Of a stretch of 64,000 bases of DNA, positions 1-64,000 are shown piece after piece. How positions within the stretch are numbered: position 1 is the first letter of the stretch; every line of letters starts with the position of its first letter. The notes beneath the pieces were generated by a model that was given only the letters and a program-made list of their open reading frames with translations, was not told where the DNA came from and did no database searches. The position numbers and the translations under genes were made by a program. The stretch covers positions 74,074,645 to 74,138,644 of the forward strand of contig OW121853.1 in NCBI GenBank assembly GCA_933228895.1, read 5' to 3'. The DNA comes from Platycnemis pennipes. Its lineage: Eukaryota > Arthropoda > Insecta > Odonata > Platycnemididae.

Positions 1-135
1 TCGCGTACATGTAGATGAGATGTGAAAGAGAAGAAATGCGTAAATATGAACAGATTAGCTGATAGGAGAGTCGAGTATAGAGCTGCATCATCTTAGGACT
101 TATCTAAGGATTGTAGAATGATGATGATAAGGCTT
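1..135 (+). mobile_element. 3' end of a LINE (non-LTR retrotransposon)
   Basis: After an in-frame stop at 16-18, the frame reads to a stop at 94-96 and ends in NRLADRRVEYRAASS. The same ending recurs at 19536-19615 and 43129-43215 (RLADRRIEWRAASNQSQDC), each followed by an ATG/GAT-rich tail. This is the last part of a LINE ORF2 plus its short-repeat tail. The clade cannot be told from so short a piece. Only the extreme 3' end is present, as expected for 5'-truncated insertions. Confidence 0.6.
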
Positions 136-246
136 GTCAAACTGTAGCATTCATCTATATTCATTGGCCTTTCCATTATAATATGATATTTTCTTTCCTT
201 GATCATTTTTATATTGGTTGAGGTTCTTATCTTAATATGTTCTAAT

Positions 247-1043
247 AAGAGATGAGTCGATACCAAAATTTATCGATTCTCGATACCATTTTCGATTCCT
301 GAAAAATCGATTCTATATTATTAATACCGATACCATATATATTTTATACCATACATATTTTTACCTAGTTTTCCTATATATTACTATAAAAATGTTCCAT
401 GAAAACTAACAATACAATTTTGAAATGTAAACAATTGAGTATACTATTTATTTTGGGGAAAATCTACTGATATTGCACTCAGAGGACATTCTGAATATAA
501 AAACTGTTTGATGATAAATATTTTGGTATTTTTTTCTTACAAAAGCATATTTAATGGCAAATGGCGTGTTTAATAACAAAACATGTTTAGTAACAGATAA
601 AAAATGTCATAACAGATTCAAAATAATATGACTGTCATATCATAAATTTACATAATTTTAACATGATTCATAATTAGTTAAAAGAATAATTAAACAATCT
701 AGCCTAAATTATAAATATTAATTTCTCTTAAAACCTTGTGTGTCGATAGTTTTCACGAAGTAGATAAAAGAAATAGTAGAGGTGTAGTTGGCAGTCACTA
801 CCGAGAACAGAAATCAACCGTTAAAGAATTCCTTATGGCTGAAACTGCTGTATGAGGCTGTAGCTCGGATTTATTTGGAAAAAAATATGGCGATCACCAT
901 GGCAACCGCGGTGGTGAAGTTAGACTATCCCAGTCATGTTTCGTATAGGTATCTCCGATATCGGTATCGACTTTAGGCGATCGACTCTCGATACCGATAC
1001 CAATCCACAAGAATCCGTGGTATCGAGAATCGACACATCCCTT
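247..1043. mobile_element. Non-autonomous hAT-type element
   Basis: The two ends are inverted copies, AAGAGATGAGTCGATACC at the left and the complement of AAGGGATGTGTCGATTC at the right. They are rich in repeated GATTCTCGATACC-like motifs. The element is flanked by 8-bp direct repeats, gttctaat (239-246) and gttctcat (1044-1051), with one mismatch. An 8-bp duplication with short terminal inverted repeats fits the hAT superfamily. The ~800-bp interior is AT-rich and has no credible transposase. Confidence 0.65.
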
Positions 1044-1333
1044 GTTCTCATAAACATCCCGGTGCCTGCCACCTAATTTTCATTCCGTTAAGAAACAGAA
1101 GTTTATTGCGTCTCAGTATGCGTGCCAATAGGGTAGTTTCCGTCATCAAAGAAAACAGACTTCATTAATTGCGATTTGTGCCCTGCCATAAATGTTTTTA
1201 ATTTACGCAAAAAGTTTGTATTGAGAAATCCCAGTTTACTAGAGAATTAAATGTTAATTTTAAGGCCATTTGAAACGGCTCTGAAATGGCGGGGCGCGCT
1301 GCCTTCTTGCTGACGTAACAGGTAGGTAGTTTA
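1044..1333. other. Unannotated stretch
   Basis: Moderately AT-rich sequence between the hAT element and the Copia element. I see no gene or clear repeat in it. A short string (gacgtaacaggtagg, 1313-1327) resembles one at 2812-2826 beyond the Copia element. Confidence 0.5.
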
Positions 1334-1510
1334 TGAAGCAAAGTAAATTTGTTAAATAATAATCGCGGATCAAATTAAAATAAATGTTTTGTTTTTCCAT
1401 GGTTGTCATGGGGGAAATAGTTTGTTGATAACGAGGATTCGGGGCATAACGATATTGAACACGAAAGAGAATGGTTGTATCATTGATTTGAATAAAAACT
1501 TAATCCAACA
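1334..1510 (+). repeat. 5' LTR of compact Copia element
   Basis: Starts TGAAGCAAAG and ends AATCCAACA. It matches the copy at 2197-2373 base for base as far as I can read. At 177 bp it is short even for Copia LTRs. Confidence 0.85.
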
Positions 1511-1513
1511 ATT

Positions 1514-1531
1514 TGGTAGCAGAGCGTGGTT
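1514..1531 (+). other. Primer binding site (initiator tRNA-Met type)
   Basis: TGGTAGCAGAGCGTGGTT lies 3 nt after the 5' LTR. The first 12 bases complement the 3' end of animal initiator tRNA-Met (ending GCTCTGCTACCA). The same 18 nt recurs as the primer site of the unrelated LTR element at 57773-57790 (minus strand). Confidence 0.8.
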
Positions 1532-1583
1532 ATAAGATACACGAGTGAAATTTCCAGGAGGTCAAGAAAAGTGACAAGGGAAA

Positions 1584-2171
1584 ATGTCAGACTTTGGAGT
1601 TTCAAGAATCGAGCCTCTAACAAACAAGAATTATGGACTTTGGAGCATGAGATTGGTTGCAGTTCTTAAGGCGAAAGGATTGTATCAAGATATCATTTTC
1701 GGTGATGAACCAGAGAAGAATGGTGCTGATGCAGCGGCTGTGGCGAAGTGGGAAGCCTGGTCAAAGAAGAACGACGAGGTCAACATGCTGATCATTATGA
1801 CACTTTCGGCGGAGCAGGCGTTAGCATGTCAAGGTATTTCCAATGCAAAAGAGTTGTGGCTTTTGTTAAAGAAACGTCATGACGGTGTTGAGAAACATAG
1901 AAAGACTCAGTTAATGATTGAATTGACTAAATTAGAAAAATTAGAGAAAGAAAGCATTGACGGTTATTTAACTAGAGCTCAAACATTAGAGACTCAACTT
2001 AAGGAAATGGGTAATAATATTGAAGATTATGAATTAATTATGTACGTAATCGAGGGTCTACCAAAGAGTTTCAGTGAAGTTGCAACAGCGATTTCTTCCA
2101 ATCTTTTGACCAAGGACGTCAGCGAAGCATTAATGAAGAAGCACATTCCAAACTTGAGTTTAATTATTTAA
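1584..2171 (+). CDS. Copia gag polyprotein, C-terminally shortened
   Basis: A 195-residue ORF starting ATG at 1584, 52 nt after the primer binding site. Residues ~10-35 carry the N-terminal gag signature (NYGLWSMRL...LKAKGLY). Residues ~55-185 resemble the UBN2/Copia gag capsid domain, with KELWLLLKKRHDG, then ELTKLEKLEKESIDGYL, then a MGNNIEDYELIMYVIEGLP segment. The family normally continues into a CCHC zinc knuckle and then protease; here the frame stops soon after EALMKK, 13 bp before the purine tract. It probably makes a capsid-like protein without the nucleic-acid-binding knuckle. I infer that packaging is the only function kept. Confidence 0.85.
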   Translation: MSDFGVSRIEPLTNKNYGLWSMRLVAVLKAKGLYQDIIFGDEPEKNGADAAAVAKWEAWSKKNDEVNMLIIMTLSAEQALACQGISNAKELWLLLKKRHDGVEKHRKTQLMIELTKLEKLEKESIDGYLTRAQTLETQLKEMGNNIEDYELIMYVIEGLPKSFSEVATAISSNLLTKDVSEALMKKHIPNLSLII

Positions 2172-2183
2172 AATTTGTCACGC

Positions 2184-2196
2184 GAAAGGAGGAATT
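2184..2196 (+). other. Polypurine tract of Copia element
   Basis: GAAAGGAGGAATT lies directly before the 3' LTR (start 2197). It is the expected position and composition for the plus-strand primer. Confidence 0.75.
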
Positions 2197-2373
2197 TGAA
2201 GCAAAGTAAATTTGTTAAATAATAATCGCGGATCAAATTAAAATAAATGTTTTGTTTTTCCATGGTTGTCATGGGGGAAATAGTTTGTTGATAACGAGGA
2301 TTCGGGGCATAACGATATTGAACACGAAAGAGAATGGTTGTATCATTGATTTGAATAAAAACTTAATCCAACA
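2197..2373 (+). repeat. 3' LTR of compact Copia element
   Basis: Identical by eye to 1334-1510. It is followed by atttactttgc, whose complement (gcaaagtaaat) also occurs inside the LTR start, so the LTR end carries a short self-complementary extension into the flank. Confidence 0.85.
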
Positions 2374-4263
2374 ATTTACTTTGCGAGATATAGGAAAATT
2401 CGTCTCCTGAACTTACCATTGTATTTCAGGGCTCCTCAGCTCTAGTGAATATGTATTAGTATTAGCCTGTGAAAACTATCAACGCTCGAAAAGTCTTCTC
2501 GGTTAAACATTGTATTAATAGTCGTTTTATAGGCTCAAGGACATCCTGCTCGTGGGTCTTCTGCTACGGCGAAGCATGACGTGAAGGTCGTGTGGCGATG
2601 GGCGAACTTCACGGTATGCTTGTAAAAGGAATACTAACTGATTTTAAATTAATCAACAGCATAAATAATATTAATTAAATAAATTAAAGTTAATTATAAT
2701 AAATCAACGGGATAAATACACCTCCGATACTAATTAATAAGCTTTAACGGAGTGCAGCGTCTACTTGGAAGCATCCGCAGCACTACCTGGTGGCAGGTAG
2801 AGGAAATAGTTTGACGTCACAGGTAGGATTAACCGGCATGAAATATTTTGCCGTCGCGTTTTCGCGCCATTGATTTTTTTCACTTTTTAATTACTGAGGA
2901 AAAATACAAAACGTCATTTAAAAATCGAACGGCTTAAAACACGTACTCCAGAGGTTATAAACTTTCGATCAATACAATAAAAAAATAACAGGAAACTACC
3001 CTATTCCTTAGATTCCCATGGTCACATTTGCGCTCAATGCATATCTTTCCCCTACCGCCATTCGGCATGCAATCTTCCCTTCTCATGCTCACGCGCACTT
3101 CAACATCCGTACCCAACACAAAGCTTCGAAAGCTTACATTGTGCGCAGCTTGGGAGAGAGGGAGATCAGAAATATTTCCGAATGACATTCCTTCGCGAAT
3201 TCGCACGGCAAATGGAGTTCGTGATGAATCCCGAGGGAGCGGATAACACGACTGGCCTCGAGGATCGTTCTTCAAAGAATCCACGACCATTAGCAGCGCA
3301 CTCGACGAAAAAGAAAGCACTTGCGCCCGAGTCACGGAGATAAGCCGCGAAAATATTAACCGAGTCGTGATGTCTGTACGTGTTGGAGCATGTTATCCCT
3401 CGCTGTGTGAAATGGAGCGGAGAGCGGTGCCATTTTCGGAGGCTGAGACTGCTTAGCGAGCAAAATCAAATTACAGTGGTACTTCTGCTAACGAGTGAAG
3501 TGGTTGAAATATAGAACGGAGCTAACCAACATTTTTTCCCATTTTCTTCGGCCTCTGATAACATTTTAACGACTGATTCAGTGGATGTTCTAGATCCCCA
3601 ATAATCCCATTACAACCCTTCCCATCAAAACAATCCCTATCAGCGGCGAAGAGTCGGAAAATAGGTGAACGACGTCAACTAAATGTTGAGCAAAATAGTG
3701 GAACGGACATAGATACAACTGTTGAACTTCGACAAAATGCCAGAAGAATAATAAAAACGTTGCGTATATATTTTCAATTTATATTTAATAAAGTGTACAA
3801 TATATTTTCGGTATTATAGTGTAAAGATCGTCAGTGTTTTAATCCGAATTTTTATTATTTTCCATCCAATGGATCCAGTGGATGAGTAGACGTAAAACGT
3901 CACGAGATCACGTAATGTTAACAATCCAGGTGGGTTTTGGATTAGAGCTGCTAGAATATTGTTGTAAACACCGTGGCTGACCTGTTAATTGCGAGTGTGC
4001 TGTAAGGATATGAGGAAAGTTGCTCCCTTTGTTTTAAACTGTTTTATAAACTTAAACTGTTTAAATGTCACCGAATCCTTTTCCAGCTGTTGTTGACTTC
4101 TGTTGTTCTGTGTTGTTGTTGACAGTGTCCTAGACCTAAAATAGAACTAGCCTTGTATTAAAATCGGCAGTGTAACAAGACTGACCTGCAGAGACTTCAG
4201 CAAGCTCATTGTTCACAGTGACTAAAACCAATAACAATAAATTTTATATGAATTGTTCTTCTT
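2374..4263. other. Unannotated stretch with one shared repeat segment
   Basis: No credible gene. Reading frames at 2955-3335 are low-complexity or overlapping and match nothing I know. A segment at about 3885-3950 (gatgagtagacgtaaaacg, then a cacgagat-type stretch, then atccaggtggg) is also found around 28225-28291, where it is interrupted by the hAT element. It is therefore a dispersed repeat. Confidence 0.5.
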
Positions 4264-4530
4264 TGGTGTGGTGGTGAGTGTGTTGTGCCTCTCATCCCGA
4301 GGTCCCTGGTTCCGATTCCGGGGGAGGCAGAAAAATTTAATTGTTTTACCGATCCCTCCTTGAATACTGTGTGGAGAGCACTTGAAGTTCAGTACTCCGT
4401 CCGTCGCCCGGGACGTTAAACCGTGGACCCCTTACGGCCTTTCGCAAAGAGTAGGATATCAGCTAGGTTCTCTTCACCCTTCTCCCGCTTCCTGAAAAAT
4501 ATCTACTCTCTACTGAATTACCAACCTTAC
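4264..4530 (+). mobile_element. tRNA-derived SINE, family A, copy 1
   Basis: The head has a tRNA-like box A (tggtgtggtggtgagtg) and box B (ggttccgattcc). The body carries the family hallmark, a tccgtcg..gggacgttaaaccgtgg core, followed by an aagagta..ctaggttctcttcacccttc segment. The same body occurs at 5988, 8540, 16136, 21180, 21846, 41966, 43305 and 60265. It would be transcribed by Pol III and moved by a LINE. Confidence 0.7.
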
Positions 4531-4640
4531 CTAAATAGCGCAAATGACCTTAGCTGTCGGTCACCCAAACGTCCTTATTTCAATAAAGAAATAGAGAATA
4601 GTATTACTTGCTTCGAATCTACCGTAATGTATCCTTATTT

Positions 4641-4899
4641 ATAATAAATACAAAACAAAACAGACAGATGACGAAAACATGACATGACGAAACACGAAAA
4701 GGAGACACTCACGACAGTTTGGACGTTTCCGCGGACATGCCGCCTTTTTCAACAGAAGAGAGTTGACTCAGAACTCAACAGAAGAGAGTCAACTCTCTTC
4801 TGTTGAAAAAGGCGGCAGGTCCGCGGAAACTGTTGTGAGTGTCTCCTTTTCGTGTTTCTATGTTTCCGTCACCTCTCTGTTTTGTTTTGTATTTATTAT
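4641..4899. repeat. 260-bp near-perfect palindrome (foldback element)
   Basis: The left arm runs from taataaatacaaaacaaaac through cacgaaaaggagacactcac and ccgcggacatgccgcc to agaagagagttgactc. The right arm is its complement, reading back to gttttgttttgtatttatta, with few mismatches. The unpaired centre is only about 10-20 bp. The transcript would form one long hairpin. No ORF is present. Confidence 0.8.
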
Positions 4900-5414
4900 G
4901 ACTGAATAGTGCGCCTTTCGTGCGAGTACTTATTTATAATAATATATTTATGGCTCTGGAATAATTCTTAAAATTTTGTGAGGGGCGGATCTCTTCGATC
5001 TTTGATGTTTGCCGACCCTCAGGTCAAAAGAAACTAACTGCAAGAAAAACTGCTCTAATTCGTGAAACAGCGCGTGTAAAATAGCAACGGTCCTAATTCC
5101 ACGTATTAATCCAAGTAATTACTACCATGTAATCAATGAACAATTAACAAAATCTATGGATTACGCTCTACATGTTTATTGAGTAGGATCCTCTAAGAAA
5201 TGATTTTAAAGGAAAAAGGTTTCAAATGTAAGGGGCAGGATTTGAGAGAGAGATTACCGACCCCCCGCTTAAAGCAAGAACCCAAGTTTGATTCTCTCCG
5301 TACCCGACGATAGATAGTCTGTCAACCAAATCGTCGCGGACACACAAGACTACAGGCTACTATAAAATACTACTATAAAAGGACGCTACAATTCTAACTC
5401 CTCCAATTGTAATT
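4900..5414. other. Unannotated stretch
   Basis: AT-rich, many stops in all frames. I see nothing in it. Confidence 0.4.
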
Positions 5415-5602
5415 CCTGATGGATTAACTGTGAACTGGTTTCGTAAATTCTATCGATATTTTTTGGCACGACCTATTTTTCAACACATTACATAATCTTC
5501 AGGTACTTGGACTTTAAAAACTGACTTTAAAGAGGTCATTTTTCATTTCATCCTAGTTGAATAAATTCAGCTAAATTGAGTCCGACACCGATTCCTCAAT
5601 CA
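5415..5602. repeat. ~190-bp dispersed repeat, copy 1
   Basis: Runs from cctgatggattaactgtgaa to acaccgattcctcaatca and is repeated at 6589-6781 with roughly 90% identity by eye. On the complementary strand it contains CCTGAAGATTATGTAATG followed by a GAAAA tract, a pattern shared with repeats near 14.4, 18.4, 19.5, 31.4 and 45.1 kb. Confidence 0.7.
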
Positions 5603-5701
5603 AGAATCAAGAATTATCGAGAAAAGACCGCTCTCTGTGGTAAACATTAAAATGAATATGGGGTGTAAGGGTTTGAAATCTACTAGGCGTAAGGGGATTT
5701 G

Positions 5702-5875
5702 ATGAACACTGTAATAGAAGGAATAGTTGAAGGCCAAAGTAGGAACCGTGAACGACCAAGATTGGAATATGTGAAGTGGATAGTGGAGGACATAGAATGT
5801 GGAAGGCACTTATATTTCAGGAGGATGAAAGAAGATGGAGAGAAAGTCTTTCGGAAACCAATTCTGATGGATTGA
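5702..5875 (+). pseudogene. LINE reverse-transcriptase C-terminal fragment
   Basis: A 57-codon frame reads NTVIEGIVEGQSRNRERPR, then LEYVKWIVEDIECG, then FRRMKEDGEKVF. It resembles the end of many arthropod LINE ORF2 proteins, which run EGK.EGKR.RGRPR followed by a DD-type stretch and an AEDR.KWR close. Both ends are lost. It is probably the same LINE lineage as the fragments at 9985, 23930, 26645, 34790, 37195 and 62500. Confidence 0.55.
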
Positions 5876-5987
5876 TACCTGAGTGAGAAGACACGACACT
5901 GACGAAATGACAGTGAATGCTTTAACCACCCTTTATTGTCATTGATGCTTAGACAAGGGGGATCGGGATGGTGGGGTGACTGGGGCA

Positions 5988-6115
5988 TATCGAGTGCAGT
6001 AGTCAGTCCGTCGGATGAGACGTTAAATCGTGGACCCATTGGCTACTTTCGTTAAGAGCAAGATAATGGTGACGCTGAATTTATATCTACCCTTCTTCTG
6101 TACCTAGACATTCCT
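5988..6115 (+). mobile_element. SINE family A, copy 2 (body only)
   Basis: Contains gtccgtcggatgagacgtta and then cgtggacccattggctactttcgttaagagca in register with the other family A copies. A tRNA-like head is not clear upstream. Confidence 0.65.
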
Positions 6116-6588
6116 ATCCATATCCACTTAACTATCAATCCTAAACGGTTCAAATTATCTTCCCTGTCAGTAACTCCGAATAACTACCACTATTAGCTAA
6201 GACAATACTTGAGACAAATAAACCTTAATGGGGGATGCGTCCTCTAGTCGTACCACAAAAAACCTTTATACTTTTCCCTCCTCTAAATTCAATCTAAATA
6301 ACCTCAAAATTAATCTCCTTTTGATTGCTTCATCCTACGAAGTGTGCCGTACATATCATGATAGTGAGTGTTGCAGCAGCTGAAAGATTCGTTAGCTTGT
6401 GCAATCACCTCTTTCCTTCGATTCAAATTTCAAGGAAAATAACATCACGAAGTTAGACATTCTCTGCAAATTCAAAATAAATATACTTACTGCATAGATA
6501 CCAACTATACAATGGGTTTTCACGGATATAGTTGATCACTCTCATACAGTGCTAAGTTTCCGACATTCATTCTCGCAATCTGTCATTT

Positions 6589-6781
6589 CCCTGATGGATT
6601 AACTGTGAACTAGTTCCGTAAATTCTACCGATAATTTTTTTTGCACGACCTAGGTTTCAACACATTACATATAATCTTCAAGTATTTGGACTTTAAAAAC
6701 TGACATTAAAAAGATCATTTTTCATTTCATCCTCGTTGAATAAATTCGGCTGAATTGAGTCCGACACCGATTCCTCAATCA
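6589..6781. repeat. ~190-bp dispersed repeat, copy 2
   Basis: Second copy of 5415-5602 in the same orientation, about 1.17 kb downstream. The pair brackets a LINE fragment and a SINE body. It could be the terminal direct repeats of one element or two independent insertions; I cannot tell which. Confidence 0.7.
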
Positions 6782-7613
6782 TCATTTCCCTTTTAGACTG
6801 CACGAACTGACACTGCTCCCAACTGCGCGCAACTGAATGCCGATTCGAGTGAAACTACCCGAATGGGACCCAATTATAATAAAATTAAATGGATCTCCGA
6901 CGCGAAGCAAACGTCCGAGTCTCTCACGCGACCCGATACATTCGCCGAGACATGAAATACCGTGCGCGGGCACGAGAAGAGCACGGGATTCCCTTTGATA
7001 CCGGACCAATAAAGGACGATTATAAATCGATTCATTACGTCCGGCGGCTCGTTAAATCGAGAGTCCGAAAAAAAATCAAGCTGTAGGCCAACGTCATCCT
7101 TCGCATCCGAAGATAAAAGGAGCGGCGATTCGATAAGGTCCTAATGGGAGACCGGATCCAAGGCACCATTCAATATTTCTTGCGTGACTTATTTATTCCG
7201 GCCGAGAGATTGGGGCGCGAGGGAGAGTCAAAAGGCGCACGCACTCAAGTCAGTGAGCGGAGCGGCACACGACTGCGAGACTTATGGCAATGGCTCTCCA
7301 AGTGGTCCCAATGGACGCAGGTTTTAAAAGAGACTAACATAGCGTCCGCAGCATTTGAAGCTGTGTAGTTATTCGGGAGAGGCGACCGACAGCCAAGGTC
7401 ATTTGCGCAGGCAGGATTTTTTTTCAGGAAAAAGGAGGAACCGTGGAGGGAAACGCGGTGCTTGCATTAGCCTGCCTAAATAAAAAAAAGGCGCAAAAGG
7501 GTCCAGGGATAGGAGCCAAATAAATTCACGTATCAAACAACTAATTTTTTTATAATTTAATAACGTTTTGTGACTGAAGGTATTTATCGTGGGTAAGACA
7601 CATCCGAGAATAA
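6782..7613. other. GC-richer unannotated stretch
   Basis: Composition rises in GC between 6850 and 7370 and two arginine-rich frames stay open on the plus strand (6889-7086 and 7144-7368). I recognise no domain, and overlapping frames on the other strand are equally open, so I do not call a gene. The rest is AT-rich. Confidence 0.35.
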
Positions 7614-8096
7614 TGCGGCCAAGCCAAGAAAAAACTAGGATTTATTAAAAGAGTATTTGGGAAATATGATGAGAAGAAAAAAGAGCGATGTTACTTTTCA
7701 CTAGTTAGGCCCCACCTTGAATATGTAGCCAGTGTATGGGATCCGAATGAATTAGGTTTGATCAGAGAGCTAGACAGTGTGCAGCGTAGAACAGCAAGGT
7801 TTTTTAAAAGATTCTACGATAGGTTTAATGCAGGGTATCAGAATTAAAAGAAGAATTAGGTAGGGAATCATATCAGATCAAAGGTTGAAGTACAGATTAC
7901 ATTTATTACAGAAATTTAAAACGGATAGTTTTTACTGAAGACATTATATATATATATATTAAAAACACCAGCGTATCATGCTAGATTCGATCAGATACAT
8001 AAGATTAGAGCGATAGATTGTCGTACAAATAGATTTAAAATATCATTTTTCCCCGTACTATTACAGAACACAATAGGCAGCATAGCAAAGGGATAG
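7614..8096 (+). pseudogene. CR1-like LINE RT C-terminus, frameshifted
   Basis: The frame reads AKPRKKLGFIKRVFG, LVRPHLEYVASVWDP and LDSVQRRTARFFKRFYDRF before a stop at 7845-7847. This is the thumb and C-terminal region typical of CR1/L2-type ORF2, where VRP.LEYA..VWDP and VQRRAARF are conserved. After frameshifts it resumes as RLKYRLHLLQKFKTDSF and then LKTPAYHARFDQIHKIRAIDCRTN.RF.ISFFP to a stop at 8094-8096, matching the R.N..KFSFFPRTI close of the family. The upstream endonuclease and RT core are absent. Confidence 0.8.
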
Positions 8097-8312
8097 GTAG
8101 GAAAATATTGTAGAGTAGTCGGTAGTGCATGATGCATGTATTAACAACCATCCCATTATTACTATGTAGATACTAACCATGTAGCTGCATGCAACCCTAT
8201 TATCCAGCATGTTTCCATGTAGTACCCCAGTTGCATGTCAATAGTGCATGTTTGGGGGTTCTTCACCCCCTGCCACACACCCTCGCGGTGTCTTGACGGG
8301 TATCGCGTAGAT
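8097..8312 (+). repeat. 3' UTR and tail of the CR1-like LINE
   Basis: Directly after the ORF relic comes a block with actatgtagatactaacca, ttgcatgtcaatagtgcatg and ttcaccccctgccacacacc, then a short GC-rich hairpin (cctcgcggtg) and a ggta..gtagatg tail. The same block recurs without coding sequence at 12780, 14905, 30775, 39895, 40380, 47008, 48745 and 60115. Those copies are therefore read as severely 5'-truncated insertions of this LINE family. Confidence 0.65.
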
Positions 8313-8539
8313 GCAAATGTGTGTTTTCACTAGCAAACAAGAGGAAAATAAAATTACCTTTACGTGAAAGGAATACCGGGAGTGTCACCTACAGGATATT
8401 GAGCATGGGATGAATCACCACAAAACGGACTCTACTAGAGTTGAACTTCCCAGAGAACGTGATTGATAGCTGAGGTAAATATACACCAATAACTATGCTT
8501 GGGAGATTGGGCATAGGTCGAATTTCTCGCAGTGGATAA
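8313..8539. other. Unannotated stretch
   Basis: No gene or clear repeat seen. Confidence 0.35.
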
Positions 8540-8632
8540 AGTATGGGGTCGGCATTCGCTTAAAGACCCCAAAGGTTCCGCAATTAATATTTCCCAATCC
8601 GACGGACGGAGTACTGTATCGATTTGAAGAGC
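8540..8632 (-). mobile_element. SINE family A, copy 3 (body only)
   Basis: Reverse complement of the family core: ggcattcgcttaaagac..ccaaaggttccgcaatt, then aatccgacggacggagta. Diverged, and the tRNA-like head is not visible. Confidence 0.55.
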
Positions 8633-8821
8633 CTAAGTAATTGAGGCCATTTTACAAGAATGTAGGTTAAACATGTTGGCATTTGATTCTCGCAAAAATG
8701 AATAAAGCTGGTATCCTTACATCCCCTGCCATATGCCCTTGTGGTTGCTTGAATTGTATAATGGGGACGTAGCCTTACCATCCCTGCCTTCGCCTCTATA
8801 TATGGTCCATTTAGTCCCACC

Positions 8822-9019
8822 GTGGGGCTAAATGAGCCGGATGCGCACTTTCCAAAAAACGGTCATGAAAATAAACTTCCGATGTTCATATGGCTTGAAA
8901 ACTTTGTAGCTTTTATAGAGCACGAAATATTCTACAAGATAGACTGTTTTTCAGAAGTAAAATTGCCTAAATCCGCCCTCCAGGACGCCGCAAGCGAAAA
9001 AGGGTCCATTTAGCCCCAC
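8822..9019. mobile_element. ~200-bp MITE with GTGGGGCTAAATG ends
   Basis: Starts GTGGGGCTAAATGAGCC and ends with the complement of GTGGGGCTAAATGGACC. Immediately to the left, 8803-8820 reads ggtccatttagtcccacc, another inverted end, so two related units may sit back to back. The 63-residue frame inside has no recognisable domain. The target duplication is not resolved. Confidence 0.55.
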
Positions 9020-9036
9020 CTTCCCCATGCATGATT

Positions 9037-9332
9037 CACTGTAAAAAGTAGATCTGATTTTAAGGTACAAAAGCGATCTGAATTTCAGATGCAACAATTT
9101 TAAGACAGGGTATGTTGAATTTCAGCAGTAATATCTTGTCTAAAAATAAGGCAGGTGAACGACTGAAAATCAGACCATCCAGAATCCTGCTTCCTCTGCT
9201 TCCTGCTTAACTGCTCCTACACCAACCATCCATGTTCCTGCCTCTTCCGCACCTTGCATCCGTGTTCCTGCCTTAAACCAGACAGCGCTTAAATTCAGAT
9301 CGCACTGAAAATCAGATCAACTTTTTACAGTG
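9037..9332 (+). mobile_element. CACTG-ended MITE, copy 1
   Basis: A 296-bp element starting CACTGTAAAAAGTAGATCTG and ending with the complement of CACTGTAAAAAGTTGATCTG. It is flanked by the 2-bp repeat tt (9035-9036 and 9333-9334). Copies at 44109-44405 (inverted) and 63026-63322 are over 90% identical by eye and also have 2-bp duplications. CACTG termini with a 2-bp duplication suggest a non-autonomous CACTA/EnSpm-type element. Confidence 0.85.
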
Positions 9333-9484
9333 TTCAATGGTTGCGCTCTGAAGGTTGTTTCCACGGTACGCGCTGTCACATACGCTATGTGCATTGTGAA
9401 AACTCCTCTCCAGCTCCTCCACAAAAGAAATTGTGGAGGCTTGAATAAACTAAGCAATTGGTGTTCATTCAATACTGAACGAGG

Positions 9485-9560
9485 TAAGAGCCTGCGGTGG
9501 CAAGTTATCGTTTACGGACCGGAGAGTTCCGGGTTCAATTACGGGCGTACCGTAAGCAAA
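9485..9560 (+). mobile_element. tRNA-like SINE fragment
   Basis: Contains gcctgcggtggcaagttatc and a box-B-like gttccgggttcaattac. It resembles the head of SINE family B (19695-20312). Diverged, with no clear body. Confidence 0.35.
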
Positions 9561-9984
9561 CACCTAAACTTACTGTCTATGTGATGTGGTCTTGCACATA
9601 CGAGACCTTGCTGGGAAACATAATTCTGCAAATAATACCTGCATCTGCTACCTCTAATGAGTGGATTCCGTACGTTTTAAGCGGGTTTTGTCGGAAACAC
9701 TTCTATTTGATTATGGAAGTATCATCAGAAGGAGTTCTGTAGGAACAAATTAGCATGAAAATTTTATTTTCCGTGCAAGATGACTAAAAAGTATTTCACA
9801 AATAATAGATGGAAAGGTGTACCTGTAAGAAACTAGGTGAACACTTGACTAGTAAAAGTTAGCAAATTTGAGATTTAAAAATATCTAAATACTGATTTCT
9901 TATACCAACTACGTTTATGATTTTTGCGTCCAAAATACTATTTTTTGCAATGCTTTTACCAAACAGCTTCATCGCCACACAAAG
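9561..9984. other. Unannotated stretch
   Basis: AT-rich sequence with no supported feature. Confidence 0.35.
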
Positions 9985-10335
9985 TCTCTCTTCAGATCAG
10001 TCTTCATCTTCTCAAACCTCTCTACATACTAAACTAAAATACTTTATCTTTTTCTTCCCCTTCCCAACTTACTTAGCATTCCTCCTTCGACAGCGGCCCT
10101 CATTATGCTACTGTGCCGAATTTCCTATTCCATCCACCTATTTTTTCACCGCTTACAACCTTCTTTATTCCCCACTATGCTGAACACACCATTATTCGCC
10201 CTCCTTATCATCAATTGCACTTTTCTCTTCTCCTCCATACCCACATGTTTCATGATTCGAATCTTTTCTCGTCTTCTTTCCTTAGGGCCAAAGTCTTGAA
10301 TCTATGCAGATCCATGCACATTATCAAACTTTTGA
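9985..10335 (-). pseudogene. LINE RT C-terminal fragment
   Basis: On the minus strand the frame reads MDLHRFKTLALRKEDEKRF, then ES, a stop, NMWVWRRREKVQ, and RRANNGVFSIVGNKEGCKR. It aligns with the common arthropod LINE pattern of a WTLRKEDEKRLE segment, EMWCWRRM, and RRTNEEVL..VGEER. Stops and indels show an old copy. The pyrimidine-rich plus strand here is just the complement of a purine-rich coding strand. Confidence 0.6.
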
Positions 10336-11235
10336 CTAACATTTTCTCTACATCCCTTATAACATAATATTAATTCACACTTTTACACACATCACAGATT
10401 TTTATTCACGCTCACTAAATCAAGACCCCGCTTTCAATGAATGAACTTTCAAAATTAGGTGCCATCCATCACTGAAAAATAATTATCATCACTCGATGAC
10501 AGTGATTATTCATTGAAACCTGGACCGTGTTTGTGTGAGCATGCAAAAAAATCTGTGGCTTGAGAAAAAGTTTGAATGAGTATTTTGTTACCGGAAATTG
10601 TGAAACACTCTCCAAACTACAATAAGACGTACCAACCGAAATCGACAGCGCGAGAAACTTGTCTAGAGTAGTCCCCCAGAACGCCGGTCCACACACAGCT
10701 GCCAGTACCAAGGATAAGATTTACTATTTCCATTGGGCACTTTTCGCCCAACCACACTAAAGTACCGACCTCACACCCAGCTTGGCTTGGTGGACAACGG
10801 TTTGAAGATGATGAGGAACTCAAGACCACCGTTGCCGGCTGGTTCAATCCCCAGATGGAGAACGTCTTTCCACAGGGGTTGGAGAAGGTAATGCAACATA
10901 ACGAAACGTGCTTATAAGTGAAAGGCGACCGTGCGGACAAGTGAAGTATTTGCATCAAACGACAATCCCGGATGTTTTTTCTAACAAATAATTTTTCAAT
11001 GACCGAACGGCCTTTACTTTTCGAATAAGCCTCGTATCATGCAAACTTCTATCAAAGTTTCCACGGAATAAGTTTCATGTTTACATCCATATTCAAGGTT
11101 CTCATCAGAATTTCTCTCCTGTTGGTAAACGCCTACTTAGCCTAAGTAGGTCTACAAAACCTCCTCATATTCCCCGTACTACTTCTACATTCGTAATGCC
11201 CATTGATCCCTCTTTATATCGCCTCTAGGATATCG
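10336..11235. other. Unannotated stretch
   Basis: Mixed-composition sequence. Two overlapping minus-strand frames (10469-10958) match nothing I know and have no other support as genes. Confidence 0.35.
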
Positions 11236-11995
11236 CCTCAGGATTTCCTGGGTGGCATAGAGGTCCGCGCAACGCACCGTGAAGCCAAAGGTACGTCATT
11301 CGACCCCCGGTCCAGGTGACTTTTTTCCCCGCTCGACTTTCGAACCGATCGCAAATCGTTTTTGCGCCGATTTCTCCCGAAACCCGGTCGGAACGCACTC
11401 CCTCGCCGTGGATGCGAGGGAACGGGAGAGACGGAAATTGACGGTAACACATGCGTTAATACCGATGCGTGATGCTGGGAAAAAAAGAAGGGTACGGAGA
11501 GGAGGGAGGGTATTTGCAGCCAGCCGTCCGACAAGGGGGGAGAGGAAAGGGGGAGGAGAGGAGTGATGTGGAGGGGCTGAAGTGAAAGGGAGGAGTGGGA
11601 GGGGGGGTTGGTGGAGAGGCGGAAGGAGTCGACCGCCCGCCCACCCCGCCCCCTTTAACACACAACGACTTGGGTGGTCCTAGTGCTCAGCAAAAGCAGA
11701 GACGACGGCCTGGGGAGGGAGGGGGCGGGCCTGGGAGGGGGACGGGAAGGGAGAGGAGGAGGAGGGAGTGGAGTGGCGGAGGATAAGAAGAGCGAGAGCC
11801 AGAGAGGAGACGGAGATAATAGAATGGAAGGGGAGAGAGAATGCGAGATAAGGCATGGAAGAGTTTGTGCACGGGTGGATGGAGCGAAAGAGGGAGAACG
11901 ATACCGGACGAGGAAAGGGAGGAGGGCAGAAAAAGGCGGGGAATGAGAAAGCAGAAGGAGGAGATGGACCCCCCTAATAAATATTTTCTTTCCCA
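11236..11995. repeat. GC- and purine-rich island
   Basis: A block dominated by GGA/GAGG runs on the plus strand from about 11460. Many long frames are open on both strands because of the skewed composition, including proline/serine-rich ones. No domain is recognisable, so I read it as low-complexity DNA rather than a gene. The first ~200 bp are CpG-rich and could be a regulatory island. Confidence 0.5.
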
Positions 11996-12779
11996 TTTTT
12001 TCTCCCTTTCTTCACGGTGTCGCAATGTCTGAAATGCGAATGCAAGCAAGCGGACAGATGCGCAAGAAACGACGACGAAAAAAAGAAAGACACGTCCCCT
12101 TAGAAGTGTTCCCGACTGTATTTTTTTCAATGAAGCGTTAGAGCGTATTAAAAGTTATTCCATCCATTCTCGCAGTAATTGTAGGGAAATATACTTATGT
12201 ACTGGCCTTTAATGATGTATGCTTTTCATACAACTTGTTCCTTTTACAAAGCATCACATCTGAATCTACAAAGTCACAAGTGAGAAAATTGACGGAACTG
12301 GAGGAAAAATAATTCTGGTAGCATTATATATTCCGATGAAAAATCCTTGAACTAAACAAAAAAATTTCATCAACCGCAACAAGGAACATGAGATATATCA
12401 TAGTGTCTCAATGTATGGGAATACATGAAGGCATTTATCTACGTGTGTGCGAAGGGAACAACTGCAGGGTAAAACTACAGATGTTAATCAATCAGTGAGG
12501 AATATAAGAAAAGAGAAATAAATTTATATATGAATGAACATAAGGAGAGTATTTGAAACTAGGGATCGACAAACCAGGACCAGGACGATGATCTTTTACC
12601 TCAATTAAAATGTCTGTTCCTTCCAAAAAAAAACAGCGATAAAAATGCAAATTATTTTTTTTTGACAAACTGGAACAAGATTATATTTTAGTGGAAAATG
12701 AAAAGGTAATGGAATAACGTGCTCCAGAACGTTATAGATATGCCTAATGCAAAACATATGTTCTCATGAATGAAAGTTA
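11996..12779. other. Unannotated stretch
   Basis: AT-rich, no supported gene or repeat. Confidence 0.35.
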
Positions 12780-12960
12780 GTTAATGTTGCACCCATTAAA
12801 TAAATATTACATTACTTAATAACTGATGCTAATCACTTGGTTACACTAGCGTTGCGCATGCGTTGTCTACACGTTTCGTAAAAGCCTCTACTAAAACCTC
12901 TACTAGCGCACATACGTAGAGACGATTCAACCCCTGCTACACATCCTCGAGATAGCTGGC
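12780..12960 (+). repeat. CR1-like LINE 3' tail, solo copy
   Basis: Shares attacattacttaataactg..gctaatcacttggttacac and gattcaacccctgctacaca..cctcgaga with the tail at 8097-8312. No RT sequence upstream. Confidence 0.5.
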
Positions 12961-13065
12961 ACAAAAACATTAAGATATAAATTGGAATGCCATGAATTGA
13001 TGCTAAGAAAAGACTGGTAAAAAAAGCATATTTTTTGAGCATATACTGCGTGTCTGTACAGGAGG

Positions 13066-13380
13066 TCGCCGCTTGATCCGCTTTCTCGACACATTGCTGC
13101 AACACAACTATGATATTCAATACAACAAATATATAACAAATTAGAATAATATGAATGTACACTTGCTATAATTCTTTTTAACGGCATCTTATATCGGAGT
13201 TTACAGTGAAATAACGTTTCTCACATGCAATTGGGCTATCAGAAAACACCTACGAAAACCTACGAAGTATTTAAGCATATTTACAAATTCTATACATAAG
13301 GCGCCCATGATGGTGATTCGTTTTCCGTCGTTCCGCTTTTCGTCGCGATTTTGCGGAACCCAAAAAGACGAAAAAGCGGG
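13066..13380. repeat. Dispersed repeat shared with 22106-22420, copy 1
   Basis: Blocks in the same order in both copies: cgcttgatccgct, tctcgacacattg, gatattcaata..atatata, cagtgaaataa, aaattctatac and cgttttccgtcg. The copies are strongly diverged. Nature unknown. Confidence 0.5.
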
Positions 13381-13439
13381 GATACCCGGGGACCCGGGGA
13401 TATGACCCGGGGAAAGAGGATGAAAAAAGGTTGGCATTT

Positions 13440-13600
13440 TTTTTTTAATGTTGGTGCGGAAGGGAGTAATGAAGGCGCGACGAACGGGTTGGAGGGTAAG
13501 TGATGAAGTGTTGAACATGATGTAGGTGGGAAGAAATTTGTTCCTGAAAATTAGTACGAGCAGCTGACTAGATGGATGGTACATACAAGCGATTCGCGGC
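13440..13600 (+). pseudogene. Possible LINE RT C-terminal fragment
   Basis: Reads RKGVMKARRTGW and SDEVLNMM with interruptions, similar to the EEVLNM(V)GDE part of the copy at 34790-35290. Short and broken, so low confidence. Confidence 0.3.
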
Positions 13601-13696
13601 TATTGAACAACGAAGACTAAACGAGAGTGGAATTCTGGGCAGGAAAGAAAGAGGGTTGGAAAGAAATAACATTTTAGATAAGAGAAGAGAAATAGG

Positions 13697-14180
13697 AAAC
13701 GTGCTGATCCTAAGAAAGGAATGCTATGTAGAAATGTTACTATTTAGAATATCCCAAGAGCTGAAGGAACATACCACAAAAACCTTCCAGAACAATTTGA
13801 GAGCAAGTGTTTATAAAGAAACGTGCTGATCCGAAGATAGGAATGCTATGTAGAAATGTTACTATTTAGAATATCCCAACACAGATAGAATATCCCAACA
13901 TTTTAGATAAGAGGAGAGAAATAGGAAACGTGCTGATCCGAAGAAAGGAATGCTATGTAGAAATGTTACTATTTAGAATATCCCAAGAGCTGAAGGCACA
14001 TACCTACCACAAAAACCTTCCAGAACAATTTGAGAGCAAGTGTTTATAAAGAAACGTGCTGATCCGAAGAAAGGAATGCTATGTAGAAATGTTACTATTT
14101 AGAATATCCCAAGAGCTGAAGGCACATACCACAAAGCCTTCCCGAATAATTTGAGAGCAAGTGTTTATAAAGAGCCTGAT
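13697..14180 (+). repeat. Tandem array, four units of ~105-126 bp
   Basis: Units begin aaacgtgctgatcc at 13698, 13819, 13926 and 14052. They share gaaaggaatgctatgtagaa, tgttactatttagaatatcc, and a ccttccagaacaatttgagagc segment. The second unit lacks the 3' half and carries an extra atagaatatcccaaca piece, showing unequal exchange or slippage. Identity between units is high. No ORF spans it convincingly. Confidence 0.9.
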
Positions 14181-14335
14181 CCATTAATTAGCCGCATACT
14201 TCACTGGAAATTCGTAAGTATTTACATGCCCCAAGTAATTTACGATAAAAATAGGATAGTTGAATACAAGAAAATAGCGAATCCTAATTTTTCTTGGCTA
14301 CATTTTATGAAAATATACGATCACCCTAAGTGTTC

Positions 14336-14412
14336 GTAACAAATTTTATTTATTGATGACCGGTTCCGTCGTTAATGCAGCATCATGCGTTGTTCACAAT
14401 TCTCAACCGGTG
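14336..14412. repeat. Inverted repeat with GAAACCGGTC motif
   Basis: aattttatttattgatgacc..ggttccgtcg at the left is mirrored by accggtgaaaccggtcggaaacgaataaaatt at the right. The outer arms pair as aattttatt/aataaaatt, and the accggt core is repeated. It resembles the ends of the repeats at 18341-19517. Confidence 0.5.
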
Positions 14413-14904
14413 AAACCGGTCGGAAACGAATAAAATTAGTCGCGAACATTCACAAGGTTTTTCTGATCCAGTGAAATTGTTGACTATGAAGGTGTGGCAC
14501 GGGTATGAATATAACGGATAAGAAATACAGAGGCGTGTCCCGTTATATTTTTGTGCCGAGGTTAGATGAAATTCGGATCCACGAAAGATAGCGTGAGAGA
14601 AAAAAATGATTGCAGAACGTGGAAATCTTAAGAGTAAATATAGCCGAAATATTTAAAAGAATAAGTGTTGTTAGCAACCTCAGTATTTAAGTAGTTTGAG
14701 TGCATCAGAGTCGATTGAAGTGTGCGATGATAAAGGCCGTTTTACGCAAGGGTTGGGCAGGTTGATGCATGGAAATAAGTGAAGTGGAAGTAACAATGGT
14801 GTAAAGGAGCGAATTGCACGGATAGCCTCCCACACGCGCGAATACGTTCCAAACTTACTAACGCCGAAATGCTTTGGGAAATATGTATTAATTAATTCAT
14901 CTAC
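14413..14904. other. Unannotated stretch
   Basis: No supported feature. Confidence 0.35.
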
Positions 14905-15075
14905 TCCTAAATGATACCCTGCGAGACACCTCTAGGGTGTGGGGGAGGGGGTGAATCATGCAATACATTAATAATTGATGTATTTGTAGGCATACCTTAG
15001 AAATAAAAAATTATTACATTACTTAGCATGTGCTAACAATTTAGTAAGTTTGATAGCAAACATTTCACGCCCCTC
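14905..15075 (-). repeat. CR1-like LINE 3' tail, solo copy
   Basis: The complement reads gctaagtaatgtaataat..gtattgcatgattcaccccc, then a gtgtctcgcagggtatca hairpin region and a gtagatg end, in the same order as 8097-8312. Confidence 0.55.
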
Positions 15076-16135
15076 ATAAATGTACATCTAACATTTTCCA
15101 TGAAGTATTAGAAACATATCTCTCAGTTGCATATAAGTAGTTTATGCAAGGACTAGAATTTTTGTATACGTGTTTGAGAGTAAGATTGAATTTGAATGCA
15201 GTAGGTTAAGTGAGGACACGTTCCCTCAACTATCAACAAGTCATTATTTCCTGAAATGTATTTACACACTTAAGAAAATAAAAGACGATATAATAGTGTT
15301 TAAAAAAATTCAATTTCACGTACCGTAAAATTATTCCTCGGGCTCACTTTATGGGTTTCAGGACGAGAAGCGAAGGCATATGACCTAGGTGAAGAAAAAA
15401 ATAAGATGAGCCTACCAAAATGAATATTGACTTAGGTATTATGGTAACGACAAAAATGAAGCAATGATCACAGTACATATAGAAAAGCATTTTCTGTTCC
15501 GCAAACAATTCAAGCATGGTTTTTATAAGTAGCATTAATGCTAAAGTTTACATACATTTCCTGAGAAGCAGAAGGGAAAAATACATTCTTTTCTCTTCCA
15601 TTTCAGTCTCCTCGTTTGATCGAGGAGCGGGTGTGGAAAAGGTGAATTGTACAATTAGGGTTTCAGGTGCTCCAAAGGCTAAGGATCTAACGCACGACCC
15701 AGGCAAACCTTTTAAACTTATATAATAATGACCCAAACACAACATTTTAACTAGAATCTGACTTTTTTTCTTGGGCTGCACAAATGTCCCATTGATTTCA
15801 GCGGTAACTGTTATTTCCTAGTGAAGTTGCTGGCACCTCGACAAATATTAACATTGACAGATGTTCAATTGCATCTCGTAACGATTAAAGAGTCCAAATA
15901 GATATTGGCTCGCAGTGAAATGGACAAATTGCAGCATGAACCGTTCGGAAACACATCGTGCATTAAAATCAGCAGGAGTACGAATGAGGGTTACTCTACG
16001 GTGCTAAATTGTTGATAAATTCGATCCGCTGATAATTTAATTCGTTGCAATTAGTGATGGTGGCCTTGAACTATGAACATCATTGCGTCATTAAAGTAGT
16101 TGGGTTTCATGAAAGTGAATGAAGGAGGATGGGCC
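15076..16135. other. Unannotated stretch
   Basis: About 1 kb of AT-rich sequence. Frames at 15344-15781 are short and match no family I know. No gene called. Confidence 0.35.
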
Positions 16136-16335
16136 TCTTGAATAAGGGGCCAAGGAATCCACTGTTTAACGTCCCATCCGACGGACGGAGTGTTGAACTT
16201 GAAATATCCTCCACAGAGAATGCAAGCGTGGACGCCCAGCCCAAAATAAAATCTCTAAACTCACGAAATTCGATCCCGGGGCTTATAAAACGAGAGGCCG
16301 TAAACCAGTTCCCCGGATTCTCAGTTAACAACGTT
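16136..16335 (-). mobile_element. SINE family A, copy 4
   Basis: The complement carries gtccgtcggatgggacgtta then a cagtggattccttggcc segment. The opposite end shows a box-B-like ccccgggatcgaatttcgtg. Orientation is minus. Body and head are both present but diverged. Confidence 0.65.
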
Positions 16336-18340
16336 GTACTTGCATTATTGCTATCGGTGCGCTACCGGGTAAGGTGGAAACCGGATTAGATGGAAATAAA
16401 AAGCATTGCAAGCAAGCTAACTGTCACATAATTATCCTATTTACTTCTGCACACCTGTCGGTCATCAATCCACCCAATGTTTGTTATTTTCCTCTTTCTA
16501 CTCAGATTATCTCAGGGAATTAGTGCTAGAAATAAGGAAAAAAATAATAAATATTAATAATCAATAAAAGTAGGGTGCAAACTTAAAAAAAATTCTTTAT
16601 ATACTCGTCTATATTTATTTATCTTTTCGTTAACACTCCTATTTTATGTTTGTAAACGATTTATTTCGTAAACGAATGATTGTGCAATTTTAATTGAGTT
16701 ACCTACTTTTGATTTCACAAATTTCAATAAAAATGTTTTTTTTTCCAAAAAGGTACAAATGGGTGATGATGAACCGAATTTTAAGCGTGGTGGTAAAATA
16801 TCTGAGATCTGTTTTTCAAAGACGTTAATAAAACTAACGCGATTTTCATCCGCTTTCTTCCATAGATTGCCCACTAATCCTCCTTAGCCCTGCTGGTGAA
16901 CAGATCATTTCATATCCTGTCCGCAACCGAATGCCGCGATTGGTAATTACAGGAGTCCTGCAGCCGCCGCACCCCCGTTCGTTATGTCGCATCATTCTTC
17001 CCTCAACGTCCTGCTAATGGCGCACCGTGCACACTCCATCACCTTTCCCTGTCGCCGTCTTAGGCAGCGGCGGCGGCGGCGGCTTTGGGTGCGTCCGCGC
17101 TAAGAGAGCAATTAGAGGATCAGTCGAGGGGACGAGCGTTGCTCAAACGCTCTCCTCGCAGAAGACAGGTTCACATATTTCATTCAAGGTGGCCGAAGAA
17201 GTTTTCGCGGATCGCTGAGTGAAGTATTACGATTTTCCTAGCACCTAGTGACAACTAGGTCGACGAGCATAATGGGGTCGTTTACCATATTTTTTTAATT
17301 GCCGAATATGATAGAGTTTGTAAAATAAAAAGACCCGTAATTTTCCGTTTTTTGATCCGTCAATTATTTCTCGAGTTATAGGCGTCGAAAAACTAATGTT
17401 TTTAACCCTTTCGGAAAAGTGGGTGTGGTGCAACCTCTGACTTATAACGACTTCGTCCAATCACAACTGAGCCCGCGAAGCTACTTTGCCTTATCGCAAA
17501 AGAGGGGACACAGCTGACTCTGCCAATCGGAGCAGTTACGACAGCATCTGTGCGAGCAGACTTTCCGAGAATCCCCCTCTACTCCCTCCCCTTCCCATAA
17601 GAGCAGTCAAGGACGGGAGTAAAGTGAACTCAATGTTATCACAGCAGCATTTTCGGTGGGCGTCACCTTTTGCTTATTTTAATTTTTGATTTATGAGTGA
17701 ATGGTTGTGGTTAGAAGATTAATTTTTTCACTAAATTTCTTTTTTCGTTTCCATCTAACAATTTCGTGCACAAAATTGCGATTTCGGTCCGAGTAAACGC
17801 TCTGGAATCGCATTCATTTCCAGAAACGTGAATTCCAGTTGGCGTCAGTGAAAAATCGTTTTATTCGCTATGGATACCACCCAATATTCAGATTTAGTTT
17901 AAAGATCAGTCTAATAATTTGTAAATCCACACTAAAAAGGGCAAAAACTCTCATTGAAAATACATAAATTCTTTACGGCACTGAGGTGTCGTAAAGGCAC
18001 CTCAGTGCCGAAGAGAGGCTCTTTTCTAGAAGGTTAAAGAAGATGGAAAGGCTAAAGGAAAGGAAAGAAGGCTAAGGAAGATGGAGGAAAAGAGAACAAG
18101 GTGAACTCTCCCGACAACTTTAGAAAGATGATGGAAAACTTTCTCAGCCATACCTTGAAACACGATGGCCTGATCAAGACGATCGTTGAGGGAAAAGTGA
18201 ATCGGAATAATGGAAAAGAGAGACTTTTCATGAAATATTTAGCGTGTGCAGTGAAGGATGTGAAGGAGAATAATCATGTGAGTATGAATAAAATAAATCT
18301 AAAAGCGTAGCTTTCAGTTTGTGGAAGGACGTCATAATTA
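16336..18340. other. Unannotated stretch with a CGG-rich patch and a hairpin
   Basis: No gene called over about 2 kb. At 17064-17083 there is a (CGG)n run inside a GC-richer patch (16920-17210). At 17978-18012 a perfect 13-bp stem (cggcactgaggtg / cacctcagtgccg) encloses a 9-base loop. The frame at 18101-18310 is plain and unrecognised. Confidence 0.4.
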
Positions 18341-19517
18341 AAATAAGTTAAAACTCTGTTATATCCATAGTTTATTATGACAGTCACTTCCGGTTTCGGC
18401 TGCCAAATCATCATCAGGTATGTGAAACTCAGAAATTGTACAACATGTTTATATTGGGTGTAAGGGATCATGAAATATTTACGGAGAGGGGAGGACGCAT
18501 TGGGAGGGTAAGCCTTGGAACAGCGGGAGGTATGCCTTCAGGGAAAGCATAACCTCATCAATTAAATCATGTTGCCTAACCCATCCCCCTTATTACGAAT
18601 TACCCTGCTCCCCCACTAGCCCCGTGACCACTCCCCTCCCTGCTATTACTATGGAGCTAAATCAACAACTTCAGAGGTTACAAAACTCTGGAATAGCATT
18701 GATATTCAATATTCCTTTAGATAAACCGTATTATGATACACCCAGGTGGGTATACAGGAGAGCGACAAGAACATCATTTAAATGTGTAAAAGCTGAATAA
18801 AATAATGTCCTAGTTATTTGTTTGACAAAATTATCTTTAATGCTAACAAGTATAAACGATTAACACGTAATTTCTACGCATTATTAATCCTGAATTTCTG
18901 TGCCAATGTGTTTGATAGATCTTTTCAAGTTACGTCTTGTAGGGCGTGGAACTCTTTACCTGATGGAATAAGGTCTGCAATAAACATTTATATGTTTAAG
19001 AAGCGGTTACATTCCTATCTTATACAATGTAAATAAAATAATCAATGTAAAATGTCACGCTCAATCAATTTACAGCTGATATCTTTCTTTTTGTTATTAG
19101 TTTCTGTTAAAATATTATTGTTGTTTAATTGTTTATTTTGTATAAATTATCGTTCAAAGAAATGTTCATCGATTAAAAAATTAAGACCTTGTGTTAATTG
19201 TTGAGTCGATGTTTAGACAACAACTCAATTGTAAAATTAATGTCACTAATGAGACTAAATTATTACCAATTTTTATCTGTAAATGTTCCAAGGGAAACAA
19301 TGTCCACGAACAAATAAATATAGTTATCTATCCATCTATTTATCTATCCATCTATATTCCCCTCCCCTACTAGTAAAAAATTTCCCATGACTCCCTACAC
19401 CCTATATAAACATGCTGTACAATTTTTGAATTTTACATACCTTATGATGGCTTGACAGCTGAAACCGGTTGTCAGCCTTTTAATGAACTGAGGAAGCCAG
19501 AAAGTTTTAACTTATTT
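18341..19517. mobile_element. 1.2-kb element with ~150-bp inverted arms around a LINE fragment
   Basis: The left arm (18341-~18485) and right arm (~19368-19517) are inverted copies. They begin AAATAAGTTAAAACT and share ccggtttcggctg / cagctgaaaccgg, a ggtatgt segment, attgtacaacatgtttatat, and gtgtaaggg. Between them lies a LINE C-terminal relic. Read outward, each arm carries a CTGATGA-like box, a small stem and GAAACCGG. This could be a Penelope-like element with inverted terminal copies or a foldback element that trapped a LINE piece. Confidence 0.6.
18651..19036 (+). pseudogene. LINE RT C-terminal fragment, frameshifted
   Basis: First frame: ELNQQLQRLQNSGIALIFNI to a stop at about 18797. 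Second frame from 18818 ends FDRSFQVTSCRAWNSLPDGI then R..INIYMFKKRLHSYLIQ. The pattern LQRLQN...FNIP followed by R.F.V...R.WNSLP..IR....FK..L...L is the classic C-terminus of CR1/L2-type LINE ORF2. It sits between the inverted arms of the 18341-19517 element. Confidence 0.75.
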
Positions 19518-19535
19518 CAATTGAGTAAAAAGAGG

Positions 19536-19615
19536 TTACCTGATAGGAGAATCGAGTGGAGAGCTGCGTCAAACTAAGTGTATTGTGAACCCATGATGAT
19601 CATGACTGAGCCTAT
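19536..19615 (+). mobile_element. 3' end of a LINE
   Basis: The frame KRLPDRRIEWRAASN ends in a stop (TAA). It is followed by cccatgatgatcatgac, the same ending and tail as at 46-135 and 43129-43215. It abuts the right arm of the preceding element. Confidence 0.6.
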
Positions 19616-19694
19616 TTAACTGGAAGAAATATAAATAATTGAGATTGCAAGTGGAAGTGCATTTAAAGCAAATTGAAGGACCGCGAGAACCTTA

Positions 19695-19842
19695 ACGGCG
19701 TTACCCACTGAAATTGCACATAGCAGAAGTTCCACAGAGAAAAAAATCAGTCGCCTTGACCGCGATTCGAACCCGGATCCACTGGTTTACGGCCCGGAGC
19801 TTTAACCAGTTGAGCTACCGAGTACCGAGCTACTAGATAGAC
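19695..19842 (-). mobile_element. tRNA-derived SINE, family B, copy 1
   Basis: On the minus strand: box A ggtagctcaactggttaaag, box B ggatccgggttcgaatcgcgg, then a tttttctctgtggaacttctgc body. The tRNA-like head is well preserved. Confidence 0.7.
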
Positions 19843-19964
19843 TACTGTGGAAGATTAGTGGCCTTAAAGGTACTAGATGTTCTTGAACCGCTAACCATAT
19901 TAATTATAGAAATAAATGTAGTTAATATGTTTATCAGTTCTCTAATATTCCACAGAGAAAGATG

Positions 19965-20312
19965 ACGCCTCAGTAGCTTAACTGGTTAAAGCACCTGGGC
20001 CTCGATCATGTATCTTCATAACGCGTGCGCTAGCGTTATCGTTATTTATCGATTAAACTTATCTCAGAGAGAACGTGATATCCATTCTTAATTTTTCCTA
20101 CAGAACTTCAAATCGTTTATTACAATCAGGGGAGCGAATTTTATAGACGATTATTGTTAACCCTACGCTACTCTAGGGGTAAGTGTTAACGATAAAGATT
20201 GCGATAATGCGAAAGATAGATCCGTATATCCACACCTGGCTGGAAATCAGGGGATCCGGGTTCGAATCTAAGGCGAATGATTTTTTCTCTGTGGAACTTC
20301 TGCTGTTGTGCA
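19965..20312 (+). mobile_element. SINE family B, copy 2, split by an insertion
   Basis: Head gcctcagtagcttaactggt..taaagcacctgg is separated by 234 bp from ctggaaatcaggggatccgg..gttcgaatc and the body tttttctctgtggaacttct. It lies opposite copy 1 in inverted orientation, about 120 bp away. Confidence 0.75.
19999..20232. mobile_element. 234-bp insertion (hAT-like MITE) inside SINE B
   Basis: The SINE sequence cacctgg is duplicated on both sides (19992-19998 and 20233-20239); one further base is similar, so the duplication is 7-8 bp. The ends are loosely inverted: gatcatgtatcttcataacg at left against the complement gatctatctttcgcattatc at right. Removing it leaves a continuous tRNA-like head. 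Confidence 0.6.
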
Positions 20313-21179
20313 TTTAAAGATTTACAAGCCATGCTGAATTACATCCTCTGGCAAAAACTTTGAAGAACCTTTTCTCCGATAAAATCCGCGCCCGTGACTC
20401 GCCGCGTGTAACAAAGGTGGACGGATCAGTAGCGACGGGAGGGCAAAGCCAGTGGGTTTGGAGGGGGTGTGAGGGAGAAAGAGAAAAATGCGGTGAGAAG
20501 TGTATAAGGAAAGGTAAACAGAGAGAAAAAAACCGGCGGAAGGAGGCACGAGAAAGGTTACGTCGGGGTGGGGGAGAGAGGTTGGGTAGGGTTTATGGGG
20601 AGAGGGTGTGAGGAGGGGGTGGGGGGTGGGAAGAGACTAAGGTTTCAAGAGCCCCCTGGGCGCCTCTGGAGCATTTCCATCAACTTTCCGGTTAAACTGC
20701 GATCAAGAAGTCATACAACTTGAATCACATTACGTACAACGGGGACCTACCGCATAGTTTCTTCCCAGGCGGAAGTTTACACGGAGTTTTCGTGTGCGTG
20801 CGTCCGCCACTGGGAGTGTGTTTGTGTGCGTGTGTATGTATGGGTATGTGTGTTGATGGAGAGAGAGAGGAGGGATGGAGGGGGAGAGAGGAGGCGTTCG
20901 GAACAGGAGAGAGGGGCCCTTGTGTGTGTGTTTGTGTGTGTACGCATGTGCCACCAACTCGGCGTGAATGTAAATAAGGATAGTGTTTATTTACACGGGG
21001 AACCCCCAACTAAAAATTATATTCAAATTATTTCGAAGCGGACATTTTGAAAGGGGAGAGCGAGTCCAAATAAAAGTTTACAAGCAACGGGAGATCGAAA
21101 TAGCCAATGAAAACTTGCCGGTTTTAAGGAGGTCACCACGCGGCTTCGTAGATAGTGCAGTAAAACAAGTGAGGGATCA
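20313..21179. repeat. G-rich and (GT)n low-complexity stretch
   Basis: Plus strand is GGA/GGGG-rich at 20400-20640. A (TG)n-like run occupies about 20785-20850 and 20920-20947. Long frames on both strands follow from this composition. No gene called. Confidence 0.5.
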
Positions 21180-21370
21180 GCATAATGAGATGGTGAGAGT
21201 ACTCACCTCCCATTCCGAAGGCTCAGGGTCGAATCACAGCGGTGACAGAGATTTTTCATTGGTATACCAGTCCTTCGTCGAGCACTCCGTGGAGAGCACT
21301 TCAAGTGCAGTCCGTCGGATGGGACGTTAAACAGAGAACCTTTGGCACCCTTCGTTACGGTGGTTGGAGC
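21180..21370 (+). mobile_element. SINE family A, copy 5
   Basis: Head: gagatggtgagagtactcac and box B cagggtcgaatcacagcgg. Body: cactccgtggagagcacttc, then aagtgcagtccgtcggatgg..gacgttaaac and cctttggcacccttcgtta. This is the most complete copy of the family in the window. Confidence 0.75.
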
Positions 21371-21845
21371 GATTTTTGTCTTATACACCGATTTGCCTGA
21401 AACTTTATGTAAATGTCCTTATTAGTGATAGCTATAGATAAAAGTAAAAAAAATGAACTTTACCAATTTGATTTTTTGATAAATTTTACGCTTTTCCAAC
21501 ACTTAACCTTATGGTACATGAGATATATTTCGTTATAATTATATAACTCATACACAGATATTCTTTTTAATACAAAACAATACATAGCATATTAATTATA
21601 ATGATTAATAACAAATATTACAGTGTCGCACCGTTACAAAGATTCAAAAAAGCATTTTTAAATATAATGTTAACGTTGAAATTTGGAATCACCGAAAGTA
21701 TCAATTGTAACATGACAATATTTGTTTTGCTAAGTCAGCACATAATTAGTTGTACCTAGATAAATGAAATTTGGTCCCAGTATTTTTTCCCTTATACTTG
21801 TTAATTTATTACAACGTTATACTCATTTAACCACGATTACAGCTC

Positions 21846-21905
21846 CAGCCTCCTTAAAGAGCAGGCCGATGCCGACGCCAGGTTTCTGCTCCCCTTAATT
21901 CATAT
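21846..21905 (+). mobile_element. SINE family A, 3' body fragment
   Basis: ccttaaagagcaggccgatg..ccgacgccaggtttctgct matches the 3' part of family A as seen at 60265-60300 (minus) and 42150-42190. Confidence 0.5.
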
Positions 21906-22105
21906 CCTAAATATTTAGCTTTTCCCAGATACCCTCCGACCCTTTATGTCGCAGAATACCAAAATTATCAGTCTTCTCCCAGAAATAAATACTTATGAAT
22001 GAGGTTCTCGCTTTATGTTGCTTCCATTTCCGTCGTTTTCCCGCTTTACACCGCTTCGCTTACGTCGTTTAATGGATACTTCGTGTAAAAAAATGACACC
22101 ATTGA

Positions 22106-22420
22106 TCCGCTACTTCGTCAACTTGATTATCTCTTTCGACACATTGATGCTATACATACAACCACGGTATTCAATATTGAAAATATATAATCAATTAGCA
22201 TGGGACGTATGTATTATTTAAATTATTTGAAAAATAGCATTTTACATATACACATTCGCAGTGAAATAATGTTTTTCATACATGCAAATCTGCTGCCAAA
22301 GTACAACAATGAAAAATATGCTAATTTCAGTATATTTATGAACTCTATACGTAGCTCATATAAATAAAATAATGATTTCCTCTGCGTCGTTTCGTTTTCC
22401 GTCGTCGTTTTTCGGAAGCT
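22106..22420. repeat. Dispersed repeat shared with 13066-13380, copy 2
   Basis: Contains ttgatccgctacttcg, tttcgacacattgatgc, gcagtgaaataatg, gaactctatacgta and cgttttccgtcgtcg in the same order as the first copy. Confidence 0.5.
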
Positions 22421-23133
22421 AACATGATGTAAAAGAAAAGGCCCCCCGTAAGATTTAAAAAATCGTTATCGAATAATGTTATCAAAAATATGAATGGCGT
22501 GTTTTGATATTGGTAACAATATATTTATTTGCCTAGAGTCTAGAGCATGGAATTGCTTACCCTATTTGAAGATCGTCATATTTTATTTCATGATAATGCA
22601 TTTAAAGTACTCTTTAGGGTCCTGGAACAATCCAATACGACTCGAAGCTGCGAAATAAACTATAAATTAATTTTCTAAATGCCGTATCAAGCTAAATATG
22701 GCTGTAAATATGTCAATACATGAGGGCTACACTTTTGGCTCATTTTGAAGTTACATTGTTAATGCCACAGTATTTTCCCTTTACAATTGGAAAAATAATT
22801 ACTTTTATGATTTTCAAGGAAGTAAATTGAAGCTAGCAAGCATAATAATCAGAAAACCAACTCACTTACTACGCATTAAAGTCTCAATCTACGACATGTA
22901 ATACTTTAATACGTTGGCCATAATTGCTGTCTCACAAACTTAGTTATAGTTTATGCCAAAAATTCTTTGCTAAAGATAAGCAATATTAAGCCATTATTTG
23001 TTCTACTTCTATGCGATAGTATGAAAGCAAAATGATGTCCCGTCGAGAACACATATCTCCGACCGCAATGGGTTTAGAGAAATTGAATGAAAAAAATCGA
23101 CAACTCCTGGAAATACGCAACCCACACATCACC
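22421..23133. other. Unannotated stretch
   Basis: AT-rich, no supported feature. Confidence 0.35.
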
Positions 23134-23343
23134 ATTGGTACTATTACCACGACCAAGTGGAATCGTATGCCAGAAATGTCCACCACCTTTGAAAATGCAT
23201 TTGTATTTCATTTCGTAAAGATAAAATTGTATTTGATCATTGGTACTATTACCACGACCAAGTGGAATCGTATGCCAGAAATGTCCACCACCTTTGAAAA
23301 TGTATTTGTATTTCATTTCGTAAAGATAAAATTGTATTTGATC
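23134..23343 (+). repeat. 105-bp tandem duplication
   Basis: The block starting attggtactattaccacgac occurs at 23134-23238 and again at 23239-23343 with one visible difference (gcattt/gtattt). The period is a multiple of three, so the plus-strand frame 23032-23403 stays open and repeats 35 residues. The near identity indicates a recent event. No domain is recognised, so I do not call a gene. Confidence 0.9.
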
Positions 23344-23669
23344 TGGCGGATCTGGCTGACAAAGCCAGAATTGCTCCCTGAGAACGAGTGGTCTGTACAG
23401 TAAAACAAGCCTTACGTGAAGCTAGAAGCTCCCATTTGGGATTCAAGGTATCTCACGTCCCAATAGCTACGCATTCAGGGAGGAATTAACCTCGACATGA
23501 TTATCGAGTGGGTAACGACGGCCAATGGAAAGAAGTGATGCTTTAATGCGGGGAATATCAACTCAGCTGACTAATATAAACTCAAATCAGAGGCGGTCCC
23601 GACTGAGTGATTTTTCGAGTCGTTTTCCGTTATGAGGGTCACCAGCTCGAGTACATAAATATTTTGCCG

Positions 23670-23770
23670 GCCCTAGTGGCACTGGCGTAAATCCCTTGCC
23701 AATTAACCCGGAGGTTACGTGGTTCGAATCTTGAATGGGAAGGGATTTCCACAGCTCGAGGCATGGATGT
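23670..23770 (+). mobile_element. tRNA-like SINE fragment
   Basis: ccctagtggcactggcgtaa..atccc and a box-B-like ggttacgtggttcgaatctt suggest a SINE head. The body does not clearly match family A or B. Confidence 0.4.
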
Positions 23771-23929
23771 ATGTGGTTTCCTGATTTAGTAGTAGAAATG
23801 GTAAAAAAAAATGTAAGTCCATCTTTCAAACTTTTCCTTTCTTAACAGACTGACGTATTTCGCAGATAAACACGAATCCCACTGTAGAAATTATTAACAT
23901 ATTATTATTGATGTCCAGTTGAATTAGGT

Positions 23930-24345
23930 TTAGATGGACATAAAATTCTTCCCCGGCCTTGTATTTCAAACGATGTCCTTCAGTTCGGCATACCTCCTTC
24001 AGTTCTCCACCTCTCTCTACCCCGCCTACCTAACATTCTACCCTCTACCACACCTTTCAATATACCCTCGCCCCCATTACCTGGTCCATCCAGTCCCTCT
24101 GCCTTTTTCTTATTTCCTCGATGACTTTCTTTCCTCCCCTACCATCTCTAACTCTTGTTCGTCTTCTTTTCCAACCACCTTACCTTCTCCATATTCACAT
24201 CTCAAAGAGCCATCCTATCAATTCTCAGCTTCTTTCCTTAAGGTCCATATTTCGGCGCGAAGCAATACCACATTCATTATTAGGCTTTTCTTTAAGTCCA
24301 TACTCATAAGCCATGCCATTCGTGCTCTTCTGGTGTAGAAATAGG
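23930..24345 (-). pseudogene. LINE RT C-terminal fragment
   Basis: The minus strand reads DLKKSLIMNVVLLRAEIWTL, RKEAENW, and after several stops RRYAELKDIV near the end. It matches the LINE pattern LK..L....LYG.ETWTLRKADE followed by a purine-rich, charged region. Several stop codons make it a dead relic. Confidence 0.55.
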
Positions 24346-26644
24346 TAGAGGAAAACTGATTGCGAAAATTTTCATTTGTAGTTACAGTCGGTGGACACAT
24401 TACTACCCACACGATAACGTGTGGCTCCGAAACAAAATATACCATTCAAAGCAAAACGGTAAGTCTTCCAGCGTTATTAGAGGGTAACGAGGAAGTATTT
24501 ACAAGTCATTTCAAGGTCTTTTTCGGCGTGAGGCTGATGTTACGTACGCATCGCGGAGATCTGAATGAAAGAGAATGAGCGTGTTAAAAATTCCGAGGTC
24601 ATGTATTATCGGCTTAATTTTATTTTTCTCGGTTTTAGATAAGGCATAATGTCATCATTGTAAGTATTTACAGGTTTTTGAGTGAAGACTGCTATTCACT
24701 GGCCGTGTTATAGGTGTCTCTCCCCTCTACTCCCATCAAATCTACCTTTCCTACGCTAAATTTCTCTTCACGTCTTCATAAATTTGCCTCAGCTTATGTT
24801 GTTGAGTACACACTTATTATTTCCTCCCCTTTCCGCGTTTATCTAACATATTTCCCTCTGAATAAGGAGAGAAAAACTGCCAAAATTACTCCGTGGTATC
24901 ACAAAATTTAGTAATTTAATCACTATCACCCAAATCATATAACATATTGGTTAGAAATAAAACGCTAGGCGATGAATAAGAATAGGGGACCTCTATGCTA
25001 CGTGACGGAAAGGAAGGGTGGAGTATATATTTAAATAAGTGCCCATTTCTTTTTACAACCAAGAAACTCATAGGCTGGAATTCTGCTCAAGCGATGAGCG
25101 GTCGTGTCGTTCATTATTTTTGTGTCTTTCAGAAAGATAAAAGGAGCGATCTTAAAGAAGTGAGTGACGCAAAGCGTATCCTTTCCGCAATTCTTTCTTT
25201 TATTTTAAGTGGCCGATTATTACCACCCAAATCGCTCGCCGCATACATTATTCTTTCCCGGCCATAATATAAAGTATTTTTTTTTTTGGCAGACCACGAT
25301 TTTATTTCTCGCGGCAGCAAACAGGCAGTGAGGCTGAGAGACGTCAAGTTGCTTCTCTTCCGAGGAGAGAAACGAGCTGGCAAAAAAGGTATTCAAAGAG
25401 GCACAGATGGAGATCTATTTAATAGTCTGGTGATATGGCATAAAAGTCAAAATACGCCCCTTACATCCAGCTCTCAATTTGAACTAGGCGTTAGCTAAGC
25501 TATTTTATGCATTCTCTGCTTCAAATCATACCAGGGAAGGAGGTATTCGCTCTTTAACAAAAGAAATGTACAATGGTCAAGAATCATAAGCACGCTTGCA
25601 GACGACTTACGACACAAAATCTTATCCATCGCCCTCATCGGAGTGAATAATAACAGTAACTGATTTTGTAAATTTAAAAAAATTGCCATAAACCTTCACA
25701 GATTATATTACGAGGATTTTCAAGTAACTTTCATGTTGTCGTTCAACCATACTCTTGAATTAATTTGAGATGATCAATTTAAGTGTGGTCATGCATACCA
25801 AAACGAAAATTAATACCGAAGCATGCATTCACGTTCTGCGTTGAAATGGATGTGATATTACCCATTCCAATACAGCATATTTCTACGTATCGGACTAAAA
25901 TTACCCACCTAGTAAATAATGGTAGGAAAAGGTCGGTTAAGCGCTTAATATGGAACTTGAGGTTTTACGGATCTGAGACCTGACTGGGGGAAAGAGATAA
26001 CAAGAAGAGATATTTGATATACTAAATGCAAACAACTTATCATATTTAAAGACTTATAAGACCCACTTTCATTTCAGTAGGGCATATTTATGAGGAAAAT
26101 TATGTAAACAAACACAAGGGGTTTTGTTTGACCTTACACTCGGGTGAATCAATTTCGTACGATATATCGCTCACGCCTCCTTCAATACTGTGGAAGCAAG
26201 CCGTTCTACATGTACCCACGTGTCTATCATGGCGCAGAGACGAATTGGCAATTGCAACAACATTCTTCATATTAATCACAAAGGTCACAAAGGTGAAGAT
26301 CACCCGGGGGTGATTTTTTAAGCCATGATTGTAAAAAAAGACGCATTTTATAAGCCATATGCCATTTTTTGCATGATCATCGAGAAATTTCACATATTTG
26401 TACAAGTGTATCTGGTGTCCATACCAAAGAGAAACGGATTTTAATTATAAGCAGTGTGCCAGTGAAAACACTTTTTCTCACGTGGATTCGATTTACTTTA
26501 CAGATTCACAATCAACAATTGAACCTGTGTGATAAATTATATAAACAATGATTTAAAAAAATAATTAATGCATGCTTGATGCTGGCACACCCTCTGTCAC
26601 AAACTTTCCTTGTAGTATTCAGGGTGTGTAGATGTAGATTGGAG
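24346..26644. other. Unannotated stretch
   Basis: About 2.3 kb with no supported gene. Frames such as 24995-25267 and 26100-26405 are shorter than chance allows in this composition to exclude and match nothing. A faint LINE-tail-like string (gtgtgtagatgtagattgg) ends at about 26642. Confidence 0.35.
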
Positions 26645-26950
26645 GCTTTTTAAATGCGTGTTGGGAAGAGAATGAAGAGAGTGCGATGAACTGAAAGAAG
26701 GACAAAAGAGGATGAAATTGTGATAAAGGGTGAGGAAAAGTTCTAGTAATCAGACGGAACGTGCTATAGAAAGGAGTAGGTAATGTAGGGTAAGTACAGG
26801 GAGAAATTCATCATCGGAGGAATAACGCTGGGTAAGCAAAGAAGATGAGGCAAAAGAAATAATATTTTTGATGGGATAAAAAGAGTTGAAACATACTGAT
26901 CCAGAGAGAGAAAACGTGTTGGAAAATGGCCTCAACTATGCTAATTTAGT
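26645..26950 (+). pseudogene. LINE RT C-terminal fragment
   Basis: The frame reads RVGKRMKRVR, a stop, then TERRTKEDEIVIKGEEKF, and further on NNIFDGIKRVETY. It is the plus-strand counterpart of the WRRM..SW.ERRTNEEVL..VGEE pattern seen in other copies here. Multiple stops. Confidence 0.5.
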
Positions 26951-28281
26951 GCAAGGCAGACAAGGTTTGTACCATTAAAACCTACCTTAACTGGAAGAAG
27001 ACTACTGAAAAGTATGCACACCTTAAGGAGATATGATCGCGGCTTTATATTATTTCTTTGTAAACCACAGGAGGGTTTCATAGAATTACAAGCATAGCAT
27101 CTCATATTGATTTTCCACGTTTATACATTAGCCAGTGCTCGTTTCGGTTACATAATTCCCCATCCATTTCCGGACGATAACGAGATTTAATAACATCTTT
27201 GAAGAGATGACGTTGAAAGATTATTTCTACGAATACATTTATGTCCTTGAACAAGTTGCTAGTCAAGTTCTTCCGAGTAATATAAAATCGAGGAAGTTCA
27301 TCTTTTTCACTTTTTTCCGATAAGGCTATAGTAGTCGAAATCAATTGGGTTTAATAAAAGCACTGTGAAATGCACAAGGTATGATTGCATTAGGTTTCTT
27401 TCGAGTAAAACACCTGAAGTATGTTCGAGGTTTCATGCGACTTTTCGTAAGGTTGATCAGGGAACTGACGAGAACGAATTCATAATCTAGCCACCGATTG
27501 AGTTGAAAACAATACTACCGCTAAGCGGAAAAACTGATGTACACTATCCATCCATCTTATTTCATCATCTGCCAACATTGTTCAACATTTTTCTAGACCG
27601 TACACTTCTTGACATACTTCAACCACGGTTATGCGGGAACCAGTTCAGAAATTATCCCGGTGCTCATTGAAAAGCGATTCATGTTCTCTGATGTTAGTGT
27701 CAATTTTCATATTTACGAGACTTCACAGGGCAGGAAAAATAGGTACAGGTAAATAGTCATTACGCAAACTACAGAATATTACACGACTTTTAAAATCATT
27801 TTCTCGGACAAACAATCTCCAATTACCCTTCATCTAAAGCTTATGTTGGGTGGGGATCAAATTATTGCGGATCAGATTAAGGACAATTTACAGCAGTTCT
27901 GATGATGGAAAATAATCCTCTTCATATTCATTGGGCTCACTGTAATACGACGAGCAGAATTTATTAATGAATGCGTACGACACGTGCTTCACGCATTTAG
28001 CAATATTTTGTACTTTATGTCGCAGTTTCTCAGTTGAAGAAGCTTCCCTGGGCCTTGCTCCGTAGAATTCCATCAGGGTGACGAGTTAACACTGCATCCC
28101 GTATGAATATTGAAAACGCGGCCACGATATGTATTCTAGGTCTATGAATCATAATTAAGTCTGAGAAAGTAGACTTAATGATTATGATGCATATATTCAA
28201 AACCATCGTAATGATCTAAATTAGCTGTGTTGAAGGATGGACGAGTAGAGGTAAAACGCCACGAGATTACGTGCTGTAAAC
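26951..28281. other. Unannotated stretch
   Basis: AT-rich. The frame 27102-27344 (minus) is unrecognised. A 16-bp-stem hairpin (catcataattaagtct-type) lies at about 28144-28186. From about 28225 the dispersed repeat also found at 3885-3950 begins and is interrupted at 28291 by the hAT element. Confidence 0.4.
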
Positions 28282-28684
28282 AAACCAGGTGCATAGTTGG
28301 GATTAACGATTAAATAAATTAACGATTAAAATTAATCGTTAAAAATATGGTTAACTATTTAATTTAATCGTTACTTATTAGAAGAATTAACTTTCAACTT
28401 TTAATCGTAAAAAGTATCTATTAACTGATACAAAAATAACTTGTTAATTTTTTTCGTTAAATTTTGGTGAATGTCAATCTGTCCGAATTTGGGTGCAAAG
28501 CTTGCCCAACAGACGAATCGGAACATAAAACGGTATCTAAGAATGCAAGGGTAGTTGTGCAAGAAAGCAATGAATAGGCCCAGACGAATGCAACCGAACA
28601 AAAGCGGGGCTTAGGGGAGTGACCGCCAAAGTTTAGGAAAAAACACGAAACCACGCGAAGACGATGGACGGCTCGTATGCCTAA

Positions 28685-29197
28685 AGGTGGGGTTTCACTG
28701 GTGCGTCTCGCAGCTGCGTCCAGACGCTGCGGCTGGACGCATTGTACTGCTACTATGTATTCTAATTGGAGTGACTTCTCTAGTGCGTCCAGGACGCTGC
28801 GTCTACCAGACGACTGCTTGCGTCTGCGGCTCGACTGCTTCGTGAGCAGTCGAGACGCAGACGCAGAGCTAGCAGGACGGTGTTCTCTCGTACATTTCTG
28901 CGTGCCTGTGTCGCAGCATGGCTTGCCGATGTTCCCCGAAAGAGGACGATGTTCTGATTGAAGAAGTGATGAAGAACGAGGCCGTGTATAATGCAGAACA
29001 CAGGGATTATGAGGATACGACCATAAAAGATAATATTTGGTCCTCGATAGCCGGCGCAGTAGGAAAAGAAGGTATTTAAATTACATTGTACTGTGCGGCG
29101 GGACGCATGAGTGAGTGCAGTCGGCCGCATGTCCCACCGCAGCGACTCGCCGCAGCGGTCGGACGCAGCCGCGAGACGCACCAGTGAAACCCCACCT
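28685..29197 (+). mobile_element. PIF/Harbinger-type element, internally deleted
   Basis: Ends AGGTGGGGTTTCACTGGTGC and its complement, with inverted repeats of over 40 bp. Flanks are taa (28682-28684) and tta (29198-29200). The uninterrupted paralogue at 56971-56983 reads tatgccttactcgg, giving a TTA target. A 3-bp TWA duplication is the hallmark of PIF/Harbinger. The 513-bp element keeps a MADF-type exon but no DDE transposase. Confidence 0.8.
28918..29079 (+). CDS. MADF-domain N-terminal exon of a Harbinger-type element
   Basis: A 53-codon frame opens with ATG and reads CSPKEDDVLIEEVMKNEAVY, then NAEHRDYEDT, then KDNIWSSIAGAVGKEG. This is the start of a MADF (Myb/SANT-like DNA-binding) domain, whose pattern is LI..V..NP.LYD..H..Y.D...K...W..IA. 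PIF/Harbinger elements encode a Myb/MADF-type partner for the transposase, which helps bind the ends and enter the nucleus. The frame runs into GAAG|GTATTT at 29068-29077, a plausible splice donor, with a stop directly behind it. It looks like exon 1 whose downstream exons were lost in the internal deletion. Confidence 0.65.
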   Translation: MACRCSPKEDDVLIEEVMKNEAVYNAEHRDYEDTTIKDNIWSSIAGAVGKEGI

Positions 29198-29425
29198 TTA
29201 CTCGGTGACATCATGCCGTCAATACTACATACATAGTTGAAGCCGAGAAAGAAGGGTCGCCTGAAAACCTATGACTGATAACGTGTGGGAGGGGTTCATT
29301 CAAACTAACGTATCTTTTACAATGCGCCAGTCTATGTATGCCTTACTCGGCGACATTGCGTCGTCTATAAATCAGCCCCCAGTGAATCGCGAGAAAAGGT
29401 GCGCAGGCACACCCTCAGAATCATA

Positions 29426-29735
29426 AGTAAAGCCGCATTTACACTATGTAGCAAAACCTGCTACATAACTTTTGCTATATAACATTGTTATGTAACTTTT
29501 GCTACATATAGCGAAGTTAGATATAGCACGGATTTCCTTTGCCGACTTTACCGACTGCCAATGGATAGCACAATTTCTGCTATATATTGCAGAATCTGCT
29601 ATATATAGCAATGTTATATAGCACTTTTAAGAAGTGACTTTTTCTACTTTTAACAAATATTATATAAACTTGCTATATGTTACACAAATTTGCTACATAG
29701 CAGGTTTTGCTACACGGTGTTAACGCGGCTTTACT
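29426..29735. mobile_element. ~310-bp MITE with long inverted repeats
   Basis: Begins AGTAAAGCCGCATTTACAC, followed by tgtagcaaaacctgctacat. Ends with the complement, reading gcaggttttgctacacgg and then taacgcggctttact. The interior repeats tgctatata motifs on both strands, so nearly the whole element folds back. A TA at the element edge could be the target, but the duplication is not unambiguous. Confidence 0.7.
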
Positions 29736-30009
29736 CTATATAACTAAGCCGTTTCCACTGCAATTTTACAATTGTGAAGGGATACTTTACATCACAAAAT
29801 GGGGATCGATATCAAAAACTAAACTTGAAGAACTTTCTACCGCTCAGAAAAATCTTTTGCGGCAAATTACAGACTCACCATGGCCCGTCAGAGAGTCTTA
29901 CATTCACGACAACTTAAAAATCCCGGAATCGGAGCCCTACCTCAGAAAAATCGCCGAATGCATTCAGCTGACACTAGGAAACCTGACTAACAACACTCTG
30001 GGCACTTAA
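29736..30009 (+). pseudogene. Jockey-like LINE RT C-terminal fragment
   Basis: Open frame reading LEELSTAQKNLLRQITDSPW, then PVRESYIHDNLKIPESEPYL, then RKIAE. It matches the jockey-clade C-terminus, whose pattern is LQ..QN..LR.IT.APWYV.N..IH.DL.IP....E. This part has no internal stop. It lies inside the hAT element directly after the MITE. Confidence 0.7.
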
Positions 30010-30317
30010 TTGATTTACAACGAAAATCCCCCCTTCCAATTTATTTAAGCAAATGTATACGGATGGAAGAAACTACAATGACAATTTTCATTATTCGCGT
30101 TGTTTGTCAAAGCAAAAAAACATCAATGCTTATATTACCACAGCATCCAATTTGCCAAAGTAAATGAAAAGGTAACTTTTAACGTAAAAGCTACTTTTTT
30201 AAACTTTAATCAGTTAGTTTTTCAGAAAAGTACCTTTTAACTTTAACTAGTTACTTTTTACAAAGATTAACTTTACCTTTAATCAGTTAATTTCTTTTGG
30301 TACCTTTCCCAACTACG

Positions 30318-30774
30318 ACCAGGTGGGATAAATCCGGAAATCTATCGTTGCGGACACCGTAACTGATCTCTTTACTGAGAAAGTTCCATCATTATATGAG
30401 GAAATATTCCTTCAAAACTATAACATGTATCCTTTTTTCCCTACAGTTGTTATCCTCAAAGTTCGCCAAATTACACAAAAATATTCTTTTGACCGACGAA
30501 AGTGTAAACGCTTGCAATAGTGTTGTCTTCAATTAACATTTTTTATTTCGCATGAACGCTAGAAACACCTGGCGTCTAGTTGATAAATTACAAGACCACG
30601 CCCATTATCTGCATGTCCATTGCAGCGTTCCTATCATCCGTTTCCACTGTAGTCGCACGTCGTCATTTCTCCACGAAATGAGCAGATTTCCTCTCTATCG
30701 TTTCTCAGCCCCTGTTAAAATCGAATTTGCTCTTCATCTACTGAGGTAAGAAATATGGATGGATATATTATTTC
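30318..30774. other. Unannotated stretch
   Basis: Continuation of the flank of the hAT element. No supported gene. Confidence 0.35.
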
Positions 30775-30840
30775 ACATCTACATCTGATGAGTACCCTGC
30801 CAGCCACCTCGAGGATGAGTGGCCGAACGTAGATATATAG
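30775..30840 (-). repeat. CR1-like LINE 3' tail, short solo copy
   Basis: catctacatctgatgagtac then cctgccagccacctcgaggatg: the terminal hairpin plus the (GATGTAGAT) tail in reverse orientation. Confidence 0.5.
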
Positions 30841-31349
30841 TTACAAAACTCTCCATTACTCTTGAGCGGCTCTAGTTATCGATAAAGCTAAGTGATCTTT
30901 GACTATGAATGAAAACAGACGCTTCTACATTCAACGGAAGCATCACTATCTGAAGGATTCATTCTTTAAAAAATACCCTGATGCGTGCCTATAAATCTTG
31001 GATGCTACATCGATTTCAGATATTATTATTTCTGCCAATAAAATACTAAGACAAATAATAAAATCCCGAATGAATCAATTCCTTCTCCAAGCGGTTTTCA
31101 TTCATTACTTTGTCATCAGTTTGTATTCAACTTAACACCGACTCAAATTGAAGCTCCTGGTTAACCTCAGATGAAATGCAAGCTCATAAATCACAGAGCA
31201 AAGCTCATAAAAAAAGTCTTTCATTAAAATTTTTAGATTGCTAGAGAGAAATCAGAGTGTGTTTCGATCAACATATACATTAATTAAATGCATAACCTTC
31301 ATATTCTGAAGGTAGTATCACTCAATAAAACTAGTTTAAGAATGAAGAA
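30841..31349. other. Unannotated stretch
   Basis: AT-rich, no supported feature. Confidence 0.35.
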
Positions 31350-31566
31350 GAAATATCACGCGCAAATTTCCACAAAATAAAATTTATTTTCAACCAGGGT
31401 TTTAATGTTGATATATCATCTTCAGGTAACAAGTGGGGAGAGGTGGGGGTACCTATTAATGTGTATATCGAGAGTTTCTACCACCATTTGTCACCTGAAG
31501 ATGATGTATCAAATTGAAGGTCAAAAATAGATTTTATGTTGTGAAAAATTGCACGTGTTATTTCCT
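31350..31566. repeat. Foldback repeat with CTGAAGATGAT core
   Basis: The left arm (31350-31436: gaaatatcacgcgcaaattt, then ccacaaaataaaatttattt, then gatatatcatcttcaggt) is inverted at the right (31485-31566), around a ~50-bp GC-richer centre. Read outward, both arms show a CCTGAAGATGAT box, akin to the arms at 18341-19517. Confidence 0.65.
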
Positions 31567-31900
31567 TAGTGGGTAAAAATTCCACTCAATATTGCAAGAA
31601 TCTTTGGATATTATATCGTTTAAGACTATTACAAGGAGTTCAAATGAATACTAATTTGGGGACTGACATCAAAATTTACTCAAAGAATGGAGACCAATGT
31701 AAAAAATTAACTATTGATGACTCTTAATCATGACATTCTTTTTAGCTGTCATTTCCCACATTCCAATACTGGGAGTATTCAACCAAACAGCGTATTTACA
31801 TACTAAAAGCTCGCTTTGAAAACTACTCGCTTCGGGGCTTTTGACATTTTTCCAAATAGTTCACTGGGATCCTGAAGCCGTCTGAGCCTCATCATCGACC

Positions 31901-32031
31901 ATTGCTAGAAATGTCCACATTTATGCATTGCTGGTCTAATAATGTAAATTGAATGTCGAGAAAACCAGCAAGGAAAGAACACGCCTTCGAAATATTGATA
32001 TGAGAGGAAGATAAATTCAGTAGGAGAAACG
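31901..32031 (+). repeat. 131-bp direct repeat, copy 1
   Basis: attgctagaaatgtccacat to ttcagtaggagaaacg, repeated at 32424-32555 with about 90% identity by eye. The first copy lacks the inverted ends that surround the second. Confidence 0.75.
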
Positions 32032-32399
32032 GAAGAGATAGAGGATGAGAGGGAAGCTTTTGGGTAGAAGGGAAGAATATGAAGCAGAGTCGTGAAAGAA
32101 GGGGCTGGTTGGAAACTTAATGGTAGGTGAAGGAAGAATGCATGAAATAAATTATAGATGTGAGATTGACTGTGAGGCATGAAGGAGTAAAGAAATAACT
32201 AGTTATTAGAGGGTGCGACCGACAGATGAGGTCATTTGAGCAATTAAGGATTAGATCATAAAGATAAAATTAGTGTAAAGGTAGTTCTCATGCTTTCCCG
32301 GTGAATGAAGTTTGTGACGTCTAATCGGGATCCCTATCGGATCGAATTCTCCGTTGCTGCATAAATGTCACACGCCGCTTCGAGGCCAGCGTCATTACA

Positions 32400-32574
32400 C
32401 GTACTAAAAAATTTGAAGTTCAAATTGCTAGAAATGTCCGCATTTATGGAGTGCTGGTCTAATAACGTAAATTGGATGTTGAGGAAACCAGCAAGGAAGG
32501 AACCACGCCTTAGAAATATTGATATGAGAGGAAGATAAATTCAGTAGGAGAAACGATCCAAATTTTTTAGTACG
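32400..32574. mobile_element. 175-bp unit with 16-bp perfect inverted ends carrying direct repeat copy 2
   Basis: CGTACTAAAAAATTTG at 32400-32415 is perfectly inverted at 32559-32574. Almost all of the interior is the second copy of the 31901 repeat. It may be a small MITE with the 31901 sequence being a decapitated relative, or inverted ends that enclosed a duplicated piece. Confidence 0.55.
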
Positions 32575-32611
32575 CGTAACAACTTGGTCCTTTAAATCCT
32601 TTATAAATCCA

Positions 32612-32725
32612 CAGAGGAGAAGGTCACCTTGGTAGCGGAACTGGCTAAAGTACGAGGCATGAATTCGATTAGTATCCCGTTCAAGTTAAACGATTTCTTT
32701 TCGGTGGAAATAAAGGTAAGTTTGA
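32612..32725 (+). mobile_element. SINE family B, copy 3 (diverged)
   Basis: ccacagaggagaaggtcacc, then ttggtagcggaactggctaa..ag and a degenerate box B (cccgttcaagttaaacg), followed by ttcttttcggtggaa, which resembles the family B body. Confidence 0.5.
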
Positions 32726-33634
32726 GTTCGTGATGGCAACCTTATGTTCTACTCAATAAGTCCAGGGGGAGAAAAAGGATAAAATGTCTGGAATGATGGC
32801 ATAAGGGAAAGTATAAAATAGTAAGCTAAGCTGAAGAATTTTGCACCGTAGGCAAAATGGTACATTAATTAAGGAGGAACCAAATTACAAACCATTCACA
32901 GCTTCCTTCGATCGATCTGATAATATATAAGAATGGTAAATATTGCGGAAAAGCATAATTTTGGTCACAACCTCCCTGTTCATTCACTGCACCAACTTTT
33001 ATTGCCAATGGTAATACCCGCTTATAAATGTCTCCAATCATTTTATCTGGTGGTATATTTATGGGGTAACCTTAACGCTTTTGCAGAATGCACTTCAGCA
33101 ACACTTTAATCGGAGGTTTGAAGAAAATGCGATCCTGCTCTCTCCACATAAAACTATTTTTTCCAGCAGTGGTTTTGTTATCTTAGGTGACCTGAAGATG
33201 TCACAGGGAAACGAAGCCCTGGTGGGAAAAAATGAAGTTTTATGTGGAAAGAGCAGTGTTGAAATTTATTCAAACTCCCCTAGGAAGATAGCAGATATTT
33301 TAAATTTTCAGCAGGTAACTCCGTTTAGGTTTTCCCGGCAAGTTTACATTTCCCCCAAAATTTCAAACGGACATCGGGAGGAAGTATAGAGAGAGAGAGA
33401 TTTTATTCAAGGGTACCGTTAAAACGGGTGCAGTTGCAATTCTTAATGAATGCTGAAGAATAGTGCAAGAACAGGCAGAACCTCCTCCCACCATATCTAC
33501 TGCACGAACAGCCCACGCTCCAAGGTTTAAAAAAAAAAAAATTTCCCCCACCGCTCCCTAGCTTGGATATCATCTCCCGACCCCACGGCCGGAGGTTTGT
33601 GTGTCTTAAGTAACGTTTACGTTTCCAGGGCTCA
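32726..33634. other. Unannotated stretch
   Basis: No supported gene. The frame 33081-33389 (plus, 102 residues) has no recognisable domain. A 13-base A run sits near 33528-33541. Confidence 0.35.
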
Positions 33635-34610
33635 CTGAACACGACGGCGACAAGACCACAGGGGTAGAGAGGGGGGCGGAGGGGGAAAAAGGAAGAGGAG
33701 AGAAGTGGTGAGGGAGGCTAACTAAAGAGAGATAGAGAGAGATGAGGGGTGGCGTTTCTGGGCACCTGCGCGAGTCCCCAAATAAAAGCTTCCGTTGTTA
33801 CTGTTCTTTTTTTCACGTATTCGTGAGTTTTACGCGCGGACGGGGTTGGGAAAGGAAAGGAGAAGGGGAGAAGAGAGAGAGAGAAAGAATATTTAAACAT
33901 GTCGAGAAAGTGGGAAGGGAGTATTTGAGGAGGAGATTCCGGGGAGACGAAGAAAGGGTGGTCGAAAGGGGTGAGGTTTAAGGTCTCCTACGACGGGAGA
34001 GAGGGGTGGATGCGTTTCCTCCCCCGATACTCTTTCTCCCTCGCAGTCACCCCCCCCCCCTTCCCCAAGATGCTACGCGCGCACTCTCTCCCTCCTTGGC
34101 TGGTTGGCTCCTTTTCGGCCCACGGAGGGGGTGGGAGGGGAGAGAGAGGGAGCAGAAGAAGGAGAGAGAGTGTGTGTGTGTCTGCTTCCTCCTGGGTGGT
34201 CCCCCGAAATGAGCGGTGGGCGACAACCATTAAGGGGATCCAAGACGGTTATGATTTACATTAAGATTAGTGATATACAAGGACGCCTCCTCCGATTCGA
34301 AGAATTTTTATCTGGTGCCAAAGCATTTATCATCCTCTCTCTCTCTCTCCCTCCACGCAAGAAGGACGAGGGAACGGGAGGGAGGAGGAAAAGAGGGTCG
34401 TAATGCGGGTGGTTACGGTAAATTGCTCTTTGCACGGAACCGAGGAGAGAGAGGGAGGTCCGGGTGGAGAGTAGCGAGCGAAGACGAGAAGGAGAAGAAA
34501 ACTTTCCAAGAAGACATTCTGGAAAGCGCAAGCGTTATTCCTCTCGGCCGATTTTCCTTTTTTTGTCTGTTCAAATAATTCATCAGGATGCGTCACCTCT
34601 CACCCATCGA
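33635..34610. repeat. GC- and GA-rich low-complexity island
   Basis: Long GAGAGA/GGGAGG runs alternate with CTCTCT/CCCTCC runs. Frames are open on both strands throughout and give Arg/Glu/Gly- or Leu/Ser/Pro-rich text. No domain recognised. Similar islands occur at 11.3-12.0, 36.4-37.0, 38.4-38.7, 41.2-41.4 and 46.5-47.0 kb. Confidence 0.5.
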
Positions 34611-34789
34611 GTTCACTCGTAGTCGGATCGGGCGGTTTATCGATCGCGTCTTGCCATTGCGATTTATTGTTATTTAGTTCATCGCAATTTTGGGTCATTA
34701 CAATTGCCTAGTGGCTCTGGTTTGGTGTCGATAGATCACCCTTGGCTTATCCTTCTTGCTACTTTCATTATTATAAGTGTTGGTAGTTT

Positions 34790-35290
34790 TGTGGATGGTT
34801 TCTATCTGCCACTCCCCATTCAGGAAGTTGGTTTCTTAGCTTCCGTCCTAATCCACCAATCTATTTTCCCCGCATCAAAACACATCGTAAATCTTCATAT
34901 TTTCCGCTTGCATTCATGTCATTTAAAACATATGTTCTCCCCCTCCTCTCCCGTGTTCACTTCATATTTTTTACCCTAGCAACTTCTTCAATATTCCGTT
35001 ACCTCTCAAAATGTACTCTATCCACTTTCGTTGCCTTCCTCGGATTCCTTCAATTAACAGTCTTTCGTCTCCGACCATATTCAACACTTCATTACTCCTC
35101 CCCACCATCCAGCTACTCCCCTCCATCCTTCCCTCCACCTACGTATCCAGCACGTCCATGGCCGCTCCAACTCTTTCCGCACTGACCAGGTTTCAGAGAC
35201 ATACAACACCATCCTCCATATCCCAACTAATTAGTTGGATATATATTCTTTCCCCATCACGAACTCTTTCCCATCCATGTAGATAGTTTG
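34790..35290 (-). pseudogene. LINE RT C-terminal fragment
   Basis: The minus strand shows VLYVSETWSVRKELERPWTC, then VLNMVGDERLLIEGIRGRQR, then KWIEYILRGNGILKKLL and KYEDLRCVLMRG..DWW. The order fits LYG.ETWTLRKEDERRLE, NMVGEERKLL..IR.RQ.KWIGHILRG, and KYE.L......R..W of arthropod LINE ORF2. Frameshifts and stops throughout. Confidence 0.65.
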
Positions 35291-36574
35291 TTATATTTCT
35301 CCCTGGCCAATCCACGATTTTAATTTCAAATCCCTCTTAAAATGTTTAAATATTGTGCATAGCTTCGACGATATCTAGAAAACATACTGCCCTGTCTATT
35401 ACGAGCCTTCCAACCATTCTTCTTAAATTAGGATTAACTCAAATTCCTTATTTGAGATTTCATTTTGAAGGGGAAATAATGATTCAACTGCTAACACATA
35501 GAGCAGGACATGAACAACAATTCTATAAATTGTATTTATTTTTATTGTATTTATTATTCCTGTATTTATTTTTACGTCTTCGCAAGAAAATCAGAATCAA
35601 ATATGAATTCATAAATCACGTTCTCTTTCACCTAAAAAGCATAATGAAATGAAAGGAATATAATATATTTATTAACATCGAATTTCAGTGTCCACAATAA
35701 GTATCACGCAACTGAGTTGCTAGCCACACATCATCCCTGGCCACAATCTGGCCACGATAGCCAGAATCGTAGTCCACTGGCATGGTGATTAAAAGGTAAC
35801 AGGTTAGATTCCCACCTCCAGCATGCTAATGCTACACCTATAATACATCATAATCGTTAACTGGTCAATTATCATCCCTGTAGATGAACACCTTTGTGAC
35901 CGAAATACGGGCATTGGAGTTAAATTTTCTTCATTTGGCTTTTATGACTTTTACTACTTCGAGAAAATTCATCAGACCTGTAAGGAAAATTTTATACACT
36001 ACCAGTCTAATTAGGCTAATGTACATCTCCATAAAACCAAAGCATTGAATGCATTTTATATCTGCGTTTTAAGTCGCCGCGCTCTCAAAAATTCAATTTT
36101 CGAAGTTCGCAACGAATGCATTCGACTCTCAGTCTCCCTGAGCACGATAAATGCATAAACATTTCGGCAAACCCATAGTCTACCACCAAAGCCCATACCT
36201 CAAATTTTAAGGCCAACTCACTTGGTGAAAACATGGAAGCAGTTGGAAAACCCATTAGCATTCAATCAGCCAGCTCATTCCATCGGACGTGAAAAAAATT
36301 ATACATTAAACTCGCGAATGACCGTAAGTCATAAATAAGGTCGCAACCCCACTTCCACATCCATTTTCGCATCGAAAATGGATGTGGAACCGTTGCACGA
36401 TGCAGTCGACCGTCTTCGACCCCTCTGGAAGATTAATTCACGAGCGGACCCCAATCTACCCTTTTCATTCACTCGATCCAAACCCGGTGGGACTCCCTCG
36501 CTCAGGAAGAAGAAAAAAATGACCGACGCACGCGGCACCGGGAAAAGGATTCGGGACCCCAGAGAGAAATAGCG
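35291..36574. other. Unannotated stretch
   Basis: AT-rich to 36050, GC-richer after 36360. A possible degenerate box B (acaggttagattcccacc) lies at 35799-35816 without other SINE support. No gene called. Confidence 0.35.
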
Positions 36575-36715
36575 GCGCGTAAAGGGAATCGGACCTAATA
36601 CGCTACCCTGTGGCACTCCATCAATATATCCGCTCCCACCGCTGCCTTTCTTTACCTTTCCCGCCTGGATAAATCGTCCCCGGTGGTTCTCTCGGATGCT
36701 CCTTTCCAGCCAGGG
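36575..36715 (-). pseudogene. LINE reverse-transcriptase core fragment (GVPQGSVLGP motif)
   Basis: The minus-strand frame reads WLERSIRENHRGRFIQAGKV and then DGVPQGSVLGPIPF, the conserved segment of LINE RTs that precedes the YADD box (usual form SGVPQGSVLGPLLF, preceded by WL.SYL..R.Q.V). The sequence after it drifts away and no YADD box follows. It is a short internal relic embedded in a GC-rich island. Confidence 0.6.
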
Positions 36716-37194
36716 CCACCCACGGCAGTCCCCCCCCCCCTCCACAAACCTCACCCTCCCGGGATCCCTTCCGTCCCCTCCCGCGCCTCCACACCCCCAC
36801 TACACACAGCTTTCAGTCAGGGGCCCCCACACGCACTCACACGAGTTATTTGTCATACCTCTGAATTTCAATCAGCCGGAGACGTGAGGGGAGGGGATCC
36901 CTCTTGGTCGAGACCACCCCGTCCCGGTGATCACCCCCGCACGTAACCTGACCAATGGGAATCTTCCCGACAGAAGAGCTAGCCTCCCCCCCTGTCCCAT
37001 TCCATCCTGATGATCGCTCCGCCATCGTGTCTCACCCACTTCTCTCATGAATCATAGCCCATGGGTGGACATAAGTGATGTTTAAGGGGTAATTAGGCGT
37101 TAAAATTAAGCATTACCAATGCTTCACAAAAATGCTATCTTTTCCGCAGTCAATTGCAGCCTTATGCTATTGATATCCGATACTCTATTCATTT
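36716..37194. repeat. C-rich low-complexity stretch
   Basis: Proline-coding CCC/CAC-rich sequence at 36700-36930. No gene called. Confidence 0.4.
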
Positions 37195-37490
37195 TAACTC
37201 TTCATATTCTACCTTCCCTCCCTTAAAAATTCTTATTCATTTTTCAAGAAAGTGAATAGAATAACTTTCGGTACTCTATTCACTTTCTTGCTTCCTTAGA
37301 GTTTCTCCCATCAACTTCCGAATTACCACACTCAGAACTTATCCGTTCGTCCTCTTCTCTACCCAGCTTAACCTCTCCATTCTCCTCTTAAAACACATCT
37401 CGTAATTAGCCAATATACCTTCACACTCCTTCCATGAAAATTGATTTTCTCGATCGCACAATATCAAACTCAACATCAAAGTATTTGCTA
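37195..37490 (-). pseudogene. LINE RT C-terminal fragment
   Basis: The minus strand reads EMCFKRRMERLSWVEKRTNG, a stop, then VLSVVIRKLMGETLRKQE, matching EMWCWRRMER.SW.ERRTNEEVLS.V.E. One more truncated copy of the LINE lineage also seen at 9985, 23930, 26645 and 34790. Confidence 0.6.
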
Positions 37491-39894
37491 ATCTATTCTC
37501 CACGACTTTACTTTAAGTCCCTGTGACTGATTTGCAGAGCCTGCTCACTAGTGACACGACGGCAAAAAGGCGCCTGAGGCCAGTTAGGTAGCCTAAGAAG
37601 TGCTGGTACCATGTTTAAAACACGACTGGGGAAGAAAATAATATTTCGAGGAGGGTACAAGAATAAACTTCTATCATCTTTTTCAGAGATTGGCCAATAT
37701 ATTAGAAAACAAAAGCACTTATCTCTGGTAACAGCTTCATATCATGAAATATACTTTCTCTTCCCAATCACAAAAACATAAAATACCTCGATATTTGGTT
37801 AAAATTTGCTGTTTTGAAAAGCCTTTGCATTGGAGAGTGAAGGCATTATTAAAGTTGACTCTAATAAGAAAGTATGGTGAAGATAGGCCTGTAGAAAGTT
37901 ATGGAAAAAAGTGCTTACATACCGCCAGAAGGAAAACATCGCTATATAGCGAATCAATCGTGAAGTTCGCAAAGAAAGTTTTGGGACGCAAGCATAGTAG
38001 CCCTCTAGTATACACTTAAAAATTTCGCGTGAACAAGACATACAACGACCAAGTACAATGCCGATATATTCCAACCGGACCCCAACGTGGAGAAGCCCGG
38101 TTCCACACATTCCCATCCCCCCTCTCAATTCATTGAAGTTGCGAGCCATCATCGGGAACGGGCAGCCAATGGCGGCCCAGTCCATCTCACCCACACCCTT
38201 CCAACTTCCAGGCTCTCCTCCCCCTTTCTTTCAACAAAACCATCTCCAACTCAAACCCTCCACCCCTGGGCCATTTGGAAGAGATTTTGGCCGAAGGGAT
38301 CACCTAATGGGAGAGATCATGAGAAGCTTCGGGTTCAATCAAATCAATTAAGTCTGATGTGGGGAGAGGGGTTGTTTTTTTCTCTTTTTAAGGGCCCCCG
38401 CGATTCCAATTAGTCTCACGCGCCCGTCCCGCCTCCCCTTCCTCCTGTAAAAAAACCCTGTCCCTCATCTGATCGATCCCTGCGGCGGAAACGCGATCGA
38501 GATCTCTGTGCCCGAATAATTTACCACCCCAGCCGCAACTTGTGCGGTTGTGTGTGCTCTTAAAGAAACGGAACTCTTTAGCGCGGGGAGAAAGGGCGAG
38601 AGGGTGCATGAAGGGTGGAGGGCGAGAGGGTGCATGAAGGAGGAGGGCGTAGTAATATTTCGCGAGGAAAGGAGGAATTTTCGAAACGTTTCCGGCGTCT
38701 CCCGGATGGCCCTCTATTAAAACGTCCACTCTATCAGTGGATCTCTGTGAGTTTCACTCGACATTGGGAATGGGTACTCGGCCGTGATGAAAAAAAAATG
38801 AAAGGAAAGAATTTACGGGTCCAGGAAACGATGAGATCGCAGGTCCTCGACATGTTCTCCGAACGATTAAAAGACGATCTCATTGAGTGATTTTTTTCTA
38901 AGATTCCGGAACGTGAATAGAATATAATTTATACGCCCAATCGCTTGGAAACGAATTCTGGCCAGAAATTAAAACAGAAATTTTCTGTGTTTGCTGGAAA
39001 CATTCCGCGTTCGTCTATTACTAAACACCACTTCTTTGTTTATTTTATTTATATTATTGAGAAAATTACTATCTTTCAATGAATGCTTGGATTTCTTCGA
39101 TATGCACCTCATGACTATTTAATAATTCAAAGAGCATAAAAATATGATATAATGAAAACATATAAAAGCATGTTCATATGTCTCCGAGGAATATGTGCAT
39201 ATCGGCTTAGGTCAGTTAAAAACATTCCTCGATTTTGAACAGTAAAAAATTAATTGTTACTAAACAGGAGTTTGTCTCAATTCCTACTTTCCTATCTTAA
39301 ATCCTTGACGATGATATTTTAATTATGTTCTAGAAAATGTGTTCGCAAGAATCCTTCATTTTCACGTGGTGCTCAACGCGGTCAAAGGAGAATGCAAATT
39401 CCGCTGGAATATGATGATCGGACGTAGTGAAAAGATGTTTACGTTTCATCAAAGTCCCAAAGGTACAGAGCTTCAACATTAATTGTGCGCGGTGGGAATG
39501 ATTCCTTCTCAATTATAATAAGTTTCGTCAAAAGCAAGCGCGCATTATCTCCGGCAAGACCTTAATATAAGCCCGTCGAGTATTGAACAGAAATTACGCC
39601 TGAGAAGTTCGGCACGCTTGTCCGGATCTAAATTTTCAACGTCAAACCTCGATAAAAAATATCATGGTGGTGGTGATACATCGGTGTAATCAAAATATCA
39701 CCAAAATCGGAGTGCCGATCTACCTATACTGTCCAGAAGATACTTCTGACTTTATCGTCGATGTCATATTACTATCGCTCTGATTAACTTATCGATCATC
39801 ATTGTCCAGATCCGTTCCTATCGATCCGTCACGGCGGTACATGGTATCACGAGCACGTGGTCCACACGATAATTTATGTATGTATGCACATACA
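37491..39894. other. Unannotated stretch
   Basis: About 2.4 kb. Frames at 37744-38019, 38058-38413 and 38615-38890 (plus) and 38388-38729 (minus) are open but overlap one another and show no domain. 38375-38760 is GC-rich. No gene called. Confidence 0.35.
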
Positions 39895-40000
39895 TCTTCA
39901 CCTATACGATACTACATAATACTCTGTAAGCCACTGCCAGGGCACGTGGAATGGAGAGTACTATCACCAGGCATGCATTTTAAATCATTAGGTATCGCGG
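39895..40000 (-). repeat. CR1-like LINE 3' tail, solo copy
   Basis: ctctgtaagccactgccagg..gcacgtgga then actatcaccaggcatgcatt..ttaaatcatta. It is close to the copy at 60115-60215, which has the same aggaaagcattttaaatca continuation. Confidence 0.45.
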
Positions 40001-40379
40001 GTTTAATATACTGTCGAAAAGTGGTACTTATTATCAATGCCTGGACGCCAAAGGCTTTTGTCCACGTATGAATATAATTATTCCCACAAAAAATGCCAGT
40101 TCAAAATTAGCTATTTCTGATGAGAAAGTGTGATTACGTAGCATGATCTGTGGCCCAATTGAGAGATAAGTGATACTGAAATTTTAAAAAAATCCACTAA
40201 CGCATGAAAACTGCATTCTTACCATGTAAAAAATGCTAAATAAGTTCAAAAATCTCGTTTATAGAAATATATTTCTTCGGTGGTACTAATAATTGATTTT
40301 TACGTCTTTTGATGCAAGCCACATTTTTTTCTTCTTCTCGTGGCACTGTGATATTATACATATCTTTGAGGACATGCAC

Positions 40380-40436
40380 GTATTGTGGGTACGGTGGTGA
40401 TTCATTCCCTGCAACACACCCTCCAGATGGCACACA
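40380..40436 (+). repeat. CR1-like LINE 3' tail, short copy
   Basis: gtggtgattcattccctgca..acacaccctccagatgg matches the hairpin part of the tail. Confidence 0.4.
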
Positions 40437-41965
40437 GTGCATTCTGCGCCCTGCAAGCCACCACCAAGAGTGGGTAGCAGGGGGATGAAGGAACCAGAAG
40501 GGGGCGGAACATACCGTCGCGGCGCACTGCGCCTGCCCAGACAACCCTTCTCCTCCACTCCTCGCCGATTCCCATCGATTCCCACATCAACCCTCAGAAG
40601 TCTCCACCATTGAAGAGCCACGCGTCGCCGAGCAACTGACTCGATCTGTTTGCAACCGATTCGCAAAGCGCATGCGCTTCCCCCCCACACTCGTGCCTGT
40701 AACGAAACAGTTTCACTCGCACAAAGAATGATTGGACACTTGGTGGACCATGATGGGAAAAAGCTTGTGTGCAAGGAAATTTTGCTTCGAATCCGGCGTA
40801 TTTTATTTAAAATTCCCTGTTCCACTATTCCTGAAACTGGTCAAGTTATGATGATTTCACACTGCAGAAAAACAAGATGGCGGATACAAAATGAAGGCTC
40901 TGAATTCTTGGTTATTTTTGAATTTATCTTTTCATTCAAAATCAAACGGTCAGGAAAGGTGAGATTGAGGAAAGGGACACGAGAGTTGAGGAAAGTCAAT
41001 GACTTGGATGCAGCAACATGAAGAGTAAGGCAGTGGGTAAAATAAGTTGGTTCAAAAGGCACAAATACATTGGATAAGACCCAATTTCAGCCCAGCTCCT
41101 GACAATGCTCGCCTCAAATCATTCTCCGGTAACTGATTGGCTCTATGTTAGACCGTAATAAACGTCAAGAATTTTTAGAGAATACGCTCAGGGAAGCCAA
41201 TTTCGGACGAAAGGGAAAGCGGCGAAGATTGAACGGGAGAGAGGGAAAGAGGATTTTAAAGAGGGAGAGAGAGGGGTTGAATGGGGAGAGACGAGAGACA
41301 GGAGGAGGACGGCGGACGGCTCCCAAAAAACCATTTATATTAATAAACGGCTGAACCCATCTCGTTCATCGGGACCCTTTAAAAAAAAGAAGAAAAAAAC
41401 AATATTCACGTGAGGGAAGAAAAAAGAGACGATACGGGCGGACACCCTTACCGGTCGGGGTAAAAAATATACACGTTGAGTGAGAGAGGAGTTAAGAATA
41501 AAGGAAAAAAAACAAATGATCGTTTCCTTTAAACGAGCCAGTTTCTCGACCATCCATCACGACGATGAGCGACAATGCGACGACCCGTTGGCCTCTACGA
41601 CGACCTCCCCGACTCTCCATTTTTCTCCCCCGAAGAAAAACACCCCCCTACGTCAGCTTCATCCCTAACCAACCCTCTAAAAACGCTTTTCACACGGTCA
41701 ACTTTACCGACATACTTCGTTCATAAGACGCTCGGCGCGAGAAACCTTCGCCCTGTCGCTCACGTCGCAACCTCGGTCCTGTTCGCGGAGGTCGGGTCGT
41801 GAAACTTGAGTGTCACGGACCATTTTTCACGTTTGCGGCACTTGAAGGTCCCCCAATACATGTTCACGTCGAGTGACTGCTATTGTCTGCACAAGTCACT
41901 CCATAGATTTAAATCGCAAGAATCCGAGGACAGCACTGCACAGGTGTGTTTTCGGGGATCAAGTT
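40437..41965. other. Unannotated stretch
   Basis: Minus-strand frame 40286-40825 (179 residues) is the longest here but is cysteine/tryptophan-rich text without a domain, in a GC-rich patch. 41200-41330 is GA-rich. No gene called. Confidence 0.35.
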
Positions 41966-42200
41966 GGAATGGTGGCTAGAGTATGGGCCACGCGTACCGA
42001 GGGCCCGAGTTCAAATCCCCACCAGGTGAAGAGATTTCCGATTAGTACACAGGTTCTTAATTGGCTGCTGAGTGGAAATCACTTCTAAGTATAGTTAGAT
42101 GTTCATTGGATGGGACATTAAAGTGTAGAACCCTTGATGACTTTTGATGAGAGCAGACTAACGCCAAATGCTGGGTTTCTTTCCAACCTTTCTTCGTTCC
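41966..42200 (+). mobile_element. SINE family A, copy 6
   Basis: Head ggaatggtggctagagtatg and box B ccgagttcaaatccccacc. Body: gttcattggatgggacatta, then cccttgatgacttttgatga..gagcagactaacgcc and a tttccaacctttcttcgtt end. Confidence 0.7.
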
Positions 42201-43128
42201 CAAATTCACAGTTAAATAAATTATTATGGTATTGTATTTTGGTATGGTGTTACACTTTGTCTTTTAGAGTAATTACAATACCCATTATTATCTTTGTGGC
42301 ACAACTGACCTGGGTTGTCGGTGGCTTCGCCTAATAACCATGAGCTTTATTTCCACCCCCACTCTAAAACAGCAAGACTAAAATCTAAAAAAAAGGCTAA
42401 ATCCTTCCGAAAAAATCCGTAACTCTTTGAATCCGTTGTTTAGCATGTATTTCTCATATAAATCTCATTTTTACGACCTGGTTACTGAAAAACCAATTCC
42501 TACCACACGCCTTTGATGAGTCGTTCTGGGAAACACGTGTATGCAGATGTACCTTTTCCTCATATCAACCTTGAAATTCCGTGTTCATAAACTTCGAAAA
42601 TCGTCGAAGGGCATTTAAAAGCTGTTTTTTTTCGAATACCGCCCTTCCTTATCTCGGCAACCAAAACGACATTTTGAAGAGAGAAACCTACAAAAGACTT
42701 TTCCATGAAAAAATTTGCAATATGAAGAAACGTGAGTTACTGGAAATACTGCGTAATTGTAAGTGAAATGTGTCAGGTAGAAATTGCACAACATCTGTTC
42801 AGCAGCAACATCGCACATTCACACTCACGTTCAGTAGATTTCACTCAAGAAAGTGACCTATCACGATATGGAATTTTTTCCTTCCCATTTTCAAATAATT
42901 ATTTTCATCCCAAGAAGTTTAAAAACACGTCTCGAGAAAAGAATGCCATGGCAAGTAATCCGTCCAATGGAAGAAACGTTAAAATGAAGGTTCCTGTGTC
43001 ACATTTTCTACAGTGTGTACCAAAACCGACTTCGGGTTTCACTCCTGTCTTACATCACTTTTATATTGGGGGAGGACACAGATAGGTTACGTTCTTCGCG
43101 ATGATGAATATAGTTCGGTATTTAGTAT
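42201..43128. other. Unannotated stretch
   Basis: AT-rich. Frame 42732-43085 (plus, 117 residues) has no recognisable domain. No gene called. Confidence 0.35.
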
Positions 43129-43215
43129 GAGAGGTTGGCCGATAGAAGAATCGAGTGGAGGGCTGCGTCAAACCAATCCCAGGATTGCTGACCCATGATG
43201 ATGATGATGTTGCAT
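43129..43215 (+). mobile_element. 3' end of a LINE with ATG-repeat tail
   Basis: The frame ERLADRRIEWRAASNQSQDC stops at 43189-43191 and is followed by cccatgatgatgatgatg. It is the clearest of three copies of this ending in the window. Confidence 0.65.
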
Positions 43216-43304
43216 GAATTTCATTCACGGTGAACGGTGAACATTCACGGTGAACGTGAGGAAGGTGGAGCGAAACAATGTCGCATCAACCTGCATTTGA
43301 CGAA

Positions 43305-43495
43305 AGATTCCAAGGGATCCACAGATTAACGTCCAATCCTACGGACAACGTGCTGAATTTGAAGTTCTTTCAACGTGTCAGTCGATTGGGGACCGGGATT
43401 CCATAAAAAAAAAAAAAACAATTCCTAACACTCTCCAAATTCGCGAACTCGGGCCTTCGGAATGTAAATCTAATACTCTAGCCACCCCACCAGTA
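43305..43495 (-). mobile_element. SINE family A, copy 7
   Basis: The complement reads gttgtccgtaggattggacg then ttaatctgtggatccct. The opposite end has the head aagatactggtggggtggct..agagtatt and a box-B-like ggcccgagttcgcg. It lies about 90 bp after the LINE end at 43215. Confidence 0.65.
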
Positions 43496-44108
43496 TCTTC
43501 TCTATGTTTTTTTAAATGATAATTCATTTCCACAACCCACCCTCTTCATTGAGCAAATGAGCATAACTGCCGGTCGCATTCCCAAACACCCTCCCCGAAG
43601 GACTTGGAAATATTTCAGGAAGAAAAAGATGATATTCTCTCGCTGGCTCCTGTGGTTCCTCATTCATTATTCATTGAACTGCCGACTTCATCGCGTGGTG
43701 TGGTCCACGGCTTATCTTCCACGAATGCTCACTCATATTCCTCGGTCATGTGACACCAAGGAACGAAGGATCCGGAATCAATTATCGAGCCTATTTTTAC
43801 GAGTCCAACTCAAATAAAGATAAATGTTTCACTGCCTTCCGACAGATAAGTCGGGAACATTCACCGTCGTAGTTACGGCGGTCATGTCCTGATAGTAAAC
43901 CGCTACTGCTCTCCGGATTGCTCCGATAATCGGAGACGAACCTCTTTTACGGTCAAGTTCTCTTTTACGGCACATCCCCATGGAGCCTACTGATATAGCA
44001 GTAACGTTTCAAATTAATCACCCGAGAAGATAACGAACTATTTCGTTCAATAATATCACTCAGCGATTCATATTCACCACGCTCCGGAGCTCTTCAGCAC
44101 CATTATAT
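43496..44108. other. Unannotated stretch
   Basis: Frame 43557-43817 (plus, 86 residues) is unrecognised. No gene called. Confidence 0.35.
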
Positions 44109-44405
44109 CACTGTAAAAAGTTGATCTGATTTTCAGTGCGATCTGAATTTAAGCGCTGTCTGGTTGTAAGGCAGGAACACGGATTTAAGGTACGGAAGAG
44201 GCAGGAACATGGATGGTTAGTACAGGAGCAGTTGAGCAGGAAGCAGAGGAAGCAGGATTCTGGATGGTCTGATTTTCAGCCGTTCACCTGCCTTATTTTT
44301 AGACAAGATATTACTGCTGAAATTCAACATACCCTGTCTTAAAATTGTTGCATCTGAAATTCAGATCGCTTTTGTACCTTAAAATCAGATCTACTTTTTA
44401 CAGTG
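44109..44405 (-). mobile_element. CACTG-ended MITE, copy 2
   Basis: 297 bp, inverted relative to copies 1 and 3. Flanked by at (44107-44108 and 44406-44407). Starts CACTGTAAAAAGTTGATCTG and ends with the complement of CACTGTAAAAAGTAGATCTG. Confidence 0.85.
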
Positions 44406-45075
44406 ATTGAATAGCACCATTTCAGCACCATTATATTCAATAATGATATTGAAGGTTCGTTTCGTTTTGTAAAATTTCATCTAACTCACCTCTCTATTTC
44501 TAAGTAAGTTTCCGAGAAGTAGTAGTCTTAGTTATTAGGTGCTTCAGCGGCTGATGTTATATCTCGCTTTATAACCTAAGATCTTAATCCTAAGACAAAG
44601 ACAAAATCCATGATCTGGGTGGTATTGGAGTCCGCGACCACTGGATTGCCAGGCCGCGTTGCGTTATTGACCTGACTACCTTAGCCAGTATAAACTTTCG
44701 ATCTGTAAATTAACCGATTAAGCTTTCGTGGATCAAGCCATAAATTTAAAAAAATTCTTTCGGGGTATCTTCCGTGTTAAACGAATGAAAACCGGTGATT
44801 CTCCTCAAGTTCCGGAGGCTTTTTGTAGGGTGTGTTGGTAGGTCCATGTCATGAATTTATTCTTTGTATTTTCAAGGCAGCATGGAAGGAAATAGGGGAG
44901 AGGGGAGAACTCTTAGAAGGTGAGTTGCTCGAGTTCTTTTCAAAATCACTGAATTCCGTGTCTCACCTGGACCAAACAGAACCTGAGTAAGGCACGGAAT
45001 CAGGATATCGTGAGGAACACAGCCCACCCACCTTATAAAGGAGTCCCCCAAAATATAAACCCACTAATACATCCT
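44406..45075. other. Mostly unannotated, with a weak SINE-like piece
   Basis: At 44605-44695 the complement reads actggctaaggtagtcaggt and gtggtcgcggactccaatac, loosely like a tRNA-derived head in minus orientation. Otherwise nothing supported. Confidence 0.3.
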
Positions 45076-45150
45076 TGAAGAAGCCTCTGGCAATGGACGG
45101 GAAACGTTGGTTTTAATCAACTGCTTAACCAGATAAATGTCCCCTATTTG
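45076..45150 (+). repeat. Repeat end with CTTGAAGA-hairpin-GAAACG motif
   Basis: cttgaagaagcctctggcaa..tggacgggaaacgttggttt and then taatcaactgc. A cctct/agagg-like stem (here decayed to ctct/tgga) sits between the CTTGAAGA and GAAACG boxes, and gttggt/atcaac can pair after them. It is the same layout as the arms at 18341-19517. Confidence 0.35.
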
Positions 45151-45189
45151 CAATCACTGTTTCAAATAGGCGCTGAATAAATCTTTGTC

Positions 45190-45270
45190 AACAGCCGCAG
45201 TAGCCGTGAAACGTGCCTGTCATGGTAACTCAAAGGACGTGGGTTCAAACCCGCCTATAGTTGGATGTTG
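45190..45270 (+). mobile_element. tRNA-like SINE fragment
   Basis: gccgcagtagccgtgaaacg then ggacgtgggttcaaacccgc: box A and box B at near-tRNA spacing. No body recognised. It is not an intact tRNA, because the acceptor arm does not pair. Confidence 0.4.
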
Positions 45271-47007
45271 AGTTTGCCGTAGATTTAATGGTAGATTAGA
45301 CCAACAGTCGGCTAACTATATGGCTCGCGAGCCATACGTGACTCTTTGGGTGTATTCATGTGGCGCAGAAGATGAACTGTAAAATGAAAATAAAACTATC
45401 GTAGTTTAATTTATGAGAACATATCACTCACTCAGTGATTCAACCCGAAGGATGGTCTTTAATAGGTGAGAGTAAAGCTCACCCCGTACTAAGCCAACGG
45501 CGTGTGAAATTCACACATTCAGGGTAGGGGGGCCAATTCCTTTCCCTGGGCCACCTGCGATTTCCTATGAAGTTCTGACACGCAAAAAATCGAATCGCGA
45601 GGATTTTAGATGGGGGTGTACAGAAAGGCTCTTGCCCGGGATGAGAACATATATTGGCATCAATAAATGAAACTTTCACAGTATCATGTTCTAATTCCAA
45701 CTTAGTTTAGTTCTTCAAAATTAAAACCACTAGTTAATAAATGTATGATGATATATATTTAATTTCCCTTGCCTAAAAATCCATTAGTGGTTTTATAATT
45801 ATTTTTAAAAGCTTGCGAGGAACAGGTTTTGGCTCTTCCGTCTCAAAACTTTGAAGACCCCAGTGTTAGATAATGCGATGTAAAATAAGCAGTGGAACCA
45901 CCTAATATCCAAATTATACCACTGCCATGCATATCATTTCTGTTATCAACATCCCGCTTACTTAACTAATACAAAGCCTATGGCGATGAATAAGGTATCA
46001 GCGAATAGGATATTTTGCCAACGACTGACTCCTAAGTTTACGTTAAAACACAATGTTTTTTTTAATAATTTAACTTAGAGCAATAATATTTTGGACAAAA
46101 GTGTAACGAAACAACAACGCTCCCATGGAGACGTTGTAAAGAAACAACGAATATGGTCGATCATGAGACAATGTCTGTTTATATAAACTGCTTTTGATAT
46201 TTTATGCATACGTTTCCCTTACTATATTGAGTTGGACTACAAGGACTACTGCCCTTCCTGTGAACGAGCTCCCAGAAAGTTCCAATCAGAGCTTCGCAAT
46301 CATTCCAGCATAAAGATAACGTTCGAGTAGGTCATCGAAACGTTGGCGGACACTGTGGAGCCCAACACGACTGGAAGTACGCCCGAGAAGTACACGAAGA
46401 TCACTCACCGTGGACGCACGAGACCATTTTTCAACCCTTTTGATTGATGACCCCTGATGTCGATCGCTCGACGGAGTCGATGCATCGCAATATCGCACGG
46501 CCCCACCCGCATCCCATCCCCCTCATAAAAATAAAATGAAATCTATCCACCGCATGGGGCCAGAGGAGAGCCACCCGCATATTCCCTCCCTAAGCACCTT
46601 CGCCTCGCCGCCGCCGCCGGGAAGATTAATAATCCCCGTCGCGTCCGACGACCCGCGATCTGTAAAGCACCACCAAACAAAAAAAGGAAGGCAAAGGGAT
46701 GGGGAAGGGATATTCCTACACACCCCCTCGCGCGAATGGGGGGGGGGGGGGGAGGGTGGCGCCTGAGCGGGAGGAAAATGGTATGGTGGTTATTTCGTCC
46801 GTTTGCTCGCGCTGGACGGAATATCAAGGGGAGGCCGCGCCGCCACCCCCTGGGGGACTCCGTGAAAGTTATCACCGCAACCTTTGGAGCGGGGAGCTTC
46901 CTCACAGGAAGATCTCCGGAGAGAGGAAAGAGAAAAAGAAGGAGAGGCGAGCGGTGAGATATGGAAGCCGCCGTACTCCCGTTGGAGATGTGGGCGAATG
47001 AACCTAT
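45271..47007. other. Unannotated stretch with GC-rich island
   Basis: AT-rich to 46230. 46280-47000 is GC-rich with open frames on both strands (for example 46543-47016 minus, 157 residues; 46699-47001 plus), and has a 14-G run at 46739-46752. The texts are Arg/Gly/Pro-rich without a domain. A CpG island or low-complexity DNA is more likely than coding. Confidence 0.4.
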
Positions 47008-47090
47008 TACCCACATCTACAAAGGGTACCCGACGAGCCACCTCCATGGTGCGTGGCAGGGGGTGAATCAACACCAAACATGTACTGAAA
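47008..47090 (-). repeat. CR1-like LINE 3' tail, solo copy
   Basis: ctacaaagggtacccgacga, gccacctccatggtgcgtgg and cagggggtgaatcaacacc: hairpin plus flank of the tail in reverse. Confidence 0.55.
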
Positions 47091-47226
47091 GACATATAAC
47101 GCTACGAAATACGAAAAAATACCGTTAGTTTAGCCTGAAACGGTGAGCATAGCTTAGTGATTACTAACTACAACGAGCGAATAATGTATAATTATTAAAA
47201 TACAATAATAATTAACTAATATCATA

Positions 47227-48737
47227 AAGTATAATATAGAGGGCTTACCGCATAGGGAAACTGTTATATGCTTTGGACGTAGTACTGGAAGGTTTCCAGA
47301 GATGGCGTGGTAAGAATTTTTCGCGTTTCGACACAAACGATATATATCGCTTCCATCGCTTTCGTTTTTCTAAACGTCTCAAGCAGCACATAACATATGC
47401 CATTGTTTTGTTTTGTTATTTTATTATAATGGTGCGATATGCCTTTACCTAACGTCAACAGTCGCATGGATAAGTTAACCTTTCCCTCACTATTAAATCA
47501 AACATATCTTGTAACTGGAGTGATTCCTTGTTGTTTCATAAAAACACATAATCCGCCGCTGCAAGGGGCAGACAGAGTAGACTACAAGACACTTCCTGTT
47601 TGTGCCGCTTAAGGTGGCTGGATCGAAATTTACAGGTGTATAGATTTTCTTCATAATTGCAATATTTGTTCCTTTAATTATGCTCTAAAATTCTACGGGA
47701 AAATTTTTTTGGGGTTTTCAGTTTAGTTTTCGAGATATTTAAGATTTTTTTTTAACATGGGGCCTTATGGCACACCCCGCTTCGTAAGGGTCAATTATGT
47801 ATTATTTACGTTTCTACCATACAGATTTTCACCAAAAACTGAAATGATGTGGATATTAGCCAACAATTTTTATTCTGAGAAAACCAACCAGTGTTATCGA
47901 CTTATTTCCTCCGTATATACGAAAGAAATAAAATTATCCTTGAATTTTCAAATATCGCGCGCGAAGTTTTGAGGTGCATTTGGCAACGTGGAATCGACGA
48001 GGGAAAGCGAACGCGCGAGAAGCCACAACAAATCACACCACAAAGTCCAAGAATATTACAATGTAGTCCCCTTGACAGAGTTCTTGAGAAGAGACGAATT
48101 CGACACCTACTGTTACGACCGCTGAAACACTGAAACAATTGCCTACACAACAGCAGTGCCGAATTTCAGAATGTGCGTTGTTGCCGAGTAAAAAAGAGAG
48201 ATTAAATAAATGATTTAAACAAATGCTATAAGCGTTTAAGCATTTAATCACAATTATTTCGTCACTACAAAGTATGCGAATACCCATAGCACAAAATTAT
48301 ATACTTTTTCAATCCATACATTAAAACCAACATCTCCAAGGTCAAAGGATATGCACAGAGTGACAATGTTCAGGTTGCCAGAAACCGAATCAAGTCAAGT
48401 TTTATGTTATGTTTCATGTCAATATTTAAATTCAAAAGGGCAATGTTTCAATATGACTTGAGAATTTGAGGTATCCGGTTAAAATGACGTGTAATTTAAT
48501 CATCTCCAAGCAATTTTTTAGTGCCATTGAAATTATATGAGCACTAGTTCTCAACAACTCACGATTACCGAACCAGCCACCTTAAATCGATTACAAAAAT
48601 GAAAGCGATGGAAGCAATATATATCGTTTGTGACTTGACGCATAAAATTCTTCCCCGCCATCTATAAAAACCTTCCAGTACTACATCCAAACCGTATAAC
48701 AGTTTTTCCCAATGCGGTGAGGCTCTATATTATACTT
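47227..48737. mobile_element. 1.5-kb structure with ~150-bp inverted arms
   Basis: The left arm (47227-~47372) and right arm (~48597-48737) are inverted copies. They share aagtataatatagag, a ccgcat..ggaaa segment, actgttata, tagtactggaaggttt and cgatatatatcgcttccat. A TTAA-flanked element occupies most of the space between them. No transposase is visible. It could be a foldback element or two opposed insertions. Confidence 0.65.
47613..48581. mobile_element. 969-bp TTAA-flanked non-autonomous element
   Basis: Ends GGTGGCTGGATCG and the complement of GGTGGCTGGTTCG, bounded by ttaa at 47609-47612 and 48582-48585. A TTAA target is used by piggyBac and Kolobok; without a transposase the superfamily stays open. 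The interior is AT-rich with short frames only. Confidence 0.65.
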
Positions 48738-48744
48738 ACTCTAT

Positions 48745-48925
48745 GCTACTATGTAGATATTAATCACTTAGTTACACATGACTTGTGAATCCATTCCTAT
48801 TTCTATGAAGTAATGGCATTGTAACTCTTAGGTGCATGTAAATAGTGAATGTATGATCTTTCACCCCCTTCCAGACACCCTCTCGGAGGCTCGCAGGGTA
48901 TTACGAAGATGTAGACTACAAACGA
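48745..48925 (+). repeat. CR1-like LINE 3' tail, solo copy
   Basis: ctactatgtagatattaatc..acttagttacacatg, then aggtgcatgtaaatagtgaa..tg, ctttcaccccctt and ctcgcagggtatt..acgaagatgtaga. It is the closest match in the window to the tail at 8097-8312. Confidence 0.65.
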
Positions 48926-49744
48926 ATATATATATATACTTATTATTGATTGGTTAATCTGCTTGCATTCACAAAAAAGTATACTATGGTGCCGTTAACG
49001 TGAGTCAATAAAAGTTAAGAACTGTTTCCAGTACAGACTAGTCTACCTGCGTCACGCTTACATATCCAGTCTTTAAGTATTCCATTATAATATAGCAAGG
49101 AAGGAAAGGCATATTAAAGGCATCCGTAAGGGAATTCTGTTTTTCTAATCTTGTTTTCGTGATCGTATCTAGGGTAATACACTAGGGCTCTCCAATTTTT
49201 CTACGTTTCTCTGGAAGCAAACACACTCACCGAAGCTGTTACCTCATTCAAACAAAAAGCTACAAGATGTCATAGAAAATACGGTCCTATCCAAAGAAAA
49301 CAACTCCACATTTGAGGACTGTTCCTCGAAGCATTAAAAAAGAAACTGATACCAGAACGTAGGTTAATATTTTGAATTTTCAATTTTCTGTAAGTTAATT
49401 GAAGTAATCTTTTAAGTTAATTTTAAACTGACGTATTTTCCGAATTTGCTGGAAATATTTTGAGAAAGCCAGCATATTTTGCTTGCAGCGATATGGAGGA
49501 AAAGATTCGAGAAAGATGCTGCTGCTAAAAGAACATTTTTCCATCTATCCGTACGGCAGTGCGAAAATGTATTCCATACGCAAATGGATCTTAAAAGGCA
49601 ACATAAAAAGGGGATATGTAAGCAGTCTTTAGTAAATCTTAAATTGTGCAACATGCAACAAAAATACACTGAGCCCTCGTATGCCTAATGAGAACTAAAA
49701 CCTAATACATTCACATAAATGCCTAAAATATTGATGCAAATTAT
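48926..49744. other. Unannotated stretch
   Basis: AT-rich. Frame 49479-49688 (plus) and its minus-strand counterpart are unrecognised. This is the left flank of the large LTR element. Confidence 0.35.
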
Positions 49745-50165
49745 TGAGATCGGTTTTTTATCGGGTGATTAACAAGTACAGTCCAAGTTCCCTTGGAGAC
49801 GTATTTATTCGGCACCTTTCCCCCCCCCCCTTGAAACGAGACGAGCAGAAAAGGATAGGGAAGGAAGGGCAACTTCTCCTCTTGTCCGCGTGCTTGACGG
49901 CAACCGGTGTTGGAAGGATGCTTCGGCGTCGTTCCGCTTGCTGGCCTCTAAGGCAATGAGCCCCCGCCTTGGCCAGGCCCTCCTTTCTATATCGAGGCTG
50001 GCTTTTGACCCTCCGCCGGGGCCCCTGTTGGATTGGGATACTGCTTTTAGCGGCCGGAGTGGCCGATGACTCGACTCACTCTTCGCGCTGAGTCTTGCTT
50101 CTCCGATCCCTTTCCACATTAGCGGTAAACAAAGGGGGGGGGGGGGGTGGAGGAGACACGGTTCA
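49745..50165 (-). repeat. 3' LTR of the chimeric element
   Basis: Minus strand runs TGAACCGTGTCTCC to CCGATCTCA. It includes a 14-G run (plus strand, 50134-50147). It is preceded on the minus strand by a polypurine tract. It is GC-richer than its surroundings. Confidence 0.85.
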
Positions 50166-50183
50166 TCCTCCCTCTCTACCCTC
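50166..50183 (-). other. Polypurine tract of the chimeric element
   Basis: The minus strand reads GAGGGTAGAGAGGGAGGA directly against the LTR start TGAACC. Position and composition are as expected for the plus-strand primer, and this fixes the LTR boundary and the orientation. Confidence 0.8.
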
Positions 50184-51108
50184 GCCAATTATCTCTTCCT
50201 TTCACCATCTCAGACCCGGTCAAGTCTTCGGGGACAACAAAGGGGTAGTATAGGGAAGGTAGGGAGGTTTTTCTGCTCGCATCGGCCAAGGGTTTTCACA
50301 CATCCAAAGCTTTACAATCAAAATACATGTTTTAGTAGCACAACAAAATCACTCCAAAGTATTGAAAGGCATAACAGTTAAAAACCTTTAAAGGGTAAGA
50401 GAGTATACAATAGTAAATGCTTTGTCAGATGAAAAATCATTCCAAACATTAATTTATAACACCCATGATTTACATCAAGCAACAAGTAAGAAATTATTGG
50501 TGCGAAAATAGTGAAAGAAGAAGACTAATATGAAATTCCAAGATATATTAATAAATGTCAATAAGGGTACATATTACGTACACCCACTGTGCACAACACA
50601 TTAAACAAAATAGGCACACCATGGGATATATAAATAGCTCAATAAAATTTTAAAAAATCTTCCCAAAACAAATTACACAAATGATTAAAGTGCGATAACT
50701 TTACATGTCATTTTCACATGAAGGACAAGTAAAAAAATTAGTGATGGGAAAACACATGATACAAAAGCTTCAGTTACATAAATACTACAAATTATCCAGA
50801 AAAATAGTTGTCTTTACGATCTACGACAGCAGGTACATACCGTAAAAAAACTAATAGCTGCATTAGGAAGATCATAAATTATACACCTCGTTTGTTAAAT
50901 TCGCAACAAGCCGTATGTATTGAAAATATTTGCACTTCATTAATCACATGATAGGGGCACCATGATTGTAAAATAGGCTTATGACTTTATGCACAACAAA
51001 GAGAATATGTAGTATTGAAACCTTCTGTTAGGTAACTTTAAGTAAGAAATGATATGGTAGATGATGGGTTGCATACTACCGCAAAGAGCATTCTACAAAT
51101 ATCTTCCC
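50184..51108 (-). other. AT-rich 3' region of the chimeric element
   Basis: About 900 bp, markedly more AT-rich than the LTRs and pol, with stops in all frames. It lies between a short ORF (51109-51342) and the polypurine tract, where an env gene or 3' UTR could be expected. The composition shift resembles a host 3' UTR. No match is visible by eye. Confidence 0.4.
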
Positions 51109-51342
51109 CTAATTTGGTGTGTCTTCTAAGCCTTCCTTCTTGGGTGCCGAGCTTCTGCCCACACCCTCTCTTGAAGCATCATCGTGAGATAGGTTGCTGT
51201 TTAGTGCTCCAATAAAGTTGCATGGTTTACCATAACAAAAACATAACTTAGCTGTCACATCAACATAACTCTCCGACAAAGAATAGCACCTTGACCCAAC
51301 GATAACAATAATTACCCCCTTTTTTTTAACAGGCGTTAACAA
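51109..51342 (-). CDS. Short ORF in the 3' region, origin unknown
   Basis: 77 residues from an ATG at 51342, containing SESYVDVTAKLCFCYGKPCN and ending EGVGRSSAPKKEGLEDTPN. I do not recognise it. It does not resemble integrase, gag or a retroviral envelope. It sits between the pol remnant and an AT-rich stretch that looks like a 3' UTR, so it could be the end of a third captured host transcript. It could also be a chance frame. Confidence 0.3.
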   Translation of the reverse strand: MLTPVKKKGVIIVIVGSRCYSLSESYVDVTAKLCFCYGKPCNFIGALNSNLSHDDASREGVGRSSAPKKEGLEDTPN

Positions 51343-51537
51343 GACTACCCCGCCCTGTTATAGTGCATCCTACTTAAATCTAAGTACTCAGCACTCCCGG
51401 CAAACCCAAAAAAAAAGAAAAAAAATTCGACTCGTGCAGCTCCGGAGTCGATCCCTCGGCGTCCTCCTCCACCAGCCGCCGTCCAGACAAGAGGGGAAAG
51501 GTGGGTGGGTAGGAATACCGATTGCTCCGATCCCCAG

Positions 51538-53320
51538 CTAACAATTGTGGGTGTCACCTTCTTCTCTCCTCGAAAACTGTTTTATTTGAGAAACGTGACA
51601 CCTCCTCACGAATGCGCCCGTTCGTTCCTCGGCGAGTTCGACAGTGACTGGGCTCGTAAAATTGGAAATTGTGCATGGCCGAGGCCACCTAGAGAGGACC
51701 TTTCCCGTCACTTAATTAGGAGCGGAGCTAATGGGATGCAACCGGTATACGACAATATCTCCTACCCGGAATTTCTGTGGTTTCCTGTCCCGATTGTACC
51801 TAGACGCAACCTTTTTATTTGCTAGTTGGAGATTTTTCAGAGCCTCTTCCCACCGCTGCATGACGTTGTTCTCTCCCGCCGGGTCAGTTAGTTGTTCGTC
51901 GATCTCCCACTTAATGCCCAGGGGATCATTTAATTCTCTCCCGAAAAAGAGACTCGCTGGCGAACATTTAGTGCTTTCATGACGTGCTGAATTGAAGGCC
52001 ATCATTAACGCTCCTAGATTTTCGTCCCAATGATCCTGACTTTGATTATGGAATATGCTTAGTGCGATCTTGAGATTTCTGTTTACCCTTTCTACTTGGG
52101 AAGCCTGCGGGTAATACGGCGTCGTAGTTATGTGTTTTATCCCCCATTTGAAGCACATCCCTTTAAATGTCTCCGACGTGAATACGCTAGCGTTATCCGA
52201 AACGAGGTATTTGGGAATCCCGCAGACCGCGAAAACTCGACCGTTTAATTCTCTAACGGTGGTTCTGGCTGTCATATCTCGCGTGGGGATAAACATCGAG
52301 AACTTTGTAAAGCCATCTACGATCGCCAGTAAACACTTGTTCCCCCTCCTAGTACGCGTTAAAGGCCCCATATAAAAAATATAAATTTTCTCCCACGATT
52401 CGCTGCATATCTGCGCCGCATGCAGCCCGACTCGTGTATCCTGGGCTGGTTTCGCCCTTTGGCACTCCTCACACGTGCGTACGTATCGCCGTATATCCCC
52501 GTCCATTTTCGGCCAGTAAAAATCCCTTTTTATTTTTCCGGCGGTTTTCATGTATCCTAAATGTCCTCCAATTACCGAGTTATGAAAGTATTGCATGATC
52601 ATTTCCCGCGCCATTTTCGGGACGACAACCCGATTACGCCGGGCCCCCGCGGGGCGATACACTAATACTTCGCGTACTATTTTAAAATGATTAGGAGCAT
52701 TCCCGTCATAAACCTTTCTCTTTAATCTTTCGCATTCACTATCATTTACTTGGTGTTCTTTTATGGACAAAAACGAAAGAGGACTCAGGTCGAGGACGCT
52801 TATCACGTTCTCGTTACCCATCTCACCAGCCGTCTGGCCTTCGAAAATTCTTGACAGGCAATCTGCCACCACATTCTCGCTCCCTTTTACATGGTGTATA
52901 TGAAAAGAATAGGGCGATATCCTTAGAATCCATCTTCCGATTTTCCCTAGTTGTTTGGGATGTTTCTGGAGCCATGATAGGGCTTCATTATCTGTATATA
53001 GATCAAACTTTCGTCCTAACAGATATTTTTCAAATTTTTCTACCCCGAAGACTATCGCTAAGCATTCCGTTTCGTACGCGGAATATTTTTTTTCTGACGG
53101 CGTGAGGGTGCGACTCGCAAAGGCCACAGGCGCGAGCTGACCTTCTACTCGTTGAGACAATACGACTGCCATTGCGTTAGTTGACGCGTCGGTGTAAAAC
53201 GAACCCCTTATTAAAGTCTGGGATCTATAGCACCGGCGGTGATGAAATTTTGACTTTAAAGTTGTTCAAAGGACTCCTGTTGTTCTTTTCCCCAGGAAAA
53301 TCGTACTTTCTTTCTTTTTA
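51538..53320 (-). pseudogene. Ty3/gypsy pol remnant: RNase H and integrase
   Basis: Starts within the RT-RNase H hinge (VRFSWGKEQQESFEQL), is broken by a stop and a frameshift near 53200-53260, then runs 486 codons (53172-51712). RNase H: the first Asp lies in TDAS just upstream of that frame, then Glu36, Asp61 and Asp104 (VADCLSR). The HHCC zinc finger has His197, His204, Cys234 and Cys237. The integrase core has Asp326 (SDNASVF) and Glu361 (VERVNR), 35 residues apart, but the first catalytic Asp of the expected DFMGPL box is replaced (residues 266-270 read FYMGP). A stop at 51712 is followed by about 58 further in-frame codons of integrase C-terminus (SRWPRPCTISNF, HVSQIKQFS). RT, protease and gag are missing. 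The product would be inactive. Confidence 0.9.
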
Positions 53321-54018
53321 ACATATTCAATTTTGGATAGTATTTAGCCATCCATCCATTAGACTTCAAAAACAATTCCACAATGAAAAGCCCATATTCA
53401 GAACCATGAACTGCTGCTGTTACGAGGCCGTTTAGAAAACCTAAGTCCAGGTCCTTGCAAGGTCCTTCCTCCAGTTTCCCAAGAAATATATTATAAACTA
53501 CCATTGCGCAGTAGTTAGCACATTTCTGGTCACCGCAACTAAGAGAGGCACTTACTACTACGGCATCTCCCCCACACTACGACCTTAGTTTTCTCGTTAT
53601 TCACCGTTAAATTTCCTAGCAGCTGAACACCCAGTCTAATACAAATATTACGTTCTTCTGAAGTCGGAATGGTCTCGATCACGGAGCCAACCAGTTTAGC
53701 AATTTAAGGTAATCCCTTGCCGTGGTTAACGATGTAATCCTGATACCCTCTGCTCAATGCACACGCATTCCTCAGGTAACGAAAACAGGCACACGAACCT
53801 TCTAAACTTATTCCTGGGGAGAAATTTTCACTAAAAGCCAATAGTTCATCACAGTGCTTGTCTATTTCCACTTCATCGGAGCTATTCATACTTGCAAATG
53901 CTATTCTACGATTAATATCGTAACATATATTACTCAATATGACTTCACTGCCACAACTACAGTTCACAACATCAACCATAAACCGATTCAGTTCCACTAA
54001 ATTCCATACACTAAACAC
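53320..54018 (-). pseudogene. ATXN10: ATXN10 (ataxin-10) retrocopy, intronless, partial
   Basis: Conceptual order: CACFRYLRNACALSRGYQDY near 53780, a stop at 53704-53706, then KLVGSVIETIPTSEERNICI, RLGVQLLGNLTVNNEKTKVV, W, a one-base frameshift in a G run near 53572, then SCGDQKCANYCAMVVYNIFL and FIVELFLKSNGWMAKYYPKL. This follows the N-terminal armadillo region of ataxin-10, where ECFRCLRNAC, L.FLGN and DLFLKS..L...FPKL are conserved. No intron interrupts about 210 codons. An ATG at 53979-53977 could be the start, though the frame is open upstream to 54018. The sequence passes in frame into pol at about 53320. Ataxin-10 is a cytoplasmic armadillo-repeat protein; this copy is disabled and C-terminally truncated. 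Confidence 0.8.
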
Positions 54019-54237
54019 GCATGTTTTTCAAGGCCAAGAACAATGAAATTTTATGAAGCAACGAGCACATGGTCTACAATTCAACTACAATACAATTACA
54101 ATTGTGCCCTGCTCCAAAAATCGGAGAAGTTGACAGCTGATTTTGGCGTCCTTGCTCGAAGTGTATTTTAAAGAAAAGAAGTGCATGAAAATTCATGCTC
54201 AATAATATACTTGTGTGAATCTAGCTCATGTGAAAAA
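54019..54237. other. Short spacer between the two captured genes
   Basis: About 220 bp between the head-to-head ATXN10 and TOPBP1 copies. It could contain 5' UTR of one or both transcripts. No LTR-element sequence is recognised in it. Confidence 0.35.
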
Positions 54238-55719
54238 TGGCAGGTTGTTTTGAAAATGTCCAAATTCCAACAGTCCAGAAAAATCCTCTTCCAGAGTCAC
54301 AGTGGTGAATTTGGAGGATGCTGGCGAAGCTATGCCAAACAATTTGTCCAACAAAGACGTTTCACAGGAAGATGGGGTTCCTGAGAGTTCCAACGTTCCC
54401 CCTGGAAAATTATTTCATGGTTTAAAGTTTGTGGTGGCAGGATTTGATGGGGATCCTGATGATGAAGATGCAGGGGAAAAGATAAGGCAAATGCTGACGG
54501 AGTTAGGGGGTCAGGTGACGGTGAGACGCTTCAGGGGCATTCCAGACTACGGCATTGTACCTGTTGAAGGAGGCTAACTGCCCTGCACAGTGGGCGAAGT
54601 TATTACCCCTCTGTGGCTGGAGGATTGTAATGATCAGAGTAAAGTAATTCCCGTGGAATATTATCATCGTTCCTTTATGGTGAAGGCCAAGAGTAGATGT
54701 GTGACTGGTATCAGCACTTATTCAGAAAAAGGAACGACTGTATATTGCAAGTTTAGCCAAAACTTTGGGAGCTTATTCCCAGGAAGTATTCTCCAAGAAG
54801 GACATTCCAGAGAAGAATGCTGTAGCATATACTCATCTGATTTGTCCAACTCCTGAAGGAAACAAGTATGCAGCTGCCGTCAAGTGGGGTCTGCCTGCAG
54901 TGACTAAGGACAGGATACTTGCTTGTGCCCAGAAGGGACAGAAAGTGCCAGAGGCTGATTACTATGTGGTGAAATGTGGACAATATTCACCTTAGCTTGA
55001 AGCCAAGGAAACTGGGTTGTTGGTGATTGGTGACCCATCTGGTACCAGGTTCACGTATGCTAAAAAGTGGGGAATAGGGTAGACCGGGGCAGGTTTGGTA
55101 CAGGGGCAAGTTTACACACTGCTTATTGCTCACAAACTGTTGATCGGAGCGCAGCAATTGTCACATCAGGAGAGTCATTGGGACCGCCATTTACATTTAT
55201 GTAAGTCTGCAGTCATAGTGACGAGTGAAAATCAATAGAGAGCAGTATTTGTGATTTTTCTTTTAGTGAGTAAACTTTTTCACCACTACGATGGCATTAA
55301 TAACTTCTATACCATTAGATGTTCACAACTCATTATGGTTTATCCTGTTAGACTGTTCTTTTGATGTTAATATAAGATATTCAGTTGAATACCTACGTCG
55401 TGAACCAAACTTATATTTTACATTTAGTCGAAAATGTGCCGAAGGGGCAAGTTTACACAAGGCACATGGGGCAAGTTTACACATTCTTCAAATCGTGTAA
55501 AGGTGCCCCGTGCTTTTCAAACACTAGAACACCTGAACTCACCTGCATACTTAGAACGTCTGCACGGTCATTTGTGCTGAATTTGATATATCATAGGGAT
55601 TATAGGTTAATTTTGCTTCTTTTCAAGGCAATTAGAGGAACATCAAAAAATGTATATTAAAAATATAAAAAAATTTCACTTCATAATGGACCGTCCGATT
55701 CTTTCAAGACTTTTACTGT

Positions 55720-56525
55720 GATCGTCTGCCCCAAGAAGGGACAGAAATATCCTTAACTATTCATTCTTTTTTACCACCCATTCCAAATAATATTGCTAGA
55801 AGCGTGCGTCAGAAGCGTAGCGCAAACGTCTACCCTCTTGGACTGAACGAGAAACTACAGGAGTGGATTGGTTTCTGGGTTTTTAAAATGGCACAACTCT
55901 TTATGAATCAGGGCAACTCAATCTACTAGCCTTGCGAGAGCTACTAGTTTCAATTGGACATATATCGCGGCTTTCTTCAAAAATTTAACGATTGTCATGA
56001 ACCACCTTAAGATCGGCTCATCAGATATTTGGAATGCAGATGAAACTGGCGTGATTGCAGTTCACAAGCCTAATAGTTGGACTGAAAGGATTCCGCCCGA
56101 GCGGTAGAATCGCATCCGCTGAAGGAGAGACTCTTGTCACAGTGGCATCACCTGTAAATGCTGCTGGTTACAGCATGCCTCCATTCATCGTGTTTCTCAG
56201 GGTAAACTGCCAGCCAAAATTTGCTCGTGACGACCCTGTAGGCTCTGAAGGAGATGCCAACTCCTCATGTTGAGCAGTTGAGAAAAATGGTTTTATTTGG
56301 CAAACACTTTGTTCATCATGCTCGATGCTCTCCTGAGCGGCCATGTCTATTGCTTCTCGATAGCAGTGATTGGCACCTCTCAATTGAACAGCTAGATTTC
56401 TGCAAGGTAATGGCGTAACACTTTGGGTTTTCCCTCCCCATTGCATCCACTAGCTTCAATCATTGACTGGAGCGTATACGGCCCATTGAAAAAGTTCATC
56501 AACACTGCCTGTGATTCATGGATGA
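55720..56525 (+). pseudogene. Pogo/Tigger-like DDE transposase relic
   Basis: Readable pieces across frames: NIARSVRQKRSANVYPLGLN, LKIGSSDIWNADETGVIAVH (first catalytic Asp in the NADETG box; NMDETG is usual), KGFRPSGRIASAEGETLVTV then AAGYSMPPFIVFLRVN, and near the end WSVYGPLKKFINTACDSWMT. The order matches the DDE_1 superfamily (pogo/Tigger/jerky). The second Asp region (LLLDS..HLS) can be made out around 56345-56385. Many stops and frame changes, so it is dead. The N-terminal DNA-binding (CENP-B/HTH) part is missing or unreadable. Confidence 0.75.
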
Positions 56526-56553
56526 CTAGCGTCCAATGACTATATATGACACA

Positions 56554-57150
56554 CAGAGTTGGGATTAACGATTTAAAAAATTAACGATCAAAATTAATCG
56601 TTAAAAATGTGGTTAACTATTTAATTTAATCATTTCTTTTTAGAAGACTTAACATTTAATAGTTAAAATTATGGATTAACTGATATAAAACTATCTTCAG
56701 TTAATTTTTTTCGTTAATTTTTGGCGAATGTCGACCTGTCCGAATTTGGGGGCAAAGGTTGCTTAATTGACAAATATCGGTATCTTTTGACAATTGACAA
56801 ATTGCAGTATCTAAGAATGCAAGGGTAGTTGTGCAAGAATGCAATGGATAGGTCTTGACGAATGCATCCAAACAAAAGTGGGGATGAGGGGAGTGACCAC
56901 CGAAGTTTAGGAACACACCCTCAGACGAGAAAACACGAAACCACGCGAAGACAATGCCCTTGTGGGCTCGTATGCCTTACTCGGTGACATCATGTCGTCA
57001 ATGCTACATTGAAACCGAGAAAGATTAGTCGCATGAAAGCCTATGACGGATAAGAATGGGGAGGGGTTCATTCAAACTAATGTAATTGTCACAAGGTGCC
57101 AGTCTACGTGAGTCTTGCTCGGCTACATTGCGTCGTCAATACACATCCAC
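56554..57150. mobile_element. hAT element copy 2 (left part), nested in the pogo element
   Basis: Starts CAGAGTTGGGATTAACGATT and follows the element at 28292-30317 for about 600 bp, up to ctcggctacattgcgtcgtc. It lacks the Harbinger insertion and so provides the empty site (tatgccttactcgg at 56971-56984). The right end is absent, replaced by acatacaataaatacac-type sequence. Confidence 0.75.
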
Positions 57151-57772
57151 ATTTAATACATACAATAAATACACATGCATACAAATACATACAATCTACA
57201 TCTACTTCCGCCATCTGCTTTCTCCGTTTATTTAGTATAATTTTTGTCATGTTTTATTAACTACCACCCTTAACTTTCTTCTTTTTAAAAGGAGTGTAAA
57301 CTTACCCCAGGTACTGTGTAAACCTGCCCCCTTTAGGGCGCAAGTTTACACAGGTGACTTCACTCAATAATATTTTAAGTACATAAAAAAGTATGATAGT
57401 ATGAGGCTCTTGATAGGTTTCTAAATGGAGGTTAATTATCAAGTAATACCTCAGTATGGAAGGCATGTAAATCACTGCAATACAAAAAATAAGAAAAATC
57501 GAAATAAAAAAACTGTGTAAACCTGCCCCGGTCTACCCTACCGTGTGTGACACCACAGTGGGTGTATGATTCCTGCTCAAAGGGTTGCAGCTTACCTTTC
57601 GACGGTTATATTGTGGAGGGTGATTCCGCTGCAAAAGCTTCATGCTCTACTTCAGAGCAAGGAAAAACGCAAGAAACACTCACTGATGTTTCAATGTGTA
57701 GCACGATTGCTGAAGATAGATCTCGATTCAATGTTAATGAGACGGTGAACAGAGACTTCTCTTCTGCACCAG

Positions 57773-57790
57773 AACCACGCTCTGCTACCA
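57773..57790 (-). other. Primer binding site of the chimeric element
   Basis: The minus strand reads TGGTAGCAGAGCGTGGTT, 2 nt after the 5' LTR end (CTCA|ac). It is identical to the Copia primer site at 1514-1531. It proves the minus-strand orientation and shows that the TOPBP1 sequence begins immediately beside the primer site with no gag leader. Confidence 0.85.
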
Positions 57791-57792
57791 GT

Positions 57793-58209
57793 TGAGATCG
57801 GTTTTTTATCGGGTGATTAACAAGTTCAGTCCAAGTTCCCTTGGAGACGTATTTATTCGGCACCTTTCCTCCCCCCTGGAAACGAGACGAGCAGAAAAGG
57901 ATAGGGAAGGAAGGGCATCTTCTCCTCTTGTCCGCGTGCTTGACGGCAACCGGTGTTGGAAGGATGCTTCGGCGACGTTCCGCTTGCTGGCCTCTAAGGC
58001 AATGAGCCCCCGCCTTGGCCAGGCCCTCCTTTATATGTCGAGGCTGGCTTTTGACCCTCCGCCGGGGCCCCTATTGGATTGGGATACTGCTTTTAGCGGC
58101 CGGAGTGGCCGATGACTCGACTCACTCTTCGCGCTGAGTCTTGCTTCTCCGATCCCTTTCCACATTAGCGGTAAACAAAGGGGGGGGGGGGTGGCGGAGA
58201 CACGGTTCA
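57793..58209 (-). repeat. 5' LTR of the chimeric element
   Basis: 417 bp, about 97-98% identical by eye to 49745-50165 apart from G/C homopolymer length. Minus strand begins TGAACCGTG and ends GATCTCA. Confidence 0.85.
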
Positions 58210-58216
58210 CTATACA

Positions 58217-58500
58217 GACTATAGCCTTCATAGAGGGCAAGGGCCTAGCCATGTTGATACACCGGTTCCCGTCAGATCACCGAAGTTAAGCAACGTTGGG
58301 CCCGGACGGAGGTTGGATGGGTGTCCCCCTTCCATAACTCTACCGTGGTGTTCTTGTCCCCTGTCTGCGTGTGGCGGGCAGGTTAAATGTGGGTTGGCAC
58401 AATGGATCTAAAGAGGTCTAAGTGCCAGGGGGGCTCCAGAAGGCCTCCGCCCACTCCTCCAATTTACATTTATACCCTTCGTAGAGGGTAATCAATTTTT
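58217..58500 (+). mobile_element. 5S-rRNA-derived SINE (SINE3-like)
   Basis: 58248-58325 reads gcctagccatgttgatacac, cggttcccgtcagatcaccg, aagttaagcaacgttgggcc and ggttggatgggtg. This is a 5S rRNA 5' and middle region (usual CACCGGTTCTCGTCCGATCACCGAAGTTAAGCA with box C GGATGGGTGACC). The 5S 3' end is replaced by a body with gttggcacaatggatctaaa, aggtctaagtgcc and ggctccagaaggcctccgcc, ending ttcgtagagggtaatcaattttt. The upstream ccttcatagagggcaaggg mirrors that end. It is not a functional 5S gene, since the closing stem is absent. Confidence 0.8.
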
Positions 58501-60114
58501 TGAGCGTATCTGGTGCAGACAAGAATATAACATCTCTCAAACCAAGAGTTGCGCCCATAAGTTCATGTGCTTGTTGCATGCTTCATGGTTACAAACTACC
58601 CTATATAAACTCTAGGTTGTTTGAAGGGTACTCCGAAGACGTTAATGTAGAAGCATGGGGGCATATTTTCAATAAATCTCTTCCACTTCCAGAATCCAAA
58701 CGAAGATCATCGGTATGATGGTACTCTGGCCAAAATACAAAAGGTGATTATAGTGTACTGGATGCGGCATACGCAAGCTACCCTCCAGGTGATAACGAAG
58801 CCAGAATGAGGGTGCTTGGGAAGCATTAGTCCACACTTTCTCGGCACAAAAAATTCCGTTTCTACTGTTTCTAATAGAGACTGCTTATGTATTAAAGCAT
58901 AAATAACAATGGAATCGTACCCAAATGTCATCGCAGTGGTATAGGTTCACATTCCTAAGTTTATTTAAGGGAGGTGGTAACAATGCATTTCATTCCAATT
59001 AGAGTAAATTTTATCCCATAAAAACTGATTCGAATTTTACCTATTTAAACTACATGATTGAAGTGTTTATGCGCTTCCACCACTTATGTGACGATTTATT
59101 AAAAGTGAATTCCATTAATCATTTTGCTTATAAGTTTTACTTCATGCAAAAATAACTTCATCCGTGAGTATCGCGAGTAATAAGCCCGTATGTCCGTGCC
59201 TAAAAACATGGCGGACCTTTCATCTTACACGTAAATCAGCCAGTAGTTTTTTAACCTCCCTTGAAAATATCAATCCAATCTCCGCAAGACGACCGCAGAG
59301 AAGTTAGTAAAGGGACAAAGGCTGGTGTTCCGATCTCGACTGCCGCACGTTCATGCGACGCGACCGCTCCCTGGGGATGAAGATGCGAGCCATCCGTGCT
59401 TCTGGGCGAGCGCCCGTCGACGATCTTCTCAATCTAAGACCGCGTGGGTGTTCCGTGTGGTTTGGGGTGTGAAGGCGGACGTGGGGGTGGGAGGGTAAGG
59501 GCCGAAAGTAAAGAGGGGGGAAAGGGGTCGCAGGCACGTAGCCGGGGGGGAGGCTTCTGAGGCTTCAGCCCCCCCTCCCCCTGACATTTTTTCCCAATAA
59601 TTTTCTTGTTCTAATTTTAATTGGGCGTGATAATCCGGATTACGCTGCGTATAATTCAAGTGTTAAGTGTCTTGAATCGTCATCACTACTTTGATGCATG
59701 TTTGTGGTTAATAATTGTTCTTTTCAATCTGATACGTATGCAAGCGTTGAACTTCTATTCTGGGGCCGGTCAAATTAACTGCTATAAAACAAAGTAAGCA
59801 GTGAAGTTTGCCAGTGAGAAGAGATACGGATGGGGACAGTGAAAGTAAACACCATGCACTGAAAAGTAAGGGTGAGATATGTCGGCGCTGAACGGACAAG
59901 GCTGATTTGTTTCAAGTTACACTACACTAGACTTAGTCCTCCCTCCGAAGTAAATTTCTGGCTACGTGCCTACATGGAAGCGGCCTTCGAGTTCCAATCA
60001 GTGGACCTCACCTCTTTCTGACTGGTCTGCGCATGCGCCAAAGTAAAATCTTGTTGTTGTTAGGAGAGGGGACCTAGAGCCGACGGTCATTTCCTTCTCC
60101 TAAAAGATCAAACC
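58501..60114. other. Unannotated stretch
   Basis: The frame 58500-58718 (plus, 72 residues, containing EAWGHIFNKSLPLPESKR) is not recognised. 59290-59600 is GC-rich with a CCCCC run. No gene called. Confidence 0.35.
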
Positions 60115-60215
60115 CTACATCAGCATAATACCCTGCAAGCTACCGCTATGGTATGTGGCAGTGGGTGAACCATCACCAGGAAAGCATTTTAAATCAATAG
60201 ATAGGGAAAAAGGAT
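60115..60215 (-). repeat. CR1-like LINE 3' tail, solo copy
   Basis: cagcataataccctgcaagc, taccgctatggtatgtggca, gtgggtgaaccatcacc and an aggaaagcattttaaatcaa continuation shared with 39895-40000. Confidence 0.55.
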
Positions 60216-60264
60216 AGGTATTGGTGTTGGGGTAGTAATTTAGGAAGCGTGGGAAGTGTCGAGG

Positions 60265-60480
60265 GAAACCTGGCGTCGGCACTACCCTGCTCTTAACGAT
60301 AGGCACCAAGAGGTCCACGGATTAACATCCCATCCGACGGAGGGGTTATGAACTTCGCTGGATTGCTCTCCACAAAGCACTCGAGTAGGTCACGGTAAAC
60401 CAAAGAAAAATATATGCCAATACCAGGATACGAATCCGGGTCCTCGGAATATGATACCAGTACTCTAGCCAAATTAACCC
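60265..60480 (-). mobile_element. SINE family A, copy 8
   Basis: In reverse: ggcactaccctgctcttaac..gat, ccacggattaacatcccatc..cgacgg, then ctccacaaagcactcgagta. At the head: gatacgaatccgggtcctcg (box B) and agtactctagccaaattaac (box A). Near full length. Confidence 0.75.
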
Positions 60481-62114
60481 CATCTCCTCAAATATTCGGG
60501 GTTACATGATAAGTAAGCGAGAAGATTTTTTGAGCAAACACACTCAAGTGTTATGCATTAAGAATATGACGGAGATGAGCAAGATAAACGTATAAGTTGG
60601 ATTGCCAATCATAATTAATTACCTTCCCAGCAACTTCGATCACTATCATTACCGTCCTCCGTTACTCCGATAACTGGCATCGGAGACTAAAACGGTAGTC
60701 TGTAAGGACTTCGACATTTTTTCCGTTGCCTTTCCTCGACCTCGGAGAGAGGAGGCAAAGATTGCCGAAGTATTGTTGACTTATATGACGCAACATCTAC
60801 GAGCCAATAAGAGAAATCAGCAGTAATTTGTTTTTCAAGCAAAGCCACACAAAAAACATTGTATATGGATAGCACATTTGGTGATTACATGTTATCGTGA
60901 AATTAGTTATCTTTATTTAATGGAAAATTGGATTAAAAGCGTCAAATTATGTGAATTGTTTACATTTTATCTATGAATCCATTTAATGTGTTTGTGAAAC
61001 TTTAAAAGAAAATTTGCATACCTTCCGTGAATCAACCTCAGAATTCCAAGGTTGTTGCCATACAGTATAGGCAACACCACCTAGATTAGATATAATATAG
61101 GTGGTGTTGGTATAGGGCCCCTGAATGTGTCCTACGATATCCCAGCGTTGACTTCTAAAAAAATCAATAGTCATTGGGCCACATGATGTCGAGCATTAGA
61201 AATGTAAATTACGGAGAGAAACTCCTTTTCTCCGTAATTAGAATGAATCTCGAGGCTGAAGCTCGAATTCTTCGACGTCGAAACTCGAATGAAGTTGGTA
61301 GGGTAGGTAATTGGATTAAATGCCAAGTAAAGGGACAAAGAAAGAGATAAATGCTTTTAAAAGCCATTTTATGCCAATGAATTGTACAGCGTGCAATAAT
61401 TGGAATTTCATGTAAATACGTACCTTTTCCGCGCAACCGTTCATGCACTGGGGAGATTTTCACGCAATCCACCCCCCTTTACACGATGTAATTTTCGCCA
61501 CCCATCCCTCTATGCATCAAAATGCGCAGCAACAAGCCTGCTCCACAGTCTCAAGACCATATCAGTTCTTTAACTTTAACCGAGCGTTAAACTGCTACTA
61601 CTAAAACGTCTAAGCTGCAACAAAAAAGTCTAGGTTAACGGCATTTGAAAATTACTCACTTCTTTTGGCACAGGATTATAGATGTTTGTCAAGCATCACG
61701 GTATAGGCACCAATGAATACGCTCTTCCATCGATAATATTTGCATCGATGGACCAAACGGCGTGCAATATGACACCTCAAGATTGGGTCGCAAGATAAAA
61801 ATTTAAAGCATGGTTTAAACCCACATTTCAAAAAAGACATAAGGCGATGTTTTGACGATCTAGAATGGGGGATATCACCTCATTTGCGGCAGCGAGACGT
61901 GCATAATAATGACCGAAAAAATGGCAGAACTGGAAACATTAAAATTAATAAGGTTTGAGAAAAAATTAAGGTTTAACGGGTACCCGGAGCAAAAAGCAAA
62001 AGGATTCTAAGGAGAGTAGAATTTAAGACCAATTTGAGAATATTGATAGGTATGATGGAAGAAAGTTTCGAAAGGAAAGGCTGATGGGAAGAACTACAGA
62101 GTAATTTATTATTA
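60481..62114. other. Unannotated stretch with two short perfect hairpins
   Basis: No gene called. At 61069-61108 caacaccaccta pairs with taggtggtgttg, and at 61209-61240 attacggagaga-type arms flank a short loop (ctccgtaatt at right). Otherwise AT-rich. Confidence 0.4.
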
Positions 62115-62480
62115 TTATTATAAGTATTCTACCGGTGAAGGTAGGTTTAAATGGACATTTAATTCAAGTCCATTGTGATCTTGGGAGAGTTTAATTGAGG
62201 TGGTTTCCCGTTGCCTGCCTCAATAGTGTTTTTAACGTGACACCATCACTTGTTAGGCCGCCCCACTGGGGTCAGACGCCTTCTCACAGCCGCCTCACTG
62301 AGGAAGAGACGCTGCGAGTACGGTACGTGGACTACCTTTCGTCAGGCTCCTACCCTTCGACCTGTCTGGCACGGGTGACCCTACCAGGAGCAATATTAGT
62401 TACTCCCGCCAGTGTAGCTCTAGGGGTCACGGGAACACGCAAGCCCCAATCCCACCACGACAAGGCGTAGTCCATGGGGA
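62115..62480. repeat. GC-richer repeat-like block after a (TTA)n run
   Basis: (TTA/ATT)n at 62108-62122, then ttctaccggtgaaggtaggt, gaggtggtttcccgttgcct, ttcgacctgtctggcacggg, tgaccctaccaggagca and tagctctaggggtcacggga, then ccaccacgacaaggcgtagt. I recall similar blocks as dispersed repeats in arthropod sequences but cannot assign a family. The 91-residue plus-strand frame has no domain. Confidence 0.4.
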
Positions 62481-62499
62481 AGGGTACAGAGTAATGCCC

Positions 62500-62765
62500 C
62501 AGATGAAATCAATATTCGTCACTTCCCTCTAACTTTCTCACCTATTCTTCCCTCAATATTTGCCATTCTATATTTCATTCGCCCATTTTTTTTTCTTTTC
62601 CTTCGAATTCCTTCCAATTCCTTCCTCTTCTCACTCATCATATCTTACAAGCCTTCATTATTCATCTTTCTCTGAACCCAGCCTATCTTCTCTTTCTCTC
62701 TCTCGTTCTCCTAACCCATATATCAAATACTTCCAAACTACTTTTGTCTTCCTACCTTAAATACT
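62500..62765 (-). pseudogene. LINE RT C-terminal fragment (weak)
   Basis: The minus strand reads MMSEKRKELEGIRRKRKK and nearby IWVRRTRERE..ISWVQRKMNN across frames, resembling WCWRRM...SW..R.TNNEVL.MVGEKR.LLE.IRRRQKNW. Diverged and broken. Confidence 0.4.
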
Positions 62766-63025
62766 TCCACAAGCACATAACATCACGCATTATAATATTC
62801 TGTTCACCTATTTAATCAAACAACCATGCTGAAGGTTAATCACCGTGTCCCTGTCATAAATTCCCATATTTATTAGCACGCTTCTTTTTTTATCAATGCA
62901 ATCTTTTTATTGCACAGACAGAAACAGAACTCGATAAATCGAAATAAAATAGGCCTGAATACTAATCATTATACTCCAGCTTTTAATCAACATATCTCTA
63001 TGAAACAAAATTATGTTCCTTACTG

Positions 63026-63322
63026 CAGTGTAAAAAGTAGATCTGATTTTAAGGTACAAAAGCGATCTGAATTTCAGATGCAACAATTTTAAGACAGGGT
63101 ATGTTGAATTTGAGCAGTAATATCTTGTCTAAAAATAAGGCAGGCGAACGGCTGAAAATCAGACCATCCAGAATCCTGCTTCCTCTGCTTCCTGCTCAAC
63201 TGCTCCTGTACCAACCATCCATGTTCCTGCCTCTTCTGTACCTTAAATCCGTGTTCCTGCCTTACAACCAGACAGCGCTTAAATTCAGATCGCACTGAAA
63301 ATCAGATCAACTTTTTACAGTG
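63026..63322 (+). mobile_element. CACTG-ended MITE, copy 3
   Basis: 297 bp, flanked by tg (63024-63025 and 63323-63324). The 5' terminus reads CAGTGTAAAAAG (one change from CACTG); the 3' terminus is intact. The interior matches copies 1 and 2 closely, including a cctgcttcctctgcttcctg tract. Confidence 0.85.
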
Positions 63323-63640
63323 TGGGAAACATCTGTGATAGAATCAAATTATTCCATTATCATCGGTTCAGAAAATCATGAAACTGGAGGGTTAAAAAAT
63401 AAGATCTATTGGCAGCAATCTACTTAAGGAAAAACTTTTCTAGAGCTTTACTTCTCCTTTCAATCAGAAATCGAAAAAATAACTCGACATTAGATCCTTC
63501 TCGTGGGAGAAATCTACGCTAGAAACGGGAATCATTCAAACGCATTCATAAGTTCCGGAGATACGGCGTCACAAACACACTCCACTAGACGATAAATTAA
63601 TGCAGATAGATAATAATTTCCAACCACAGCGTTATTACGT
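63323..63640. other. Unannotated stretch
   Basis: AT-rich, no supported feature. Confidence 0.35.
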
Positions 63641-64000
63641 AATAACGTCGTCCGTCTCGGGGCGGCTTAAAGATTCAGCACGCGAAGCATTACGCCGAGG
63701 TGATGACCGATAACTCGAGGGGTCATTCCCGCCCTGAAGGGAGTGCCGTGCGAGACTTCCTTAGCGGGGGCCCTTGAGCCTCCGACGACGGTGATGTCGT
63801 CGGAGATGGTAACGACACGAGTAGGAGGTATTATGCAATTCCCGCACGGCTTGCAAAAGCCTTCCTCCGCGGGATGAATCCGAAATGCACAGCCTCCGAG
63901 GGCGGACGCGTTTGAGAGGCGCGAGTCGACGATAATAACCACGCTAATCCGTTCGCGGGGGGGGGGGGGAAGGAGGTGGGAAAGACAGGAAGTGGGGAGG
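63641..64000 (-). other. GC-rich edge with an open minus-strand frame
   Basis: A 91-residue frame (63942-63667, minus) contains VDSRLSNASALGGCAFRIHP and CKPCGNCIIPPTRVVTISDD. Composition changes sharply to GC/CpG-rich and a 13-G run follows at about 63958-63970. It could be the edge of a real exon or CpG island that continues outside the window. No domain recognised. Confidence 0.3.

Follow-up and report, generated by a model that had tools for sequence, protein, structure and literature searches.

How does an LTR retrotransposon come to carry intronless pieces of host genes, in opposite orientations, in place of its own front half? The question is raised by an element at positions 49745-58209 of a 64,000-nucleotide stretch of Platycnemis pennipes DNA, called here the window. 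The element is a minus-strand LTR retrotransposon of the Ty3 type with pol reduced to the RNase H-integrase part. Its 5' LTR (57793-58209, minus strand) and 3' LTR (49745-50165, minus strand) lie in the same orientation, have TG..CA ends when read on the minus strand and are 97% identical, with 9 substitutions and 2 gaps over 416 aligned bases. The 18-nt primer binding site (PBS) at 57773-57790 (minus strand), whose primer is presumably the initiator Met tRNA, is identical in all three relatives inspected in the same genome (3/3). The polypurine tract (50166-50186, minus strand) was recognized by eye as a plus-strand pyrimidine run adjoining the 3' LTR. These features delimit one minus-strand element, as a preliminary description of the locus had proposed. 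The LTR family has at least 41 matches in the genome, these two LTRs counted and 40 of 96 candidates scored, and the LTR pattern gives no match in IMG/VR. The target-site duplication at the element agrees at 3 of 4 bases (TTAT/CTAT); among six related solo LTRs that were fetched it is a clean 4-base duplication in five and agrees at 3 of 4 bases in one.

The remaining pol piece (51540-53330, minus strand) has Pfam matches to RNase H and integrase, in that order, and its closest solved relative is Ty3. The earlier assignment of the piece to the RNase H-integrase part thus stands, with the end of the reverse transcriptase preceding it. Its reading frame is interrupted near 53265 and again near 51712, and by eye no first catalytic Asp was seen where the integrase should have it. 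Relatives of this pol were sought in IMG/VR, with two pattern matches, neither of them confirmed, and in phages, with no match. The leader comes straight after the PBS in the three relatives inspected (3/3); here the leader is gone and host sequence begins at the first base past the PBS. The relative at C44:1470359-1476490 has 2361 bases from the PBS to the motif TTGAAT of pol; in the present element about 1.98 kb derived from the host takes the place of this stretch.

The cargo next to the PBS comes from TOPBP1 and is antisense to the element, in agreement with the preliminary description; its intron-containing parent lies on contig C1. The order of its exons, which that description had not recognized as back-spliced, is reversed at one exact exon-exon joint. 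The last 10-11 nt of exon X and exons A, B, C and D follow in forward order at 54268-54975 (plus strand; C1:156404772 and C1:156409073-156415737). Right behind exon D stands the start of the upstream exon E (54976-55076, plus strand), which begins at C1:156402003. The end of exon E and part of exon F occupy 57541-57780 (plus strand; C1:156402104-156402224 and C1:156402697 onwards). At the D-E joint (54975/54976, plus strand), predicted to read GTGAAAT|GTGGACAATA in RNA, the end of exon D at C1:156415737, with donor GTATGT, is connected to the start of exon E, with acceptor TGATAG, at a genomic offset of -13735; the joined 30-mer matches at 29 of 30 positions. The five other TOPBP1 joints (X-A, A-B, B-C, C-D and E-F) run forward, and all six have a GT donor and an AG acceptor. 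Exon E has one genomic place outside the window (7/7 candidates scored), which rules out an exon duplication in TOPBP1 as cause of this order. Joints of the D-E type usually originate from back-spliced circles, and the TOPBP1 template was most likely a circular RNA of which the back-splice joint is the signature. A comparison of the 12 kb preceding exon E with the 4.3 kb that follow exon D revealed no inverted repeats flanking the circle. A separate, old and intronless piece of TOPBP1 lies at C44:51873873-51874296.

Exon E resumes on either side of a DNA transposon (55077-57538) that was inserted later. This transposon has terminal inverted repeats, duplicated a TA (55075-55076/57539-57540) and contains an inner repeat at 56554-57141. 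By eye it looks pogo-like; the four pieces of it tested in Pfam gave no transposase.

The TOPBP1 cargo shares only 1 base with the next piece (54102-54268, plus strand). This piece, antisense to the element and 97% identical to C3:4523106-4523272, comes from a TMEM50/UPF0220 gene, of which it has the 5' UTR and the initial 32 bases of coding sequence. Downstream exons of this parent match PF05255; the first 33 residues alone have no Pfam match, and the captured piece contains no splice joint. An assignment of 54102-54268 to the ATXN10 5' UTR was rejected, the segment mapping to TMEM50 with no further ATXN10 piece in a 50-kb stretch of contig C3. A 16-nt stretch of TTGTA repeats (54086-54101) separates TMEM50 from the ATXN10 cargo, and the two pieces adjoin head to head, with a 5' UTR at each meeting end. 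The ATXN10 fragment was correctly seen as intronless and in sense orientation, while its extent is corrected to 54085-53325 (minus strand); its intron-containing parent lies on contig C7. It consists of the 5' UTR and first coding part (C7:44881207-44881736, 44881832-44881993 and 44887669-44887736) with two introns removed, both with GT/AG borders and one joint with a small local change alongside. At the joint with pol, TTGAAT (53325-53330, minus strand) is common to ATXN10 and to the pol sequence of the relatives.

Alignment to the parents confirms the exon-exon junctions inside the TOPBP1 and ATXN10 fragments, seven introns with GT/AG borders being absent from the two together. At the element/host joints 8 bases are shared between the PBS and TOPBP1 (AACCACGC on the plus strand, 57773-57780, at the PBS inner end and in exon F) and 6 between pol and ATXN10. 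The probability of such sharing by chance is about 1.5e-5 for the PBS, where the end is fixed, and about 0.001 for pol/ATXN10. Missing introns and shared bases bear out the proposal that host RNA was captured by template switching. The number of templates given there, two host mRNAs, is too low: at least three genes contributed (TOPBP1, TMEM50 and ATXN10), probably with a fourth locus.

The joints probably show how the copying happened. The GT/AG borders fix the sense TOPBP1 RNA as template, so that DNA made on it is the plus strand of the element; by the same logic the ATXN10 RNA templated the minus strand. Antisense host transcripts were rejected as templates, their splice sites facing the wrong way. 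That TOPBP1 and ATXN10 are oppositely oriented suggests that each of the two DNA strands took up host RNA. We consider it likely that reverse transcription went astray and put cDNA of three or more host RNAs in the place of the element's front half, which reaches from just past the PBS to the end of the reverse transcriptase. Both strands would have switched template, first minus and then plus, and the ends would have been joined afterwards. Minus-strand DNA would have been copied from element RNA, from the 3' LTR across the integrase and RNase H regions, then have switched at TTGAAT to ATXN10 mRNA and reached its 5' end or nearly so. Since the minus strand would have run onto this mRNA, the PBS would never have been copied and the plus-strand strong-stop DNA, composed of the LTR and the 18-nt PBS, would have been left without the strand it normally pairs with. 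Its 3' end GCGTGGTT could instead have paired with AACCACGC in circular TOPBP1 RNA and been extended past the back-splice joint, before a switch to TMEM50 mRNA up to or near its 5' end. The two 3' ends would then have been joined via the short TTGTA-repeat filler and the product integrated. We infer the TOPBP1 circle and the transcription starts of ATXN10 and TMEM50 from sequence. Points that weigh against the scheme are the missing splice joint in TMEM50, the single base common to TOPBP1 and TMEM50, a filler that it does not account for, the higher divergence of the cargo given below, and the lack of inverted repeats in the two stretches compared around the circle.

Other histories can be envisaged. 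The host pieces may have entered over at least two rounds of retrotransposition by ordinary template switching, the chimaera moving again later. We regard this as possible though rather unlikely. Divergence is 4.3% (83 of 1946 bases) between the cargo and its parents and 2.2% (9 of 416) between the two LTRs, the former being higher with p 0.025 in a one-sided Fisher test (0.063 when exon F is left out). The last insertion may therefore postdate the capture, which leaves room for several rounds. The 3'-UTR-like segment found in 26 other family copies could likewise be older. Against this, TOPBP1 and TMEM50 lie in a single orientation and start precisely where the PBS ends, and the search of the host genome for other copies of the LTR with the same cargo, which the preliminary description had called for, found no second copy in which ATXN10 or TOPBP1 cargo adjoins this element. 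Trans-splicing, in which the TOPBP1 template is a linear RNA made from two transcripts with changed exon order and the rest happens as in our preferred scheme, would yield the same D-E joint and fits the flanking stretches searched, which are free of inverted repeats. We judge it unlikely, back-spliced circles being the established usual source of such joints.

Insertion of LINE processed pseudogenes, or of end-joined linear cDNAs, into an existing LTR element would account for a cargo without introns and has a parallel in the old intronless TOPBP1 piece on contig C44. However, no poly(A) tail is found at the cargo edges read, ATXN10 and TMEM50 are represented by their 5' ends with no 3' bias, and the joints coincide with the PBS end and the 6-base pol match, making this origin very improbable. 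A capture at the DNA level, or a segmental duplication flanked by coincidental LTRs, has no finding in its favour and next to no probability: the seven missing parental introns refute it for TOPBP1 and ATXN10. Retained introns or two unrelated solo LTRs had been named as findings contrary to capture; both were looked for, and neither is present.

The 3' region holds further host-like sequence. A 97-nt piece (51102-51198, minus strand) is 94% identical to C3:37326757-37326853, and the AGCAAC at its joint occurs also in the relative at C44:21578. A 3'-UTR-like segment (50320-51110, minus strand) is 94% identical to C3:37332228-37333015 and 81-86% to the 26 other family copies; given these copies, transfer between the C3:37332228 locus and the family may have gone either way. 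A fourth host locus (C3, 37.33 Mb) is probably the source of part of the 3' region. C3:37332228 is a tentative candidate for the last exon of a gene, its splice sites being weak by eye. Three ORFs of the fourth locus give only weak, chance-level Pfam matches, and the 82-aa ORF at 51109-51357 belongs to no protein family found, two PDB matches at E 1.5 being taken as chance. This 3' piece, the TMEM50 segment at 54102-54268, the transposon at 55077-57538 and the proposed capture by both DNA strands are additions to the first reading of the locus.

The element is a base-by-base record of the uptake of several host RNAs by an LTR element. We lean towards seeing in it a new capture route, in which the minus strand strays onto a host mRNA and leaves the PBS uncopied, the plus-strand strong-stop DNA primes through the PBS inner end on an unrelated host RNA, here circular, and each strand captures different RNAs before the two are joined. 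The predicted signature, antisense host exons starting exactly at the PBS end with bases shared with the primer site, is searchable in other genomes. Compared with Ty3/Gypsy elements, the RNase H-integrase order and sequence, LTRs, PBS and PPT are the same, whereas the stretch from the PBS to TTGAAT is host-derived. LTR-mediated retroposition as described from animals (Tan et al. 2016), in the account of excerpts of PMC5408686 and PMC8232201, relies on short stretches common to element and host, at which template switching carries host mRNA into the element. Both cases have flanking LTRs, host sequence without introns and short shared sequences at the joints; here at least three RNAs are involved, in both orientations and one back-spliced, and plus-strand DNA would be the acceptor for two. 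Maize Bs1, in excerpts of PMC13317346 and PMC5408686, is likewise one LTR element with pieces of three host genes and reportedly yields a chimaeric gene that is both transcribed and translated, unlike the present element, in which the frames read are broken; the circular template and plus-strand capture proposed here find no mention for Bs1 in those excerpts. CircRNA-derived pseudogenes such as that of mouse circRFWD2 (Dong et al. 2016) have, according to excerpts of PMC5345220 and PMC5408686, a genomic back-splice exon order, mostly no poly(A), and LTR sequences in their flanks. Their insertion route is called unknown in one review (PMC5345220, in the excerpt) or LTR mediation is only suggested, and our element offers a testable origin for them: the back-splice order is the same, with the copy of the putative circle lying inside the element and starting at the PBS. 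The capture of mRNA by LTR elements and the occurrence of circRNA pseudogenes close to LTRs are both already known, and what is new here is their combination.

The minus-strand element with paired LTRs, primer binding site (PBS) and polypurine tract (PPT) recognised in the preliminary description is borne out. It spans 49745-58209, with LTRs at 49745-50165 and 57793-58209, a PBS at 57773-57790 and a PPT at 50166-50186 (placed by eye), all on the minus strand. Pol is represented, as had been described, by an RNase H-integrase remnant, closest among solved structures to yeast Ty3. Nine of the 416 aligned bases distinguish the two LTRs, and the element is flanked by TTAT and CTAT, identical at three of four positions. 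Six related LTRs fetched with 1.5 kb flanks display a clean 4-base duplication in five cases (AGGC, CATT, TAGT, CGGT and CCAT, with CGGT read outward from a match whose own start lies inside the LTR) and three of four bases in the other. Their flanks have no similarity to the element interior in 6/6, and on that sequence basis they look like solo LTRs. A DNA transposon at 55077-57538, pogo-like by eye and with TA duplicated, splits TOPBP1 exon E and is a later insertion; a Pfam search of four of its pieces gave zero matches. Nested in it, the repeat 56554-57141 matches a longer copy at 28292-29369 in the window at 77-80%. A sequence resembling 5S rRNA (47.7 bits to Rfam RF00001) lies at 58237-58358, 27 bases outside the 5' LTR, and may be a pseudogene or a SINE of 5S origin. 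Elsewhere, a repeat of ~300 bases has three copies of 96-98% identity (9036-9341, 44099-44406 and 63026-63323), and ORF 1575-2171 resembles, by eye, a Copia-type gag.

The TOPBP1 cargo is so named because of matches to solved TOPBP1 chains at 54705-54995 (E 2e-11); 54999-55076 gives a weak match (E 1.6) to a different part of the protein. We take the matched entries to be BRCT5 and BRCT2, respectively. Segment 57541-57780, on its own, found nothing among solved structures. Along the plus strand of the element, a remnant of 10-11 nt from the end of exon X is followed by exons A to D in gene order, then by exon E and part of exon F; in the parent gene the order runs E, F, X, A, B, C, D. The exon-exon joints that the preliminary description proposed to verify number six (X-A, A-B, B-C, C-D, D-E and E-F), all with a GT donor and an AG acceptor, one of them (D-E) stepping backward by 13,735 bases in the genome. 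The corresponding joined 30-mers match the window at 26/30 (X-A, whose initial bases in the window are already TMEM50), 29/30, 29/30, 30/30, 29/30 and 25/30; in exon F, 13 of 101 bases depart from the parental sequence. The segment is without introns, as had been claimed, and additionally has its exons in back-spliced order, D then E. A back-spliced circle gives this joint directly; a linear mRNA would require two switch points exactly at exon borders.

The ATXN10 piece (54085-53325), intronless as previously described, matches C7:44881207-44881736 (96%), 44881832-44881993 (98%) and 44887669-44887736 (100%). Both introns are absent at GT...AG borders, with a small local change in the element beside the first joint; across TOPBP1 and ATXN10 together, seven introns have been lost, in addition to the one back-splice. 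The piece is named from its presumed resemblance to human ATXN10; none of its three parts yielded an informative Pfam match, and the single part compared with PDB had no match there. Two host genes had been counted: TOPBP1 and ATXN10 are indeed present, together with a third, TMEM50, at 54102-54268, which matches C3:4523106-4523272 at 97% (5 differences in 167 bases). This piece comprises the 5' UTR and the initial 32 coding bases, in a frame that runs on into exons matching UPF0220 (PF05255, E 3e-14 and 8e-7); we take the gene to resemble human TMEM50A. The piece contains no intron, and it is from its position that we infer an origin from RNA.

Searching the host assembly (1.79 Gb, 88 contigs) located the anticipated intron-containing parents, one gene on C1 for TOPBP1 (7/7 candidates scored) and one on C7 for ATXN10 (4/4). 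Further copies with the same cargo, which the preliminary description proposed to look for, were not found: a loose first-pass search, in which absence is not proof, gave, besides the parents, only the window's own locus and a TOPBP1 piece at C44:51873873-51874296. The latter is old and intronless (77%), covers parts of three exons, stops ~2 bases short of the back-splice point, and has no further similarity to the element in 9 kb fetched.

Ninety-seven bases at 51198-51102 match C3:37326757-37326853 at 94%; the relative C44:21578 shares the element sequence as far as AGCAAC, a motif also present at the C3 locus, and then diverges. The adjoining 3'-UTR-like segment 51110-50320 matches C3:37332228-37333015 (94%) and recurs at 81-86% in 26 other family copies (36/36 candidates scored in the genome search). 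This host-like segment has many copies in the LTR family and one outside it, on C3; it may represent a 3' UTR of host origin that became fixed in the family. In 11/11 comparison windows before the 3' boundary, the C3 locus is closer to the element than are the three relatives compared, and in some windows a relative equals or beats the element in closeness to that locus (97% versus 94% in one). Another host transcript probably took part, perhaps more than once, with C3:37332228 as a putative gene exon.

Relatives C44:1470359, C3:26721411 and C6:2884357 all have the PBS of the element followed by a leader, and their pol reads GCGCCGTTGAATACGTTAAAAAG. In the element, TOPBP1 starts at the base directly after the PBS, and AACCACGC in exon F coincides exactly with the inner end of the PBS. 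Pol starts at TTGAAT, which is also found in ATXN10 (CCAAAATTGAATCC). From PBS to TTGAAT there are 2361 bases in C44:1470359-1476490 and ~1.98 kb of host-derived sequence in the element, DNA transposon excluded. TOPBP1 and TMEM50 have one base in common at their joint, and 16 bases of TTGTA repeats lie between TMEM50 and ATXN10.

The GT-AG borders of the missing TOPBP1 introns read in the sense direction, which identifies TOPBP1 sense RNA as the template; a DNA copy of that RNA is the plus strand of the element. The same splice-border reasoning has ATXN10 RNA templating the minus strand. During ordinary reverse transcription, synthesis of plus-strand strong-stop DNA halts at a modified base once 18 tRNA bases have been copied, and this DNA then transfers to the PBS copy at the minus-strand end. 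A minus strand straying onto ATXN10 mRNA would lack that copy at its end. Strong-stop DNA has GCGTGGTT at its 3' end, a sequence complementary to AACCACGC, with which it would pair in TOPBP1 RNA. Such priming would account for the orientation, the absent leader, the joint position and the meeting of two 5' UTR ends; joining is the least supported step of the mechanism.

Cargo and parents differ at 53/1019 (TOPBP1), 25/760 (ATXN10) and 5/167 (TMEM50) bases, pooled 83/1946 versus 9/416 for the LTR pair (one-sided Fisher p 0.025), or 70/1845 versus 9/416 with exon F excluded (p 0.063). Selection on the parents is expected to have slowed their change, so capture may predate the present insertion, the chimaera then moving again using enzymes of relatives. 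Alternatively, the LTRs may have been homogenised.

Within the literature searched, available in part and with key papers outside its scope, we found no account of plus-strand DNA priming on a host RNA from a PBS end, and none of a circRNA copy contained in an LTR element. In the portions of the sources covered, Bs1 carries three genes (PMC13317346, PMC5408686), LTR-mediated retroposition occurs at short stretches of shared sequence (PMC5408686, PMC8232201), and circRNA-derived pseudogenes have LTRs in their flanks (PMC5345220, PMC5408686).
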